The notes under the pieces are model-generated. The model ran no database searches. It was not told the DNA's origin and was given only the letters and a program-made list of their open reading frames with translations. A program made the position numbers and the translations under genes. From Paludibaculum sp. (lineage in GTDB: Bacteria; Acidobacteriota; Terriglobia; Bryobacterales; Bryobacteraceae): DNA of 64,000 nt. The stretch is taken from assembly GCA_029973955.1 (NCBI GenBank), contig JARKQJ010000135.1, positions 23,487 to 87,486 on the forward strand. The letters are read 5' to 3'. This document shows positions 1-64,000 of this stretch, piece after piece. How positions within the stretch are numbered: the stretch's first letter is position 1; each line of letters opens with the position of its first letter.

Positions 1-183
1 GCGCTGGTGATGGGCGGGGCGGCGGGGAACCTCTATGACAGAGTGGTGTTCGGCAGCGTGACCGATTTTCTGGACTTCTACTGGGGCGCGCACCACTTCC
101 CGGTGTTCAACGTGGCGGACACGGCGATTTCGGTGGGCGCGGGTCTGCTGCTGGTGAATCTGTGGCTGGTGCGGCAGCGGTGA
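1..183 (+). CDS. lspA: Signal peptidase II (lipoprotein signal peptidase), 3' end
   Basis: Partial gene: only the last 60 codons lie in the window, ending at TGA. It is the inner-membrane aspartyl protease that removes signal peptides from diacylglyceryl prolipoproteins. Both family catalytic-aspartate motifs are visible: GNLYDRV near the start and FNVADTAIS about 30 residues later. A last hydrophobic segment ([12 protein letters not shown]) follows. The frame is open to the left edge. The next gene, on the opposite strand, has its stop codon immediately after this one, so the two are tail to tail with no spacer. Confidence 0.93.
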
Positions 184-1020
184 TCAGACGCGGCAGAGAT
201 CCACGGCCTGTTTGAGGCTGACGAGGGGTTCGCGCTTGGGGATGAACTCGTGGGCCATGAAGCCGGTGAAGCCGGTGTCGGCGATGGCGCGGACGATGGC
301 GGGGTAGTAGAGCTCCTGGGTTTCGTCGATTTCATTGCGGCCGGGGTTGCCGCCGGTGTGATAGTGGCCGATCCAGGGGTGGTATTCGCGGATGGTGCGG
401 ATGACGTCGCCCTCCATGATCTGCATGTGGTAGATGTCGTAGAGCAATTTGATCATGGGGCTGTTGACGGCCTTCATCACCTGGACGCCCCAGGGGGTGC
501 GGTCGCACATATAGTCCTTGTGATTGACCTTGGAGTTGAGCAGCTCCATGACGACGAGGACGCCTGCATCTTCGGCGTATTTCCTGATGCGATTGAGGCC
601 GATGATGCAGTTTTCGGCGCCTTCCTGATCGCTCATGCCCTTGCGGTTGCCGGAGAAGACGATGATGGAGTGGGCCTTGGCGGCGGCCGCCTCGGCGACC
701 ATGGTTTTGAATTTCTCTTCGATGGCGGCGTGGTTTTCCTTGCGGTTGAGGCCATCGGGGATGGTGGTGGGACCGGGGACGATGGTGAGGGTGAGGCCGG
801 CGGCTTTGACGGCATCCCATTCGTTGCGGGCGACGAGGTCCATGGCCTGGATGCCCATGGCGGCGGAGGCGCGGGCGAGTTCGTCGATGGGGGTTTTGGA
901 ATAGCACCAGCGGCAGACGGACTGGCGGACGCGGCCGGCGGCTGGGGTAGGGGACTGGGCGGCGGCGTTGAGGGCGGAGATGCCGAGGCCGGCGGCGGGC
1001 AGGAAGCTGCGGCGGTTCAT
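184..1020 (-). CDS. Tat-exported TIM-barrel protein, hydroxypyruvate isomerase / sugar phosphate isomerase-like
   Basis: 278 residues. The start chosen is the ATG giving MNRRSFLPAAGLG, a twin-arginine signal followed by a hydrophobic stretch and an AAAQ cleavage-like site. The ORF-track start 38 codons upstream would bury this signal. The mature part fits the xylose-isomerase-like TIM-barrel superfamily: VVMELLNSK, LLYDIYHMQ and GHYHTGGNPGRNEID resemble the metal-binding Glu, Asp/His and His positions of hydroxypyruvate isomerase. The family interconverts hydroxypyruvate and tartronate semialdehyde, but Tat-exported acidobacterial members have no established substrate. It is divergent from the mscS-type gene. 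Confidence 0.8.
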   Translation of the reverse strand: MNRRSFLPAAGLGISALNAAAQSPTPAAGRVRQSVCRWCYSKTPIDELARASAAMGIQAMDLVARNEWDAVKAAGLTLTIVPGPTTIPDGLNRKENHAAIEEKFKTMVAEAAAAKAHSIIVFSGNRKGMSDQEGAENCIIGLNRIRKYAEDAGVLVVMELLNSKVNHKDYMCDRTPWGVQVMKAVNSPMIKLLYDIYHMQIMEGDVIRTIREYHPWIGHYHTGGNPGRNEIDETQELYYPAIVRAIADTGFTGFMAHEFIPKREPLVSLKQAVDLCRV

Positions 1021-1093
1021 GGTGTACAGGGTATCAGAGAGCGGAATCGTACAGAGCGCGGCGCCGGGGCGGCGCGGATTACCATGAAGGCAT

Positions 1094-1996
1094 ATGAGCT
1101 TTTTCGTGGGCATTCCGGCGGTGGACCAGTTCAACGAATGGATGGTCCGCGGGCTGCACGCGACGATCTACCTGGCGGGCGCGGGGCTACTGACGTTCGC
1201 GCTGTCGAAGCTGTTCCGGCGGATCAGCCGGTTTTCGGCGGAGATCATCCGCGAGCGGGGCGGCGTGCCGGACGCGGAGCTGGAGAAGCAGACGACGACG
1301 ATCGCCGACATCGCGCGGCGGGTGCTGTTCATGCTGATCTGGCTGATGGCGGCGGTGCTGGCGATGAAGGAGTTCCAACTGGATGTGGGTCCGCTGCTGG
1401 CCGGCGCGGGCGTGGCGGGACTGGCGATCGGCTTCGCGGCGCAGAGCATCTTGAAGGATTGGATCAACGGCTTTTTCCTGCTGGCGGAAGGGCAGGTGCG
1501 GATCAGCGACGTGATCAAGATCGGCGACATTTCAGGCGTGGTGGAGCACCTGAGCCTGCGGACGACGGTGCTGCGGAGCTACGACGGCAATGTGCACGTC
1601 TTTTCGAACGGCACGATTCAGAACTTCACGAACATGACGCTGGGCTACTCCTTCGTGGTGGTGGACCTGGCGGTGGAATTCGAGGAAGATCCGCAGCGGC
1701 TGCTGGCGATTCTGAGGGAGTGTGCGATGGAGATGAGGGCCGAGGCGGAGTGGGCGGGCCGGATTCTGGCGGAGCTGGAAGTGGCAGGGGTGGATAAGTT
1801 CACCGAACAGGGGATTGCAGTGAAGGCGCGGATGAAGGTGAAGGCGGGCGAGCAGTGGGCGGTGGGCCGGGAGTTGAACCGGCGGGTGCTGGGTCTGTGC
1901 GCGGAGCGCGGTGTGACGATCGCCACGGCGCAGCGGCAGGTGCAGGTTTCCGAGAAAGGAGCGCAGAATGGTACCGATCCGGGAAGCAAATCTTAG
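1094..1996 (+). CDS. MscS-family small-conductance mechanosensitive channel
   Basis: 300 residues, close to E. coli MscS (286). An N-terminal hydrophobic helix (about 24-40) is followed by a second (about 75-95). Next comes the pore-lining helix with the family Gly/Ala pattern LLAGAGVAGLAIGFAAQS, then KDWINGFFLL. A beta domain follows, with the typical GDISGVVEHLSLRTTVLR and the VFSNGTIQNFTN motif. It should act as a homoheptameric inner-membrane tension valve that releases solutes after osmotic downshock. A GAAGG-like ribosome site precedes the ATG. Its 3' end overlaps the next gene by 29 bases. Confidence 0.92.
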   Translation: MSFFVGIPAVDQFNEWMVRGLHATIYLAGAGLLTFALSKLFRRISRFSAEIIRERGGVPDAELEKQTTTIADIARRVLFMLIWLMAAVLAMKEFQLDVGPLLAGAGVAGLAIGFAAQSILKDWINGFFLLAEGQVRISDVIKIGDISGVVEHLSLRTTVLRSYDGNVHVFSNGTIQNFTNMTLGYSFVVVDLAVEFEEDPQRLLAILRECAMEMRAEAEWAGRILAELEVAGVDKFTEQGIAVKARMKVKAGEQWAVGRELNRRVLGLCAERGVTIATAQRQVQVSEKGAQNGTDPGSKS

Positions 1997-2489
1997 CGGG
2001 CTGGAGTGGCGGCAAACGAGCGCGTTTCAGCGCCACTACGAGCTGAAGAGCGGCGACTCCGTGCTGGCCGAGCTGACGTTTCTGAAGACCTTTGGGACGC
2101 TGGCGCGGATGGCGACGCTGAGCGGCAACTGGACGTTCAAGCGGACGGGTTATCTTTCGCCCGTGGTGACGGCGCGAGTTGAGAACGGCGAGGCGGAGCT
2201 GGCGACGTACCACCCGCATTTCATGGGACGGAAGGGAGCGCTGACGCTGGCGGGCGGCGAGGGGCTGAGCTTCGGCGCGGCGAACTTCTGGGCCAGCGAG
2301 TGGGTGTTGAGCGACGGAGAAGGCCGGGCGCTGCTGCGGATGCACAACCGGGGGGTGCTGCATCATGGAGCGGTGCTGGAGTTCACGCCGGAGGGCCGGC
2401 AGAGGCAGGACGCGGCGATGCTGGCGGGGCTTTGCTGGTATGTGATCGTACTGCACATCGAGGATTCGACAGTGGCGGCGAGCGTTTAG
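1968..2489 (+). CDS. Conserved hypothetical protein, beta-rich, possible LURP-one/Tubby-like fold
   Basis: 173 residues with no family I can name with certainty. There is no signal peptide and no clear membrane helix. The sequence is a run of short beta-like segments (SVLAELTF, NWTFKRTGYL, EAELATYHP) separated by Gly and Asn turns, with aromatic motifs ANFWASEW and LLRMHNRG. It ends in a hydrophobic LAGLCWYVIVLHIED segment. The alternation resembles LURP-one/Tubby-C-like membrane-associated domains, but that is a guess. It begins inside the end of the mscS-type gene and stops one base before the glycosyltransferase start, so the three genes are probably co-transcribed. Confidence 0.6.
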   Translation: MVPIREANLSGLEWRQTSAFQRHYELKSGDSVLAELTFLKTFGTLARMATLSGNWTFKRTGYLSPVVTARVENGEAELATYHPHFMGRKGALTLAGGEGLSFGAANFWASEWVLSDGEGRALLRMHNRGVLHHGAVLEFTPEGRQRQDAAMLAGLCWYVIVLHIEDSTVAASV

Positions 2490-2490
2490 C

Positions 2491-3735
2491 GTGAGGCGGG
2501 TTCTATACACGGCGGCGCACGGGGGCTTCGGCGGGCAGGCGATTCCGCTGGGGGGCGGAGCGGCGGTGTCGGAGATGCTGGCGCGGGAGTGGGGGCGGAC
2601 GCGGCCGTTCGAGTTGAAGGTGCTGGGGCCGGCGATTCTGGGGGCGAACGCGCCGTCGGGGCAGGATCTGGTGGAGTTCGACGAGCGGCAGTATGCGCGG
2701 TTCTGCCTGGAGTTCCGCGAGGCCGCGACGCGGGCGGTGCTGGAGGAGGAACCGAAAGAGGCCGCGGTGCTGGTGAACGACATCAGCGAGGGGCCGGATT
2801 TCGGGCGGATGGAGGATGCCGGGTTCCGGATCGTGACGGTGTACCACGTGGACGTGGTCGCCTATATTGCGGCGATCTACCTGCGCGGCAAGGTGGCGCC
2901 GAGCGTGTTGACGCGGGTGTGGGAAGGGATGCGGGGGCTGAAGCTGGATGGGCTGGCGCCGGAGATTCTGAAGCTGATCTTTGCGCAGCAGCGGGCGAGT
3001 CTGGAACATTCGGCGGCGGTGGTGGTGCCCTCATCGGGGATGAAGGAGGTGCTGCTGGATTGCTATCCGGCGACGCCGGCGGAGCGGATTCAGGTGCTGC
3101 CGTGGGGGGCTCCGGAACCGGCGAGCGGGGGCGATGCGGAGGAGCTGCGGCGGGAGTTCGGGGTGCCGCGGGAGGCTCGGGTGCTGCTGTGCCTGAGCCG
3201 GATTTCGCCGGAGAAGGGACAGGACACGCTGCTGGAAGCGCTGCTCGACTGGGAGCGCGAGGGCGGACCGGCGGACGGGCCGGTATGGTTGTTTGTGTGC
3301 GGCGCGCCGGCGTTCATGCAAGGCGAGCGGCACATGGCGAGACTGCGGGCGCTGGCGGCGCGATTGAAGCGGGTAAAGGTGGTGTTTCCGGGCTACGCGA
3401 GCGGGGCGAGAAAGCAGGCGTTTTTCCAACTGGCGGATCTGTATGTGTTTCCGTCGCGGCACGAGAGCTACGGGTTGACGCTGATGGAGGCGCTGTCGGC
3501 GGGCGTGCCGGCGTTGTGTCTGGAGCACCAGGGATCGAAGGAGATCATGACGCCGGAGGTGGGGGTGATGGTGGCGGCGGGCGAGGCGCGGCGCGGTCTG
3601 CGGGCGGCGATTCAGCGGCTGTTGGGAGAGGGGGCCGAGGCGCGCGAGCGGCGGCGGGCGGCGGCGAAGGCGCATGCGGCGGGGCGGCCGTTCGGGGCGG
3701 CGGCGGCCCGGCTGGCGGAGCTACTACAGGGCTAG
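2491..3735 (+). CDS. Glycosyltransferase family 4 (GT-B fold)
   Basis: 414 residues from a GTG start one base after the previous stop. The N-terminal Rossmann half has the GFGGQAIPLGGG glycine-rich loop. The C-terminal half has CLSRISPEKGQDTLLEA and the donor-binding ESYGLTLMEALSAGVP motif (E-x7-E), the hallmark of GT4 retaining transferases. The acceptor is unknown. About 100 residues between the N-terminal loop and VVVPSSGMKEVL, including VNDISEGPDFG and TVYHVDVV, resemble starch/trehalose-synthase-like GT4 proteins. It is cytoplasmic with no membrane helices. Its TAG abuts the stop of the convergent cheB with no spacer. Confidence 0.85.
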   Translation: MRRVLYTAAHGGFGGQAIPLGGGAAVSEMLAREWGRTRPFELKVLGPAILGANAPSGQDLVEFDERQYARFCLEFREAATRAVLEEEPKEAAVLVNDISEGPDFGRMEDAGFRIVTVYHVDVVAYIAAIYLRGKVAPSVLTRVWEGMRGLKLDGLAPEILKLIFAQQRASLEHSAAVVVPSSGMKEVLLDCYPATPAERIQVLPWGAPEPASGGDAEELRREFGVPREARVLLCLSRISPEKGQDTLLEALLDWEREGGPADGPVWLFVCGAPAFMQGERHMARLRALAARLKRVKVVFPGYASGARKQAFFQLADLYVFPSRHESYGLTLMEALSAGVPALCLEHQGSKEIMTPEVGVMVAAGEARRGLRAAIQRLLGEGAEARERRRAAAKAHAAGRPFGAAAARLAELLQG

Positions 3736-4791
3736 CTAGTGGAGGACGGAGGTGCGCGTGAGCGCGCCGGTGATGGCCGGCAGGGGTAGCACCTGTTGGG
3801 CGGCGCCGAGGCGGATGGCCTCGCGGGGCATACCGAAGACGACGCAGCTATCCTCATCCTGGGCGATGGTGTGAGCGCCGGCGCGGCGCAGGGCGAGCAT
3901 GCCTTCGGCGCCGTCGCTGCCCATGCCGGTGAGCAGGACGCCGCAGGCCTGAGGGCCGGCGCTGAGGGCGACGGATTGGAACATGACGTCGACCGAGGGG
4001 CGCTGGTAGCAGACCTTGGGGCCGTCGTCGAGGCGCAGGCGCCAGAGTCCGGAAGCGGAGCGCTCGACGACGAGGTGGTGGTTACCGGGGGCGACGTAGG
4101 CGCGGCCGTGGGCGAGGGTTTCGCCGCCCTGGGCTTCGAGCACTTGCAGGGCGCAGATCTGGTTGAGGCGCTGGGCGAAGGCGGCGGAGAAGCCGGCGGG
4201 GATGTGTTGAGTGATGACGATGGGCGGCATGTCGGCGGGCAGGCCGCGCAGGACCTGTTCGATGGCTTGGGTGCCGCCGGTGGAGGCGCCGATGGCGAGG
4301 AGGAGTTCGGCGCGGCGCTGGGTGCGGGCGCTGGGGGTGGCGGAGGTCTGGGTTTCAGCAGGGTCGGCCTGGCGCTGGCGCAGGCGCGCCTGCGAGGCGG
4401 CGCGGATGCGGCGCGGCAGATCTTCCTTGAGATCGCCGACGGAATAGGGGCCGCCGGGTTTGGCGAGGACGTCGACGGCGCCGCGGTTCATGGCCTCCAG
4501 GGCGGCGCGGGTGGAGCTTTGGGTGAGGGAGCTGATGACGATGACCGGCAGCGGGTAGTGGCGCATGAGACGGTCGAGGAAGGTGAGGCCGTCCATGCGC
4601 GGCATTTCGATGTCGAGCGTGAGGACATCGGGCCGCAGGGCGATGATCTTGTCGCGGGCGACGTAGGGATCCGGCGCCGTGCCGACGACCTCTATATCGG
4701 GCTGTGCGGCAAGAATGTCGCTGATGACTTTGCGGACGATGGCGGAGTCGTCGACCACCAGGACCCTGGTGCGAGGCAGGCCGGCAGTCAT
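3736..4791 (-). CDS. cheB: Chemotaxis response regulator protein-glutamate methylesterase CheB
   Basis: 351 residues, full length. The receiver domain (1-125) has the acidic pair in VVDDS, phospho-acceptor D60 in LTLDIEMPRMDG and Lys in LAKPGG. A charged linker (about 130-160) leads to the methylesterase domain. Its catalytic triad is S170 (IGASTGG), H196 (ITQHIP) and D293 (TGMGSDGAEGM). Phosphorylated by CheA, it removes methyl groups from chemoreceptor glutamates and deamidates glutamines, resetting sensitivity. It is the last gene of the che operon. Its ATG overlaps the cheX stop by four bases, so translation is probably coupled. Confidence 0.97.
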   Translation of the reverse strand: MTAGLPRTRVLVVDDSAIVRKVISDILAAQPDIEVVGTAPDPYVARDKIIALRPDVLTLDIEMPRMDGLTFLDRLMRHYPLPVIVISSLTQSSTRAALEAMNRGAVDVLAKPGGPYSVGDLKEDLPRRIRAASQARLRQRQADPAETQTSATPSARTQRRAELLLAIGASTGGTQAIEQVLRGLPADMPPIVITQHIPAGFSAAFAQRLNQICALQVLEAQGGETLAHGRAYVAPGNHHLVVERSASGLWRLRLDDGPKVCYQRPSVDVMFQSVALSAGPQACGVLLTGMGSDGAEGMLALRRAGAHTIAQDEDSCVVFGMPREAIRLGAAQQVLPLPAITGALTRTSVLH

Positions 4792-5261
4792 AGGCCCTCC
4801 TGGAGTTCAGTCCCGGTGATGCGGGCGTAGAGGTCCATGCGGCCGTGTTCGAGCGGAAAACTGAGCCAGGGGCCGGGGGGCGCGGGGCCGGCGGCGCCGA
4901 AGACGGGCTGTTCGATGTGCAGCCGTCCGTCGGGCTGGATGCGGCTGAGGGTGGAGCCGCAGAGAACGTTGGCGAGTTCCACGACCATGCTGTGCTGTTC
5001 GGATTCGCCGGTGAACTCCTCTTCGAGGCCGAGGAAGGCCGCGGCCAGTGAGCGGGGGCAGCCGCCGGAGAGAGCGACGCGCAGTTCGCCGCAGGCGCTG
5101 CCGCTAAAGACGGCACGGGCCTGGCTGGCGGGTGCGGGAGGGGAGCCGTCCAGCGTGGGCTCGCCGGTGGGGAGTTCGAAGAACATGGTTTCGAGAACCT
5201 CGAGCGCGGCCTGGGTGCAGGCGGCCTTGAGGGTGCCGTGGCTGAGATCGATGGCACTCAC
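4788..5261 (-). CDS. cheX: CheX/CheC-like chemotaxis phosphatase domain protein
   Basis: 157 residues from a GTG overlapping the cheY stop (GTGA). The ORF track shows it as the tail of a 309-residue frame whose first half is only the shadow of cheY. The fold family is recognised from the N-terminal amphipathic TQAALEVLETMFFEL, a conserved Gly-rich strand (GELRVALSGG), and the phosphatase-helix signature MVVELANVLCGSTLSRI, comparable to the E-x2-N motif of CheX/CheC. The family dephosphorylates CheY-P where CheZ is absent. Its place directly after cheY supports that role. Only one E-x2-N motif is visible, as in CheX rather than CheC. Confidence 0.82.
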   Translation of the reverse strand: MSAIDLSHGTLKAACTQAALEVLETMFFELPTGEPTLDGSPPAPASQARAVFSGSACGELRVALSGGCPRSLAAAFLGLEEEFTGESEQHSMVVELANVLCGSTLSRIQPDGRLHIEQPVFGAAGPAPPGPWLSFPLEHGRMDLYARITGTELQEGL

Positions 5262-5704
5262 AGCGAGGCTCCTTTTTTCTGGCCGGTTTCCGGGCCGGTT
5301 TCCGGGCATTCTTCCGGGCCCCAGTCCGGCAGGAGCTGGCAGAGCACTTCGGCCAGGCGTTCCGGGGGGAAGGGTTTGCGGACGTAGTCGCTGGCGCCGA
5401 GCCGCAGGAGCGCGCCGACGCGCTGCTCGGTGGAGTCGGTAGAAACGACGACGACGGGGATGGCGGCGAGGGCGGGGTCGCGCTTGAGTTCTCTGAGGAA
5501 GTCCTCGCCGTCGAGCACCGGCATGTTGATGTCGGTGAGGATGAGGTCGACGCCGGTGGTGCCGGAGCGCAGGTGGGCGAGCGCCTCCGCGCCGTTGGAG
5601 GCTTCGAGGAAGCCTGAGGCGGGCAGGCCGGTGACAAGGATGGTGCGTCGCACGAAGGCGCGCATCACGGGAGAATCGTCGACGATCATGAGTCGCTTGG
5701 TCAT
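5258..5704 (-). CDS. cheY: CheY-like single-domain response regulator
   Basis: 148 residues: one receiver domain plus a short polar tail. Key residues are D9/D10 (IVDDS), phospho-acceptor D58 (LILTDINMP), T89 (VVVSTDS) and K110 (VRKPFPP). Family CheY proteins are about 120-130 residues. The extra 20 or so C-terminal residues form a Glu/Pro/Gly-rich tail containing a short duplication (PETGPETG). It should carry the signal from CheA to a motor or other output. The start overlaps the cheD stop and the stop overlaps the cheX start, each by four bases. Confidence 0.93.
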   Translation of the reverse strand: MTKRLMIVDDSPVMRAFVRRTILVTGLPASGFLEASNGAEALAHLRSGTTGVDLILTDINMPVLDGEDFLRELKRDPALAAIPVVVVSTDSTEQRVGALLRLGASDYVRKPFPPERLAEVLCQLLPDWGPEECPETGPETGQKKGASL

Positions 5705-6258
5705 ACTCCTCCTGCAACTCCTACAATTGGTCCGCCGGCGGCGGCGGGCATCCTCGCGAGGCGGGCGGCGCCGGCCAGTTCGCGCTCCGTCTGTCCGGCG
5801 GCGCGAATGAACATGCGGCCGCTCTGCAATTCGAGGCGCACGGTGCGGCTGACGTTTCCGCCGACGTCTTCCCCGTGCACCATGACGCCCGCTTTCCAGA
5901 GGATTTTCTTGAGCGCGGCGTAGTTGCGCTTGCCGATGCTGAACAGTCCGTTGTCTTCGACCACGGCCGCGCCGCCGGCCAGGCGGACGATGAGGCGGCG
6001 CTTCTCGGCGCCCATCTGGTAGGCCTCGCGGAAGAGCCGGGGCGTGCCGGTATCGGCGTAGCGGTAGGGATGGTCCTGGCCCTGGCCGCGGAGGTCCACC
6101 GAGCTATCGGGGAGCATGAAGTGGAGCAGGCCGCCGACGCGCGCCGCCGGGTCCCAGACGACGACGGCGATGCAGGAACCGAGCGCATAGGTGACGAGTT
6201 CGGCGTCCGGCTCGGCCGAGACGAGACAATCGCCCACGCCCACGACGAGGTTTCTCAA
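5701..6258 (-). CDS. cheD: Chemoreceptor glutamine deamidase CheD
   Basis: 185 residues from a TTG start. The ORF track starts 32 codons upstream, but TTG is preceded by a clear AGGAGG five bases away and gives LRNLVVGVGDCLVS, the usual CheD N-terminus. The catalytic Cys (TYALGSCIAVVV) and His (GGLLHFMLP) are present, with the YADTG segment after them. It deamidates receptor glutamines to glutamates. In systems with CheC/CheX-type phosphatases it also interacts with them, and a cheX lies two genes downstream. The C-terminal 30 residues are Ala/Gly-rich and longer than usual. Confidence 0.94.
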   Translation of the reverse strand: MRNLVVGVGDCLVSAEPDAELVTYALGSCIAVVVWDPAARVGGLLHFMLPDSSVDLRGQGQDHPYRYADTGTPRLFREAYQMGAEKRRLIVRLAGGAAVVEDNGLFSIGKRNYAALKKILWKAGVMVHGEDVGGNVSRTVRLELQSGRMFIRAAGQTERELAGAARLARMPAAAGGPIVGVAGGV

Positions 6259-6292
6259 GGCTTCCTCCTCATGTCGTTGTCTCCCGATCTCG

Positions 6293-7141
6293 TCAGCGCT
6301 CGCCACGCAGGGGCGGCTTGCGGTAGACCGCGGGCCTGACGAATTCGAGGTCATGGCGCACGCCCATCAGGCCTTCGGAATGGCCGATGAGCAGCCACCC
6401 GCCGGGTTCCAGTCTGTCGGTGAAGCGGCGGATGAGCTGTTCCTGGGTTGCCTTGTCGAAGTAGATCATGACATTGCGGCAGAAGATGACGTGCGACTTC
6501 GGAACGCGCGAAAGATCTTCCATGAGATTGATGCGGTCGAAGGCGATGCGCTGGCGCCACTCGGGGCGCACGCGGATGAGGCCTTCCTGCGCTCCGCGGC
6601 CGCGCTGGAAGTAGAGCTTGGGCCAGGAGGGCGGCATTTCCTTGATGCGGTCGAGCGGGTAGACGCCGCCGCGGGCGGCGTCGAGGGCGCGGGTGGAGAT
6701 GTCGGTGGCGAGGAGGTTCAAGCGCGAGACGCCGCGTTCGCCGAGGTGATCCGCGATGGTGAAGAGGATGCTGTAGGGCTCTTCGCCGGTGGAGCAGCCG
6801 GCGCTCCAGAGCTGGAACCGGGCGTGGTTTTCGAGGCTGGGCAGGATGAGGCCGCGGAGGATCTCGAAGTGCTGGGGTTCGCGCAGGAAGCTGGTGAAGT
6901 TGGTGGTGAGGGCGTCGATGAGGCAGGCCAGTTCGCGGCCGGTGCGGTCCTCCTCGACGGTGCGCAGGTACTGGGGGATGTCGGCGAGGCCGAGGTCGCG
7001 AACGCGCTTGCTGAGTCGCGCGCTCACCAGCGCCTCTTTACCGCTGCGGAGGTCCAGGCCGAAGACGGAGTGCGCGAGTTTGCGCACTCTGTCGAAGTCG
7101 GCGGCCCGGATGGGCAAAGCGGCGATGGCCTGATCGTACAT
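6293..7141 (-). CDS. cheR: Chemotaxis protein methyltransferase CheR
   Basis: 282 residues with both family domains. The N-terminal helical domain covers about 1-90. The Rossmann methyltransferase domain has the SAM loop WSAGCSTGEEPYS, the acidic LLATDIS and the FCRNVMIYFD motif, which is highly diagnostic. It methylates specific glutamates on receptors using S-adenosylmethionine. There are no TPR repeats at the C-terminus. It starts 11 bases after the cheA stop. There is a 34-base gap before cheD, which holds the strong ribosome site of cheD. Confidence 0.96.
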   Translation of the reverse strand: MYDQAIAALPIRAADFDRVRKLAHSVFGLDLRSGKEALVSARLSKRVRDLGLADIPQYLRTVEEDRTGRELACLIDALTTNFTSFLREPQHFEILRGLILPSLENHARFQLWSAGCSTGEEPYSILFTIADHLGERGVSRLNLLATDISTRALDAARGGVYPLDRIKEMPPSWPKLYFQRGRGAQEGLIRVRPEWRQRIAFDRINLMEDLSRVPKSHVIFCRNVMIYFDKATQEQLIRRFTDRLEPGGWLLIGHSEGLMGVRHDLEFVRPAVYRKPPLRGER

Positions 7142-7152
7142 GGTGGTGGGTC

Positions 7153-9093
7153 CTATCCGCGGCGGGCCGCGCCGGTGTCGCCGGCGAGCGTGGCGACGTC
7201 AAGAATGAGGCCGACGCGGCCATCGCCGAGGATGGCGCCGCCGGCCACGCCGCGCACGTCGCGGAAGACCGGGCCGAGGCTCTTGATCACGACTTCCTGC
7301 TTGCCGGCCAGTTCGTCGGCCAGGAGGCAGAAGGTGCGCGTGTCGCTCTCGCCGACGATCATGACGCCCTCTTCGGCGGGCCTGTCGGCGGCTTGGGTAT
7401 GGGTAGAGGAGATGCCGAGGCGGCCGGCCAGGCGGATGACCGGGAGCAGCCGGTCGCGCACCATGACCATCTCGCCCTTGCCCTCGACAGTGAAGACGCT
7501 GCCGACGGCGGGCTTGAACATCTCGCGCACGGCGAAGATGGGGATGATGTAGCGTTCGCCGCCAACCAGCACGACGAGGCCGTCGATGATGGCGAGCGTG
7601 AGCGGCAGCTTCAGGGTGAACGTGGTGCCTTCGCCGGGGCGCGAGGTGATCTCGATGCGGCCGCGGAGCTTGCTGATGTGCTTGCGGACCACGTCCATGC
7701 CCACGCCGCGGCCGCTGACGTCGCTGACCTTGTCGGCGGTGGAGAAGCCGGGCTCGAAGATGAGCTGGAAGACTTCACTGTCGCTGAGCGAGGCGTCGGG
7801 TGAGACGAGGCCGCGCTCGACGGCCTTGCGGAGGATCTTTACGCGGTCGAGGCCGCGGCCGTCGTCGCTGATTTCGACAACGATGAGCCCGGCCTGGTGG
7901 TGGGCGCGCAGGCGCACGCGGCCGGCGGGCGGCTTGCCCGCGGCGGTGCGCTCGGCGACGGACTCGATGCCGTGGTCCATGGAGTTGCGCAGCATGTGGA
8001 CCATGGGGTCGGCCAGCTCTTCGACGATGGTGCGATCGAGCTCGACCTCTTCCCCGAACAGTTCCAGTTCGGCCTGTTTGCCGGACTTTTTGGCGAGGTC
8101 GCGCACGAGGCGGGTCATGCGGCGGAAGAGCTGCCCGATGGGGACCATGCGCATGGCCATGGCCGTCTTCTGCACTTCGCCGGTGACGCGCGTGAGGTGG
8201 GTGATGTCGCGCTGCAGCTTCGGACTGCGCACGGCGGAGAGGTCGGAGTTGTGGCGCAGCATGGATTGGGCGATGACGAGTTCGCCGACCATGTCCACGA
8301 GGAACTCGAGCTTGGCGGTATCCACCTTGACGAGGCTGGCTTCGTTCCTGGCAGAGCCGGGCTCATTCCTGGCCGAGCCGGGCTCGGGAGTGCGGGCCGA
8401 GGCCGGCTGGGCCTCGGCCGGCTGGGCCTCGGCGGGCTGGGAGGAGTCGTCCGTTGGGACCGCGGCCGGAGCGGCAGGGTCGGTTTGGCCCGTGGACGCT
8501 GAGCGGACGCGCTCGATGAGCGAGTCGGGCGGGGGGGGCGCGGCAGGCGACTTGCCCTGCTGCGCAGCCTCGATGACGTTCAGCCAGGAGGCGAGATAGT
8601 CGCCGGACTGGAGAATGACGTCCACCTGGGCGCCGGAGATTTCGAGCTGGCCGTTGCGGGCGAGGTCGAGCAGAGTTTCCACCTCGTGGGAGACCCGCTG
8701 GATGATCTCGTAGTCGAGGAAGCCGGCGAGGCCCTTGATGGTGTGAAAACTGCGGAAGGCGCTGTGGAGCGTTTCGGCGGTGTGGGAGCCCTGCTCGATC
8801 TCGAGCAGGCGCGCTTCGATGTTGGCCAGGTGCTCACGGGCCTCCACGAGGAAGTCTCCCACGAGCTGGGGATCCTGGTTGAGGAAGTTGGCCGATTCCG
8901 GGGCGGCCGTTTCGGGGCCCGCCGCGGGTTCGTCGAAGCTCTCCGCCAAGGCTCGGAGGCCGGCTTCCACCGATGCCTGCGGGGCTTCGATGGCCTCGGG
9001 GGCCTCGGGCTCCATCATCTCGACCGGCTGCGACGTGCCGGGCTTGGCCGTGACGGGTTCACCGTTTGCGGCCGAACGTCTGCCCTTCGCCAT
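7153..9093 (-). CDS. cheA: Chemotaxis histidine kinase CheA
   Basis: 646 residues. Order: a Pro/Glu/Ala-rich N-terminal extension (1-70), an Hpt domain with phospho-His117 in SFHTIKG, a long low-complexity linker (about 190-260), the dimerisation helix pair starting near KLEFLVDMVGELV, and the HATPase domain with N box HMLRNSMDHGIES, G1 EISDDGRGLD and G2 SGRGVGMDVV. A CheW-like domain (about 500-640) ends the protein. No recognisable P2 CheY-docking domain is present between Hpt and dimerisation; only the repeat-rich linker is there. It phosphorylates CheY and CheB in the receptor array. Confidence 0.97.
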   Translation of the reverse strand: MAKGRRSAANGEPVTAKPGTSQPVEMMEPEAPEAIEAPQASVEAGLRALAESFDEPAAGPETAAPESANFLNQDPQLVGDFLVEAREHLANIEARLLEIEQGSHTAETLHSAFRSFHTIKGLAGFLDYEIIQRVSHEVETLLDLARNGQLEISGAQVDVILQSGDYLASWLNVIEAAQQGKSPAAPPPPDSLIERVRSASTGQTDPAAPAAVPTDDSSQPAEAQPAEAQPASARTPEPGSARNEPGSARNEASLVKVDTAKLEFLVDMVGELVIAQSMLRHNSDLSAVRSPKLQRDITHLTRVTGEVQKTAMAMRMVPIGQLFRRMTRLVRDLAKKSGKQAELELFGEEVELDRTIVEELADPMVHMLRNSMDHGIESVAERTAAGKPPAGRVRLRAHHQAGLIVVEISDDGRGLDRVKILRKAVERGLVSPDASLSDSEVFQLIFEPGFSTADKVSDVSGRGVGMDVVRKHISKLRGRIEITSRPGEGTTFTLKLPLTLAIIDGLVVLVGGERYIIPIFAVREMFKPAVGSVFTVEGKGEMVMVRDRLLPVIRLAGRLGISSTHTQAADRPAEEGVMIVGESDTRTFCLLADELAGKQEVVIKSLGPVFRDVRGVAGGAILGDGRVGLILDVATLAGDTGAARRG

Positions 9094-9142
9094 ATCGTTC
9101 TACTCCGTCAGAGGATGCATGCGGGTGTGAGGCCGTTAGCGG

Positions 9143-10714
9143 CTAGAAGTCCGTGAACTCGCCGTCGAGCGGGATGCGGACGTCGGGCTTGGCGGAGTGG
9201 GCCATTGCTGCCGCGGGCTTGCGGAAGACGGGAGCGGTGCTGTGGTGCCGCGGGCGGCGAACCGCCGGGGCGCCCTCTTCGCCGCCCACGAGATTGCGGA
9301 GGCGTTCGACGGCCGCTTCGAGGGTCTGCGCCTGGGCGCTCATCTCTTCGCCGGCCGAGGCGCTCTCTTCGGCGCTGGCGGCAGTGGACTGGGTGACCTG
9401 CTGCATCTGAGCGACGGCGCGCGAGATCTGCTCGATGCCGCGGGTCTGTTCCTGGCTGCCGACATGGACTTCGTTGGAGAGCACCCGGATGCGGGAGGCG
9501 TTCTCGAAGACCTTGGTGACGCAGGCGGCCACTTCGTCGAGCTTCACCTTGCCTTCGTTGGAGCGCACGATCGACTCTTCAATGAGGTCCGAGGTGTCCT
9601 TGGCGGCCTGGGCGCAGCGCTGGGCGAGGTTGCGGACCTCGTCGGCCACCACGGCGAAGCCCATGCCGGCCTCGCCGGCGCGGGCGGCCTCGACGGCGGC
9701 GTTGAGGGCGAGGATGTTGGTTTGGAAGGCGATCTCGTCGATGACGCGGATGATCTTGGAGATCTTCTCGCTGGAGGTGTTGATCTCCTTCATGGAGCTG
9801 ATCATCTGGTCGAGCTTCTGGTCGGTCTCTTTGAGGAGCTGGTCGGCCCGCTCGGTTTCCGTGGCGGCATTGGATGCGTTATCGGCGTTCTTCTGCGTCA
9901 TGGAGTTGATCTCCTCGGTGGAGGCGGAAGTCTCTTCGAGGGTGGCGGCCTGCTCGGAGGCGCCCTGGGCGAGGGCCTGGGAGGAGCCGGAGACCTGCTG
10001 GGCGGCGGAGGCGACCTGACGGGAGCCTTCGGCGATTTCGCCGGCGATGCGGCGCAGTGCGACATTGGACTTGCGGACGGTCCAGAACGCGGCGGCGGCC
10101 AGTGCGACGGAGACCAGGCAAAGGAAGATGGAGAACCATTTGGCGACGCCGGTGGTGGTGGCAGCGGTTGCGGCGGCGTTGTCCAACAGTCCGCGCTGAT
10201 GGCGGGCCAGGTCGGAAGAGTCCTTGCGCAGACGGTCCATCAGGGGGAGGAACAGGTCCGCTTGCATCTTGGTGGCCTCATCGAAGCGTTGCCCGTTGAT
10301 GTGGCCTTCGAAAGCGGGGATCTGGCGAATCCACTCGTCGGAGGACGACCGGATGGAGGCATAGAAACGCCGGCCCTCGGGCGTCTGAATCAGCGGCTCC
10401 ATTTCGCGCAGCGATTCCTCGAGCGCCTGTCTGGCCTGGTGGAGGGCCTGGGTGCTGACGTCCACCTGGCTCTTGTTGGCGGTGAGCGCGCCGAGCACCA
10501 TGCCGCGCTGGCCGCTGTCGGCGGTGGAGACGGCGGTATTGATCCGGCCGGTGAGCTCCAGCTTTTTCGAGTCCATGGTGGTGAGCCGTTGCAGTACGCC
10601 GTCGAGGTGGCTCAGACTGGCGACTGCGCCCACGCCCAGCAGGAGGAGCAACCCGGAGGTGATGCCCTGGCTCAGATAGAACTTGGTTCCCAAACTCATA
10701 TTTGCGGTCTTCAT
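9143..10714 (-). CDS. Methyl-accepting chemotaxis protein with periplasmic four-helix-bundle sensor
   Basis: 523 residues. TM1 is about residues 12-32 and TM2 about 190-212 ([17 protein letters not shown]). Between them lies a helical periplasmic region of the 4HB_MCP type. The cytoplasmic signalling hairpin tip is canonical ([19 protein letters not shown]). TM2 is followed almost directly by the coiled coil ([19 protein letters not shown]), with little or no room for a standard HAMP domain. The C-terminus ends in [10 protein letters not shown] rather than the NWETF CheR/CheB tether. An AGGAG-like site precedes the ATG. It lies between cheW and cheA and is probably their cognate receptor. Confidence 0.95.
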
Positions 10715-10768
10715 TTGAATCTCCTCGGTCGTCCCGACCTGTTCATTTGCACACTCGGACCCGGCGGG

Positions 10769-11356
10769 CTAGCTTGCCAGCGCGGGTTCGCCTTGCCACT
10801 GTTCCAGCCCGTGCAGTTCCTGCCGGGTAAGCACCTCGTCGATATCCAGCAGGATCTTCACCCGTCCCTTCACCTTGGCCATGCCGAGGATGTAGGGGAT
10901 TCTGATGTCTTCGCCGAACGCCGGGGTGTCTTCGATCTCCGATTCCTGGATGGTGAGGACTTCGGAGACGCCGTCCACCACGGCGCCCATCTGGATGGAG
11001 GGCGCGCCGGGTTCATGCGAGACCTGCAGGACGATGATGCAGGTGCGTGCGGTGTATTCGGCCTCGGGCAGACTGAACTTGTTGCGGAGGTCGACGACGG
11101 GGATCACCTTACCGCGCAGATTGATGACGCCCTTGACGAACGAAGGGGTTTGCGGAACGGCGGTGATTTCCTGGATGCCCATGATCTCGCGGACCTTCAG
11201 CACATGGACGCCGAACTCTTCCTTGCCGAGGTGGAAGACGAGGTACTTGCCCTGGCGCCGTCCCGTGAACTGCGCCTGTGCCGTGTCATTGCCGTGCGCG
11301 GCGGTGTGCATGGCGTTCATTGAGCCGGGAACCGGCAGCGAGCTTTTCGCCTGCAT
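10769..11356 (-). CDS. cheW: Chemotaxis coupling protein CheW
   Basis: 195 residues from the ATG giving MQAKSSLPVPGS. It is preceded by an ACAGGAG site, whereas the ORF-track start 75 codons upstream covers untranslated leader. The CheW domain (about 35-185) is clear: GKYLVFHLGKEEFGVHVLKV, the SFVKGVINLRGKVIPVVDLR core, and GMAKVKGRVKILLDID. The first 35 residues are a polar extension absent from most CheW proteins. It bridges receptors and CheA. As the first gene of the operon, its upstream region should hold the promoter. Confidence 0.95.
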   Translation of the reverse strand: MQAKSSLPVPGSMNAMHTAAHGNDTAQAQFTGRRQGKYLVFHLGKEEFGVHVLKVREIMGIQEITAVPQTPSFVKGVINLRGKVIPVVDLRNKFSLPEAEYTARTCIIVLQVSHEPGAPSIQMGAVVDGVSEVLTIQESEIEDTPAFGEDIRIPYILGMAKVKGRVKILLDIDEVLTRQELHGLEQWQGEPALAS

Positions 11357-11379
11357 TGAACTGCTCCTGTTGGGGTGAT

Positions 11380-11423
11380 CCGGCGCCGGAACGGTACCGG
11401 TGTGGGAGGCCGTGCAGCACGGC
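11380..11423 (-). promoter_or_regulatory. Palindrome-rich leader upstream of the che operon
   Basis: The 146 bases between cheW and the MFS gene carry three short palindromes: CCGGCGCCGG (11380-11389), CGGTACCG (11392-11399) and GCCGTGC-A-GCACGGC (11409-11423, seven-base arms around one base). The last is a plausible operator or hairpin. I tested the nearby GG...GC pairs for a sigma-54 promoter and the spacing does not fit. No convincing -10/-35 pair was found. The regulatory role is inference from position. Confidence 0.35.
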
Positions 11424-11502
11424 ATGCCCTCAAGCCCCATATCGGAGCGGGGCGGGGGAGTAAGAGACAAACTTAGTAAGGAGAGGAGAGGATGGAGGGG
11501 AC

Positions 11503-12702
11503 TTAATTGAGCTCGTGTGCGCCGCGGGCGGCGTGGAAGGCCCAAAAGGCGGCCAGGACGCTGAAGACGGCGCCGGTCCAATAGGGGGCGGCAGGCCCGA
11601 TGCGGTCGAAGATGGCGCCGGCCCAGACGGGGCCGATGACGCGGGTGAGAGAGGCGACGGACTGGGCGGTGCCGAGGATGACGCCTTGCTGTTCGACTCC
11701 GGCGCGGCGGGAGACCAGGCCGGTGAGGGCGGGGGCGGCGAGGCCGAAGCCGAGAGCGGTCAAAGCGACAGAGGTGTAGACGGCGGGGAGCGAGCCGGAG
11801 AGCGCGAGCGTAGCGAAGCCGCCGCCGAAGGTGAGCGCGCCGAAGACGGCAAGGCGCACTTCGCCGACGCTGGGGGCGAGTTTTCTGAGCAGAACGCCCT
11901 GGGTGAGGGCGGCTACCACGCCGAGGAAGGCGAACAGGACGGCGTTGGCGGCCGCATCCAGGCCGAAGCGGGCGTGGGTGAAGACGGCGAAGTTGGTCTG
12001 CAAGCCGGCCATGCCGAAATTGAGGGCGAAGACGGCCAGCATCAGTTCGCGGAATTCGATGCGATTCAGGGCGCGGCGGATCTGCGCCAGTGGATTGACA
12101 TCGGCGAAAGTCAGGCGGTGGCCGGTGCGGTTTTCGAGTTGGAGCGACTCTTTGAGCAGCACGGTGGCGACGACGTAGGTGCAGAGGCTGAGGGCGCCGG
12201 AGGCGTAGGCGGGGGCGGAGAGGCTGATGTGGCTGAGGGCGCCGCCCATGGCGGGGCCGAGGATGAAGCCGAGGCCGAAGGCGGCGCCGATGAGGCCGAA
12301 GTTCTTGGCGCGGTCGCGCGGGTCGCTGACATCGGCGATGTAGGCCTGGGCAGTGGTGATGGAGCCGCCGGCGAATCCGGCCATGAGGCGGGCGGCGAAG
12401 AGCAGGGCGAGCGAATTGGCGGCGCCGAAGAGGAAGTAGCCGGCGGCGGTGCCGAGCAGGCAGATGAGCAGGACGGGGCGGCGGCCTTTGCGGTCCGACC
12501 AGACGCCGAGCAGCGGGCTGGCGAGGAACTGCGCGGCGGAAAACGCCAGGGCGAGGAGGCCGACGGTGAGGGCGTCGGTCCGGTACGGCTTCACCACGAA
12601 AGGAATGACGGGGACGAGGATGCCGGCGCCCATCATGTCGAGGAAGACGATCAGGAAGATAATGCCGAGGGCGCTCTTACGGGGCGCGGGAGCAGAACTC
12701 AC
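11503..12702 (-). CDS. MFS transporter, TetA/DHA1-like drug efflux type
   Basis: 399 residues, 12 predicted membrane helices. The N-terminal half has [17 protein letters not shown] and the motif-A loop [14 protein letters not shown], typical of 12-helix drug:H+ antiporters. Motif-C-like glycines occur in [16 protein letters not shown]. This pattern matches TetA-like exporters, but the substrate cannot be read from sequence and resistance should not be assumed. It reads leftward toward the che operon across a 146-base leader, so it may be its own unit. It is divergent from the molybdenum hydroxylase genes. Confidence 0.85.
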
Positions 12703-12770
12703 CCTATCATGGTCTCACGCCCTCTACCCGGCGCGCGAACTATCTTGCTATCCTGCCGGTCAGATTCGCA

Positions 12771-13265
12771 ATGGCGCAGTTGACTTTGACGGTGAATGGC
12801 GAGCCGCGCTCGGCTGAGGTGAAGGCGGGCACGACGCTGCTGGAATTCCTGCACGACTACCTGGCGATGACAGGCACGAAGTGCGGCTGCGAGGAGGGCA
12901 CGTGCGGGGCCTGCACGGTGCACCTGGAAGGACGGGCGATCCGGAGCTGCATGGTGACGGCGGAGTCCTGCGCGGGCAAGGCCGTGACGACGATCGAAGG
13001 CCTGGCTTCGGGGGACCGCCTGCACGCGGTGCAGAGGGCGTTTCTTTCCTTCGAGGCGTTTCAGTGCGGCTTCTGCACGCCGGGCATGATCATGGAAGCC
13101 GCGGCGCTGCTCAACGACAAAAAGCCGCTGACCGATGCGCGCGTGCGCCTGTTCATGGAAGGCCATGTCTGCCGCTGCGGCATGTACAACGACATCGTCA
13201 AAGCGGTGATGTCGGCGGCGGCGGAACTGAAGGCCGGTCCAAAGAAGGACCCGCGGGATGAGTGA
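12771..13265 (+). CDS. (2Fe-2S)-binding small subunit of a molybdenum hydroxylase (xanthine dehydrogenase family, IorA-like)
   Basis: 164 residues. The N-terminal plant-ferredoxin-type domain has KCGCEEGTCGACTVHL with a fourth Cys in RSCMVT. The C-terminal all-helical domain has the second cluster, FQCGFCTPGMIM and CRCGMYNDI. These are the two [2Fe-2S] clusters of the small subunit that pass electrons from the molybdopterin site. The length matches IorA/CoxS. The gene overlaps the large-subunit start by eight bases. No FAD subunit gene is adjacent, as in isoquinoline 1-oxidoreductase-type two-subunit enzymes. Confidence 0.93.
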   Translation: MAQLTLTVNGEPRSAEVKAGTTLLEFLHDYLAMTGTKCGCEEGTCGACTVHLEGRAIRSCMVTAESCAGKAVTTIEGLASGDRLHAVQRAFLSFEAFQCGFCTPGMIMEAAALLNDKKPLTDARVRLFMEGHVCRCGMYNDIVKAVMSAAAELKAGPKKDPRDE

Positions 13266-15060
13266 ACGGGTGACGCGCAGAGAAGCCCTGGGCGTGGCAC
13301 TGCTCACGCTGGCGGCGGGGCCGGTGCGCGTGCGCCTGGAGGCGGACGGCACGGTGACGGCGTACACGGCGAAGGTGGAGCTGGGCCAGGGGGCGCAGAC
13401 CGAACTGGCGATGGCAGTGGCCGAGGAGATGCGCGTGCCTGTGTCGCGCGTGCGGCTGGTGATGGGCGACACGGGGCAATGTCCGGACGATGGAGGCACG
13501 TGGGCGAGCCTGACCACGCCGGAAGCGGTGCCTCTGCTGCGGCAGGCGGCGGCGGAGCAGCGCGGCGCGGCGGTGACGGCGGCGCGCGAGTGGCGCGTGA
13601 TGGGCACGGAGGTGCGCGACCTGCGCGGGCCGGCGATCGTCACCGGGCGCCAGATCTATCCGAGCGACCTGCGGATGGAAGGGATGCTGTACGGCCGGGT
13701 GCTGCGCGCGCCGCATTACCGGGCGCGGCTGGTGCAGACGGGCGCGGCGCCGGAGGGCGTGCGGCTGCTGCGGGATGGCGAGCTGTGCGGCGTGGTGTCG
13801 AGCGATCCGGTGGCGGCGAAGCGGGCGGCTGAGTCGATCGAATGCCAGTGGGAAGCCATTCCGTTCGCGGTGCCGCCTTCGGACCGCGCGGCGCTGGAGA
13901 AGAGTTTCCGCGCGAACGCCGTGGCGCCGGTGGAGAACATGAACACGCGCTATCCGCCGCTGCTGCGGCGGGGCGATCTGGAAGAGACGCGGCAGGACGA
14001 GTGGCACGCGTCGAGCTACTTCCTGCCGTTCATCACGCACGTCCCGATGGAGCCGCGAGCCGCGCTGGCAGTGTGGCGGGGTGCGAACGTGGAGATCCGT
14101 TCGGGGTGCCAGGCGCCGTTTGCGGTGCGGGCGGAGGTGGCCAAGGCGCTGGGGACCGCCGAAGGGAATGTCCGCATCATGGCGCTGGGGCCGGGGGGCG
14201 GATTCGGGTGCAAGCAGCGAGGCGAGGTGGAGACGGAGGCGGCGCGGCTGGCCCGGCTGGCCGGGGCTCCGGTGTTTCTCCAATGGTCGCGGGAGGAGGA
14301 GTTTACGTGCGCTTACCACCGGCCGGCGGCGCTGGTGGAGATCGAATCGACGGTGAAAGACGGGCGGATGAGCGGGTGGCGGCACAGGAACTACAATGCC
14401 GGCGCGCCAGGGCTGATGACGCCGTACGACACGCCGAACATCTCGTGCGAGTTTCACCGCACGCCGGCGCCGGTGCGGCAGGGGTCGTACCGCTCACTGG
14501 CGTCGGTGTCCAATACGTTCGCGCGGGAGTCGCACGTGGATGAGTGGGCGGCGCGGCTGAAGATGGACCCGCTGGAGTTCCGGATGAGGAACCTGGCCGA
14601 CGAACGGCTGAAGGCGGTGCTGGAGAAGCTGCGGCGCGTGCCGGGAGGTCTGGCTTGCACCATCGAGAAGCAGGCGCGGATCGGGCTGCGGGCGGAGGTG
14701 GAAGTGAAAGGCGGGGCGGTGCGGGTGAAGCGGCTGACGTATGTGGGCGACTATGGGGCGATCGTGAATCCGCTGAATCTCAGGAAACAGATCGAGGGAG
14801 CGCTCGTGATGGGATTTGGGGGCGCGCGGTTTGAGGAAGTGGTGTTTGCGGGGACGGAGCAGAAGTCGCGGTGGATGACGAGCTACCGGGTGCCGCGGTT
14901 TTCGGACACGCCTGAGATCACGGTGGAACTGATCGACCGGCGGGAGATCGCTTCGGCGGGAGCGGGAGAGGCTGCCATCACGCTGGTGGCGCCGGCCGTG
15001 GCGAATGCGGTTTTCGCGGCGACGGGGCGGCGGTTGCGGGCGCTGCCGTTCACCTCATGA
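13258..15060 (+). CDS. Molybdopterin-binding large subunit of a molybdenum hydroxylase (IorB-like), short form
   Basis: 600 residues; IorB-type subunits are usually above 700. The N-terminus (MSERVTRREALGVALLTLA) looks like a weak twin-arginine signal, as in IorB. Cofactor-binding landmarks are VELGQGAQTELAMAVAEE, a Gly-rich ALGPGGGFGCKQ loop, and ASAGAGEAAITLVAPA near the C-terminus, which carries the catalytic Glu region. The segment between LRRVPGGLACTIEKQ and LRAEVEVKGG is compressed compared with relatives. This is an aromatic or aldehyde hydroxylase of unknown substrate, probably periplasmic and passing electrons outward. Confidence 0.85.
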   Translation: MSERVTRREALGVALLTLAAGPVRVRLEADGTVTAYTAKVELGQGAQTELAMAVAEEMRVPVSRVRLVMGDTGQCPDDGGTWASLTTPEAVPLLRQAAAEQRGAAVTAAREWRVMGTEVRDLRGPAIVTGRQIYPSDLRMEGMLYGRVLRAPHYRARLVQTGAAPEGVRLLRDGELCGVVSSDPVAAKRAAESIECQWEAIPFAVPPSDRAALEKSFRANAVAPVENMNTRYPPLLRRGDLEETRQDEWHASSYFLPFITHVPMEPRAALAVWRGANVEIRSGCQAPFAVRAEVAKALGTAEGNVRIMALGPGGGFGCKQRGEVETEAARLARLAGAPVFLQWSREEEFTCAYHRPAALVEIESTVKDGRMSGWRHRNYNAGAPGLMTPYDTPNISCEFHRTPAPVRQGSYRSLASVSNTFARESHVDEWAARLKMDPLEFRMRNLADERLKAVLEKLRRVPGGLACTIEKQARIGLRAEVEVKGGAVRVKRLTYVGDYGAIVNPLNLRKQIEGALVMGFGGARFEEVVFAGTEQKSRWMTSYRVPRFSDTPEITVELIDRREIASAGAGEAAITLVAPAVANAVFAATGRRLRALPFTS

Positions 15061-15062
15061 AG

Positions 15063-15098
15063 AAGCGCGCCGGAGCCGGGTGGGCTCTGGCGCGCTTT
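15063..15098. terminator. Hairpin terminator between convergent genes
   Basis: Immediately after the molybdenum-hydroxylase stop there is a near-perfect stem: AAGCGCGCCGGAGCC pairs with GGGCTCTGGCGCGCTT, with one G-T wobble and a short loop, followed by TTTG. On the opposite strand it lies 23 bases beyond the receptor stop. The position suggests it serves both genes. U-tracts are short on both sides. Confidence 0.7.
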
Positions 15099-15120
15099 GT
15101 GGATCAGAAGACGGTGGACG

Positions 15121-18100
15121 CTAGAAGTAGAACTTCAGAGCGAGGACCATCCTGCGGCTGAGGGCGGCGCCGGTGAAGCGGCCCAGGTTGGCGTTGATCT
15201 GGTTGTTGGCGGCGTCGAAACGGGCGCCCGTGTCGACGGAGGTGTACTGGGTGTGATTCCAGGTGTTGTAGGTTTCCCAGCGGAACTGGATGCGCTTGGC
15301 CTCATCCTTGCCGTAGCGGAAGTTCTTGAACACCGAGATGTCGAAGTTGTTGAGGCCGGGGTTGGTGAAGAGGACCTTGCCGGCTGAGCCGATGCCGTTG
15401 ACGGCATAGGCGGTGGTGGGGGCCTTGAAGGCGTTGGTGTTGAACCACTGGCCGGCGGGGCCTTCCTGAGCCACCTTATCGATGGTGACGATGCGGCTGT
15501 CGACGCCGCTGCCGGTGGCGCCGGTGAGGTCTGCCGTGTAGGAAAGGCTGTAGCCGACGCCGGAGGGGCTGCCGACCTGGTGGGTGTTGACGCCGGAGAC
15601 CTGCCAGCCGTCCAGCGCGATCTTGGCGAAGGCGTTGTCCCACTTCTTGCTGAACTCAGGCAGGTTGTAGACGTAGTCGATGGTGAGCACGTGGGGGCGG
15701 TCGAAGCCGCCGCGGCCGTAGTTGCGCATGCGGTAGTTGATCACCGGGTTCACGGCGTTACCGATGCCATCATTGAGGCTCATGGCCTTGGACCAGTTGT
15801 AGGCCACGTGATAGGTGAAGCTCTTGGAGAAGCGCTTGGTGGCCTGGACCTGGAGGGCGTTGTAGTTGGCGTAGCCGCCGAACTCGAGGTAGGTGATGTT
15901 GCCGTAGCCGATGTTGGGGCGGAGGAAGTTCGAGTCGTAGGCGCGGCCGGTGGTGGGATCGATGCTGGTGGCCTTGAAGTTGGTGCCGTAGGGGGTGGCG
16001 TTGAGGTCACGGCCGTTGAGCAGGTGCTTCTGGGTGTTGCCGGCATAAGCGACGTCGATCATGGTGCCGAAGCCGATGTTCTGCTGGATGCCGAAGCTCC
16101 AGTTGTAGACGGCGGGGGGCTTGAAGTCGCGCTGGAACCCGAAAACGCCGGTGGGGCTCAGGCTGAGCGGAGTGGCAAGCAGGTTGGGGATGGTGGTGTA
16201 GTTCGCGCTGTTGGTATAGACGAGCGGGGGGGACTGGACGAGCTGGAGGATCTGGTCGTCGTTGAAACGATCGTAGAAGATCCCGAAGCCGGTGCGGAGG
16301 GCGGTTTTGCCGTCGCCGAAGAGGTCGAAAGCGAGGCCGATGCGCGGGGCCAACTGAATGCTCGGCGCATTGGCCACGTGTTCGTTGTAGATGGCCATGC
16401 CCTGGAAGGGGGTGCCGGCAGCCATGGAGAAGGTGCCGATCTTCACGGCCGGCAGGAGGGCGCCGGTGACGGGGTCGCGGCCGACGCGGGTGTTGTTGGC
16501 CGGATTGATATAGGGCTGGATGAGCGGCGGCTGCTTCGCGCTGTCGTAAGTGGCGATGTCGAAGGCGGCCAGCTGGTCGCCAGCGCTGTAGGACGGCTGG
16601 ATGAAGTAGAAGCGGAGGCCGGCGTCGATGGTGAGGCGGCGCGTGACCTTCCAGCTATCCTGCAAGTACCATTCGACGTTGGTGAAGCGGCCGTGGGCGC
16701 TGGGGTGTTTGTTGGACTCGCTGTAGCTGCCGACGACGCCGAGGGCGGCGTTGGCGTAGGCGTAGTTGGTGTCGAGGGGGTTATTGGCGTCGCGGCCGAA
16801 GGCGAAGGCGCTGTTGAAGGTGGTGGAGCGGGCCGCGTTGCGGGTGGTGCGTTCGACGTAGATGCCGGTCTTAATGGTATGGGCGCCCCGGATGTGAGAG
16901 AGGTTGTCGGAGTAGTTCCAGATGTTGTTGGTGCCGAAGAAGGGGAAGCGGCCTTCAACGAGGAGCTGTCCGGCATTGGTGACGCCGCCGAAGGTGGCGT
17001 TGGGGATGAGGTTCATGGGGTTGGCCTCGGGGTAGAACTGCGGGAGAGTGAGGCCGACCTTGGAGCGGACATTGGCGTCGAGGCGCGCCTGGGAGAGCGG
17101 ATCGACGGTCTGCTTGGCGCGGTTGATGCCGAAGGTGAACTCATTGATGGTGCGCGGCGAGAAGGTATGGATGAGGGTGGCCACGGCGCCGGCGGAGTGG
17201 ATGGCGTAGTTGATGGGGAGCTGGGGCCACTGGTTGTTGCCGCCGCCGAGGCCGACGGCGAGGCCGAACTCACCCTTAATGGCCTGGTAGTCCTGAATGA
17301 GGCGGGTGTAGAAGGTGGTTTTGGGGCCGATGTTCCAGTCGATGCGGAGGATGGAGTCGCGGCGGGGCTGGTCGTTGATGCTCTGGCCGATCCAGTTGTA
17401 GGTGCCGCTGGGGCCGGTGGTGTTGGGCAGCGGCAGGAGGCTCATGAGCTTGCTGCCGTTGGCATCGACGCGGGAAGCGGGAATGATGTTGTTGGGGAAC
17501 TGGACGCGGTTGTTGAAGGGGTCGTAAACGGGGATGAGCGCGCCGCCCTGGTCGCGGGAGTTGGAGAAGTCGCCGATGCGCTCAGCGGCGGTGGGGAAGT
17601 TCAGCGTGTAGGTGCTGGAGGGAATGGAGAGAGGCAGAAACTCCTGCGAGAAGAAGAAGAATAACTTGTTCCGTTCCTTGTTGAAATTGGTGCCGGGGAT
17701 GATCACCGGGCCGCCGATGGTGTAGCCGGGGTAGTTGAAGCGGTAGCGGGGGCGCTTGACGCCGTTGCGGTTGTTGATCCACTCATTGGCGTTCATCACT
17801 TCGTTGCGCCAGAAGAAGTAGGCGCCGCCGTGAAAGTCGCGGGTGCCGCTCTTGATGACGGTGTTGATAGTGGCGCCGGAGCTGCGGCCGTACTCAGCCT
17901 GGTAGTTGCTGAGGAGGACCTTGACTTCGGCGACGGCGTCGATGGAGGGAGCCAGGTAGGGGCCCGTGAGGGAGCCGGTGTCGAGGCTGCTGACGCCATC
18001 GAGGGTGAGGTTGATGGAGCCGGCGCGAGTGCCGTTGATGTTCATGCCGGTGAGGTCGTTCCAGCCGGGAGATTCGCGGTTGGCGGTGTCGATGACACCC

Positions 18101-18600
18101 GGCAGCAGGCGGGCGGTGCCCATGTAGCTGCGGCCCTTCATGGGCAGTTCCATCATCTGGCGATTATTGATCAGGCCGGCGCGTTCGGCGCTTTCGGTCT
18201 GGACACGGGCGGCGTCGGCGGAAACAGAGACGGTTTCGGTGAGTTCACCTACCTGCAAGGTAATGGCAGGCAGCGTAACGCGCTCCGAGGAGCTGACCGA
18301 GATGCCTTTCTGTTCGAACTTTTTGAACCCTTTGGAATTGATGTTGAGGTCATAGGTGCCGGGCAGGATTTCGGTGAACACGAAATAGCCCGATTCATTG
18401 GGTTGGGTATTGCGGATCTGCCCGGTTACAGCGTTCTTGAGCTGCACTTCGGCGGCTGGAACCACAGCACCCGACGCATCCGAGATGGTTCCCGAGACCC
18501 ATCCGGTAAGACCTTGGCCGCTGCACAGCCACATGCTGCTCAGCCCAGCGAAGAGGAGCGAGAGCCTCCGCGCCTGTTGCATTCTTTTATAGATTCTCAT
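15121..18600 (-). CDS. Large TonB-dependent receptor with N-terminal carboxypeptidase-regulatory-like domain (Oar-like)
   Basis: 1159 residues. The ATG giving MRIYKRMQQARR was chosen because GGAG lies nine bases before it; the track start is five codons upstream. A signal peptide is followed by a beta-sandwich CarboxypepD_reg-like domain (GWVSGTISDASGAVV through ELTETVSVSA). The plug has LDGVSSLDTGS and ATINTVIKSGT, and a very long beta-barrel ends in a terminal Phe (ALKFYF), the outer-membrane insertion signal. Such Oar/SusC-like receptors are expanded in acidobacteria and take up oligomers or siderophores. No SusD partner is adjacent, so the ligand is unknown. Confidence 0.92.
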   Translation of the reverse strand: MRIYKRMQQARRLSLLFAGLSSMWLCSGQGLTGWVSGTISDASGAVVPAAEVQLKNAVTGQIRNTQPNESGYFVFTEILPGTYDLNINSKGFKKFEQKGISVSSSERVTLPAITLQVGELTETVSVSADAARVQTESAERAGLINNRQMMELPMKGRSYMGTARLLPGVIDTANRESPGWNDLTGMNINGTRAGSINLTLDGVSSLDTGSLTGPYLAPSIDAVAEVKVLLSNYQAEYGRSSGATINTVIKSGTRDFHGGAYFFWRNEVMNANEWINNRNGVKRPRYRFNYPGYTIGGPVIIPGTNFNKERNKLFFFFSQEFLPLSIPSSTYTLNFPTAAERIGDFSNSRDQGGALIPVYDPFNNRVQFPNNIIPASRVDANGSKLMSLLPLPNTTGPSGTYNWIGQSINDQPRRDSILRIDWNIGPKTTFYTRLIQDYQAIKGEFGLAVGLGGGNNQWPQLPINYAIHSAGAVATLIHTFSPRTINEFTFGINRAKQTVDPLSQARLDANVRSKVGLTLPQFYPEANPMNLIPNATFGGVTNAGQLLVEGRFPFFGTNNIWNYSDNLSHIRGAHTIKTGIYVERTTRNAARSTTFNSAFAFGRDANNPLDTNYAYANAALGVVGSYSESNKHPSAHGRFTNVEWYLQDSWKVTRRLTIDAGLRFYFIQPSYSAGDQLAAFDIATYDSAKQPPLIQPYINPANNTRVGRDPVTGALLPAVKIGTFSMAAGTPFQGMAIYNEHVANAPSIQLAPRIGLAFDLFGDGKTALRTGFGIFYDRFNDDQILQLVQSPPLVYTNSANYTTIPNLLATPLSLSPTGVFGFQRDFKPPAVYNWSFGIQQNIGFGTMIDVAYAGNTQKHLLNGRDLNATPYGTNFKATSIDPTTGRAYDSNFLRPNIGYGNITYLEFGGYANYNALQVQATKRFSKSFTYHVAYNWSKAMSLNDGIGNAVNPVINYRMRNYGRGGFDRPHVLTIDYVYNLPEFSKKWDNAFAKIALDGWQVSGVNTHQVGSPSGVGYSLSYTADLTGATGSGVDSRIVTIDKVAQEGPAGQWFNTNAFKAPTTAYAVNGIGSAGKVLFTNPGLNNFDISVFKNFRYGKDEAKRIQFRWETYNTWNHTQYTSVDTGARFDAANNQINANLGRFTGAALSRRMVLALKFYF

Positions 18601-18832
18601 CGATAAAAACTCCATGACATAGGGAGATCGTGAAACACGGTGAGTGGAGTATATCCCGATTCGGCGACAGTGGGAAGCCCTACCGGAAGTCGATTGGCGG
18701 GTGAGTCCGGGGCCCGGCGGCCAGGGCGAGGGAGAGGGGCGGAATCACGTCAACCGGGAGGAATTGCAGCAATCGGCCGCATCCTTTGCGCAGCTGCCGT
18801 CATCTGATTCAATTGAAGGAGATTTACGACGA

Positions 18833-19444
18833 ATGGCATTCACTCTTCCCCCGCTTCCGTATGCGCATGACGCCCTGGAGCCGCACATCGACGCCCTGAC
18901 GATGGAGATCCACCACTCCAAGCATCATCAGGCCTATGTTACGAATCTGAACAAGGCTCTGGAGTCCGCGCCGGAGCTTGCTGGAAAGAGCCTGGAAGAA
19001 CTGCTCGCCAACGGCGTGGCAGGCGTGCCGGAAGCCATCCGCACGGCGGTCCGCAACAACGGCGGCGGCCACTGGAACCACTCTCTCTTCTGGGAGATCA
19101 TGGGGCCGAAGCAGGGTGGCAGCCCGGTGGGCAACCTGGCTACCGCGATCAATGCGAAGTTTGGCGACTTCAATGCGTTCAAGGAAAAGTTCAATGCCGC
19201 TGCCATCGGCCGGTTCGGTTCCGGCTGGGCGTGGCTGATCCGGACGGAGGGCGGCGTGGACATCATGTCGACCCCCAACCAGGACAACCCGCTGATGGAA
19301 GGCAAGTATGCCGTGATCGGCCTGGACGTGTGGGAACACGCCTACTACCTGAAGTATCAGAACCGCCGGCCGGAGTACGTCACGAACTGGTGGAATGTGG
19401 TGAACTGGGAGAAGGCCGAAGCACGGTTCACCGCGGGCCGTTAA
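18833..19444 (+). CDS. Superoxide dismutase, Mn/Fe family
   Basis: 203 residues from the ATG after GAAGGAG; the ORF-track start 63 codons upstream is leader. Metal ligands are H27 (MEIHHSKHH), H83 (HWNHSLFW), D165 and H169 ([10 protein letters not shown]). The second-sphere Gln is placed as in manganese enzymes (PNQDNPLM) rather than in the N-terminal domain as in iron enzymes, so Mn use is likely. No signal peptide is seen, so it is cytoplasmic. It converts superoxide to oxygen and hydrogen peroxide. The 232-base region upstream, shared with the divergent receptor, shows no operator I recognise. Confidence 0.95.
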
Positions 19445-19486
19445 TTGGCCGTCCATCGCCCGCGCGAGCCGTGAGGCTGCGCAGTT

Positions 19487-19954
19487 ATGCACGAAGAATT
19501 CCTCCGCCGCGCCATCTCGCTCGCCGCTGAAAACGTCGAGCAGAGGCGCGGCGGTCCATTTGGGGCCGTGATTGTGATGGATGGGCAGGTGGTGGCCGAG
19601 GGCGCCAACCACGTCACGACGCGGAACGACCCCACGGCGCACGCCGAAGTGGAGGCTATCCGCGAGGCCTGCCGGAAACTGGGGCGGCACGACCTGCGCG
19701 GGGCTGTGATTTACGCCTCCTGCGAGCCCTGCCCGATGTGCCTTTCCGCCATCTACTGGGCGCGATTGGATGCGCTTTACTATGCTGCTTCGAAGGATGA
19801 CGCAGCCCGGGCGGGGTTTGACGATTCCTTCCTCTACCAGCAGATCCCCCTTGCACAGGAGCAACGCGCGCTGCCAACGCGGAGGCTTTTAGCCGCGGAA
19901 TCATCGCTTCCTTTTGACAGGTGGGCGGTGTCTTCGTCTAAAATCCCCTACTGA
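19487..19954 (+). CDS. Nucleoside/guanine deaminase, cytidine-deaminase fold
   Basis: 155 residues. The zinc site is HAEVEAIREA (zinc His and catalytic Glu) and CEPCPMCLSAIYWA (two zinc Cys). The length and the PFDRW...KIPY C-terminus resemble bacterial guanine deaminases of the GuaD type, where the C-terminal tail contributes to the active site. Guanine to xanthine is the most likely reaction. tRNA adenosine deaminase is less likely because the tail differs. The start follows the sod stop by 42 bases. Confidence 0.85.
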   Translation: MHEEFLRRAISLAAENVEQRRGGPFGAVIVMDGQVVAEGANHVTTRNDPTAHAEVEAIREACRKLGRHDLRGAVIYASCEPCPMCLSAIYWARLDALYYAASKDDAARAGFDDSFLYQQIPLAQEQRALPTRRLLAAESSLPFDRWAVSSSKIPY

Positions 19955-19963
19955 GGCCAATTC

Positions 19964-20311
19964 ATGCTCGTTGTCACCACTTCCGTCCTGCAGGGCAAGC
20001 AGATCACCGTCTATCACGGGCTCGTGAGCGGAGAAGCGATTCTCGGCGCCAACATCTTCAAGGACTTTTTCGCCGGCATTCGGGACATTGTGGGCGGCCG
20101 CTCGGCCTCTTACGAGAACGAACTGCGAAAGGCCAAAGACCTGGCCATTCAGGAGATGTGCGAGGCGGCGGAGCAGATGGGCGCCAACGCCGTGATCGGA
20201 GTGGATCTCGACTATGAGACGATCTCCAGCGCGCACGGCGGCGGCATGCTGATGGTGACGGCGGCGGGCACGGCGGTGACGCTGGCAGGCGCCGCGGCAA
20301 CCACGGTTTAG
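19964..20311 (+). CDS. UPF0145 (YbjQ) family protein
   Basis: 115 residues, full length for the family. Characteristic segments are [10 protein letters not shown], the [20 protein letters not shown] core and [13 protein letters not shown]. The family forms small pentameric beta-alpha proteins of unknown function. It starts nine bases after the deaminase stop, so the two probably share a transcript. Its TAG overlaps the stop of the convergent amidohydrolase by four bases. Confidence 0.88.
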
Positions 20312-21198
20312 CTGCTCCAGCGCTGGGTGAGGCCGGAAAAGCTGTCGATGCGGCGGTCGCGGAAGAAGGGCCAGTTGCGGCGGGTGTCTTCGGCGCGGCG
20401 GCGGTCGCATTCCACGACGAGAATCTCTTCCTGATCGGCTGAGGCTTCGGCGAGGACGACGCCGAAGGGGTCCGAAACAAAGCTGTGGCCCCAGAACTCG
20501 AGGCCGGCGCCGGCCGGGCCTTCGAAGCCGACGCGGTTGACGGCCGCCACGTAGACTCCGTTGGCGATGGCGTGGGCGCGCTGTGCGGTGCGCCAGGCGT
20601 CGAGCTGCGCGGCACCGTTTTCCGCCTTCTCCGACGGGTGCCAGCCAATGGCGGTGGGGTAGAAGAGAACGTCGGCGCCCTGCATGGCGGTGAGGCGGGC
20701 GGCCTCCGGGTACCACTGGTCCCAGCAGATGAGCACGCCGATGCGGCCGAAGGGGGTGTCGAAGTTTTTGTAACCGAGATCGCCGGGGGTGAAGTAGTAC
20801 TTCTCGAAGTAGAGCGGGTCCTCGGGGATGTGCATCTTGCGGTAGATGCCGGCCAGCGAGCCGTCGGCGTTCAGGATGGCGGCGGTGTTGTGATGGAGGC
20901 CGGCGGCGCGGCGTTCGAAGAGGCTGGCGACGACGACGATGCCGAGTTCCCTGGCGATGCGGCCCACGGCCTCGCTGGAAGGTCCGGGGATGGGTTCGGC
21001 CAGGTCAAAGAGTTCGGCGCTCTCTTCGCGGCAGAAATACTGCGAACGGAAGAGTTCCTGGAGGCAGACGATCTGTGAGCCGCGGGCGGCGGCTTCGCGG
21101 AGTTTGGCGATGGCCTTTTCGAGGTTTTCCCGCGGGTCGGGAGAGCAACTCATCTGAACGAGGCCAATGCGGAACTTTTCGCTCACTTTGCCGGACAT
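20308..21198 (-). CDS. Carbon-nitrogen hydrolase, N-carbamoylputrescine amidase-like
   Basis: 296 residues, matching N-carbamoylputrescine amidase (AguB). The nitrilase catalytic triad is visible: Glu in [11 protein letters not shown], Lys in [10 protein letters not shown] and Cys in [22 protein letters not shown] and the [12 protein letters not shown] context are typical of AguB, which releases putrescine, CO2 and ammonia in arginine-to-polyamine conversion. No agmatine deiminase gene is adjacent, so the pathway is not confirmed here. An alternative GTG start lies four codons in. It is divergent from the M14 peptidase with only 16 bases between starts. Confidence 0.88.
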
Positions 21199-21214
21199 AC
21201 TACGATTGTTTCAT

Positions 21215-23692
21215 ATGCTCCTCCGCCGCCGCGCCCTGCTCCTGTTCGCGCCAGCCCTGCTACTAGCCGCGCCCCCCACTCCGAAAGAGCACTTCGGGTT
21301 TACGCCGGGCGACAACTACAAGCTGGCGAACTACGAGGAAGTGGCGTCGTACTTCCGCAAGCTGGCGGCGTCGTCGGACCGGATTCGCGTGGAGGAGTTC
21401 GGCCGCAGCAGCGAAGGCCGGCCGATGCTGGCGGCCTTCATCAGCTCGCCGGAGAATCTGAAGCAGCTCGAAAAGTACAAGCAGATCAACCGCCGTTTGG
21501 CGCTGGGGGAGGCCACGCCGGAGGAGGCGCGCAAGCTGGCGGCCGAGGGCAAGGCGATCGTGTGGATCGACTCCGGGCTGCACGCCACCGAAGTGGCGCC
21601 GGTGCAGCACGCGCCGCACCTGGCCTACAAGATGCTCACGGACGAGAGCGAAGAGGTGCGCCGCATTCGCCAGAACGTGATCCTGGTGCAGGTGCCGGTG
21701 ATCAACCCCGACGGGCTGGACATGACCGCCAACTGGTACCGCCAGAACGTAGGCACGCCTTTTGAACTGGCGCCGCTGCCGGGGCTCTATCAGAAGTACT
21801 CCGGCCACGACAACAACCGCGACTATTTCATGCTGAACCTGCCGGAGACGCGCCACGTTTCGCGGATGCTCTTCCAGGAGTGGTTTCCGCAGATCGTCTA
21901 CAACCAGCACCAGGTGGCGCCGTTCCCGGCGCGCATTTTCATCCCGCCCTATGCCGAGCCGCTGAACCCCAACATCCCCGCGCCGGTGATGGAGGGCATC
22001 AACGGCATTGGCGCCGCTATGAAGGAGCGTTTCGCGCGCGAGAACAAGCCCGGCGCCGTCTCCTACATCAGCTTCGACGGCTGGTGGAACGGCGGGCTGC
22101 GCTCCGTGCCGGCATTCCACAACATGCACGGCATCCTGACCGAAACGGCGCTCTACCAGTACGCCACGCCGCACGAGTACAAGCCCTCCGAGCTGCCAGA
22201 GCGCTTCTCCACCGGCATCCCGACCAAGGAGGCGACGGTGTTCTACCAGAAGCCGTGGCTGGGCGGCCGCTGGGCGCTCATGGACGCCGTCGAGTACATG
22301 CTGACGGCGGATTTCGCGATTCTCGACCTGGCTGCGTCCCGCCCGTCGCACTACCTCTACAAGGCCTGGGAGATGGCCACGGCCAACATCGAAGCCGGCA
22401 GAAAGGGCGGCCCGTATGCGTACGTGGTGCCGGCCGATCAGAGCGACGCATGGACCGCGGCGCAGATGCTCGAGCGGCTGCACGGCTCCGGCGTGGCGGT
22501 GCAGCGGGCCTCGGCTCCATTTCAGGCGAACGGCAAATCGTACCCGGCGGGCGCGTGGATCGTGCCCGCGTCGCAGGCGTTCCGCTCTTACGTGGTGGAC
22601 CTGCTGGAGCCGCAGAAGTACCCCGAGCTGCGCAGCGGCACCACGGGTCCGGTGAAGCGGCCGTACGACCTGGCCGGCTGGACGCTCTCCTACCAGATGA
22701 ACGTGCAGGTGGAACGGATCGAGAAGCCCTTCGCCGCTCAGACTGAGCCATTGTCGGAGATCGTCTCGCCGGCGCCGGTGCTGGACGCGAGGCAGAACTC
22801 GGCGTTCCTGGCGATTGCCGCGGCACAGAAGAGCGGGCAGGCTGTGTATCGCGCCTCCGACGGCGCGCTGGTGACGGCGAAGCCCGCCTCGGGCTGGTTC
22901 ATCGAGAAGCCGCGCGTGGCCGTCTACCAGCCGTGGACGGCGAACATGGACACCGGTTGGACGCGCTGGGTCTTGGACCGCTTTGAGGTGCCGTCCGCCG
23001 AACTGCGCAACGACGAAGTGCGGAAGGGCCACCTGCGCGCGCGATACGACGTGATCATCCTGGCGCAGCAATCAATGGCGTCGATTCTGCACGGCGTGCG
23101 GGACGGCGAGTTCCAGGGCCGGGCGGGCGGCGAAACGCCCAGTCGGCAGAGGCCGGAGTACACGGGCGGCATGGGGCTGGAGGGCGCGCGGGAGCTGCAG
23201 CAGTTCGTGGAGCAGGGCGGGACGCTGATCGCGATCGATACGGCCACGGAGTTGCCGATGACGCTGTTCCCGATCGGCGTGCGCGGCGTGCTGCGGGGCG
23301 GGGAAGCGGAGGGCGCCGGCGGCTGGTCGTGCCCCGGATCCGTGCTGCGCATCACCACCGATCCGGCGCACCCGGCGGCGTTCGGCATGCCGAAGGAGAC
23401 CTATGCGACCTCCACCGGCGGTCAGGGATTCGAGATCACCGTGCTGCCGGAGCTGAACAAAGGCGAGCGTGAGGTGAAGGCCTTCGCGTGGTACGCGCGG
23501 CAGAACCTGCTGGCCAGCGGCTGGCTGACCGGCGAGCGGGTGATGGCCGGCAAGCCGGCGGCGGTGGAAGCAAGGCTGGGCGAGGGCAAGGTGGTGCTGT
23601 TCGGCTTCCGGCCGCAGTTCCGCGGGCAGACGTTCGGCACGTTCAAGCTGCTGTTGAACGAGATCTACCAGAGCGCCGCCCGGCCGCTGTAG
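21215..23692 (+). CDS. Secreted M14-family zinc carboxypeptidase-like metallopeptidase (first copy)
   Basis: 825 residues. The start chosen is the ATG giving MLLRRRALLLFAPALLLAAPP, a clear signal peptide; the track start 16 codons upstream lies within the opposing gene. The M14 zinc site is HATE (SGLHATEVA) plus the later His in YNQHQVAPFPAR, with GHDNNRD between them and the catalytic Glu in GILTETALYQ. About 400 further residues follow, ending in a Rossmann-like, glutamine-amidotransferase-resembling region. It is clearly paralogous to the gene at 46417-48807. Probably a periplasmic peptidase; substrate unknown. Confidence 0.88.
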   Translation: MLLRRRALLLFAPALLLAAPPTPKEHFGFTPGDNYKLANYEEVASYFRKLAASSDRIRVEEFGRSSEGRPMLAAFISSPENLKQLEKYKQINRRLALGEATPEEARKLAAEGKAIVWIDSGLHATEVAPVQHAPHLAYKMLTDESEEVRRIRQNVILVQVPVINPDGLDMTANWYRQNVGTPFELAPLPGLYQKYSGHDNNRDYFMLNLPETRHVSRMLFQEWFPQIVYNQHQVAPFPARIFIPPYAEPLNPNIPAPVMEGINGIGAAMKERFARENKPGAVSYISFDGWWNGGLRSVPAFHNMHGILTETALYQYATPHEYKPSELPERFSTGIPTKEATVFYQKPWLGGRWALMDAVEYMLTADFAILDLAASRPSHYLYKAWEMATANIEAGRKGGPYAYVVPADQSDAWTAAQMLERLHGSGVAVQRASAPFQANGKSYPAGAWIVPASQAFRSYVVDLLEPQKYPELRSGTTGPVKRPYDLAGWTLSYQMNVQVERIEKPFAAQTEPLSEIVSPAPVLDARQNSAFLAIAAAQKSGQAVYRASDGALVTAKPASGWFIEKPRVAVYQPWTANMDTGWTRWVLDRFEVPSAELRNDEVRKGHLRARYDVIILAQQSMASILHGVRDGEFQGRAGGETPSRQRPEYTGGMGLEGARELQQFVEQGGTLIAIDTATELPMTLFPIGVRGVLRGGEAEGAGGWSCPGSVLRITTDPAHPAAFGMPKETYATSTGGQGFEITVLPELNKGEREVKAFAWYARQNLLASGWLTGERVMAGKPAAVEARLGEGKVVLFGFRPQFRGQTFGTFKLLLNEIYQSAARPL

Positions 23693-23755
23693 AGGCCGAC
23701 CCGGAAGAGCGGCTCCTGTTTCGCCATACCGGTTGTTGATACAATCCCGATTTCT

Positions 23756-25651
23756 ATGGAAATCGCGCGGATGTGTGCCGACAATTTGTTGTGGGAATTG
23801 GGTGTGGCAGTACTGAGTTTGGCAATATCGCTTCGTTTCCGTTCTTGGGCGATGCGATTGCCGCTGTTTCTCTCATTTCACATCACACTCGGAGGACTCA
23901 CCGCGGCATTGTTCTCATTCGCCGGTTGGAATACGGCGGCAGCGTATCGCAGCGCGGCGGCAGTCTATCTGCTGGCTGGCGTTGCCATGGGTGAATTCAG
24001 CCCGTTTTGGCGCCGGTTCGTGCGGCACCTGCGGAACTCGCCCGTCATGGTGTCGTGCTGCTTTGGGGGGGGGGGGCTTTTGGCGCTCTCGTTGCGTCCC
24101 TTGGAAGAGGGCGATTCACTGTATAACCTGCACTATGTCACGGGGTGGGTGAAGCATGCTTTCACGCCCTACACTTTTTCCTACAATTACGTTCCCTTTT
24201 GGGACCTTGGGGCAGTGCCAGCCCTGGTGCTGACCAGGAGCGACTACTTCTTCTGGTTCCATGCGCTGCAACCTGTTTTGCTGTTGGCCGCCGGGCTGTG
24301 GCGGATTTCGAGAGAACTGCAGTTGCCATCTCGAATGGCCGGGTGGACTATCGCCGCAGTGTGTACGTTTCCCCATCTGTGGCTTGGACCGAGCGGGGTA
24401 TCGACGAATAAGAACGATATGATTCACGCCGCAGGGTATGCGCTGCTGGCGCTGGTTGCCGCGCGTTGGGCGCGTGGCAAAACAGGGTGGGAAAACGTGG
24501 TTTGTGCCGGAATGGGGGCGATGTTCGTCTCAGTGAAGGGGAGTGGACCCGTGATGCTGATCGCGGCCGCGGTGGCCGTGAGCGTGACGGCGTGGCATTG
24601 GATCAGGCGCAATCCGGGCAAGACGGCTTGGTCGATTGGTGTTATGGCCCTCATCTGGTTCGCCGGCGCCGGGCACTACTATTTGCACAACTACCTGGTC
24701 TATGCGAATCCGGTCTATCCGTACCAGGTGAATCTCGGGCCGCTTCATCTGCCCGGCCGTGCGGATCAAAGCGCCACCTCCATTGCGTATAGCTTGCACG
24801 ACCCGGACGTGTACCGGTTTCTCTTCCTGCCGGAAGGCGGCCTTTCTCCTGCCGGCACGCTGTTTCCCGTGGTGCTGCCGGCGATTCTCGGATGCAGCCT
24901 CGTCTGGGCCCTGGGCGCATTGAAACGCAAACGCTGCGGGGTGGCGCAAGCCTTGGGCATTTTTCAAGTGCTGGCGTGGGCGGTGTACTTTCGCTCTGTT
25001 TACAGCGCCAGCGGCGCCCCGGGGGATTTGGCGTTCCTTCGGAACGACCTGAACAGTACGCGCTACGTCGAAGGTCCCCTTCTGGTTGGGATGCTCAGCC
25101 TCGTCTGGCTGCTTCATCGTTGGAGAGTGCCCCACGGAGTCATTTACGCACTGCTTGCTGTGCAGGCGCTGGGCTGCGCAGCGATTCTCGGGCGCCGCGC
25201 CCCCGACCTTCCGTGGGTGGCCATCGCCTGCTGCGGTGGCGCTCTGGCGTTGAGCGCCGCCTGCTTTCGCGGAAAGATGGCCGCCTTCGTTGCCGCCGCC
25301 GTGGTCATTGCCAGCATGCCTGCCGGTACGTTTCTGGTGGAACGGCGCCGTCCTCTTCTGGCTCAGCAGTTGCAACCTCTCTACTTGCCGCTTTACGATT
25401 TGCCCCCTCGCGAGGTCTTCTATGTCCTGGAAGATGAATTCAGTCCACAGACCTGTTGGCATTGGTTGATGCAAGGCCGCCGGCTGCAGCACAGTTGGGC
25501 ATCCGGAGGACGGGATGTCCTGGCGGCCAGGGTGCGCAAACCCGACTATGTAGCATGGGTACGGCGCTCCCCGGATGAGGCTCCGATGAATCTGCCGGAC
25601 TTCGAAGTGCTGGTGGAGACGCCCCGCGGGCAGCTGTTGAAAAGAAGGTGA
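23756..25651 (+). CDS. Multi-pass membrane protein, GT-C glycosyltransferase-like
   Basis: 631 residues with roughly a dozen hydrophobic helices and a soluble C-terminal tail (about 545-631). The loop after the fourth helix, EEGDSLYNLHYVTGWVKH, resembles the acidic first periplasmic loop of GT-C polyprenyl-phosphate-sugar transferases, but no full family signature is seen. Codons 104-107 are an uninterrupted 12-G tract encoding four glycines. Base composition is visibly less GC-rich, with mixed third positions unlike the neighbours, suggesting acquisition by transfer. It stands alone, with 63 bases before and 73 after. Confidence 0.65.
   Translation: MEIARMCADNLLWELGVAVLSLAISLRFRSWAMRLPLFLSFHITLGGLTAALFSFAGWNTAAAYRSAAAVYLLAGVAMGEFSPFWRRFVRHLRNSPVMVSCCFGGGGLLALSLRPLEEGDSLYNLHYVTGWVKHAFTPYTFSYNYVPFWDLGAVPALVLTRSDYFFWFHALQPVLLLAAGLWRISRELQLPSRMAGWTIAAVCTFPHLWLGPSGVSTNKNDMIHAAGYALLALVAARWARGKTGWENVVCAGMGAMFVSVKGSGPVMLIAAAVAVSVTAWHWIRRNPGKTAWSIGVMALIWFAGAGHYYLHNYLVYANPVYPYQVNLGPLHLPGRADQSATSIAYSLHDPDVYRFLFLPEGGLSPAGTLFPVVLPAILGCSLVWALGALKRKRCGVAQALGIFQVLAWAVYFRSVYSASGAPGDLAFLRNDLNSTRYVEGPLLVGMLSLVWLLHRWRVPHGVIYALLAVQALGCAAILGRRAPDLPWVAIACCGGALALSAACFRGKMAAFVAAAVVIASMPAGTFLVERRRPLLAQQLQPLYLPLYDLPPREVFYVLEDEFSPQTCWHWLMQGRRLQHSWASGGRDVLAARVRKPDYVAWVRRSPDEAPMNLPDFEVLVETPRGQLLKRR
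24065..24076 (+). repeat. 12-base G homopolymer inside a coding sequence
   Basis: Twelve consecutive G residues in frame (four GGG Gly codons) in the membrane-protein gene, between TGCTGCTTT and CTTTTG. Gain or loss of one or two bases would shift the frame about one sixth of the way into the protein. Tracts of this length are classic slipped-strand sites. Confidence 0.95.
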
Positions 25652-25724
25652 ATCCGGCGCGGTCGCTGTAGAGCTTGTTACATTTGCGCCGGAACAGATC
25701 GCGGACGTCGGTGTCTGCAATGGC

Positions 25725-26483
25725 ATGACGGCCGCAATTCTGCTCTGGCTGCTGCTGGCGCCGGGTGACTCCGCCTGGCAGTCGTTCTCCGCCTGGTTCG
25801 CAAGGGAGGGGGTGCCCGGCGCACCGAACGACGTGCTGAAGGCGTACGCGGCGCAGTTGAAGAGCGCCGGCGTGGCGGATGCGGAGGCGCGGGTGGCGGA
25901 GGTCCGCAGCTACATCGCGGCGCATCCGAAGGAAGCTCTGGCGCTGCACTTCGACCGCATCTACACCTGGAAAGACGCGCCATTCACGCGCGAGCCCAGT
26001 GGGTTTGTAAAGAAGATCGCCGCCACGCGCAAGCCCGGCCGCGCGCTGGATATCGCCATGGGGCAGGGGCGGAACTCGATCTGGCTGGCAAAGAACGGCT
26101 GGACGGTGTCGGGCTACGACCTGTCGGAAGAAGCGCTGCGGCAGGCGGCGGCCTTGGCGCGCGAGGCGCGGGTGAGCCTCGACATCAGGCGCTCCACGCA
26201 CGAGGAGTTCGACCTGGGCCGCGAGCAATGGGACCTGATCGTGATGTGCTACGCCTTTACGAACCTGAGCGACGAGGCGTATATGCAGCGGGTCTACGAT
26301 TCACTCAAAGCCGGCGGATTGCTGGTGATCGACGGTTTCGGCGGCGCGCCGCCGACGCAGGTGAACCCGGTGCTGAAGCACCTGATGAACTACCATGTGC
26401 TGTACTTCGAAGACCTGCCGGGCGTAGCGGATTGGGGTGGGAGGACCATGCCGTTGAACCGCATGGCCCTCGAGAAACGGTAG
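25725..26483 (+). CDS. Class I SAM-dependent methyltransferase with an export-like N-terminus
   Basis: 252 residues. The SAM-binding motif I is ALDIAMGQGRNSIWLA, followed by VSGYDLSEEAL (acidic ribose-binding residue) and WDLIVMCYAF, a TehB/UbiE-like class I methyltransferase covering about 85-230. The first 18 residues (MTAAILLWLLLAPGDSAW) form a hydrophobic stretch with a plausible cleavage site but no positive charge. This is odd for an enzyme needing cytoplasmic SAM. A later GTG could give a soluble form. Substrate unknown. Only four bases separate its stop from the convergent xylB stop. Confidence 0.75.
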   Translation: MTAAILLWLLLAPGDSAWQSFSAWFAREGVPGAPNDVLKAYAAQLKSAGVADAEARVAEVRSYIAAHPKEALALHFDRIYTWKDAPFTREPSGFVKKIAATRKPGRALDIAMGQGRNSIWLAKNGWTVSGYDLSEEALRQAAALAREARVSLDIRRSTHEEFDLGREQWDLIVMCYAFTNLSDEAYMQRVYDSLKAGGLLVIDGFGGAPPTQVNPVLKHLMNYHVLYFEDLPGVADWGGRTMPLNRMALEKR

Positions 26484-26487
26484 GCGC

Positions 26488-27984
26488 TCAGCCCATCTGG
26501 TTAATGAGCCCGAAGACGGGCTTGAGCGAGGGGTAGAGCACGGTGTAGAGTTCGTAGCCGCGCTGGTACTGCGCCGCTTCGTGCACGCGGGGCACCTTGG
26601 ATTCGACTTCCTTCACGGCCGCGTCGCAAACCTCTTCCACGCTCTTGTACTCGCCGCAACCGGCCAGCGCCAGCAGCGCGGCGCCGTAGGCGGAGCCGTC
26701 GCTGTTTTCGAGCGTGGTGATGCTGCGGTGGAAGACATCGGCCAGGATCTGGCGCCAGAAGGCGCTCCTGGCGCCGCCGCCGGAAGCGCGCACGGTGTTC
26801 ACTTCCACGTTCATGCCTTCGATGACGCCCAGGCAGTCGCGCAGGCTGTAGCTGACGCCTTCGACGATGGCGCGGATCAGTTCGGGCCGGGCATGCTTGG
26901 CGGTGAGGCCCACCCAGCCGCCGCGGGCGATGGGGTCGAGATGCGGCGTGCGCTCGCCCATCAAATAGGGCAGCCAGTAGAGGCCCTGGGAGAGCGGAGC
27001 GGCCTTTTGTGCCTCGGCTATCAGTGAGTCATATTCGGCGCCGGGGGCGAAGTTGTTGCGGAACCACTGCAGGCTGAGGCCGGCGCCCTGGGTGACGCCC
27101 ATCACGTGCCACTTGCCGCGGACGGCGTGGCAGAAGGTGTGGACGCGGCCTTCGGGGTCGTACTGCGGGCGGTCGAGGTAGGAGAACACGACGCCGGAGG
27201 TGCCGATGGTGCAACTGGCCACGCCCGGCTTGACGATGCCGTTGCCGATGCCGCTGGCGGCCTGGTCGCCGGCGCCGCCCACCACGGGCGTGCCTTCCTT
27301 GAGCCCGGTGGCCTTGGCGGCGGCCTTGCTGATGGCGCCAGTGACGTCAGCGGATTCCTTCAGCTCGGGCAGCAGCGAAGCGTCCAGCTTGAGGCGCTCG
27401 ATCATGGGTTTGGACCAGCGGCGGGTGACCACGTCCAGCAGGCCCGTGCCGGAGGCGTCGCTCACTTCTGTGGCGTGGACGCCGGTGAGCATGAAGCGCA
27501 CGTAGTCCTTGGGCAGCAGGAACTTTTTGGCCTTTTCGAAATTGGCGGGCTCGTTGTCGCGCACCCACAGCAGTTTGGGTAGCGTGAAGCCGGTGAGCAT
27601 GGGATTGGCCGTATGAGCCACCACGTTGTTCCTGCCCACGGCGGCGTTGATGGAGTCCACCTGCGCCTGGCTGCGCTGGTCGCACCAGATGAGCGAGGGG
27701 CGCACCACGTTGTTGTCGGCGTCGAGCAGCACCAGGCCGTGCATCTGCCCGGAGAGGCCCACCGCGTTCACCTGATCGCCCTTCACGCCGGCCTGTTTGA
27801 GCACGCCCTGGATGGCCTTCTGCGCGGCGTCCCACCAGTTCTCGGGACGCTGCTCGGCCCACAGGGGCCGCTCCATGGTGATGTCGTCGTGCGGCGCGGT
27901 GAAGCCGGCAGCCACCTTGCCCTGTGCGTCCACCAGCAGCGCTCTGCTGCCGCCGGTTCCGATGTCGATGCCAAGCCAATACAT
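26488..27984 (-). CDS. xylB: Xylulokinase (FGGY family)
   Basis: 498 residues, the usual length. FGGY kinase features: the N-terminal phosphate loop GIDIGTGGSRALLVD, the xylulokinase GLSGQMHGLVLLD, catalytic Asp region VVGGAGDQAASGIGNG, and the C-terminal adenosine motif RASGGGARSAFWRQI. It phosphorylates D-xylulose to xylulose 5-phosphate, feeding the pentose phosphate pathway. Its start is only five bases after the stop of the upstream ROK kinase, so the two form an operon. No xylose isomerase xylA lies nearby. Confidence 0.94.
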   Translation of the reverse strand: MYWLGIDIGTGGSRALLVDAQGKVAAGFTAPHDDITMERPLWAEQRPENWWDAAQKAIQGVLKQAGVKGDQVNAVGLSGQMHGLVLLDADNNVVRPSLIWCDQRSQAQVDSINAAVGRNNVVAHTANPMLTGFTLPKLLWVRDNEPANFEKAKKFLLPKDYVRFMLTGVHATEVSDASGTGLLDVVTRRWSKPMIERLKLDASLLPELKESADVTGAISKAAAKATGLKEGTPVVGGAGDQAASGIGNGIVKPGVASCTIGTSGVVFSYLDRPQYDPEGRVHTFCHAVRGKWHVMGVTQGAGLSLQWFRNNFAPGAEYDSLIAEAQKAAPLSQGLYWLPYLMGERTPHLDPIARGGWVGLTAKHARPELIRAIVEGVSYSLRDCLGVIEGMNVEVNTVRASGGGARSAFWRQILADVFHRSITTLENSDGSAYGAALLALAGCGEYKSVEEVCDAAVKEVESKVPRVHEAAQYQRGYELYTVLYPSLKPVFGLINQMG

Positions 27985-27989
27985 ATGTC

Positions 27990-28961
27990 CTAATTCTCCT
28001 CAATTTCGAGGTGGTGCGGCAAAAGCGTGTGGCCCGCCAGCGGCAAGTAGGCCGCTCCGAACAGGCCCGCTTCGTTGCCGAGCACCGCCCTTTCGATTCT
28101 CGTTTTCGAATTGCGGAACGTGAAGCTGCGGCGCTTCACCTCATCGAGCATCGCCGGCGCGAAGAGATCCCAGGCCGGCAGCGGGCCGCCGCTGAGCAGA
28201 TAGAGCGGCGCATTGAATACGTTCACCAGGTTGGCAATCGCGATGCCCAGGGCCTCGCCCATCTTTTCGAAGATCCTGATCGCCCGCCACTGGCGGTCGC
28301 CAGTCTCCTCCGTGGCGATGCGGAAGACCTCGCGGGCCGGCACGCTTTCGCCGAGTTGCATGAGGCGGGCCATGGCTGTAATGGCGGTTGCCGAGGCGTG
28401 CTTTTCCAGGCAGCCCTCGTTGCCGCAGCCGCAGGGGTTGCCGCCCGGATAGACGGTCATGTGGCCGAACTCGCCGGCCATGCCGATGGAGCCGTGGAAG
28501 ATCTTGCCATTGAGGATGACGCCGCCGCCGATGCCGGTGCCCAGCGTGAGGAGCACGAGGTCGTCCACCTCGCGGCCGGCGCCCAGCCAGCGTTCGCCCA
28601 TGGCCGCGGCATTGGCATCGTTTTCCAGAATCACGGGCTTGCCCAGCAGGCGGTTCATCTCGTCGCGGATGGGGAAGCGGTCAAACTGCGGCAGGTTGTT
28701 GGAGCCGACAATGAAGCCGCGCTTCATGTCGATGAAGCCGGGTACGGCCACGCCCACTCCTGCCAGGTCGCCCCCGCCGCAGGCGTCGTCGAGCTTCCGG
28801 ATGGCATTGACCATGTCTTTGATGACGGCATCGCGGCCGGCGCTGAGGTTCGTGTCGCCGCTGATCTTGCCCAGGACGCGCGCGTCGTCAGAGACTGCCA
28901 CCGCCCTCAAATTGGTGCCTCCGAGATCGACACCAACCGAATATTTCCGCGGCGAAGGCAT
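27990..28961 (-). CDS. ROK-family sugar kinase, glucokinase-like
   Basis: 323 residues from the ATG giving MPSPRKYSVGVDLGG; the track start at TTG six codons upstream is less likely. Features are the ATP-binding GVDLGGTNLRAVAVS, catalytic ENDANAAAMGE, and the ROK zinc motif CGCGNEGCLEKHAS. There is no N-terminal helix-turn-helix, so it is a kinase and not a ROK repressor. It probably converts glucose to glucose 6-phosphate, though N-acetylated sugars are possible. It is co-transcribed with xylB and divergent from the Tat isomerase across 80 bases. Confidence 0.9.
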   Translation of the reverse strand: MPSPRKYSVGVDLGGTNLRAVAVSDDARVLGKISGDTNLSAGRDAVIKDMVNAIRKLDDACGGGDLAGVGVAVPGFIDMKRGFIVGSNNLPQFDRFPIRDEMNRLLGKPVILENDANAAAMGERWLGAGREVDDLVLLTLGTGIGGGVILNGKIFHGSIGMAGEFGHMTVYPGGNPCGCGNEGCLEKHASATAITAMARLMQLGESVPAREVFRIATEETGDRQWRAIRIFEKMGEALGIAIANLVNVFNAPLYLLSGGPLPAWDLFAPAMLDEVKRRSFTFRNSKTRIERAVLGNEAGLFGAAYLPLAGHTLLPHHLEIEEN

Positions 28962-29041
28962 GCAGCCGCATGATAACAAAATCGGTAGCAGGGCTCGTTT
29001 CCATGCGCGCGCCGGAGCGTTATATAGTGGGGCAGATCACC

Positions 29042-29992
29042 ATGTCTTTCCTCACCGAGTCTTTCCCCACCGGCCGACGAGATTTTCTGAAGGGCGCGGC
29101 CGGCCTCTGCGCCGCCGCCGCCGCCAGCCCCGCACTGGAAGCCGCCAAGATCGCTTCAAACTGGAAGAAGCAGATCGGCCTCGAACTCTACACCGTGCGC
29201 CGCCTGCTGAAGCCCGACACCTATGACGGCATCCTGGCCAAGCTGGCCTCCTACGGCTACACCGAAGTGGAGCCGGCCGATCCCTACAACAACATGGAGC
29301 CGGCGGCCTACAAGGCCATGCTCGACAAGCACGGCATTAAGATGTTCAGCACCCATGCCGACGCCACCGAAGGCCCGGGCCTCGAAAAGGAACTCGAAGG
29401 CCAGGCCCTCATGGGCATCAAGTACACCGCCGTGCGCGCGCCGCGCCCGGCCGCCGGCCAGGCGCCGGCTCCGCGAACGCCCATGACGGTGGAGAGCGTG
29501 AAGAAGTCCGCCGCCCGCATGAACAGCATGGGCGCCATCCTCAAGAAGTTCGGCATGAAGTACTACATCCACAACCATGCCGGCGAGTTCGAGGTGCTGG
29601 ACGACGGCAAGACCACGCAGTACGACATCCTGCTGGCGGAGACCGATCCGAAGCTGGTCACCATGCAGCTCGATATCGGCTGGGCCTACATGGCCGGGCA
29701 GGACGTCCTCGCCATGTTCAAGAAGCACCCCGGCCGGTTTGAACTGTGGCACGTGAAGGACGCCAAGTACAAGCAGGCCGATCCCTCGCTGAAGCCGAAC
29801 GCCCGGGCGCGCGCGTCGAAGATCGTCACCATGGGCGAGGGCGACATCGACTACAAGGCCGTCTTCGCCGCCGCCAAGCAGGCCGGCCTGAAGCACTACG
29901 TCATCGAGCAGGACACCGCCGGCGAAGGCGGGCGCGATCCGATGGAAGACTGCCGCATCGCCTGCGAGAACCTGAAGAAGATCATCGGTTAG
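29042..29992 (+). CDS. Tat-exported sugar phosphate isomerase/epimerase-like TIM-barrel protein
   Basis: 316 residues from the ATG giving MSFLTESFPTGRRDFLKGAAG, a textbook twin-arginine signal; the ORF-track start 24 codons upstream hides it. The mature TIM barrel carries LELYTVRRLL, YTEVEPADPY, YYIHNHAGEFE, QLDIGWAYMAG and ELWHVKDAKY. These are the metal-site Glu/Asp/His positions of xylose-isomerase-like enzymes. The substrate is unknown. A TATAGT -10-like hexamer lies just upstream (29023-29028), without a convincing -35 at normal spacing. It ends nine bases before the convergent permease stop. Confidence 0.84.
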   Translation: MSFLTESFPTGRRDFLKGAAGLCAAAAASPALEAAKIASNWKKQIGLELYTVRRLLKPDTYDGILAKLASYGYTEVEPADPYNNMEPAAYKAMLDKHGIKMFSTHADATEGPGLEKELEGQALMGIKYTAVRAPRPAAGQAPAPRTPMTVESVKKSAARMNSMGAILKKFGMKYYIHNHAGEFEVLDDGKTTQYDILLAETDPKLVTMQLDIGWAYMAGQDVLAMFKKHPGRFELWHVKDAKYKQADPSLKPNARARASKIVTMGEGDIDYKAVFAAAKQAGLKHYVIEQDTAGEGGRDPMEDCRIACENLKKIIG

Positions 29993-30001
29993 TGCAGCCT
30001 G

Positions 30002-31087
30002 CTACTCGGCGGATGGGTCCAGGTGGATCCATTCGTTGAGCAGGGTGTGCGTGACGGCCAGCACCACCGGGCCGATGAAGATGCCCATGATGCCCATGCT
30101 GATCATGCCGCCGATGACGCCGGCGATGATCAGCAGGAGGGGCAGGTCCGCGCCCTTCCTGATGAGCACCGGCCGCAGGAAGTTGTCCATCGTGCCGCTC
30201 ACCAGCGCGAACACGACAAGCAGGGTGCCGCCGAATGCGTCGCCGGTCTGGTACTTCCAGACCACGGCGGGAATCATGATCAGCATGGGGCCGAGCTGCG
30301 CCAGGCAGAGCACCAGGATGGCGGAAGTCAGCAGCGCCATGCCGGGCACGGCAGCCAGCATCAGGCCGATGCCCGCCACCACGCTCTGTGAAACCGCCGT
30401 CACCACTACGCCCATGGCCACGCCGCGGATGGCGCCCGCGGCCAGCACCGCCGCGCGGTCTCCGCGATCGCCGGCCAGCCGGTGGGTGAACCGCCGCACT
30501 CCGGCCGCGGCCGTCTCTCCATTCACGTAGAGGATCGCCGAAATGATGACGATCAGCAGGAACTGCAGCACCATGCCGCCCAGCCCGCCCACTTTGCCGG
30601 CGAACCACTCCAGGATCCGCCCCGCATAGGGCTTGAGCTTGCCGGCCAGGCCGTCCGGTCCCGCCTCAGTCATAACCTTCCACGCGTTCGCAGCCTTTGG
30701 GCCCACCACGGGCAGGCCTTCCACCCACCCCGGCGGCTGAGGCAGCACCAGCTTTTCGGGCGCCTTGGCCCAGCCGACGATCTCATCCATATGGCTTACC
30801 AGCGCGCCCACCGCCACCCCCAGGGGAATGATCAGGACCATCAGCAGCGCCAGCGTCATCACGGTTGCCGCCAAACCGCGCCTGCCCCACAGCCGCGCCT
30901 GTAGTCCCAGCATCACCGGCCAGGTGGAGATCACCACCATCGTGGCCCACAGCAGCGCCGAGAGAAACGGCAGCATGATCCAGAACGACGCGGCCATCAG
31001 AGCCAGCAGAAACAGAATGCTGAGCACTGTCTTGGTTAAATCGTGGGGCTTCAGTTGCGGAGACACTTGATTTTCCTCTCCATCCAT
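30002..31087 (-). CDS. AI-2E family (PerM/UPF0118) membrane permease
   Basis: 361 residues from the ATG giving MDGEENQVSPQ, 14 bases after the porin stop; the track start lies inside the porin gene. The eight-helix layout of the family is visible, with a large loop between helices (about 100-185) and the conserved C-terminal GTMDNFLRPVLI and GIFIGPVVLAV. Members export autoinducer-2 or act as Na+/H+ antiporters, so the name does not prove a quorum-sensing role. Probably co-transcribed with the porin. Confidence 0.87.
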   Translation of the reverse strand: MDGEENQVSPQLKPHDLTKTVLSILFLLALMAASFWIMLPFLSALLWATMVVISTWPVMLGLQARLWGRRGLAATVMTLALLMVLIIPLGVAVGALVSHMDEIVGWAKAPEKLVLPQPPGWVEGLPVVGPKAANAWKVMTEAGPDGLAGKLKPYAGRILEWFAGKVGGLGGMVLQFLLIVIISAILYVNGETAAAGVRRFTHRLAGDRGDRAAVLAAGAIRGVAMGVVVTAVSQSVVAGIGLMLAAVPGMALLTSAILVLCLAQLGPMLIMIPAVVWKYQTGDAFGGTLLVVFALVSGTMDNFLRPVLIRKGADLPLLLIIAGVIGGMISMGIMGIFIGPVVLAVTHTLLNEWIHLDPSAE

Positions 31088-31101
31088 AATAGGGGCAGAA
31101 A

Positions 31102-32352
31102 TCACCACGCGCCTTGCCGGCCGCCGAACCACCACAGGACGCCGAGCGTGACGGTGTCCTGCGCCTTGTCCGGCTGGTTTGCGCTGGCTGTGGGGAAATA
31201 GTTGACGTTGGAGAAGTCGCGCCGGTATTCCAGGCGTGTTTCAAAGCCTTCTCCGAAGCGGAAGCCGAGCGTTGAGGTGAGATCGTTCACCTTTTGCGCC
31301 GTGCCGGTGAAGTAGCCCGCCACGTCGTTGAGCCGCACAAAGCGCTGGCCGAAGTAGAGCCGCGGCGTGAGCTGGTAGCGCAGCCAGGCGCCGCCGGCCG
31401 AGACGCGCCGAGGGGCGGCGCCGGGCTCTACGCGGTGGATCACCGCATCGAGTTCGCCGGCCAGCGTGAGGCGGCCGCGCGTCCAGGCGGCGTAGGTGTT
31501 CACGATGTGCGTGAGGCCCTTGGCGGGCTGGCGGTCTTCGCGGCCAACGTAGTATTGCAGCGTCCACGACAGGCCCTGCGCCGGCGAGAGCACCACCTGC
31601 GCGAGCTGCGATTTTCCTGTGTTGAAATCCTCCGTCTGATTGGCGCCGTTCACCAGCCAGTAGCCCAGTGTCAGTTTGTCGTTCACCGGATAACTGGTGC
31701 GCACGCCCATGTGGTAGAAGGGCAGCAGGCTGAAGAGGTAGCCGCGCGAGTAGTTGACCTGGTCCTTGGTGTAGTTGCCCTCATAGCCGAGCGAGCTGGC
31801 GAACTTGCCGAAGTCCACGGTGAGGCCGCGGCCCAAGGGGGCCACGTAAGTCCCGTAGGCCTGATATACGGGGCGGTACACGTCGGGCCGCGGCTCACTC
31901 AGCGGGCTGCCTTGCAGAGTCTCGGTGGCCTGGCCGTACATGAGGTCCAGACGGTAGCCCCAGCGGCGGCCATGGGCGGTGTCGGGCGCCTTCTCCAGCA
32001 TGAGGCCGGTCTGGTTCAGGCCGAAGCCGTTGGAGGTGACGTCGAAGGCGCGCAGGGCGTTCGTGCCGTTCCAGGGCCGGCTGGTGTTCCAGCCGAAATA
32101 GGAATCGACAAAGACGTTCACCGTGCCTAGGGGTGTTTCGCCGGCGGGCGGAGCCTTGGGCTCCGTCAGGTTCCGCGCGGCTGCGGTCGCCGGGTCCGGC
32201 GCGGGCGCACTGCGCGCCTCCAGCGCCGCCACGCGCTCCTCCAGTCTGGCGATCCGTTCCAGCAGCAGCTTCTCGCGCGGCGTCAAACCCGCTTCCTGCG
32301 CGCGGCACAACAGGCCCGCGGCCAGCAGCAACATGGCGGCTCTTGGCGGCAT
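31102..32352 (-). CDS. Outer-membrane beta-barrel porin (bbp2/OmpL-like)
   Basis: 416 residues from the ATG preceded by AAGGAG (MPPRAAMLLLAAGLLCRAQ); the track start ten codons upstream lacks such a site. A signal peptide is followed by a short coiled coil (EKLLLERIARLEERVAALEA), as in trimeric porins. The barrel begins NVFVDSYFGWNTSRP, with FGLNQTGLMLEK, VDFGKFASSLGYE and YSRGYLFSLLPFYHMGVR, typical of the OmpL-like beta-barrel-porin-2 family. The C-terminus ends in Trp after GGRQGAW rather than Phe. A passive channel for small solutes. Confidence 0.86.
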   Translation of the reverse strand: MPPRAAMLLLAAGLLCRAQEAGLTPREKLLLERIARLEERVAALEARSAPAPDPATAAARNLTEPKAPPAGETPLGTVNVFVDSYFGWNTSRPWNGTNALRAFDVTSNGFGLNQTGLMLEKAPDTAHGRRWGYRLDLMYGQATETLQGSPLSEPRPDVYRPVYQAYGTYVAPLGRGLTVDFGKFASSLGYEGNYTKDQVNYSRGYLFSLLPFYHMGVRTSYPVNDKLTLGYWLVNGANQTEDFNTGKSQLAQVVLSPAQGLSWTLQYYVGREDRQPAKGLTHIVNTYAAWTRGRLTLAGELDAVIHRVEPGAAPRRVSAGGAWLRYQLTPRLYFGQRFVRLNDVAGYFTGTAQKVNDLTSTLGFRFGEGFETRLEYRRDFSNVNYFPTASANQPDKAQDTVTLGVLWWFGGRQGAW

Positions 32353-32436
32353 GGTTCCGGCTCCTTTCGGCGCTGGAACCAAGTCTATGCCCGCTCACTT
32401 CCACGCGCCTCCCCCATCTGCTATATCGTGGACGGC

Positions 32437-32910
32437 ATGGAATCTTCCGGCGACTCCGGCACGCTGCATTTCCGCCTCGCCGCGGGCGACGACTTTGAAT
32501 GGGCCGCGCAGCTCATGGCCTCCATGGACCCCTGGCGCAAGCTCGGCCGCGACTTCCATCAGCGGCTCTCCCTGTGCCGCCACCCCGAGTACACGCTGCT
32601 CATCGCGGAAACCGCCGCGGGCCGGCTTGCCTGTGCCCTGATGCACCAGCGCGGCGTGGCCGGATCGCCCTACCTCGCCTCGCTGGCAGTCCTGCCCGAA
32701 CACCAGGCGCGCGGCGTCGGTTCGGCGTTCCTCGAATTCTGCGAATCCTACTTCGAGAACGCGCGCTTCTTCTTCCTCTGTGTCGGCTCGTTCAACCCGC
32801 GCGCCCGCGCACTCTATGAGCGCAAGGGCTACACGCTGCTCGGCGAGCTGCCGGACTACGCCATGAAAGGCGCCTCGGAGTTCCTCTACGTCAAGCGCGT
32901 GGCGCCGTAA
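32437..32910 (+). CDS. GNAT-family N-acetyltransferase
   Basis: 157 residues if started at the ATG (MESSGDSG); a GTG three codons upstream is the track start. Neither has a clear ribosome site. The GNAT acetyl-CoA loop is LAVLPEHQARGVGSAFLE (R/Q-x2-G-x-G/A type), preceded by the beta-4 strand. RARALYERKGYTLLGEL is the conserved C-terminal Tyr region. Possible substrates range from protein N-termini to small amines and cannot be told. The TAA abuts the stop of the next, convergent gene. Confidence 0.88.
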   Translation: MESSGDSGTLHFRLAAGDDFEWAAQLMASMDPWRKLGRDFHQRLSLCRHPEYTLLIAETAAGRLACALMHQRGVAGSPYLASLAVLPEHQARGVGSAFLEFCESYFENARFFFLCVGSFNPRARALYERKGYTLLGELPDYAMKGASEFLYVKRVAP

Positions 32911-34797
32911 CTATTTCGCGGCCTTCCTCGGCCCTTCCTTTTCGGGGTCGAACAGGCGCTCGTAGTCTTCCCAGTGCTTCACCATGATCTTCACCTTGCG
33001 GCGGAGCTGCGCCGCCAGGTCCGGACCCAGTACGCGGATGTTCTCCTCCGCGCTGGTTTTGGTGGTGTCGATGAGGATCTCCCTGGTGGATTCGATCAGG
33101 TCGGCCAGCACGATGGAGTTGTCCATCTCGCTGCGCGCGATGTTCTTGATCTCGCGCCACTCGGTGATGTCGGTCAGATGCTCCTGGAACTCGATGGGCC
33201 GCAGCAGTCGGCCGCCTTTCATGAAGTCCAGCAGGTATTGATAGTCGAGCGAGTTCTGGCCGTTCTGCACCAGGATGTCGAACACCTGCACGCGCTTGTC
33301 GAAAAGCTCCATCGGCGCCTTCTGCGCGGCGGCCGATGCGCCAATCTGCTTCAGGTCTTCCCGCACGCGCGCCAGGTCCACGCGCATGCGCTTTAGAATC
33401 ATGCCCGACACGGCCGAGCCGCCCAGCCCCTGGTATTGCCGCGTACCCTGGATGTCGCCCAGGTCGCCGGCGCGCTCTTCCGTGCGCGCCTGGAACTGGT
33501 ACTTGCGGTAGTAGCTCTTTTCGTCGTCGGTCAGCTCTTCGGGGAAGGGCACGAACGGCCGCGTCAGCAGCCGCTGGTGCACGGAGCCGATGTAGAACAG
33601 CGTGCCGCCGAAGTTCAGGATGTCGGCGTCGCGCTGCACGCGGTTCAGCGCCATCCAGGCATCTACCAGCGCGCTGGCGCCGGCCTCGCCCACGCGCTTC
33701 GCGGCGATGGCGCGCAGCAGTTGCATGCGAGAAAGATCGTCGTGCGTGGGGTTCTTCTGGAAGGCGTCGTAGATCTCCAGGTATAGGTCGCTCTCCTGGC
33801 GGTCTCCGATCAGATAAAACAGCCGCGGCGCCTTGCTCTTCTGGGCCGCCTCCAGTTCTTCCAGATAGCGCACCGGCAGCGGCAGGCCCTGCGCCGGGTA
33901 GAACGGGTAGAAATAGTCGAGCAGGAATCCGACCACGGCCTTGTAGACCGTCGCGTTCGGGCCTTCGATGTTGGCCACGGCCATGCCGGCGGTGAGTTTC
34001 GAGGCCACCAGATCGGGCGAGGCTTCCCGCACCCACTCGGCATCGATCTCCAGCGGCCCGGGCCGCGCATCTTTCGCGCCATCCTGCAGCGCGCCGAAGA
34101 ACTCGCGGTAGCGCTCGTGCATCTTGCGGCCGCGCACCAGCGCGCTGCCGTTCGGGCCCTGGTACAGGCCGCCGCTCCAGCTCATGCCGCTGCCCGAATC
34201 GTTCGTGTGCAGCGAGAGGATCTCGATCTCCGGGCACAGCGTCAGCAGCTTCTTCATCGACTCGCGGTAGAGCGCCAGCACCTCCGGGTTGTCCACCGAC
34301 GGTGCGAAGCGCGGCACGCGCGATCGCAGCGGATGGTCCACCTGCGGACCGCGCCACAGCGGGTGCGCTTCATACACGCGCTCCGGCAGGATCTGCGGCT
34401 CAAAGGTCGTAAACGCCGCCTTCAGGCCGAGCTTGCGCAACACCTCGCAGCGCTGCTTCAGAATGCCCAGCACGGTGTCGGAGTAATCCTTGGGCAGGTA
34501 GGGCTGCAGCGCGTCGGGGATCGAAACCTTCAACAGACCCACGTTTGATACGGCCCAGGCGGGATACGGGTCGCCCGGCGTGTCCATCTGCCACATCGCC
34601 CACGGCAGGTCTTCCGCCGTGATCACTACGTGCGTGGCGCCGGATTGCTTCGCCTTGCGCGCGAAGGACTCGAAGCTTGCCAGCGAATCGGAATGATGGC
34701 CGAAGATGACGGTCTTGAAGCGCGCGGGAGCCGCTGGAGCCGCCATCAGCATGCCGCTCATGAGCAGGGGGAGCCCCAGGAACGAGAGTCTGTCCAT
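32911..34797 (-). CDS. Secreted protein of unknown function, glycosidase-like barrel plus helical C-terminus
   Basis: 628 residues. The N-terminal signal peptide (LGLPLLMSGMLMAAPAAPA) is clear. The first 300 residues look like a TIM barrel: THVVITAEDLPW, LKAAFTTFEPQ, EILSLHTNDSGSGMSW and PLEIDAEWV carry acidic residues at strand ends as in glycoside hydrolases acting on uronic or amino sugars. The last 300 residues are mostly helical, ending in a Lys-rich tail. I cannot assign a family. It is divergent from the sugar dehydrogenase gene and tail to tail with the acetyltransferase. Confidence 0.6.
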   Translation of the reverse strand: MDRLSFLGLPLLMSGMLMAAPAAPARFKTVIFGHHSDSLASFESFARKAKQSGATHVVITAEDLPWAMWQMDTPGDPYPAWAVSNVGLLKVSIPDALQPYLPKDYSDTVLGILKQRCEVLRKLGLKAAFTTFEPQILPERVYEAHPLWRGPQVDHPLRSRVPRFAPSVDNPEVLALYRESMKKLLTLCPEIEILSLHTNDSGSGMSWSGGLYQGPNGSALVRGRKMHERYREFFGALQDGAKDARPGPLEIDAEWVREASPDLVASKLTAGMAVANIEGPNATVYKAVVGFLLDYFYPFYPAQGLPLPVRYLEELEAAQKSKAPRLFYLIGDRQESDLYLEIYDAFQKNPTHDDLSRMQLLRAIAAKRVGEAGASALVDAWMALNRVQRDADILNFGGTLFYIGSVHQRLLTRPFVPFPEELTDDEKSYYRKYQFQARTEERAGDLGDIQGTRQYQGLGGSAVSGMILKRMRVDLARVREDLKQIGASAAAQKAPMELFDKRVQVFDILVQNGQNSLDYQYLLDFMKGGRLLRPIEFQEHLTDITEWREIKNIARSEMDNSIVLADLIESTREILIDTTKTSAEENIRVLGPDLAAQLRRKVKIMVKHWEDYERLFDPEKEGPRKAAK

Positions 34798-34870
34798 GGC
34801 TGGATTTTACATCGGCGGATAGGCCCGGCACTTCGTTCTCAAGCACGCCCGGGCTATCCTAACCAGAACG

Positions 34871-36742
34871 ATGCTCGTCGCGAAGTCTCTCTGCCGAGGA
34901 TTGCTTCTGCTGTCGCTCGGCTTGCCGGCCTCCGCGGAGTCCGAGGGCCGCCCTTTTCGTCCCGAGGATCCGCTTCCGGGGGACAAGCTCTTTCATCTGC
35001 GCGTGGTGGCCACAGGACTGGAGAGCCCGTGGGAGATCACTTGGGGGCCCGATAGCCACCTGTGGGTGACAGAACGCGGCGCGTGCCGCATCACTCGCGT
35101 CCACCCCCGGACCGGCGCCCGCAAGACGGCCATCACTGTGTCCGATGCAGTCGCTCCGGGTGGTCAGGAAGGCGTGATGGGGATGGCTCTGCATCCTGAT
35201 CTGCTCAAAAACAAAAACAGCGATTTCGTCTTCATCGCCTACACTTATTCCGACCGCCAACTGCCCCCCAGCCCCTTCGTACCCGATCCCTCCAGCCCCT
35301 ACCGCTACCTCTATCTCAAGGTGGCCCGCCTCACCTACAACCCATCCAAACAGACGCTCTCCAACCCCGTTACCATCCTGGCCGGTCTCCCCGCCGGCAA
35401 CGACCACAACTCCGGCCGTCTCAAGCTCGGCCCCGACCGCATGCTCTACCTCACCATCGGCGATCAGGGACACAACCAGTTCGGCAACAACTGCTACGAG
35501 ATCGACAGCCAGCATCTGCCCTCCGCGCGGGAGATCCAGGCCGGCAACTACGCCCACTACTCCGGCAAGACCCTCCGCATCGGCCTCGACGGCTCCATTC
35601 CTTCCGACAACCCGCGCCTCAACGGCGTCGTCAGCCATGTCTACACCTACGGCCACCGCAACGTGCAGGGCATCGACTTCGCCCCCGACGGCACTTACTA
35701 CTCCGCCGAGCACGGCCCCAAGTCCGACGACGAGATCAATATCCTCAAGGCCGGCGGCAACTACGGCTGGCCCCGCGTGGCCGGCTTCCGCGACGACTCC
35801 GGCTACACCTACAGGCCCTGGGGCGAATCCAAATCCAACTGCCGCGATCTTCAATTCAGCGATTACGACGTGCCCGCCTCCGTGCCGCGCTATCCAGAAT
35901 CGTCCTTCACCGAACCCTTCATTGAGCCCATCGCCACCCTCTTTACCGTCCCCAATTCGTATGACTTCCGCCGCGGCGCCTGCGGCGATGCCTACTTCCT
36001 CTGCTGGCCCACCATCGCGCCCGGCAGCGTGGAATACTACGCCGCGGGCCCCGGCGGAATTCCGGGCTGGAACAAGGTCCTCCTCGTGCCCGGCATGAAG
36101 CGCGGCTCGCTCTATGTGCTGCCGCTCACCACCGATGGGCAGAACGCCGCGGGTCCCGTCTACCGCTACTTCCACACCGCCAACCGCTACCGCGACACCG
36201 CCGTCAGCCCCGATCGCCGCACCATCTTCATCGCCACTGACTCTTCCGGCATGACCGTAGCCCCCGACGGCACCGTGCGTTCCACCCTAGATCATCCCGG
36301 CGCCATCCTCGCCTTCACCTACAAAAAGGAATCGACCCCCGCCCAAGCCGCCGCAGCTCTGCGGACCCATTCCGCACCAGTCAGGCAGCCCCAGGCCGCC
36401 CGGCACGCCCATCTCGATCCACCCCAATTCACCGCCGCCCAGGCCACCGCTGGCCAGGCGCCATACAAAACAAGCTGCGCCGTCTGCCACGGAACCACGT
36501 TGACCAATGGCACCTTCGGTCCCCCGCTGGCCGGTGAGAGCTTCCAGCGCAAGTGGTCCGCTCGCACGCTGCACGACCTCTCCAACAAAGTGAAGGCCAT
36601 GCCGCCATCGGCCCACAACTCACTGCCCGCCGCCACTTACTCCGCCATCACCGCGTTCATTCTCCAGTCCAACGGCGCTCAGCCCGGCGATCAGCCTCTC
36701 CCCACTGCCGCTTCTGCCCAGCGCAAAATGTCGATACGCTAG
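34871..36742 (+). CDS. PQQ-dependent sugar dehydrogenase fused to a C-terminal cytochrome c domain
   Basis: 623 residues. A signal peptide (LCRGLLLLSLGLPASAES) precedes a six-bladed GSDH propeller (about 35-500) like soluble glucose dehydrogenase: SPWEITWGPDSHLWVTER, GNDHNSGRLKLGPD (catalytic His region), YTYGHRNVQGIDF and EHGPKSDDEINIL. After a Pro/Ala/His linker comes a small cytochrome c domain with heme motif CAVCH and a distal Met in KAMPPSAHN. It should oxidise an aldose in the periplasm and pass electrons through its own heme. PQQ synthesis genes are not in the window. Confidence 0.86.
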   Translation: MLVAKSLCRGLLLLSLGLPASAESEGRPFRPEDPLPGDKLFHLRVVATGLESPWEITWGPDSHLWVTERGACRITRVHPRTGARKTAITVSDAVAPGGQEGVMGMALHPDLLKNKNSDFVFIAYTYSDRQLPPSPFVPDPSSPYRYLYLKVARLTYNPSKQTLSNPVTILAGLPAGNDHNSGRLKLGPDRMLYLTIGDQGHNQFGNNCYEIDSQHLPSAREIQAGNYAHYSGKTLRIGLDGSIPSDNPRLNGVVSHVYTYGHRNVQGIDFAPDGTYYSAEHGPKSDDEINILKAGGNYGWPRVAGFRDDSGYTYRPWGESKSNCRDLQFSDYDVPASVPRYPESSFTEPFIEPIATLFTVPNSYDFRRGACGDAYFLCWPTIAPGSVEYYAAGPGGIPGWNKVLLVPGMKRGSLYVLPLTTDGQNAAGPVYRYFHTANRYRDTAVSPDRRTIFIATDSSGMTVAPDGTVRSTLDHPGAILAFTYKKESTPAQAAAALRTHSAPVRQPQAARHAHLDPPQFTAAQATAGQAPYKTSCAVCHGTTLTNGTFGPPLAGESFQRKWSARTLHDLSNKVKAMPPSAHNSLPAATYSAITAFILQSNGAQPGDQPLPTAASAQRKMSIR

Positions 36743-36751
36743 TTGGCCGAA

Positions 36752-38785
36752 ATGCCAACCCGCCGACAGGTTCTCCAAGCCCCGGCCGCTCTGGCTGGTG
36801 CCACTACGTATTCCACGCCGGCCATCGACTTCACATACTCGCCGCTCCAATGGCAAACCGCTTACTGCTTCCCAGACGATCCCCACAAGAGCCTCGTCGA
36901 CCACCGCGGCGCGCTGCTCTGCGGACACCCCGGCCGCAAGGGCATCGACTACTTCCCGCTCATCGTCGAGTTCACGCTCCTCGGCATGGAAGACAACCAC
37001 GTCACGCGCCAGCAGCTCGAAGCCCCCGGCGTGCCCATCGTTCACACGCACGTAGAGCGCCCCGGGGGCCGGTTCGAGATCATCACCTTCGCCACCAACC
37101 GTGCCGGCGAAGGCCGCGTGGATAACGTCCTCATCACAGCCAGCGCCCGTGCCGTGCCCATTCTCAACCTGCGCACCCGCGGCACTGTGGCCGTCTCCGG
37201 CAACTCCGCCACGCTCGACGCGAAACCCCTCCTCACGGCTAACCGCCCACCCCGCCTGCGCGACACCGCCAGCGGCTGGCAGCTTCAATTTCCCATGGAG
37301 CCGCAGGGCGGGGAACTGCTGCTCCGTCTTCCCCAACAGGGCCAGACCGTGACAGCCACGGACGGCCGCGCCTTGCTTGAGGAGGCCCGCACTTGGTGGA
37401 AGAACTGGCAGCCCTTCGCCGGCGGCGTCGAATGGGACCTCCCGCGCCCCTACATGGACTTCCTCACCGCCTGCGCCCGCAACATCCTCCAGGCCCGCGA
37501 ACTCCGCAACGGCGATCTCACCTTCCAGGTCGGCCCCACCTGTTACCGCGGCCTGTGGGTGGTGGACGGTCACTTCATCCTGGAATCCGCCCGCTACCTC
37601 GGCTATCACGAAGAGGCCCACAAAGGCCTGCGCACCACCTGGAACTACCAGCGTCCCGACGGCGCGCTGGATGCCGGCGGTGGCCCCGAGCATTTCAAGG
37701 ACGCCGCCATCGCCATGTTCTCCACCGTCCGCCAGTGCGAACTCTCGCAAACCTGGGCGGACTTCCAGCAGTTCCTCCCCAACATTCGCCGAGCCGCCGG
37801 CTTCCTGGACTCTCGCCGCGATCCCGCGCGCCACGGCCTCATCGTCCCCGGCTTCGCCGATGGCGGCTTCACCAAGGGCATCGAGTTCACTAACACGCTC
37901 TGGTCGCTCGCAGGCCTGCAAAGCGCCGCCTCAGCGCCCGGCGGCGGCTCGCTCAAACCACTCAGTGACGGACTCCGCTCCGGCTTCGACGCCGCCGCCA
38001 AACAGGAGATGCTCCGCCATCCCTCCGGCTTCGACTACCTCCCCATGGTGCTCAAGGAAGACCCCGCCTGGCAGCGCAGCGAGTGGGACCGCCCGCGCCC
38101 CCAGGCGGCCCAATGGGCGCTCTCGCAGGCCATCTTCCCCGGTGTCGTCTTCGCGCCGGACCATCCCATCGTCCGCGGCCACATCGCCCTCATGCGCTCC
38201 TGCACCCGCGAAGATGTGCCCATCGAAACCGGCTGGCTCCCGCACGAGGGCCTTTGGACCTACAACGCCGGTTTCGCCGCCCATGCCGCCCTCTGGGCCG
38301 GCGACTCCGAATTCGCCAGCCGCGTCTTCCACGGCTTCCTCAACCACGCCTCGCCCCTCTACTGCTGGCGTGAAGAGCAGCCCCTCCGCGGCTCGCTCGT
38401 CTCCGGTTACGTCGGTGACATGCCGCACAACTGGGCCAGCGCCGAATGTGTCCTCTACCTGCGCCACATGCTGGCTTTGGAGGACCGCCAGACCCTCCGC
38501 CTGCTCTCGGGACTCGATGACGCGATCAGCTTCCGCGCCCCGTTCCGTCTGGCGAACTCGCCCACTCGCTTCGGTCCCATTCATCTGACCCTCACCCCCG
38601 AGGGCAACGGCTGGACCCTCGCTTTCCGCCGCGGCCCCGGCCCCGCGCCCGCCGCCGTTCTTCTCCCCGCCTCGCTGGGACTGTCACCCTTCCGCGCGGC
38701 CAAAGGCGCTGCCGCCAAGCCCGCCGGCCGCGCGGTTTCCATCGATCCCGCCGCCACGGAGTGGTCCGTCCGCTGGGGTGCCTGA
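36752..38785 (+). CDS. Tat-exported six-hairpin glycosidase-like protein
   Basis: 677 residues from the ATG giving MPTRRQVLQAPAALAG, a short twin-arginine signal; the track starts at a TTG three codons earlier. An N-terminal beta-sandwich (about 25-200) is followed by an alpha/alpha-barrel-like region with repeated helical hairpins, e.g. RGLWVVDGHFILESARYLG, DAAIAMFSTVRQC, ETGWLPHEGLWTYNAGF and GDMPHNWASAE. This is the six-hairpin glycosidase pattern of rhamnosidases and debranching enzymes. The family and substrate are not identified. It starts nine bases after the sugar dehydrogenase stop, so they are probably co-expressed. Confidence 0.68.
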   Translation: MPTRRQVLQAPAALAGATTYSTPAIDFTYSPLQWQTAYCFPDDPHKSLVDHRGALLCGHPGRKGIDYFPLIVEFTLLGMEDNHVTRQQLEAPGVPIVHTHVERPGGRFEIITFATNRAGEGRVDNVLITASARAVPILNLRTRGTVAVSGNSATLDAKPLLTANRPPRLRDTASGWQLQFPMEPQGGELLLRLPQQGQTVTATDGRALLEEARTWWKNWQPFAGGVEWDLPRPYMDFLTACARNILQARELRNGDLTFQVGPTCYRGLWVVDGHFILESARYLGYHEEAHKGLRTTWNYQRPDGALDAGGGPEHFKDAAIAMFSTVRQCELSQTWADFQQFLPNIRRAAGFLDSRRDPARHGLIVPGFADGGFTKGIEFTNTLWSLAGLQSAASAPGGGSLKPLSDGLRSGFDAAAKQEMLRHPSGFDYLPMVLKEDPAWQRSEWDRPRPQAAQWALSQAIFPGVVFAPDHPIVRGHIALMRSCTREDVPIETGWLPHEGLWTYNAGFAAHAALWAGDSEFASRVFHGFLNHASPLYCWREEQPLRGSLVSGYVGDMPHNWASAECVLYLRHMLALEDRQTLRLLSGLDDAISFRAPFRLANSPTRFGPIHLTLTPEGNGWTLAFRRGPGPAPAAVLLPASLGLSPFRAAKGAAAKPAGRAVSIDPAATEWSVRWGA

Positions 38786-38841
38786 AGATTCGTTCACAGC
38801 CCGCCCGCTCGCGCTTCGTGTATGATTCACACATCACTGCC

Positions 38842-40122
38842 ATGCCTACTCGCAGACAAATCCTCAAAGGCGCGGTCGTTGCGCCGATGATCGTGCCCGC
38901 GCACGTTCTCGGCCAGCGAGCCGGGGCCGTTGCTCCCAGCGACAAAGTCGTCATGGGCGGTATCGGTATCGGTTCCCGCGGCGCTCACGACCTCAGCAAG
39001 ATCCTCAAGATGCCCGAAGCCCGCTTCGTGGCTATCTGCGACGTTCGCAACTCACGCCGCGAGGAGATCAAGTCCATCGTCGACAAGAACTACGGCGATA
39101 GCGGCTGCAAGATGTACGAGGACCAGTACGAAGTTCTCGCCCGCGCCGACATCGACGCCTTCCTGATCGCTACCGGCGACCGCTGGCACACTCCGCTCTC
39201 CATCATTGCCGCCCAGCACGGCAAGGACGTCTACTGCGAAAAACCCTGCTCCATGTCCATCGAGGAAAGCTGGGCCCTCGCCGCCGCTTTCAAACGCTAC
39301 AACCGCCTCTATCAGGCCGGCTGCCAGCGCCGCAACGGCGCGAACTTTCAACTCTGCAAAGAGCTTCTCGATGCCGGCCACCTGGGCAAACTCACTGCCC
39401 TTTACGCCAATGTCGGACCGTCGGTGAACTGGCCGCCCATCCCCAGCCGCGACTGGCTCGCCGGCGAACCCCTGCCGCCCAAGCAGGTCCTCGATTGGGA
39501 CCGCTGGCTCGGCCCCGCCCCCTGGCGCCCCTACCACCCCTCCTACGTCCGCGGCGGCTGGCGCAACTTCTATGACTTCCACGGCGGCGGAATCCTCGAA
39601 TGGGGCTCCCACACCGTCGACCTCTGCCACTGGGCCGCGGGCTATGACGAGATCCAGCCCGTCAAATACGAGCCCGTCGGCACCAATGTTGGCCCCTACC
39701 AGGTCAACTGCGAGTACGCCAACGGCGTCAAACTCGTCATGCGCGACAACGCCTGGGACGGCGCCCTCAAGACCGGCTCCTGCTCCTTCCGCATCGAAGG
39801 CGACAAGGGCTGGGTGGAAACCGGCGACGCCACCAAAATCGAGTGTTCCGAAAACATCCGGCCGCTCCTCCGCCCCACCGAGAATGCGGCCATGGCGCTC
39901 GAAAACCACATGCGGCAGTTCATCCAGTGCGTCCGCACGCGCCAGCAGCCTGCTGCCAGCGCCGCTGCCGCCGCCAACTCCCACGTCACCTGCCACGCCG
40001 CGTTCATCGCCTACCAGCTCGGCAAGTCCCTCACCTGGGACGTGGAGAAGCGCGCCTTCACTAACGACGACATCGCCAACAACATGCGCACCCGCGCCCT
40101 GCGCGAACCCTGGAGAATCTGA
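38842..40122 (+). CDS. Tat-exported Gfo/Idh/MocA-family oxidoreductase
   Basis: 426 residues from the ATG giving MPTRRQILKGAVVAP, a twin-arginine signal; the track start 27 codons upstream overlaps the previous gene. The Rossmann domain has GGIGIGSRGAHD, VAICDVRNSRR and IATGDRWHTP. The EKPCSM motif carries the catalytic Lys, and the C-terminal domain begins near YDFHGGGILEWGSHTVDL. Members of this exported subgroup include glycoside-hydrolase-like enzymes using tightly bound NAD, so it may act on glycans rather than as a simple dehydrogenase. HEAT-repeat gene follows after 26 bases. Confidence 0.9.
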   Translation: MPTRRQILKGAVVAPMIVPAHVLGQRAGAVAPSDKVVMGGIGIGSRGAHDLSKILKMPEARFVAICDVRNSRREEIKSIVDKNYGDSGCKMYEDQYEVLARADIDAFLIATGDRWHTPLSIIAAQHGKDVYCEKPCSMSIEESWALAAAFKRYNRLYQAGCQRRNGANFQLCKELLDAGHLGKLTALYANVGPSVNWPPIPSRDWLAGEPLPPKQVLDWDRWLGPAPWRPYHPSYVRGGWRNFYDFHGGGILEWGSHTVDLCHWAAGYDEIQPVKYEPVGTNVGPYQVNCEYANGVKLVMRDNAWDGALKTGSCSFRIEGDKGWVETGDATKIECSENIRPLLRPTENAAMALENHMRQFIQCVRTRQQPAASAAAAANSHVTCHAAFIAYQLGKSLTWDVEKRAFTNDDIANNMRTRALREPWRI

Positions 40123-40148
40123 GGCAGGCTACACACAGGAGAATCGAT

Positions 40149-40859
40149 ATGCAGCAACCCACTACGCCCGCTCCCAAGCCCCAGGCCGCCAAGCCCGCGC
40201 CTGCGCCGCCGCCCAAGCCGCCCGCCGAGTTCCAGGAAGGCGCCATCGCCACCATGGACGTCGCCGGCCTCATCAGGATCCTGCAGGATCCCAACGCCAG
40301 TGAATTCCAGAAGGCCAAAGCCTGCCAGCGCGCCGGCGAACACGCCGACAAAGCTGCTGTTCCTGCCCTCGCCGCCCTCCTCGCCAGCGAGCATCTCAAC
40401 ATGTACGCCCGCTACGGCCTCGAGCCGATCGCCGATGCCTCCGCCGGCGACGCTCTCCGCGCCGCCATCCCCAAGCTCAAGGGCATTCTCCTCATCGGCG
40501 TCGTCAACTCGCTCAGCAAGCGCCGCGACGCCAGGTCCGCCCCCGTCTTCGCCAAAATGCTGGCGGATCCCAACCCGGATCTCGCCCGCGCCGCCGCCGC
40601 CGGCCTCGGCTCCATCGGCAACGCCGAAACCGTCAAGGTCCTGCAGGCTGCCCTGCCCAAGGCTACCGGCCTGCTCAAAATGGCCGTCGGCGACGCCCTC
40701 CTGGTCGCCGCCGAACGCCTCATGGGCGACGGCCACCGCGAAGAGTCCTTCTCGGTCTACTCCAGCCTCACCGGCCCGAGCGTGCCTGAACCGGTCCGCC
40801 TCGCCGCCATGAGCGGAATCATCCGCGAAAAAACCTCTGTCACCCGCCCGCGCTCTTAA
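40149..40859 (+). CDS. HEAT-repeat protein with Pro/Ala-rich N-terminus
   Basis: 236 residues. An AGGAG lies eight bases before the ATG. The first 30 residues are almost only Pro, Ala and Lys, with no signal peptide. The rest is an array of paired helices of HEAT/PBS-lyase type: DKAAVPALAALLAS, RSAPVFAKMLADPNPDLARAAAAGLGSIGN, and ETVKVLQAALPK. Such solenoids are protein-binding scaffolds, and no catalytic residues are seen. It is probably the last gene of the run beginning with the sugar dehydrogenase, since a strong terminator follows. Confidence 0.8.
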   Translation: MQQPTTPAPKPQAAKPAPAPPPKPPAEFQEGAIATMDVAGLIRILQDPNASEFQKAKACQRAGEHADKAAVPALAALLASEHLNMYARYGLEPIADASAGDALRAAIPKLKGILLIGVVNSLSKRRDARSAPVFAKMLADPNPDLARAAAAGLGSIGNAETVKVLQAALPKATGLLKMAVGDALLVAAERLMGDGHREESFSVYSSLTGPSVPEPVRLAAMSGIIREKTSVTRPRS

Positions 40860-40876
40860 GCGTCCGTCCGAATCCG

Positions 40877-40922
40877 AAGGCACCCCTGCCCGGCCCCCTG
40901 TGGAGCCAGGCAGGGGTGCCTT
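40877..40922 (+). terminator. Rho-independent terminator after the HEAT-repeat gene
   Basis: A perfect 14-base stem (AAGGCACCCCTGCC with GGCAGGGGTGCCTT) around an 18-base loop, followed by TCTCTTTT on the + strand. It lies 18 bases after the HEAT-repeat stop. The opposite side lacks a good U-tract, so it mainly serves the rightward transcript. Confidence 0.85.
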
Positions 40923-40934
40923 TCTCTTTTCGCT

Positions 40935-42953
40935 TCACATGTGCTGGCGATCTTTTACGATCGCCTTCACGCGCCAGTCCGCCGCCGGTCCGAATCGCTT
41001 GTTCCCGCCGCCGAAGCCGTCCGGCTTGTCCCCGTACAACCCGCGCTCCACGGTCACAAACACTCCCGTCAACACCACGACGGCAGCCACTCCGCCCACC
41101 AGCGCCCTGCGCGCCCAGGGTGTCCACGAAAACTCCTCGCCGCGCGTTTCCACACTCTCCCCCGGCGCCACTAGCAGCAGGTACGTCGCCACCAGCGCAT
41201 TCACGAAGATCAGCGCCTCAGTCACCAGCCGCCGCTCGCTGAACGACACCAGCGCCCTGTCGAAATTCCCGATCACGATCATCCAAACGAACACCACATA
41301 CAAAAGCTGCCCCTTGCCCAGCCAGCTTGCCGGCACCAGCGCCAGAGGCCTCCGCCGGTGCGCCAGCAGCAGCGCGATGGTCATCACCGTGAACAGCCCA
41401 AACAGCACGTGAAACCACATCTCCGCCGAAAGCTCCACTGCCCCGAACAACGGCATCTTCATCGCCATTGGCACAGACCGGAAGCCCCCTGTCCGCTCTG
41501 AAGTGTAATCCGCCACGTTCTTCCACAGGTTCATCCAAGCGATCCCGTTCACCACAAAGCACACGCTCCACAGCTCCGTCCATCGCCGCACGCGCGGCTC
41601 GTCGCTCCGCAACGCCGTCCGGCGCCACACCAGCGACATCGCCAACACCGTCGCCAGGCCATACAGCAGCCCCACAAACTGCTCCGTCACCAGGCTGTGC
41701 CAGTTGGTCTTGCGCCAGTGGTCCCACCACTGAATCGTTCCCTGGTCCTGCGTCAGCAGCGGATTGCCCGGCATCCACGCCAGCATCTTCACGAACTGCG
41801 CAATCATGAACCCCACTCCGCCCAGCACGCCGCCAATCGTCCCCGCCGCGGCCACCGTCGCCAGCCCGTTCTTCCGCATGTACACCACCACGCCCAGGAA
41901 GTAGCCCAGCACCATCGACCAGTTGTCCCCGCGCGGCGGCACCATCCGGAATCCCCCCACGCCGCCGAACAGGTTCGACAACAGCACCGGTCCCGCCACA
42001 AATGCCGCCAGCCCTCCCACCGCGATGTGCGCGATCAACGAAGCGCCGCCGCCAAACTTCCCATACAACCAGAAGTAGAGCGCCAGCCCGGCCGCCAGGC
42101 CCAGCACCCATCCGAGATGCGGACCCAGGTCAGTAAACACCTGCGGCCAGTTCGTCATCAGCTCCTCCGCCCGGTACGGCTGCCCCGTCGCCTTGTTGAT
42201 CGCCGTCAAATCGCCCTGCACCTGCACCACCATTGCCAGCAGCGGCTCCAGCCAACCCACGGCCGCCAGCCCACGCTGCATCGCAAAGCCCGCCGTCGCC
42301 CCGCCCGCGCCGAAGCCGGCCAGATGCCCGATCCGTGCGAACCGTCTGTCCCACAAATCGAACAAACACACGGCGCCTAGCGCCAGCGAAGCTTCCAGCC
42401 AGTCGCTATCCAGCCAATAGAACGGATTCCTCTGCCGGAACAGCCGCCCGGCATCCAGCCCGATCGAGCCCGAATACCAGCGCAACACCGCCGGCTCCAT
42501 CAGAGTCCAAAACGCCCACACCACGAACACCCACGACATCGGCTTGTACAGTGCCGTCAGCTTCTCGCGCTCCTCCACCGCCGCATACGCCGTCCCCGCC
42601 ACGCCCATCGAACTCCACAAAAAGCCCAGCAAAAACACCATCACAAACCCGTATACCTGCGACGCAAACTCCCCGCTTTGCGTGTAACCCATCGGAATCA
42701 TGTACGACATCGATCCGCCGAAACCCCACCCCAACGCGCCGAACACCGCGAAGAACGGCACCCGTTGCCGCCAGTCTTCCCGCCCCGAGAACAGGCAGAT
42801 CGCGATGGCGCACAGCGCGCCCGGCATCATCGCCCCGGTTTCGTGCCCGTAGTTGCCGCGAATCCCCCAGCCGATGGAGAGCGAGAGCATTGCCAGTGCG
42901 ATCGACGCCGGCCGCAGCAGCGGATTGCCGCCTTGAATCGAACCGTTTTTCAT
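40935..42953 (-). CDS. Large multi-pass membrane protein of unknown function
   Basis: 672 residues if started at the ATG giving MKNGSIQGGNPLLRP; the track start 33 codons upstream is untranslated leader. About 14-16 hydrophobic segments run throughout. Distinct motifs are SIGWGIRGNYGHETGAMMPG in the first helix region, GFGGSMSYMIPMGYTQSGE, and NLFGGVGGFRMVPPRGDNW. I know no function for them. The His, Glu and Gly residues in the first helix recur in related segments, hinting at internal duplication. It lies between carbohydrate genes and is divergent from a Gfo/Idh/MocA gene by about 80 bases. Confidence 0.7.
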   Translation of the reverse strand: MKNGSIQGGNPLLRPASIALAMLSLSIGWGIRGNYGHETGAMMPGALCAIAICLFSGREDWRQRVPFFAVFGALGWGFGGSMSYMIPMGYTQSGEFASQVYGFVMVFLLGFLWSSMGVAGTAYAAVEEREKLTALYKPMSWVFVVWAFWTLMEPAVLRWYSGSIGLDAGRLFRQRNPFYWLDSDWLEASLALGAVCLFDLWDRRFARIGHLAGFGAGGATAGFAMQRGLAAVGWLEPLLAMVVQVQGDLTAINKATGQPYRAEELMTNWPQVFTDLGPHLGWVLGLAAGLALYFWLYGKFGGGASLIAHIAVGGLAAFVAGPVLLSNLFGGVGGFRMVPPRGDNWSMVLGYFLGVVVYMRKNGLATVAAAGTIGGVLGGVGFMIAQFVKMLAWMPGNPLLTQDQGTIQWWDHWRKTNWHSLVTEQFVGLLYGLATVLAMSLVWRRTALRSDEPRVRRWTELWSVCFVVNGIAWMNLWKNVADYTSERTGGFRSVPMAMKMPLFGAVELSAEMWFHVLFGLFTVMTIALLLAHRRRPLALVPASWLGKGQLLYVVFVWMIVIGNFDRALVSFSERRLVTEALIFVNALVATYLLLVAPGESVETRGEEFSWTPWARRALVGGVAAVVVLTGVFVTVERGLYGDKPDGFGGGNKRFGPAADWRVKAIVKDRQHM

Positions 42954-43031
42954 GAATCCTCTCCCGCCCGTCGCCGGGCCAGCTGCCAGCATATACCGCG
43001 CGTGCCGCACACCGATACAATGAGTATCGCT

Positions 43032-44138
43032 ATGCATCTTCAACGCCGCCATTTTCTAGCTACTTCCGCCTCGGCTCTGCCGCTCTTCTCTCAGGCCCCC
43101 AAGGTCCGCACCGCCGTCATCGGCACCGGGAATCGCGGCTCCTATCTGCTCGAGGGCGCCCTCCAGCAGCCTGGCGCCAGCGTCACCATGCTCTGCGATA
43201 CCAAGCCGGACCGCCTCGACAAGGCCGCCACCACCGCCTCCAAGGACAATCCCAAAACCACCTCCGACTGGAAACAGGTGGTCGAGAACCCGAACATCGA
43301 CGCCGTCTTCGTCGCCACTCCGCCGCACCTCCACGCCGAAATGGCCATCGCCGCCCTCAAGAACGGCAAGCACGTCTATTGCGAGAAGCCCATCGGCATC
43401 AACCCCGCGCAGGTGCAGGCCGTCGTCAACGCCGCCCGCGCCTCGAAGAAGATCTTCACCGCCGGCCAGCAGCTCCGCTCCGTCCGCCGCTTCTCCGAAA
43501 CCGTCCGCCGCATCCATGACGGCGTCCTCGGCGACATCGTCATGATCAAAGCCCAGCGTCACGCCACCGCCGATCTCCCCCACGACGGCTCCTCCGGCGA
43601 CTGGTACTTCGACGTCTCCAAATCCGGCGGCTACCTCATCGAGCAGTCCGTCCACAATCTCGACCTCTGCAACTGGGCCGCCAACGCCCACCCCGTCTCC
43701 GCCTCCGGCTACGGAGCCAATAACTTCTATCGCAATCAGCCCGCCGGCCGCACCATCTTCGATTGCGGCAGCATCACCTACGTCTATCCCAAAGACGTCA
43801 TCTTCGATTTCACCCAAAACGTCTTCCACCCCAAGGGCCTCATCGCCGGCGGCCAGTACATCCTCGTCTACGGCACCAAGGGCGCCCTCGATATGTTCGC
43901 CCCCAATCCCACCGTCTTTCCGGTGGACAGCGGCTCCCCCACGCCCATCCTGGAAGACATGAAGAAGGACGACCCCCACGCCCACATCGTCTCCTTCTAT
44001 GCCGCCATCGCCTCCGGTGGACCAAACCCCGCCGACATCACCATCGGCGCCACGGCCGCCCTCACCGCCGTCCTCGGCCACCAGGCCATGGCCACTCACA
44101 AGCCCATCACCTGGGACAGCCTCGGCGTCAAGCTGTAG
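43032..44138 (+). CDS. Tat-exported Gfo/Idh/MocA-family oxidoreductase (second copy)
   Basis: 368 residues from MHLQRRHFLATSASALPLFS, a twin-arginine signal; an ATG four codons upstream (MSIAMHLQ) is equally possible, and the track start lies far inside the opposite gene. The Rossmann core has VIGTGNRGSYLLEG, VTMLCDTKPDR, FVATPPHLHAEMA and the EKPIGI catalytic Lys motif. The C-terminal domain has SGGYLIEQSVHNLDLCNW. It is shorter than the copy at 38842 and only distantly similar. It starts seven bases before the lyase gene region and is probably co-transcribed with it. Confidence 0.88.
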   Translation: MHLQRRHFLATSASALPLFSQAPKVRTAVIGTGNRGSYLLEGALQQPGASVTMLCDTKPDRLDKAATTASKDNPKTTSDWKQVVENPNIDAVFVATPPHLHAEMAIAALKNGKHVYCEKPIGINPAQVQAVVNAARASKKIFTAGQQLRSVRRFSETVRRIHDGVLGDIVMIKAQRHATADLPHDGSSGDWYFDVSKSGGYLIEQSVHNLDLCNWAANAHPVSASGYGANNFYRNQPAGRTIFDCGSITYVYPKDVIFDFTQNVFHPKGLIAGGQYILVYGTKGALDMFAPNPTVFPVDSGSPTPILEDMKKDDPHAHIVSFYAAIASGGPNPADITIGATAALTAVLGHQAMATHKPITWDSLGVKL

Positions 44139-44145
44139 GGACTCC

Positions 44146-46416
44146 ATGCGACGCCGGTCTTTCCTCCTCGCCCCTCCCCTGGCCGGCGCCGCAGCTACCT
44201 CCACGGCCTGGGTCGCCGCGCGGCCCAGGCTCTACTACTCCATCGCCGATCTGGCCCGCCTCTCCGCCGCGCAACGCGCGCCCGTGATCGAATCCGCCCG
44301 CCGGTTCCTCAATGAAGCCGTCATCCCGGAGGATGTGGCCGAACGCGGCGGCGGCCAGCACGCCAACTACGGCGCCCCCGCGCGCCAGCTCGAAGAGATG
44401 GCGGTCTCCCTCGGTCTCGCCTGGCACCTCACCGCCGAAAAGCAGTTCGCCGCCAAACTCGCCGCAGCCCTCCTCGCCTACAGCCAGTACCAGCGCTGGT
44501 ACGGCCAGGGCCTCGATTCGCGCGTCCCGCCCTGGCGCTCTGAACTCAACACCGCCCGCTTCTGCTTCGGCTTCGCCCTCGGCTACGACGCCCTGCACTC
44601 TTACCTCAATTCAGGCCAGCGCAAGCCCCTCGCCGCCGGCCTCGCCCGCCTCGGCATCGAAAACACTCTCGCCGATTGGATCCTCCCCGAAGCGCGCATC
44701 CACGCCCTGGACTCCATGGGCCACAACTGGTGGTCCGTCTGCGTCGCCATGGCCGGCGTCGCCGCCCTCGCTCTCCTTGGCGAAGACTCGCGGGCACCCG
44801 AATGGCTCGCCCGCATCCAGAGCGGCTTCGAGGCATGGTTCGGTTACCAGGGCAATGTCCTGCAGAACAAGCCGGCCAACTTCGATCCGCACGGCGCCTT
44901 CTACGAGAGCATCTCGTACTCGAACTACGCCCTCTCCTCCTACCTCCGCTACCGCCTGGCCTACCAGCGCGTCTTCCCCACACAGAAGCTCCCTCGCCTC
45001 GCCCCGCTCGAACGCACCCTCGACTACTTCCTCCAGACCCTCTATCCCACCGCCGGCGGCTTCTTCACTCCGCCCATCGGCGATGGCCACAGTCACGACT
45101 CCGGCGCCGAGACCATCCGCCTGCTGGTCGAGTGCGGCTTTCCCCATCCCGCCGCCGGCTACTATCTCTCCAAAACCTCCAGCAACCGCCGCCCCCAGCC
45201 GCTCGATCTCCTCCTCCGCAAGACCCCCGCGCCCGCGCCTCTTCCCGCCTCTACGCCTCTCTCCAGCTACTACCCCACCATCGGCTGGGCCACCCTCCGC
45301 GATTCCTGGCGCGACAACGCCACCTTCCTCGCCATCAAATCCGGCACTGCCTGGAACCACGCCCACGCCGACGCCGGCTCCTTCGTCCTCTTCCACGCCG
45401 GCCAGCCTCTCTTCATCGACTCCAGCTCCTGCGGCTACGACAACCCCGCCTACACCTCCTACTACACCGAAAGCCGCGCCCACAACGTCATCCTCTTCAA
45501 CGGCCAGGGCCAGCCCGCCGAAGACCACGTCCGCGGCTCCAAGTTCCCCGGCGCGCTGCCCTCCTTCCTCGACGGCCTCGGCGTCAAATACGTCTACGCC
45601 GATTCCACCGGACCCACCGCCCGCTTCTTCACCCGCAACTACCGCCACTGGCTCTGGATCGGCGGCGTCATCCTCGTCATTGATGATCTGCTCGCCTACG
45701 AACGCGGCCGCCTCGATTGGCTCCTCCACTACGCCGGCCAGGCCCAGGCCTCGCCCACCGGTGCAGTGATCACCAACCAGGGCGCGCAGGCCGAACTCCG
45801 CTTCCTCTATCCGCCCAAGCTCGACTTCCGCGAAGAACAGGGCCTCGCCGAGAGCAAGCCCAACGAGAAGATCCCTTACCTCGCCTTCTCGCTCGAATCG
45901 CAACGCCGCGATCAGAAGATCGTAGCCGCGCTCATTCCTCAACCCTCGGACACCACCGTCGAACTCCTCTCCGCGCCCGCGGACCACATCGCCATCCGCA
46001 TCCGTCACGGCCAGGAGCTCACCGACGTCTATCTCAACTGCAATGCCGACGGCCGCCGTATGCACGTCAATACCAACAACATCCTCAACGGCTGGGATAC
46101 CGACGCTTATCTGCTCGCGCTCACCCGGCCCGCCACCGCCGCCGGGGCCACCCCGGCCACCGTCACCCGCTACTTCGCCGCCTGCGCCAGCTATCTGCGC
46201 CAGGGCGAGCGCGTGGTCTTCTCCAGCCTCGCCAAGGTCGATCTCGCCTTCACCCCCGGCCCCGCGCCGCACGCCGCCGTCTTCACCAGACAGCCCGTCG
46301 AACTCGAACTCATGGCCGCCGCCGCTGCTCCCTGCACGCTGAATGGAAAAGAAACGCCGGCGCGTTTCGATCCGCGCCGGCGCCTTCTGTCTCTCTCTGT
46401 CAAAGCGGCAGGCTGA
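44146..46416 (+). CDS. Tat-exported heparinase II/III-like polysaccharide lyase
   Basis: 756 residues from the ATG giving MRRRSFLLAPPLAGAAA (twin-arginine-like); the track start lies inside the previous gene. An N-terminal alpha/alpha toroid (about 40-370) with DSMGHNWWSVCVAMAG and FYESISYSNYALSSYLRY holds the Asn/His/Tyr expected for lyase chemistry. A C-terminal beta-sandwich has NHAHADAGSFVLFHAG, the heparinase II/III signature. It should cleave a uronic-acid polymer by beta-elimination; the polymer is not known. It follows the Gfo/Idh gene by seven bases. Its TGA and the opposing stop share the palindrome TGATCA. Confidence 0.85.
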   Translation: MRRRSFLLAPPLAGAAATSTAWVAARPRLYYSIADLARLSAAQRAPVIESARRFLNEAVIPEDVAERGGGQHANYGAPARQLEEMAVSLGLAWHLTAEKQFAAKLAAALLAYSQYQRWYGQGLDSRVPPWRSELNTARFCFGFALGYDALHSYLNSGQRKPLAAGLARLGIENTLADWILPEARIHALDSMGHNWWSVCVAMAGVAALALLGEDSRAPEWLARIQSGFEAWFGYQGNVLQNKPANFDPHGAFYESISYSNYALSSYLRYRLAYQRVFPTQKLPRLAPLERTLDYFLQTLYPTAGGFFTPPIGDGHSHDSGAETIRLLVECGFPHPAAGYYLSKTSSNRRPQPLDLLLRKTPAPAPLPASTPLSSYYPTIGWATLRDSWRDNATFLAIKSGTAWNHAHADAGSFVLFHAGQPLFIDSSSCGYDNPAYTSYYTESRAHNVILFNGQGQPAEDHVRGSKFPGALPSFLDGLGVKYVYADSTGPTARFFTRNYRHWLWIGGVILVIDDLLAYERGRLDWLLHYAGQAQASPTGAVITNQGAQAELRFLYPPKLDFREEQGLAESKPNEKIPYLAFSLESQRRDQKIVAALIPQPSDTTVELLSAPADHIAIRIRHGQELTDVYLNCNADGRRMHVNTNNILNGWDTDAYLLALTRPATAAGATPATVTRYFAACASYLRQGERVVFSSLAKVDLAFTPGPAPHAAVFTRQPVELELMAAAAAPCTLNGKETPARFDPRRRLLSLSVKAAG
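46355..46382 (-). terminator. Terminator-like hairpin for the leftward M14 convoy, inside the lyase gene
   Basis: CGCCGGCGCG and CGCGCCGGCG form a perfect ten-base stem around an eight-base loop (TTTCGATC). Read on the minus strand the stem is followed by TTTCTTTTC, a usable U-tract, 35 bases beyond the M14 stop. The whole element is also coding for the last residues of the lyase on the + strand (ETPARFDPRRR). Confidence 0.65.
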
Positions 46417-48807
46417 TCACATCACCAGCGCGTTGAACACCAGCTTCAGCGTCAGCCAGCTCTGCGCCCGGTACTGTGGCCGCATGCCGAACAGCACCAG
46501 GTGCCCCTGGCCCATCGTCACGTCCAGCAGCGCCGGCTTGCCCGCCAGGTACTTCTCACCCAACAGCCAGCCGGAGTCGAGCACCGGAGCCGCCGAGTAG
46601 CGCACCACGGCCTTGGCCGCCGCGTCTTCCGGCTCCCACACCGGGCTCTGCTCGGCCCAGATCGTGAACTCCGAAGGCAGGCCCAGGCCCAGCGGCGACC
46701 CCGGTTCCAGCTTCACCTTCAAGAGCGATCCCGGGCAATAGAACTCCCGCGAACCCACGCCCTGCAGCACGTTCTTCGCCTTCACCCCGAGCTGCTCCAC
46801 CGCATACTCCGTCGAGTCGTTGAAGAACAACAGCTTCCCGCCGGCGTTGGCGAAGACCTTCAATGCCTCGGCGCCTTCCTTGCCCAAGCCGCCCACATAC
46901 GCCTCCGGCATGGCGCCCTGCCGGAAGCCGTTCTCGATCACCCGCGGCGGGATGTCGGCGAAGATCAGCGCGTCGTACTTCTGCTCCAGGCCCCCCGCGA
47001 TGATCTCCGCGTTGCCCACGCTCGAATACTCCCAGCCGAAGTGCTCCACAATCCACCGCGTCCACCCCTCGTCCATCGACGGCGCGAACGCTTTATAGAT
47101 CCCGATCCGCGGCTTCTTCAATTCGGCGAACCCCGCCGGTTGCCGCGTCCCCACGGCGAACGCACCCGTCTTCGGGTTCCGCCACACCGGACGCTTCGCC
47201 TTCCACGCCGCGTTCACCGCCTTCCATGAATCGCTGTCCGCCGCGCTCAGGCCCGCGGCCGCGAACGGGAACGCCTTCACCCTTTCCAGCCGCGCCTGGA
47301 ACCGGTCTTCCACCGTCGCCACATCCACGCCCAGCAGCAGCGGCAGCGTGTGCGCCGCCACGTCGTACGGCCGCTTCGGCGGTCCACCCGGATACTGCCG
47401 CAAATCGGGATACTTCTGCTTCTCCAGCAGCGCCTTCGCGAAACTGGAAAACGGCTGCTGTAGCCGGATCACATAGGAGCCCGCTTCATATTTCTTCTGC
47501 CCGATCTCGAACGGCTCCAGCGCCTTCTCCACCTCCACCTGTCCGAACTCCATCGTCTCCAGCAACCGCCGCGCCGCGCCCGGGTCCGCCTGGCTGGCCG
47601 GAATCACAAATGCATAGGGCGCCACCCGCTCGCTGGCCCGCTTGTTAATCTCGTAGAACTGCTTGGCGAACTCCGCGCGCCGCACTGCCGCGGTCGTGCA
47701 CAGGCTCTCCATCGCGATCAGTTGATCCTCCACGATGTCGCGCAGCTTCCACTCGCCGCCGCCCCACGGTTCCAGATGGTTCCAGCTCTTCTCGCGCGGA
47801 CTGTAGCCCTGCGCCTGCGTGGAAAGCTGGTCGGCCTTGATCGTCACCGGGCTGGCGATGCGCACGCTCGCGCTCTCGCTCAGAATCCGCAGCCCGCCGT
47901 GGTAGCTCTGATAGTGCCGCCCCGGCGTCCAGTAGTCGTACATGGCGTTCACCACCACGCCCTTGCGTCCCGCCGCCGTCAGGTCCGCCGCCATGATCAT
48001 GCCCACCATGTTGCAGTTCTGCGCGATCACCGCGTCGATGTTCGGCTCGATCGGATCCATCCAGGGCGGCACGAACATCCGCCCCGCCGTCGGCCCCATC
48101 TGGTGTACGTCGTAGACGATGTGCGGGTGCCACACGTTCTGCAATCCCGAGATCACCGCGCGATTCTCCGCCTGCGTGAAGAAGTACCAGTCGCGGTTGT
48201 TGTCGTGCCCCACATACTTCTGATACAGCTCTGGCGGCGCAGTGCCTTCAAACGGCGTGTTCAGTGTCTTGCGGTACCAAGTTGTCACCAGGTCCAGCCC
48301 GTCCGGGTTGATCGACGGCGCGAGGATCACAATCGTGTTGTCCAGAATCTGCTTCACCTTCGCGTCGTTCGAACTCGCCAGCCGGTGCGCGAACTCCACC
48401 GCCGTGTGCGTGGAGGCGATCTCCGTCGCGTGCACGCTGCACGTGATCAGAACCACCGTCTTCGCCTCGGCTGCCAGTTTCAGCGCCTCTTCCGGCCTGG
48501 TAGTCCGCGGGTCGGTCAGCCGCTCCTGCACCTTCCTGAAATAGTCCAGCCGCCGCATCGTCTCCGGCGCGCTCAGGATCGCCGCGATCATCGGCCGCCC
48601 TTCGGTGGACTTGCCGTATTCGATCACCTTCATCCGCTCGCTCGCCTTGTCGAGCGCGTAGAAGTAATCGATCACCTTCCACCACTCCAGCACCTGCCGG
48701 TCGGCCCCCATCCTGTGGCCAAAGAACGCCTCCGGCGCCGGCGCCGGTGACGGCGTCTGCGCCAGCGCCGTCCACGCCAGCGCCGCCATCAACCCAAGTC
48801 TCTTCAC
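46417..48807 (-). CDS. Secreted M14-family zinc carboxypeptidase-like metallopeptidase (second copy)
   Basis: 796 residues from a GTG overlapping the upstream stop (GTGA); the track start lies 152 codons upstream inside the isomerase gene. The signal peptide is short (VKRLGLMAALAWTALAQ). Zinc ligands are HATE (CSVHATEIAS) and the later His in VYDVHQMGPTAGR, with GHDNNRD between and catalytic Glu in RILSESASVRI. It parallels the copy at 21215 along its length, including EGRPMIAAILSAP and SINPDGLDL. The C-terminal Rossmann-like domain is kept. Last gene of the convoy; substrate unknown. Confidence 0.88.
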   Translation of the reverse strand: MKRLGLMAALAWTALAQTPSPAPAPEAFFGHRMGADRQVLEWWKVIDYFYALDKASERMKVIEYGKSTEGRPMIAAILSAPETMRRLDYFRKVQERLTDPRTTRPEEALKLAAEAKTVVLITCSVHATEIASTHTAVEFAHRLASSNDAKVKQILDNTIVILAPSINPDGLDLVTTWYRKTLNTPFEGTAPPELYQKYVGHDNNRDWYFFTQAENRAVISGLQNVWHPHIVYDVHQMGPTAGRMFVPPWMDPIEPNIDAVIAQNCNMVGMIMAADLTAAGRKGVVVNAMYDYWTPGRHYQSYHGGLRILSESASVRIASPVTIKADQLSTQAQGYSPREKSWNHLEPWGGGEWKLRDIVEDQLIAMESLCTTAAVRRAEFAKQFYEINKRASERVAPYAFVIPASQADPGAARRLLETMEFGQVEVEKALEPFEIGQKKYEAGSYVIRLQQPFSSFAKALLEKQKYPDLRQYPGGPPKRPYDVAAHTLPLLLGVDVATVEDRFQARLERVKAFPFAAAGLSAADSDSWKAVNAAWKAKRPVWRNPKTGAFAVGTRQPAGFAELKKPRIGIYKAFAPSMDEGWTRWIVEHFGWEYSSVGNAEIIAGGLEQKYDALIFADIPPRVIENGFRQGAMPEAYVGGLGKEGAEALKVFANAGGKLLFFNDSTEYAVEQLGVKAKNVLQGVGSREFYCPGSLLKVKLEPGSPLGLGLPSEFTIWAEQSPVWEPEDAAAKAVVRYSAAPVLDSGWLLGEKYLAGKPALLDVTMGQGHLVLFGMRPQYRAQSWLTLKLVFNALVM

Positions 48808-49562
48808 GGTCTGCACAACTCCTGCCACAACGCGCGGTAGAACTTCATGAACCGCTCCGGCTCCTTGCTCTCGGCCACTTCCATCAGCGTGTACTTCTCG
48901 TAGCCCGACTTCTGCAGCAGCCCGAAGAACTCCCGCCACGGATAGCTGTTCGTCAGCTCGTTGATGTGGCAGTTCTTCACCCACGGCCGCAGCAGGTCGA
49001 ATGTCTGCTTGATCGACCCGTTCACCACCTCGCCCGGGTTCGAGTTCCAGCACAGCCCCACGCTGTCGTGCCTGGCCGCTTTCATGATCGCCGCGCACAC
49101 CGGCGGCGCCTGCGTCTGCGATCCGTGGACCTCCATCCAGATCTCCACGCCCTTGCCCGCGCCGTAGTCGCCCAGCTCTCTCAGGCATTCGCCGATGTTC
49201 TGGATCGTCTGCTCCCGCGTCACTTCCTTCGGGAATCCGTTCGGGCGCACCTTCACGCCCCACGCGCCCGTGTCGTGCGCCAGGTCGATGAACGCCTTCC
49301 CGTCTTCCACGTTCTTCTTCCGCACCGCCGGGTCCGGGCTGTGGAACTCACAGGTGGAGCCGTAGCTCAGCAAGCGAACCTTCGTCTTTTCAAACCGCGC
49401 GCGCACCCGCGCCCGGCCGGCCGCGTCCATCGACGGCTCCACGCCATGCGCGTGGCCCGTCCGCAGTTCCACCGCCTCGAAGCCGGCGTCCTCCAGCTTC
49501 TTGATCAGCGTCTCCAGGTCCATGTCCTTCAGGACGTTGTAAGTTACGGCTCCAAGTTTCAT
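48804..49562 (-). CDS. Cytoplasmic sugar phosphate isomerase/epimerase-like TIM-barrel protein
   Basis: 252 residues. The start is the ATG giving MKLGAVTYNV, with GGAG seven bases upstream; the track start seven codons earlier would overlap the symporter stop. TIM-barrel metal-site features are EAVELRTGHAHGV, EIWMEVHGSQT, VGLCWNSNPGE, NCHINELT and LMEVAESKEP. Unlike its two relatives in the window it has no export signal. The stop overlaps the M14 start by four bases. It probably handles a sugar or inositol-derived substrate; identity unknown. Confidence 0.83.
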   Translation of the reverse strand: MKLGAVTYNVLKDMDLETLIKKLEDAGFEAVELRTGHAHGVEPSMDAAGRARVRARFEKTKVRLLSYGSTCEFHSPDPAVRKKNVEDGKAFIDLAHDTGAWGVKVRPNGFPKEVTREQTIQNIGECLRELGDYGAGKGVEIWMEVHGSQTQAPPVCAAIMKAARHDSVGLCWNSNPGEVVNGSIKQTFDLLRPWVKNCHINELTNSYPWREFFGLLQKSGYEKYTLMEVAESKEPERFMKFYRALWQELCRP

Positions 49563-49575
49563 CACTCGACTCCAT

Positions 49576-50799
49576 TCACTCAACCGCGGAGTTCAGTTCT
49601 GCCGGGGGCGTCAGATCATAGCCTTCCCAGCGCGCGATCACGGCACTCGCCAGGCAGTTGCCCAGCAGATTCACCGACGTTCTTGCCATGTCCATCAACG
49701 TATCCACGCCCAGCAGCAATGCGATTCCTTCCATCGGCAGATGGAAGGTCGAGAGCGTGCCGGCCAGAATGATCAACGAAGCGCGCGGCACCGCGGCCAC
49801 GCCCTTCGATGTCAGCATCAGCGTCAGCATCATCATAATCTGCTCGCCGAAGCTCAGTGGCACCCCCGCCGCCTGCGCCACGAACACCGATGCCAGCGAC
49901 AGGTACAGCGTGGTCCCGTCCAGGTTGAAGCTGTAGCCCGTCGGCAGCACGAAACTCACAATGTGCCGCGGCACTCCAAACTTCTCCATGTTCTCCAGCG
50001 CCAGCGGCAGCGCCGCTTCGCTCGAGGCTGTGGAGAACGCCAGGATGTACGGCTCCTTCACCCAGTGGATGAATCGCCGCACCGGGATCTTCATGATCAC
50101 CACTACGGCGCCCAGCACCACCACCACAAAGATCACCAGCGCTCCGTAGAGCGTCAGGATCAGCTTGCCCAGTCCGAACAGCACGCCGATGCCCTTGCTG
50201 CCCACCACCGCCGCCATCGCCGCCCCCACGCCCAGCGGCGCCAGGTACATCACGTACTTCGTGTACTCGAACATGATGTCGGCCAGCGACTGCAGGAACC
50301 GCACCACAGGCTCCGCCTTCGCCCCCAGCATCGTGCACGCCGTGCCGAACAGGAAGCAGAACACCACCATCTGCAGCACCTCGCCCTTCGCCATCGCGTC
50401 GAAAATCGACGCCGGGAACGTGTGCTCCAGAATCGCCGTCAAAGACGCCTTCGTCTGCGGCAGGTTCGGATCCGCGGCGGCCTTGGCCAGCGAAATGCCT
50501 TCGCCCGGCCGGATCAGATTCACCGCGCCCAGTCCCAGGAACAGCGCCGCTGTCGTCACGATTTCAAAGTAAATGATCGACTTCAGACCGATCCGGCCCA
50601 TCGCCTTCGCCGATCCCGAGCCCGCTATGCCCACCACCAGCGTCGCGAACAGCAGCGGCGCAATGATCGACTTGATCATCCGCAGAAAGATATTGGAGAT
50701 CGGCACGAGCGCGGTGCCCACCTGCGGCAGGAAATGGCCCACGGCAATGCCCGCGGCCATTGCGATAAAGATCCAGCTGGTTAGCGATAGCTTCCTCAC
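49576..50799 (-). CDS. Dicarboxylate/amino acid:cation symporter (DAACS family)
   Basis: 407 residues from a GTG overlapping the nadK stop. It shows the glutamate-transporter fold: eight helices with two re-entrant loops. The Ser-rich HP1 loop is AFSTASSEAALPLALENM and helix 7 holds SFNLDGTTLYLSLASVF (the NMDGT-like sodium site). HP2 corresponds to SKGVAAVPRASLIILAGTL, and helix 8 has LGVDTLMDMARTSVNLLGNCLA. It takes up glutamate, aspartate or C4-dicarboxylates with protons or sodium. Its presence between nadK and the isomerase looks opportunistic. Confidence 0.92.
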   Translation of the reverse strand: MRKLSLTSWIFIAMAAGIAVGHFLPQVGTALVPISNIFLRMIKSIIAPLLFATLVVGIAGSGSAKAMGRIGLKSIIYFEIVTTAALFLGLGAVNLIRPGEGISLAKAAADPNLPQTKASLTAILEHTFPASIFDAMAKGEVLQMVVFCFLFGTACTMLGAKAEPVVRFLQSLADIMFEYTKYVMYLAPLGVGAAMAAVVGSKGIGVLFGLGKLILTLYGALVIFVVVVLGAVVVIMKIPVRRFIHWVKEPYILAFSTASSEAALPLALENMEKFGVPRHIVSFVLPTGYSFNLDGTTLYLSLASVFVAQAAGVPLSFGEQIMMMLTLMLTSKGVAAVPRASLIILAGTLSTFHLPMEGIALLLGVDTLMDMARTSVNLLGNCLASAVIARWEGYDLTPPAELNSAVE

Positions 50800-51662
50800 C
50801 GTTCACCCCATTTGAGTTTTTGCCGCAGCACGTCGAAGAACAACATGCGCGGCGGTCGGATCAACGAAAGTGCATGCTGGCTGCTGCGGCAGATCACCCG
50901 GTCGCCTTCTTTCAGCGGTTCGCCCACCTGCCCGTCGATCGTCAGGTACGCCACGTTGTCCGAGGCCAGGTTCACCACCTGGATCACGCTCGAATCCGAC
51001 ACCAGCACCGGCCGGTTCGTCAACGTATGCGGGCAAATGGGCGTAATGATCAGCGCGCCCACGCTGGGGAAAACGATGGGCCCGCCGGCACTCAGCGAAT
51101 AGGCCGTGGAGCCGGTCGGCGTCGAAATAATCAGGCCGTCGGCTTTGTAGCGGCACACGAAGTGCGCGTCCACGTTGCAAACCAGATCGATCATGCGCGC
51201 GATGTGCGCCTTCGTGATCACTACGTCGTTCAGCGCCTCGTAGTGCGCCACCACATGGCCCTCGCGCTGCACCTCGCACGCCAGCATCCGGCGCTTCGCC
51301 ACGCGATGCTCGTTTCGCAGCGCCCGCTCCAGTTCCGGAAACAGTTCATCGGTGCTGATCGCCGTCAGAAATCCCAGCCCGCCCAGGTTCACCGCGAACA
51401 GCGGAATCGGCCGCCCCGCAATCGCCCGCGCCGCCGACAGCAGCGTCCCGTCCCCACCCAGCACGATCACCAGTTGGCACCCGTCCGGTACCGAATCGCG
51501 TTCCACCCACCCCGTCCCGTCGCTCAGCGCCTGCGCCGTCGGCGCATCCATCCGGCACTCGATGCCTCGCCCCCTCAACCATTTCACCAGCGGCGGCACG
51601 ATCTCCCGCGCCTGCTGGACCTCAGGCTTCGTGATAATGCCGACCGTGCGGATCGGTTCCAT
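50796..51662 (-). CDS. nadK: NAD kinase
   Basis: 288 residues, usual length. Diagnostic motifs are VIVLGGDGTLL (GGDG catalytic loop) and KADGLIISTPTGSTAYSLSAGG, with the NE/D-type segment ALNDVVITKA. It phosphorylates NAD+ to NADP+ in the cytoplasm. Its 5' end overlaps the tlyA 3' end by 41 bases in another frame, and its stop overlaps the symporter start by four. The order xseB-prenyl synthase-tlyA-nadK is conserved in many bacteria and supports the assignment. Confidence 0.97.
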   Translation of the reverse strand: MEPIRTVGIITKPEVQQAREIVPPLVKWLRGRGIECRMDAPTAQALSDGTGWVERDSVPDGCQLVIVLGGDGTLLSAARAIAGRPIPLFAVNLGGLGFLTAISTDELFPELERALRNEHRVAKRRMLACEVQREGHVVAHYEALNDVVITKAHIARMIDLVCNVDAHFVCRYKADGLIISTPTGSTAYSLSAGGPIVFPSVGALIITPICPHTLTNRPVLVSDSSVIQVVNLASDNVAYLTIDGQVGEPLKEGDRVICRSSQHALSLIRPPRMLFFDVLRQKLKWGER

Positions 51663-52380
51663 GCAGTAGGAACTCCTTGTTGCCTTCCGCCCCTTGAATC
51701 GGGCTTTCGGCCCACTCTGTCTCGAATCCCAGCAGCCCCGCCGCCGCCCGCGCCTTGTTCACCGCGGCCTCGTGCAGCTCCGGTTCTCTGACGATCCCGC
51801 CCTTGCCCACCTGCTCCCGCCCCACCTCGAATTGCGGCTTCACCAGCACCACGAATTCGCGCGGCGGCGCAAGCAACGGAGCGAAGGCCGGAAGGATGAG
51901 TGTAACTGAAATGAAGCTGACGTCGCACACCGCCAGTTGCACCCGTTCTCCCACCATCTCTTCGCTCAGAAATCGCGCGTTCACACCCTCGTGCAGCACC
52001 ACCCTCGGATCGTTCCGCAGCTTCCAGTGCAACTGCCCCTGCCCCACGTCCACGCAGTGGACCCGCGCAGCGCCACGGTTCAGCAACACCTCCGTAAATC
52101 CGCCCGTCGACGACCCCACGTCCAAACACACTCGCCCCACCACGTCGATCTTCCACAGCTCCAGCGCCCCCAGCAGCTTATACGCCCCGCGGCTCACCCA
52201 CGGCATCGTCTCCGCTACTTCGATCCCCGCCTCCTGCGCCACCTGCGCGCCCGCTTTGTCCACCCTCTGTCCGTCCACCCGCACCAGTCCCGCCAGCAGC
52301 AGGGCCTTCGCCTTCTCCCGCGATTCGGCCAGTCCCCGGTCTACCAGCAACTGATCGATGCGCTGCCGCGGCGTCTTCAT
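51622..52380 (-). CDS. tlyA: TlyA-family 2'-O-ribose rRNA methyltransferase
   Basis: 252 residues from the ATG giving MKTPRQRIDQLL; the track start lies 108 codons upstream inside the prenyl synthase. An N-terminal S4 RNA-binding domain (RIDQLLVDRGLAESREKAKA) precedes an FtsJ-like Rossmann domain with SAM motif CLDVGSSTGGFTEVLL. Lys/Asp positions (RGAYKLLGAL, VCDVSFIS, VVLVKPQFE) match the K-D-K tetrad of ribose methyltransferases. Related enzymes methylate 16S/23S rRNA cytidines. The name hemolysin sometimes used for this family is historical. The start overlaps the prenyl synthase stop (ATGA). Confidence 0.93.
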   Translation of the reverse strand: MKTPRQRIDQLLVDRGLAESREKAKALLLAGLVRVDGQRVDKAGAQVAQEAGIEVAETMPWVSRGAYKLLGALELWKIDVVGRVCLDVGSSTGGFTEVLLNRGAARVHCVDVGQGQLHWKLRNDPRVVLHEGVNARFLSEEMVGERVQLAVCDVSFISVTLILPAFAPLLAPPREFVVLVKPQFEVGREQVGKGGIVREPELHEAAVNKARAAAGLLGFETEWAESPIQGAEGNKEFLLHGTDPHGRHYHEA

Positions 52381-53261
52381 GAGCTGCGGTCGACTATCAG
52401 GTCCGCCAGCTCGTGCAGCCGGCGCGCCTTCTCTCCAAACCTTTCCAGTGATGCGTGCGCCTGCCGCCGCTCCTCTTCCGCCATCTCCCGCGAACGCTCC
52501 AGCCCGTAAACCGCCGGGAACGTGATCTTCTGCTGCGCCGCGTCCTTGCCCGCCGTCTTGCCCAACTGCTCCGACGTCTGCGTCACGTCCAGAACATCGT
52601 CCACAATCTGGAACGCCAGCCCGATATGCTCCCCATACTCGGAGATCGCCGCCAGCTCTTCCTCGCTCGCACCCGCATGGATCGCCCCCAGCCGTAGCGA
52701 GCACCGCAACAGCGCGCCCGTCTTGGCCCGGTGGATCCGGTCCAGCAACTCCGCCGTCGGAGTCTGCTTCTCGCCCTCGATGTCGTGCACCTGGCCCGCG
52801 ATCATGCCGCCCACCGTGCCGGACGCCGACGCCAGCTCCACCACCAGCCGCGCGTTCCCGCTCCGGCCCAGTACGTCAAAGGCATACGTCAGCAGCGAGT
52901 CCCCGGCCAGAATGGCCATCGCCTCGCCGAATACCTTGTGCGACGTCGGCCGCCCGCGCCGCAGGTCGTCGTTGTCCAAGGCTGGCAAATCGTCATGGAT
53001 CAGGGAGTACGTGTGGATCATCTCCAGCGGGCACGCCACTTCCATCGCGCCCTCCACCTCGCGGCCCGCCACCGTCCGCATCGCTTCCAGACACAACACC
53101 GGCCGGATCCGCTTCCCGCCCGCGAACAGCGAATACCGCATCGCCTTGTGGATCGTCTCCGGCGGCGCCGACTCGCCCGGCACCAGCCGGTCCAACGCCG
53201 CGTCAATCTGCTTCGCCTGCTCGGCCAGATACTCTTTCAAACTCAATTCAGCCAACATCAT
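52377..53261 (-). CDS. ispA: Polyprenyl diphosphate synthase (farnesyl/geranylgeranyl type)
   Basis: 294 residues, all-alpha isoprenoid synthase. The first Asp-rich motif is HDDLPALDNDDLRRG and the second FQIVDDVLDVTQ. The substrate-binding GGKRIRPVLCLEAM is present near the N-terminus. Length and context beside xseB and tlyA match ispA, which makes farnesyl diphosphate. Product chain length cannot be fixed from sequence alone, so geranylgeranyl is possible. It starts nine bases after the xseB stop. Confidence 0.92.
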   Translation of the reverse strand: MMLAELSLKEYLAEQAKQIDAALDRLVPGESAPPETIHKAMRYSLFAGGKRIRPVLCLEAMRTVAGREVEGAMEVACPLEMIHTYSLIHDDLPALDNDDLRRGRPTSHKVFGEAMAILAGDSLLTYAFDVLGRSGNARLVVELASASGTVGGMIAGQVHDIEGEKQTPTAELLDRIHRAKTGALLRCSLRLGAIHAGASEEELAAISEYGEHIGLAFQIVDDVLDVTQTSEQLGKTAGKDAAQQKITFPAVYGLERSREMAEEERRQAHASLERFGEKARRLHELADLIVDRSS

Positions 53262-53270
53262 TTGCCCTGT

Positions 53271-53513
53271 CTACTCTTCCGCGTCGAACGGCTCGGCTTC
53301 CACCTTCTGGCCCTTCTTTACCAGCATCTCGATGCGCGTCTCGGCCTCGCTCAACTGCTTCCGGCAGGCCTCGCTCATCTTCACGCCTTTTTCGAAGAGC
53401 TCAATCGCCTTTTCCAGCGGTACGTCGGGCTTCTCCAGTTCCTTGACGACGCCTTCCAGCTCCGCCAGCGATTGCTCGAACGGCGCCGCCGCCGGCTCTT
53501 GTTCCTTGGCCAT
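53271..53513 (-). CDS. xseB: Exodeoxyribonuclease VII small subunit
   Basis: 80 residues, typical for the family. The core SLAELEGVVKELEKPDVPLEKA followed by LFEKGVKMSEACRKQL is the diagnostic helical hairpin of XseB. It has acidic ends. XseB caps the large subunit XseA, which is not in the window. It is 21 bases downstream of the peptide transporter stop region and nine bases from the prenyl synthase. Confidence 0.95.
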   Translation of the reverse strand: MAKEQEPAAAPFEQSLAELEGVVKELEKPDVPLEKAIELFEKGVKMSEACRKQLSEAETRIEMLVKKGQKVEAEPFDAEE

Positions 53514-53534
53514 TGTTCTATTCTACGCCGCGCG

Positions 53535-55022
53535 TCATTCTTCCACCCTGCAAGCTTCCATCCCGCGCATCATCCGCGCCACGGGACGCGCGATCAGCGC
53601 CAGCGCTACCGCCGCCGCCAGCGTCAGAATGCCCAGTGACCGGAACAGCTCATACGGCTGCATGTCCCCATAGAACGCCGCCAGCCGCCCGGCCAGGTAG
53701 TTCCCCATCGACAGCGACAGGAACCATACCCCCATCATCAGCCCGCCCACCCGCGAGGGCGCCAGCCGCGTCATCGCGCTCAGCCCCACCGGGCTCAACA
53801 GCAGCTCGCCGAACGTGTGCAGCAAATAGGTCACCACCAGCCACATCGGACTCACCCTCATGCCTCCCACAGAGCGCTGCGCCGCCATCATCATCACCGC
53901 AAACCCGCCCGTCGCGCAGAACATCGCCAGTGCGAACTTCATCACCGATCCCGGCTGCCGGTCCCCCAGCTTGATCCAGATCCACGCAAACACCGCCGCG
54001 AAGCTGATAATGAACCCCGCGTTCAACGCCTGGAACCAGCTCGCCGGAAAATTGAAGCCCCACAACACCGTATCCGTGTTGTTCCGCGCGAACAGATTGA
54101 ACGAGGAGCCCGCCTGCTCAAACGCCGCCCAGAACAGCGCCGACCCCACAAACAGCACCGCAATCACGCCCAATCGCTTCCGCTCCTCCGCCGTCCAGTC
54201 GCCGCCGAAGAACATCCACCCAAACAGCACCAGCGTCAGTCCGAACAGCACCAGCCCGGCGAAGTTCACCAGCCTCTCCGCGTCGAATCGCACAATCCCC
54301 GTCGCCTGCAGCAGCAGCCCCGCCATCAGCACACTCGCCGTGGCCAGCACGCCGTTCCGGAAGCTCTTCTTCCACTGCCGTCCCACTTCCGCCGAGGGCG
54401 CTTCCACCGGCCGCAACCCCGCCTCGCCCAGCCTCTTCAGGCCAAACCAGTACGTGATCACGCCAAACACCATCCCAATGCCCGCCAGCGCGAAGCCCCA
54501 ATGCCAGTTGATCTTCTCCCCCACCCAGCCGCATGCCAGCGGCGCGATCGTCGAGCCCAGGTTGATCCCGATGTAGAAAATCGAGAACCCTGATTCCCGC
54601 CGCGAATCGCCCGGCGCATAAAGCTGCCCCACAATCGTGGAAATGTTTGGCTTCAGCAGCCCAGTCCCCACCACCACAATCGCCATGCCCGCGAAGAACG
54701 TCGTCTCCGACGGCAGCGCCAGCATCAGATAACCCACAGCGATCAGCACTCCGCCATACAGCACCGTCTTCTGCTGGCCGAAGATCCGGTCCGCAATCCA
54801 GCCTCCCGGGAGGCTCGCCATGTACACGCTCGCCGTATACAGCCCGTAGATCGCAAAGGCCCGCGTGCTGTCGTACCCGAAGCCGCCCTGCGCTACTCCC
54901 GCTGTCATGAACAGCACCAGCAGCGCCCGCATGCCGTAGTAGCCGAACCGCTCCCAAAGCTCCGTGAAAAACAGCGTGGATAGCCCCGCCGGGTGCCCGA
55001 AAAACCGCGTGTCCTGATTCAT
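53535..55022 (-). CDS. POT-family proton-dependent oligopeptide transporter
   Basis: 495 residues with about 14 helices. The E-x2-E-R-F-x-Y-Y motif is present as TELWERFGYYGMRALL, and the second POT signature region GFSIFYIGINLGSTIAPL matches PTR2. It imports di- and tripeptides with protons across the inner membrane. Two M14 peptidases and an M20 peptidase in the window could supply its substrates. It begins six bases after the SDR gene stop. Confidence 0.94.
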   Translation of the reverse strand: MNQDTRFFGHPAGLSTLFFTELWERFGYYGMRALLVLFMTAGVAQGGFGYDSTRAFAIYGLYTASVYMASLPGGWIADRIFGQQKTVLYGGVLIAVGYLMLALPSETTFFAGMAIVVVGTGLLKPNISTIVGQLYAPGDSRRESGFSIFYIGINLGSTIAPLACGWVGEKINWHWGFALAGIGMVFGVITYWFGLKRLGEAGLRPVEAPSAEVGRQWKKSFRNGVLATASVLMAGLLLQATGIVRFDAERLVNFAGLVLFGLTLVLFGWMFFGGDWTAEERKRLGVIAVLFVGSALFWAAFEQAGSSFNLFARNNTDTVLWGFNFPASWFQALNAGFIISFAAVFAWIWIKLGDRQPGSVMKFALAMFCATGGFAVMMMAAQRSVGGMRVSPMWLVVTYLLHTFGELLLSPVGLSAMTRLAPSRVGGLMMGVWFLSLSMGNYLAGRLAAFYGDMQPYELFRSLGILTLAAAVALALIARPVARMMRGMEACRVEE

Positions 55023-55028
55023 GCAGCC

Positions 55029-55775
55029 CTAGTTCGCCAGCCAGCCGCCGTCAATCACAATATCCGTCCCCGTGATGAACTCCGCCGCATCCGAGCACAG
55101 GTACACCGCCAGCGCCCCGATGTCCTTCGGCTTGCCCCACTGCCCCAGCGGGATCTTCTCCAGAAACATCGCGTTCGCCTGCGGATCGTTCATCAGCGCC
55201 GTGTTCATCTCCGTCGCGAAGGGCCCTGGACTGATGCCCACCACCGTGATCTTCTCCGGCGCCAGTTCCATCGCCAGCGCTTTCGTGAACCCCAGCAGCC
55301 CCGTCTTCGAGGCCGAATAGGCGCACCGCCCCGGCAACGACACGTGGCTCATGATCGACGTCAGGTTCAGCACCCGCCCGTAGCCCGTCCCCTTCATGTG
55401 CGGCACAAACGCCCGCACGCACAGAAACGCGCTCGTCAGATTTGTGTCCATCACCCAGCGCCACTCGTCCAGCGAAAATTCCGTCACCTGCTTCCGCAGG
55501 TTCACCCCCGCGTTGTTCACCAGGATCGAGACCTTGCCGAAGTGCTCCGAAACCCGTTCCTCCAGCTTCGCCACTTCCTCTTCCTCGATCACGTTGCACG
55601 GGAAGATCATCGCTGCTCCATCGCCGCACGCCTTCGCCGTCTCGTCCAGTTTCGCGATATCCCGGCCCACCAGCGCCACCCGCGCACCCGCCTGCGCCAG
55701 CGCCACCGCCATCTCCCGCCCCAAGCCGCGCGATGCGCCCGTCACCACCGCCACTTTGCCATTCAATCCGGTCAT
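55029..55775 (-). CDS. Short-chain dehydrogenase/reductase (SDR)
   Basis: 248 residues, classical SDR. The cofactor loop is VTGASRGLGREMAV and NNAGV follows. Catalytic Ser is in LNLTSIMSHVS and Tyr/Lys in YSASKTGLLGF. The sequence after the beta-2 strand (LVGRD) has Arg, suggesting NADP(H). It resembles 3-oxoacyl-ACP reductase-like or gluconate 5-dehydrogenase-like SDRs; the substrate cannot be set. It begins one base before the PH-domain gene ends, so the two are tightly coupled. Confidence 0.88.
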   Translation of the reverse strand: MTGLNGKVAVVTGASRGLGREMAVALAQAGARVALVGRDIAKLDETAKACGDGAAMIFPCNVIEEEEVAKLEERVSEHFGKVSILVNNAGVNLRKQVTEFSLDEWRWVMDTNLTSAFLCVRAFVPHMKGTGYGRVLNLTSIMSHVSLPGRCAYSASKTGLLGFTKALAMELAPEKITVVGISPGPFATEMNTALMNDPQANAMFLEKIPLGQWGKPKDIGALAVYLCSDAAEFITGTDIVIDGGWLAN

Positions 55776-55776
55776 C

Positions 55777-56217
55777 TTAAACGCCTGTTCCTTCCTTGGA
55801 GATCTTCAGAATCCAGTCCGCGATCTTTTGCGGATTGTCGATGTCTGTAATCGCGATTCTGCCTTGTTCGCTCGCCGTCTCCAGCACCAGCGTCCCCACC
55901 CCCCACAGCCGTTGAGAGAGGGTCCGCTCCACGAACACATTCTGTAGACGTGTCAGGTCCATCGCCCGTACCGTCTCGCTCACGATTCCGTGCTTGTGCT
56001 TCACCAACGTCCCATCCACCGTCAATGAAGTCCGCAGCGTGTCAGCCCACGCAAGCACTGGCGCGAAAAACGGCAGGATACCCACCAGCAGGATCACCCA
56101 ATGCGCGTCCGGCACCATCACGCGCCAGAACCAGATCACCACCGCCAGAAACACCGTGCAGAGCACCAAGGAGAACTTCGCCCGCCGCAACGACGGCCGG
56201 ATCACTGTCGGATTCAC
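55777..56217 (-). CDS. Bacterial PH-domain membrane protein (YdbS/DUF304-like)
   Basis: 146 residues from a GTG with GGAGG eight bases upstream. Two membrane helices (LVLCTVFLAVVIWFW and WVILLVGILPFFAPVLAW) precede a bacterial PH-like beta domain: TSLTVDGTLVKHKHGIV, MDLTRLQNVFVERTL and GTLVLETASEQG. These are standard features of the bPH_2 family, whose function is unknown. It is the first gene of the leftward convoy, so its promoter should lie in the 72-base region shared with the divergent secreted protein. Confidence 0.85.
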   Translation of the reverse strand: MNPTVIRPSLRRAKFSLVLCTVFLAVVIWFWRVMVPDAHWVILLVGILPFFAPVLAWADTLRTSLTVDGTLVKHKHGIVSETVRAMDLTRLQNVFVERTLSQRLWGVGTLVLETASEQGRIAITDIDNPQKIADWILKISKEGTGV

Positions 56218-56289
56218 TCGACTTACCTCCAGTAGGGCTATTGTATAGCAGCACGCATTCGGCTACCCTCAGTTCCTAGGAGGATCTCT

Positions 56290-57378
56290 ATGCGCCTTGT
56301 GGCGTCCCTTGCCGTTTCATTCGGCCTCTTCTCTTTTTCACTGCAAGCCGATTTCAGCTATCAGCAGACTTCCCGCATCACCGGCGGCTCCATGGTCCGC
56401 ATGATGAAGATGATTCCTGGCGGCGGCAAAGCTCTCGACCCCCAGGTGAGTTCCGTGATCTTCCGCGGCAACCAGATGGCCACCATCGCCACCAACACCA
56501 TCAGCATCATCGACATCGACAAGCAGTTGATGACCGAGATCAACCTCGAAAAGAAGACTTACTCCACCATCACCTTCGCCGAGTTCCGCCAGGCTCTCGA
56601 CGCCATCTCCAAAAAGATGTCTCAGCAGATGGGCAAGGATCCCAACGCCCCTGTCATGGAATGGCGCATCGAGGTCAAGGACGGCGGCCAGACCAAGACC
56701 GTCTCCGGCCTGCCCGCCAACCTGATGAAGCTCCTCCTCGCCACCGACATCAAGGACACCAAGAGCGGCCAGACCGTCACCACCAACATGGATATGGACC
56801 TCTGGATGACCAAGGATATCGCCGGCTACGATGACGTGCGCAAGTTCTATCAGCGCTACGCCGAGGCCGTCGGCATCACGCCTGAAATGATGCGCATGGG
56901 CCGCATGGGTATGGGCCAGCCCGGCCTGGCCGAAGGCATGGCCAAGGCCATGAAGGAAGCTTCCAAGCTCCAGGGCGTCCCCGTCCTCTCCGTCACCCGC
57001 ATGATGGGCATGGGCATACCCGGAGGCCCTGAAGGCGGTTCCGACGCGCAGGTCCAGGCCCCCACATCCAAGGATGTCGGCGACGCCGCCGCCTCCTCCG
57101 CCGTCTCTTCCGCCATCGGCCGCATCCCTGGCATGGGCGGCCTGGGCGGCTTCGGCCGCAAGAAGTCTCCCCCCAAGGAAGAACCCAAGCCCGCCGAGAC
57201 CCCCAAGCCGGCCGAACAGCCCAAGACCGCCGCGCCCCAGCAGTCGGTCATCATGGAGATGACCTCCGAAATGGCCAACTTCTCCTCCGCTCCCGTTGAC
57301 GCCTCCAAGTTCTCCGTCCCCGCCGGATTCAAAGAGGTCGAGCACGAAATGAAGAAGTCCCTCCGGGACATGAAATAG
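56290..57378 (+). CDS. Secreted hypothetical protein (DUF4412-like), Met- and Pro-rich
   Basis: 362 residues. A TAGGAGG ribosome site precedes the ATG. A signal peptide (LVASLAVSFGLFSFSLQA) is followed by a beta-rich domain, FSYQQTSRITGGSM through DIDKQLMTEINLEKKTYSTITF, resembling DUF4412 lipoprotein-like proteins. Residues about 200-250 are rich in Met and Gly (MMRMGRMGMGQ), which could bind metal or be structural. A Pro/Lys/Glu-rich linker (PKEEPKPAETPKPAEQ) leads to a short C-terminal part. No function is known. Confidence 0.75.
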   Translation: MRLVASLAVSFGLFSFSLQADFSYQQTSRITGGSMVRMMKMIPGGGKALDPQVSSVIFRGNQMATIATNTISIIDIDKQLMTEINLEKKTYSTITFAEFRQALDAISKKMSQQMGKDPNAPVMEWRIEVKDGGQTKTVSGLPANLMKLLLATDIKDTKSGQTVTTNMDMDLWMTKDIAGYDDVRKFYQRYAEAVGITPEMMRMGRMGMGQPGLAEGMAKAMKEASKLQGVPVLSVTRMMGMGIPGGPEGGSDAQVQAPTSKDVGDAAASSAVSSAIGRIPGMGGLGGFGRKKSPPKEEPKPAETPKPAEQPKTAAPQQSVIMEMTSEMANFSSAPVDASKFSVPAGFKEVEHEMKKSLRDMK

Positions 57379-57388
57379 CCGGCCGTGT

Positions 57389-57442
57389 GGGGCAGACGGC
57401 CACGTCTGCCCCAAGCCGCCCCGGGCGCCGAGGCCTCGGCGC
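57389..57442. repeat. Two adjacent perfect inverted repeats (REP-like)
   Basis: GGGGCAGACG and CGTCTGCCCC form a perfect ten-base stem with a four-base loop (57389-57412). GCGCCGAGGCCTCGGCGC (57425-57442) is a perfect 18-base palindrome. Both lie between the secreted hypothetical and rpsU and precede a separate terminator. They resemble extragenic palindromic elements more than a simple terminator because neither is followed by a U-tract. Confidence 0.6.
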
Positions 57443-57473
57443 AGGCGGCAGGCCCGGCTCCTGGCCAAAATCA

Positions 57474-57501
57474 AAAAGGGCGCTCCCAGGGGCGCCCTTT
57501 T
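57474..57501. terminator. Bidirectional Rho-independent terminator
   Basis: AAAAGGGCGC and GCGCCCTTTT form a perfect ten-base stem with an eight-base loop (TCCCAGGG). The right arm ends TTTTCT on the + strand and the left arm gives TTTTTGA on the minus strand. It therefore suits both the secreted hypothetical gene (rightward) and rpsU (leftward), whose stop is only 17 bases away. Confidence 0.88.
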
Positions 57502-57518
57502 CTAATTCTAAGAATCTT

Positions 57519-57716
57519 CTACTCGATATCCCGAGGCCGCTTCTTGCGGTTCCGCTTGCGCGCCAGCGCCTGCTTCACGCGCTTCTTTTCGCCGGGCTTC
57601 ATGTAGTAGGAGTGTTTCTTGATCTCCTTGATGATGTCCTCCTGCTGCACCTTGCGCTTAAACCGGCGCAATGCGCTTTCAAGAGTCTCGCCATCTTGAA
57701 TGTAGACTTCTGCCAT
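57519..57716 (-). CDS. rpsU: 30S ribosomal protein S21
   Basis: 65 residues, full length. The sequence carries the basic S21 core: SALRRFKRKVQQEDI, KHSYYMKPGEKKRVK and ARKRNRKKRPRD. A very strong ribosome site (GGAAGGAGGTGAATT) precedes the ATG. S21 binds near the 3' end of 16S rRNA and assists initiation. It is a single gene with its own terminator. The divergent radical SAM gene lies about 178 bases away, a region where I see no other element. Confidence 0.97.
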   Translation of the reverse strand: MAEVYIQDGETLESALRRFKRKVQQEDIIKEIKKHSYYMKPGEKKRVKQALARKRNRKKRPRDIE

Positions 57717-57894
57717 GGATCAATTCACCTCCTTCCGGCGTGACGATTCAACCCTCTCAGCATACCAGACCGCCTCCCCCTTCGTCTCCTCAGCTATCTT
57801 CTGATGCCGCTCCGGTGATACCATGTCGGAGCAACCTTAGACTGGGCGCATTTCTCCTTGCCTCAGGTATGCAACTCCTGAGCCCGGGAACACA

Positions 57895-59439
57895 ATGCGC
57901 GTCTACCTCCTCAACCCCAGCGAAACAGCCTTCGGCACCAGCGTCATCACTCCACGTTGGATGTACGTCCTCGCCGCCGCCACACCCTCCACCTATGGCG
58001 ACCCCATCATCGCCGACGAAACACTCGACCACTTCGACCCCGCCTGCCTCCAGCCCGGAGACGTCGTCGGCATCAGCATCCACACCGCCAACGTCGCCCG
58101 TGGCCTTACTCTCGGCCGCATCGCGCGCGAACGCGGTGCCTGGGTCGTCTTCGGCGGCATCCATGCCACCCTCTTCCCCGACGAAGCCATCGAACTCGGC
58201 GGCGCCCACTCCGTCGTCAAGGGCGATGGCGACGTCATCTGGAGCCAGGTTCTCTCCGACTGCGCCCAGGGAAAACCCCTCCCCGTCTACGAAGGCAGCC
58301 GCATTCCCGGCTCCGACTTCCTTCCCGCCCGTTGGGACCTCCTCCCCCCCGGCCGCTACATGTGGGCCTCCGTCCAAACCGTCCGCGGCTGCCCCAAACA
58401 CTGCTCCTTCTGCTCCGTCTGGCGCACCGACGGCCAGAAACCCCGCTCCCGCACCGTCGACGCCATCGTCGAAGAGATTGTCACCCTCCGCCGCATCGGC
58501 TTCCGCTTCATCGCCCTCGCCGACGATAACTTCTACCCCGTCACCCTCACCGACCTCGAACTCGCCCGCAAACAGAACAACCTCGCCCGCCTCGCCGAGC
58601 TCGAAGCCCTCCGCGAAGACCGCTTCGAACTCATGCGCCGCCTCGCCCAACTCCCCTCCGACACCGTCTTCTTCACTCAAATCACCGTCGAAGCCGCCGA
58701 AGACCCCGCCTTCCTCGACGCCATGCGCCTCGCCAACATCAAGGGCGGCCTCGTCGGCGTCGAATCCGTCACTCCCGCCGGCCTCAAGGACATCTTCAAG
58801 GACTTCAATCCCTCCGGCGACGACCTCGCCGCCCGCCTCCTCAAGTTCAAACAGCACGGCGTCCACGTCCTCGGTTCCTTCATCTTCGGCCTTCCCTCTG
58901 ACCGCGCCCACACCTTCCAGGCCACCGCCGAACTCGCCCAGGCCTCCGGCATCACCTTCGCCCAGTTCGTCACCATGACCCCTTACCCCGGCACCGTCGA
59001 TTTCGAACGCTGGGAAAAACACCAGGGCGCCGAGCCTCCAGCCATCGACGGCGTCCCCATCACCCGCTTCTGGCTCATCCCCGGCCATCGCCGCCCCAAG
59101 CTCTACACCACCCACCCCACCATGGACTCCGAGGAGATCCGCGTCCGCACCCAGTCCGTCTGGGACGACTTCTATAGCATCCGCTCCATCTGGGCTCGCG
59201 CCTCCTGCGTCAAGAGCCTCAAGGCCCGCCTCGCCTTCGTCCTCGTCTCCAAGCTCTACCGCCAGATGTACGCCAACACCGGCATCGCCACCGATAGCGC
59301 CCGCCGCCAAAGCTCCACCCGCTGGGCCCGCTGGCTCGCCAAACCCCTCGTCCGACTCTTCCAGGGCAAACCCATGCCCGATCTCGCCGTCCCGCCGCCC
59401 ATCACCCTCGTGCCCGCCTCGAACTTCAACATCCTCTAA
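57895..59439 (+). CDS. B12-binding-domain radical SAM protein
   Basis: 514 residues. The N-terminal cobalamin-binding-like Rossmann domain (about 1-130) has GISIHTANVARGL and VFGGIHATLFPDEA. The radical SAM cluster motif is CPKHCSFC (C-x3-C-x2-C) near residue 165, followed by FIALADDNFYP and VGVESVTPAGLKDIF, typical of this class. A C-terminal alpha region of about 100 residues (HRRPKLYTTHPTM onward) follows. Reactions of the class include difficult C-methylations and lipid or hopanoid modification; which one is unknown. Confidence 0.88.
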   Translation: MRVYLLNPSETAFGTSVITPRWMYVLAAATPSTYGDPIIADETLDHFDPACLQPGDVVGISIHTANVARGLTLGRIARERGAWVVFGGIHATLFPDEAIELGGAHSVVKGDGDVIWSQVLSDCAQGKPLPVYEGSRIPGSDFLPARWDLLPPGRYMWASVQTVRGCPKHCSFCSVWRTDGQKPRSRTVDAIVEEIVTLRRIGFRFIALADDNFYPVTLTDLELARKQNNLARLAELEALREDRFELMRRLAQLPSDTVFFTQITVEAAEDPAFLDAMRLANIKGGLVGVESVTPAGLKDIFKDFNPSGDDLAARLLKFKQHGVHVLGSFIFGLPSDRAHTFQATAELAQASGITFAQFVTMTPYPGTVDFERWEKHQGAEPPAIDGVPITRFWLIPGHRRPKLYTTHPTMDSEEIRVRTQSVWDDFYSIRSIWARASCVKSLKARLAFVLVSKLYRQMYANTGIATDSARRQSSTRWARWLAKPLVRLFQGKPMPDLAVPPPITLVPASNFNIL

Positions 59440-59492
59440 TAGATCCATCCCTTTCAGACACCGCCCGGAGCCGCGTGCTAGCATGGTTACTT

Positions 59493-59599
59493 GTCAGGCT
59501 CCGGGCTCCGTGCAATGGGGCGTTCCAAACCCCGCCAGGTCCGGAAGGAAGCAACGGTAGGATCCCACCCTGTGTGCCGCGGATCACCCGGGGTCTGAC
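59493..59599 (+). ncRNA. ffs: Signal recognition particle RNA, small bacterial type (4.5S)
   Basis: The tetraloop/asymmetric-loop signature CCAGGTCCGGAAGGAAGCA is present around 59540. The ends pair as GTCAGGCTCCGGG with CCCGGGGTCTGAC, closing a single long hairpin of about 107 bases. It binds Ffh for co-translational targeting of membrane proteins. It sits just upstream of dnaX, the same order as in many bacteria. End positions are taken from the pairing and may be off by a few bases. Confidence 0.93.
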
Positions 59600-59636
59600 A
59601 TTTTGAGAGGCCCCCGCGGCGCAGCCCTTTTTACCC

Positions 59637-61406
59637 ATGTACCAGGTCATCGCCCGCAAGTACCGCCCCCAAACCTTCGCTGAGTTGATCGGCCAGGAAC
59701 ACGTCCGCACCACCCTGGAAAACGCCATCACCCAGCACCGCATCGCCCACGGCTACATCTTCTCCGGCCAGCGCGGCACCGGCAAAACCACCATCGCCCG
59801 CATCATGGCCCGCTGCCTCAACTGCGACCAGGGCCCCACTCCCACTCCCTGCGGCGTCTGCCCCAACTGCACCGAAATCGCCGGCGGCCAGAAGACCTAC
59901 GACGTCTACGAACTCGACGCCGCCTCCAATCGCGGCATCAACGAGGCCCGCGAAATCGTCCAGGCCGCCGAAAAAGCCCCCGCCCGCGGCCGCTTCAAGA
60001 TCTACATCATCGACGAAGCCCACCAGCTCACCAACGAAGCCTTCAACGCCCTCCTCAAGACCCTCGAGGAGCCGCCCTCCTGGTGCGTCTTCATCCTCTG
60101 CACCACCGAATCCCACAAGATCCCCACCACCATCGCCAGCCGCTGCCAGCAGTTCAGCTTCCGCAGCGTCGCTTTCTCCGATCTCGTGGACCGCATGCGC
60201 TGGATCTGCGAACAGGAGAATATCACCGCCGACGATGAAGCCCTCGCCGTCCTTGCCCAGGCCGGCGAAGGCAGCGTCCGCGACTCCCTCTCCGCCCTCG
60301 ACCAGGCCATCGCCTGCTGCGGCGACTCCCTCTCCGGCGCCGCCGTCCGCGACCTCCTCGGCATGTACTCGCTGGCGTCTCTCGAAAAGGTGACCGCCGC
60401 CCTCACTGGCTCCTCCACCGCCGCCATGCTCGAAATCGTTGACGAGCTCGAGCGCAGCGGTAAAAATCTCCAGCACTTTTGCCGCGAATTGGCCCGCTAT
60501 TTCCGCAATCTCCTCGTCGCCAAAATCACCGGAGCCGATACCCGCCTGATCGCCGCGTCCTCCCTCGAACAGGCCCGCTTCCGCGATCTCTCCGCCGGCT
60601 TCCAGGAAGACGACCTCACCCGCTGGCTCCAGATCTCACTCGAGATCTACTCCCAGCTCCAGTACTCGCTCCAGCCGCGCCTCCACCTGGAACTCGGCCT
60701 CCTCCGCCTGGTCCACGCCGGCCGCATCCGCCCCATCGAAGAAGCCCTGAGAGACCTCTCCCCCGCACGCCAGTCCGAGGCGCCGGGCCAAACCCCGAGT
60801 TCCCCCGGACGCCAGTCCGGGGTGACGGGCCAATCGCATGGATCCCCCGGACGCCAGTCCGGGGTGACGGGCCAATCCCATGGATCCCCCGGACGTCAGT
60901 CCGGGGTGACGGGCCAAGCCTATGGATCCCCCGGACGTCAGTCCGGGGTAGCGGGACCACCCCCCACCCCCCCCACCCTCCGCACCCCGGCGCCGCCCGC
61001 CCCTCCGGCCGCTCCGAAACCCGCCGCCGACGATTCCCTCAAATCCCGCCTCGTCGCCGCCCTCGAAGAACTCCGCTCCGCCATGAGCGCCCACGCCGTC
61101 GAAGACTCCGAAATCCGCGAAGGGCAGGGCACCGTCGAGTTCATCGCCCCGCGCTCCGCCAAAATGGGCCTCATGGCCAAGGACGTCGAAAAGGCGTTGG
61201 CCCAGGTCTGCGGCCGGCCCATGCGCGTCAAGATCACCATCACGGAGGACGCCGCCCCCGCCGCTTCCTCTTCCGCCGCCGCCCAGCCCGGTCCCACCGG
61301 CCCCGAAGAGGCCATGCGCCGAGCCATGGAGCACCCCGGCGTCCAGAAATTCCAGGAGACTTTTCCTGGCAGCCAGGTCCGCGAAGTTCGAGATTTACAG
61401 GAGTAA
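59637..61406 (+). CDS. dnaX: DNA polymerase III subunit gamma/tau
   Basis: 589 residues. The AAA+ clamp-loader domain has Walker A GQRGTGKTT (about 44-52). The zinc Cys are C63, C72, C75 and C78 (CGVCPNC). Walker B is IYIIDEAHQLT and the sensor region TTIASRCQQF. Domain III ends near residue 370. The following linker is an expansion of 14-residue repeats (PGRQSGVTGQSHGS) encoded by 42-base units, then a Pro-rich stretch. A C-terminal tau-like domain (KSRLVAALEELRSAM onward) completes it. No A-rich frameshift site was seen in the linker. It assembles the clamp loader in replication. Confidence 0.96.
   Translation: MYQVIARKYRPQTFAELIGQEHVRTTLENAITQHRIAHGYIFSGQRGTGKTTIARIMARCLNCDQGPTPTPCGVCPNCTEIAGGQKTYDVYELDAASNRGINEAREIVQAAEKAPARGRFKIYIIDEAHQLTNEAFNALLKTLEEPPSWCVFILCTTESHKIPTTIASRCQQFSFRSVAFSDLVDRMRWICEQENITADDEALAVLAQAGEGSVRDSLSALDQAIACCGDSLSGAAVRDLLGMYSLASLEKVTAALTGSSTAAMLEIVDELERSGKNLQHFCRELARYFRNLLVAKITGADTRLIAASSLEQARFRDLSAGFQEDDLTRWLQISLEIYSQLQYSLQPRLHLELGLLRLVHAGRIRPIEEALRDLSPARQSEAPGQTPSSPGRQSGVTGQSHGSPGRQSGVTGQSHGSPGRQSGVTGQAYGSPGRQSGVAGPPPTPPTLRTPAPPAPPAAPKPAADDSLKSRLVAALEELRSAMSAHAVEDSEIREGQGTVEFIAPRSAKMGLMAKDVEKALAQVCGRPMRVKITITEDAAPAASSSAAAQPGPTGPEEAMRRAMEHPGVQKFQETFPGSQVREVRDLQE
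60763..60958 (+). repeat. Tandem 42-base repeat with hairpins, inside dnaX
   Basis: Four full 42-base units start at 60763, 60805, 60847 and 60889, with a partial fifth at 60931. Units 2-5 contain CCCCGGAC-NNNN-GTCCGGGG, a perfect eight-base stem with a four-base loop (GCCA in units 2-3, GTCA in 4-5). The first unit is degenerate. The length keeps frame, giving 14-residue repeats. There are no unique spacers, so this is not a CRISPR array. Confidence 0.93.
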
Positions 61407-61411
61407 TTCCC

Positions 61412-61726
61412 ATGAAATTCCCCGGTGGCGGTAACATGCAGAACATGATGCGGCAGGCGCAGCAGATGCAGCAGCGCCTCCAGGAGGAGATCGCCGCCAT
61501 CCGCGTCGAAGCCTCCGCCGGTGGCGGCATGGTCTCCGTCAAACTCGACGGCCACAAAACCTGCCTCGGCGTCACCATCGACCCCGAAGCCGCCGGCGAT
61601 GCCGAAATGCTCGCCGACATGGTCATGGCCGCCTTCAACGAAGCCGCCCGCAAGGTCGACGAAGAGTCCCAGAAGAAGACCTCCGGCATGCTCGGCGGCA
61701 TGGGGCTGCCCCCCGGCCTCTTCTAA
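61412..61726 (+). CDS. ybaB: YbaB/EbfC-family nucleoid-associated protein
   Basis: 104 residues from the ATG with CAGGAG eight bases upstream; in the track it is the tail of a long shadow frame. Family features are [20 protein letters not shown], the [15 protein letters not shown] strand pair and the C-terminal amphipathic [18 protein letters not shown]. It is a small homodimeric DNA-binding protein, nearly always placed between dnaX and recR as here. It may influence gene expression or DNA protection. Confidence 0.94.
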
Positions 61727-61743
61727 ACGAATGCGAGCCCGCC

Positions 61744-62343
61744 ATGCCCGACTTCGCTGAGCCGCTGGCCCGCCTCATCCTCGAGATCAAACGCCTCCCC
61801 GGCATCGGGCAGAAGTCCGCCCAGCGCATCGCCTTCCACATCCTCCGCGCCCAGCGCGAAGATGTCGAACGCCTCTCCGCCGCCCTCCTCGACGTCAAGG
61901 ACAAGCTCGGCCTCTGCGCCGTCTGCAACAACATCTCCGACGCCGAAGTCTGCCTCTACTGCCGCGACCCCCATCGCGATCGCCACAAAATCTGCGTCGT
62001 CGAAGAGCCCCACAACCTCGTCCCCATCGAAACCACCCGCACCTTCAACGGCCTCTATCACGTCCTCCACGGCTCCATCAGCCCCTTGCGCGGCATCGGC
62101 CCCGAGCAGCTCCGCATCAAGGAACTCCTCAACCGCCTCCACGAAGCCGACGTCGAAGAGATCATCCTCGCCACCAACCCCACCGTCGAAGGCGAAGCCA
62201 CCGCCGTCTACCTGGCGCGTCTGTTGAAACCTCTCGGCATCCGAGTCACCCGCATCGCCATGGGCATCCCTGTCGGCAGCGACCTCGAATACGCAGACGA
62301 GGTGACAATGTCCAAATCGCTGGAAAACCGCCGCGAAATGTGA
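61744..62343 (+). CDS. recR: Recombination mediator protein RecR
   Basis: 199 residues, full length. The N-terminal helix-hairpin-helix ([18 protein letters not shown]) is followed by the zinc finger ([16 protein letters not shown]). The Toprim domain has CVVEEPHNL and the acidic [17 protein letters not shown]. The C-terminus has [21 protein letters not shown]. It acts with RecO/RecF in loading RecA at gaps. It is 17 bases from ybaB, forming the dnaX-ybaB-recR group. Confidence 0.97.
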
Positions 62344-63779
62344 CCCTCATGCGCCAAGCGCTCCTCTGCCTCACCCTCACTCTCTCCGCCGCCGCCCAGA
62401 ACCGCGAAGCCGTCTTCGCCGAATTCACAGACTTCCTCAAGATCCCCAACGTCGCCGCCGACCCGGCCGACCTCCGCCGCAACGCCGATTGGATCCGCTC
62501 CGCCCTCGCCCGCCGCGCCGTCCCCTCCAAGCTCCTCGAACTCCCCGGCGCCGTCCCCGCCGTCTACGCAGAACTCCTCAACCCTTCCGCCACGGAAACC
62601 GTCCTCTTCTACGCCCACTACGACGGCCAGCCCGTCGATCCCAAAAAGTGGCAGGAGAGCGCCCCCTTCGAACCCTCCCTCCGCGGCGCCCGCTTCACCG
62701 ATCCCGACGCCCGCCTCTACGCCCGCGCCGCCGCCGACGACAAGGCCCCCATCATGGCCATGCTCGCCGCCCTCGACGCCCTCCGCCAGGCCAAGCTCAC
62801 CCCCACCATCAACCTCAAATTCCTCTTCGAAGGCGAAGAAGAGAGCGGCTCCCGCAACCTCGGCCGCATCCTCGCCGCCTACCCCGCCGAAGCCTCCGCC
62901 AACTTCTGGCTCATCTGCGACGGACCAGTCCACCAGTCCCGTCGCATGCAGCTCTACTTCGGCGCCCGCGGCGTCACCGCCTTCAACCTCACCGTCTACG
63001 GCCCCATCCGCGAACTCCACTCCGGCCACTACGGCAACTGGGCCCCCAACCCCGCCATGCTCCTCGCCCGCCTTCTCGCCTCCATGAAGGACGACGAAGG
63101 CAACGTCACCATCCAGGGCTACTACGACTCCGTCGAACCCCTCTCCGAAACCGAGATCGCCGCCCTCAAAGCCGTCCCCCCCATCGACTCCGACCTCCTT
63201 CGCCAGTTCCAGCTCGCCCGCCCCGAAGCTTCTCCCCGCCTCCTCTCCGAAGCCATCAACCAGCCCTCCCTCAACATCCGCGGCCTCGCCTCCGCCGCCA
63301 CCGGACCCGCCTCCGCCAACGTCGTCCCCGCCCGCGCCGAAGCATCCATCGACCTCCGCCTCGTCAAAGGCAACGACCCCGCCGCCATGTTCAGCCTCGT
63401 CAAGGAGCACATCCGCGCCCAGGGCTTCTACCTCGTCGAAGACCGCGAGCCCACCGAAACCGAGCGCCTCACCTACCCCAAACTCGCCTCCATCCAGAAC
63501 CGCGAGCCCGGCTACCGCGCCGTCCGCACCTCCATGGACCTCCCCGCCTCCCAGCAGGTCATCGCCAATCTCAAAACCATCTACCCCGAACTCGTCCTCG
63601 TCCCCACGCTCGGCGGCAGCGTCCCCCTCGCCATCATCGAAGACGCCGTCCACGTCCCCCTCATCGGTGTCCCCATCGTCAACCACGACAACAACCAGCA
63701 CTCCCACAACGAAAACCTCCGCCTCCAAAACCTCTGGGACGGCATCGAAACCTTCAAAGCCCTCTTCCTCCTCCGCTAA
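62340..63779 (+). CDS. M20-family zinc metallopeptidase, secreted
   Basis: 479 residues from the ATG overlapping the recR stop (ATGA); a second ATG three codons later starts the cleaner signal peptide [18 protein letters not shown]20 metal site: [10 protein letters not shown] (His, Asp), [10 protein letters not shown] (bridging Asp), [10 protein letters not shown] (catalytic Glu and ligand Glu), and the late His in [15 protein letters not shown]. The lid domain sits at about 200-320. It resembles dipeptidase/carboxypeptidase members of the family. Translational coupling to recR is unusual in function but plain in sequence. Confidence 0.9.
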
Positions 63780-63793
63780 GCCCCGGCGCGACC

Positions 63794-63847
63794 AAGCCCG
63801 TTTCCCCCGATGAGCCCGTTTCCCCCGATGAGCCCGTTTCCCCCGAG
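63794..63847 (+). repeat. Tandem 18-base repeat, three copies
   Basis: Three direct copies of an 18-base unit (consensus GAGCCCGTTTCCCCCGAT) follow the M20 stop by 14 bases, with the first copy starting AAG and the last ending GAG. The unit is non-palindromic and does not form a terminator. Confidence 0.9.
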
Positions 63848-63878
63848 GCGCCAGCCCATATGCGCTAACTTAATTGTA

Positions 63879-63907
63879 TTGACCGCCAATTTTTCCGGCA
63901 CTATCCT
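63879..63907 (+). promoter_or_regulatory. Sigma-70-like promoter before the final gene
   Basis: TTGACC (63879-63884) and TATCCT (63902-63907) are separated by exactly 17 bases in an AT-richer stretch. The predicted transcription start falls at or next to the ATG at 63913, so the transcript may be leaderless. This is pattern recognition without experimental support. Confidence 0.55.
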
Positions 63908-63912
63908 AAGGT

Positions 63913-64000
63913 ATGAATACACGAGAGGTGTTCGAGTATCAGTGGCCTTATCTCCTTAGCTTGCTGCCGCCCCTTGAGGCGCTCGAGGCTGGCGCCTATA
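63913..64000 (+). CDS. 5' end of an unidentified gene, possibly a transposase
   Basis: Only 29 codons are in the window (MNTREVFEYQWPYLLSLLPP...). It is cut by the window edge. The short sequence and its lower GC content suggest a mobile or foreign gene; it vaguely resembles N-termini of IS4-type transposases, but this is too short to confirm. The preceding 64 bases hold a promoter-like element and three 18-base repeats. Confidence 0.45.
   Translation, partial: MNTREVFEYQWPYLLSLLPPLEALEAGAY

Follow-up and report, generated by a model that had tools for sequence, protein, structure and literature searches.

This locus raises the question of whether a run of twelve G, located early in a gene for a membrane protein, acts as an on/off switch of that gene. 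Such a role had been proposed in an earlier note on this DNA, which described the run as a candidate phase-variable tract in a membrane glycosyltransferase-like gene and predicted that a slip of one base would truncate the encoded protein. The window, that is, the whole stretch of 64,000 nt that was analysed, belongs to a draft genome of the Bryobacteraceae (Acidobacteriota) that consists of 282 contigs and is 94% complete, its placement being derived from the names of relatives. The description of the tract itself proved to be accurate: it contains exactly 12 consecutive G, it is the longest homopolymer of the window (the next longest has 8 bases), and it forms four codons near the start of an intact ORF that begins with ATG (Table 1). 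It is located in a hydrophobic segment, directly before a conserved acidic motif.

Table 1. Features at the run-bearing locus (positions are those of the window; a dot marks a feature given no strand).
Feature	Position	Strand	Basis or remark
Left flank, M14 zinc carboxypeptidase-like gene	21167..23692	+	Found genus-wide
2.8-kb segment with both the run-bearing and the methyltransferase genes	23695..26483	.	Missing in the nearest relative, G008, which has 23 other bases there
Intact 631-aa ORF, GT-C-type membrane glycosyltransferase-like protein	23756..25651	+	Homologues, predicted fold
12-G run	24065..24076	+	Codons 104-107 (GGG x4, Gly4), in-frame length
Conserved acidic motif, RP-type region	24098..24124	+	Alignment: P115, E118, D120 and S121 invariant
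SAM-dependent methyltransferase gene, adjoining the run-bearing gene in the same segment	25725..26483	+	Pfam Methyltransf_25/11
Right flank, carbohydrate kinase (xylulokinase-like) gene	26488..27984	-	96% protein identity to sister; name from sequence

The reading frame at the run could be established by comparison with homologous proteins, which match the window protein in the same frame on both sides of it, with invariant N59 and Y64 before the run and the four invariant residues of the acidic motif after it. Since the homologues follow a single frame before and after, 12 G is the in-frame (ON) length. The possibility that translation starts downstream of the run, which would then be an untranslated leader, was ruled out, because the homologues align in frame from about residue 10. 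The predicted truncation was also confirmed by computation: a tract of 11 G would give a product of 131 aa and one of 13 G a product of 123 aa, while 10 and 14 G would give 122 and 132 aa, respectively, and the frame would be kept at 9 or 15 G. Reading past the run in either of the two other frames meets a stop codon within about 15 to 25 codons. As in a homopolymer phase-variable (contingency) locus, a change of one unit in the tract would switch the product, here from 631 aa to 123-131 aa. A switch would require such a position, just before a conserved motif, and such truncation upon slippage, and both count against the run being incidental. They favor a true contingency locus, in which slipped-strand mispairing would alter the number of G and, in this way, switch a GT-C glycosyltransferase and a cell-surface or exported glycan.

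The nature of the product is relevant to this proposal. Sequence searches with the window protein against Pfam, NCBIfam, PHROGs and PDB gave no match, and the protein does not fall within a curated GT-C sequence family; its homologues, taken singly, match DUF2142 and PMT_2 weakly (one PMT_2 match at E 0.0037). A structure model built from 12 sequences reached a pTM of 0.81 and a pLDDT of 74, with low confidence around the run. ArnT (E 5.9e-4, probability 1.00) was the only PDB structure with a match below 0.001, at a TM-score of only 0.33, and DPY19, EmbC and Pmt4, all of them GT-C enzymes, appeared among the next structure matches, also with low TM-scores. The modelled fold suggests that the protein is likely, although not proven, to be a GT-C-like glycosyltransferase. 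The earlier characterization of the gene as membrane glycosyltransferase-like is supported by this GT-C-type predicted fold, with ArnT in first place, and the similarity to GT-C enzymes is a further argument for a switch. By analogy with these enzymes, in which such a motif is expected in the first large extracytoplasmic loop, the acidic motif, placed just after the run-bearing segment in a region where the model is poor, is likely to represent the predicted GT-C catalytic loop.

A different picture emerged from the homologues at the position of the run. The orthologue comparison that had been suggested as a check was carried out, and the tract was present in 0 of the 15 homologues covering this position, in which G/C runs do not exceed 6 bases. 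An alignment-based search provided 12 relatives, and in none of them does the locus contain a G/C run of more than 7 bases; a search of genome contigs for close orthologues of the single protein found none. A tract kept with varying length among orthologues, which would have spoken for switching, was not observed in this comparison, whose closest member is only 43% identical. At the positions of the twelve G, this homologue has CTGGGGGCGGCG, which four point changes would convert into an all-G stretch; at such a distance, the route by which the run was formed is not directly visible in the aligned sequences. The lack of conservation also bears on the possibility that slippage occurs at the RNA level, with the polymerase or the ribosome slipping on the run so that a fixed fraction of the product would be full length or truncated while the DNA remains unchanged. 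Long homopolymers are slippery as templates in general. However, the homologues do not conserve this site, and the early stops in the other frames would leave no useful product, and we regard this explanation as very improbable.

The run-bearing gene and the adjoining methyltransferase gene form a segment that the nearest relative, the sister genome G008, does not have. In G008, the peptidase and kinase genes are directly adjacent, with flanks of 90-92% DNA identity and 23 bases between the matched flanks, and the methyltransferase gene is absent at the corresponding place. The protein is encoded in no other genome of the genus and, within the family, in 16 of 236 other genomes. The gene is thus sporadic and was probably acquired, the alternative being a loss in the sister. 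The ends of the segment share no direct repeat of more than 7 bases, and no mobile-element gene is found inside it. No surface-glycan cluster is visible around the run-bearing gene, a fact that argues against a switch of the kind proposed.

The rarity of the run was evaluated from the spectrum of G/C runs in a 400 kb sample of the same genome, where the frequency drops about five-fold per extra base, extrapolated to 6.5 Mb. Ordinary long runs fit the expectation (14 runs of at least 9 observed versus about 11 predicted), which speaks for an incidental run, and the excess is confined to the extreme tail, with three runs of at least 12 observed versus 0.07 predicted from composition. This tail, in which an effect of slippage or artefact would be noticed, is composed of the window run, one intergenic C12 and one C17 at a contig end. 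The twelve G therefore exceed what would be predicted from composition alone, although some of this excess falls where artefacts are expected. Codon usage points in the same direction: GGG represents 16% of the Gly codons genome-wide, and the probability of four consecutive GGG is 0.0007 at genome-wide usage, or 0.012 at the usage of the gene itself outside the run. Both the excess and the improbable spelling of Gly4 favor a switch, and the rarity of such a run weighs against an incidental origin, as does the fact that tracts of such a length, 12 G, are among those known to be hypermutable in other bacteria.

If switching were a habit of this genome, further loci could be anticipated, and several tracts per genome with enrichment in surface genes would have supported it. 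This was not what was found. Among the 14 runs of at least 9 bases, 11 were inspected (all but three 9-base runs), and only those in the window gene and in hypF were convincingly coding; therefore, no set of contingency genes emerges from the inspected runs. Moreover, in six of the seven comparisons made between long runs of the genus and their close counterparts, the differences were substitutions and the length was unchanged. Thus, a G11 of the sister corresponds to GGGGGTGAAGG in its counterpart; the intergenic C12 of the window genome corresponds to CCAGCCTCCGCC in the sister; the C10 in hypF (L005:1501-1510, G000:C95), which is in frame in the acylphosphatase region, corresponds to CCCACCCGCC; and, in another species pair, a C12 and a G10 correspond to CCCCCGCCACCC and GGGGGTGGGG, respectively. 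The intergenic C12 of the window genome belongs to one copy of a tandem repeat (L020 around 1501-1512, G000:C206), and the adjacent copy has CCGCCCCCCGCC in its place, of equal length. A G14 in the sister tsaD (L103:2071-2084, G008:C232) replaces VRGAM-type codons and corresponds to GGTGCGGGGGGCGA in the window genome, the difference consisting of four changes, all to G, with the same length. Differences in length were seen at a C10 located after a stop codon in the window genome, whose counterpart is 2 bases shorter, and in the near-complete genome G007, where one G10 that is not within a clear gene has a related copy of another length; the latter genome also has one C9 that is conserved in a relative. 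The prevalence of substitutions without change in length argues against slippage as the usual origin, and, judging from these alignments, the runs of the genus look as if point changes or G-miscalls, and not slippage, had produced them. The case of tsaD is also difficult to reconcile with a switch. This gene is normally essential, and switching it would make no sense; its G14 is a likely G-miscall or else a strange local cluster of substitutions.

The latter observations raise the possibility that the run is a sequencing or assembly artefact, in which some non-G bases of a G-rich hydrophobic stretch were miscalled as G (for example, by two-channel chemistry) and the true sequence is mixed and contains no run of twelve G. 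In two-channel chemistry, G is unlabelled, and homopolymers are known to induce false indels and substitutions (PMC11140927). In line with this, 3 of the 14 long runs of the draft are no more than 15 bases away from a contig end (P = 8e-7), related drafts have many of their long runs next to N gaps or at contig ends, and all-to-G changes with no indel, comparable to those in tsaD, occur at other runs as well. In contrast, the window run is located far from the ends of its 87-kb contig, there is no N close to it and its frame is intact, and runs of 11 to 12 occur also in some more contiguous genomes. Substitution-only differences could not be accepted as proof of artefact, because coding constraint is also expected to preserve length and because these runs were chosen for being runs. 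Taken together, an artefact is a serious but rather doubtful explanation for the twelve G.

Poly-G sequences were also seen in another genus of the same order (L053, L054, L055, L056, L059, L060), in which several genomes gave hundreds of 11-G matches. Those inspected were mixed poly-G/poly-C, mostly beside N gaps or contig ends, which indicates that these particular drafts carry poly-G assembly artefacts. A biological origin for these huge numbers was dismissed, as the inspected cases lay beside N gaps, at contig ends or in low-complexity stretches adjoining these. A three-contig genome of the genus to which the window belongs has an almost pure poly-C of 501 bases (C224, G, C13, G, C262; L118:3773-4273, in G006:C1 from about 2469772), which is in frame and encodes poly-Pro where a TadG-like, VWA-domain protein has its N-terminal membrane segment. 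Either an assembly artefact or the inflation of a real C tract may account for it.

These observations can be integrated, with some hesitation, by assuming that the run is an isolated and incidental homopolymer and not a selected on/off switch, a reading to which we would give somewhat less than an even chance. It would have arisen in a GT-C-type gene that is sporadic and was probably acquired; there, a G-rich codon stretch in a variable hydrophobic segment would have been turned into an all-G one by point changes, leaving Gly4 where relatives mostly have Leu, Ala, Val or Pro. With 12 G in the tract, the gene is in frame and would be normally read. Provided that the run physically exists, occasional slippage may yield dead products of 122-132 aa as a passive consequence. 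Both the origin by substitution at this site and the absence of selection for switching are inferred. The proposal of a phase-variable locus is not supported, in view of the absence of the tract from homologues, of a set of similar loci and of a visible glycan cluster, and the genus runs, which differ mostly by substitutions and not in length, also oppose it. In addition, a search of a literature collection found no paper on phase variation in Acidobacteriota and no dedicated report of homopolymer glycan switching there. We therefore consider a true switch unlikely; should it exist, glycan phase variation by homopolymer slippage would occur in soil, free-living Acidobacteriota. To say that the feature is not real refers to the proposed switch, as the run itself is present in the assembly. 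A more general caution also follows: long G runs in drafts of this group often occur next to gaps or where contigs end, and what distinguishes them from close relatives is mainly changes to G; a lone run is therefore weak evidence for a contingency locus.

The comparison with known systems can be made at the level of the protein and of the tract. The window protein shares with GT-C glycosyltransferases (ArnT/GT83, DPY19, Emb, PMT) the predicted fold, and its conserved acidic motif may, as in these enzymes, occupy a loop that follows a membrane helix, but it has extra N-terminal helices before the motif and does not match Pfam, PHROGs or PDB by sequence. As for the tract, G-tract switching is known in surface-glycan genes of Campylobacter, and the frameshift indels documented in clinical isolates of Mycobacterium tuberculosis at a 7-G run of glpK provide a second precedent (PMC8355987; PMC11898584). 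The poly-G genes of C. jejuni (lipooligosaccharide, capsule, flagellar modification) resemble the window gene in having a pure G tract within an ORF, early truncation and a glycosyltransferase-like product. However, this organism has multiple phase-variable genes, whereas the window site is a single tract absent from homologues. Furthermore, C. jejuni has mainly G9 to G10 tracts, shows a deletion bias at G11 and longer, and lacks functional mismatch repair, all of which weighs against extending the precedent to 12 G here (PMC8355987). With glpK, the window gene has in common that a homopolymer interrupts coding sequence in a GC-rich genome, but its product is a membrane glycosyltransferase-like protein. 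The window site, therefore, resembles the C. jejuni and glpK systems in layout only.
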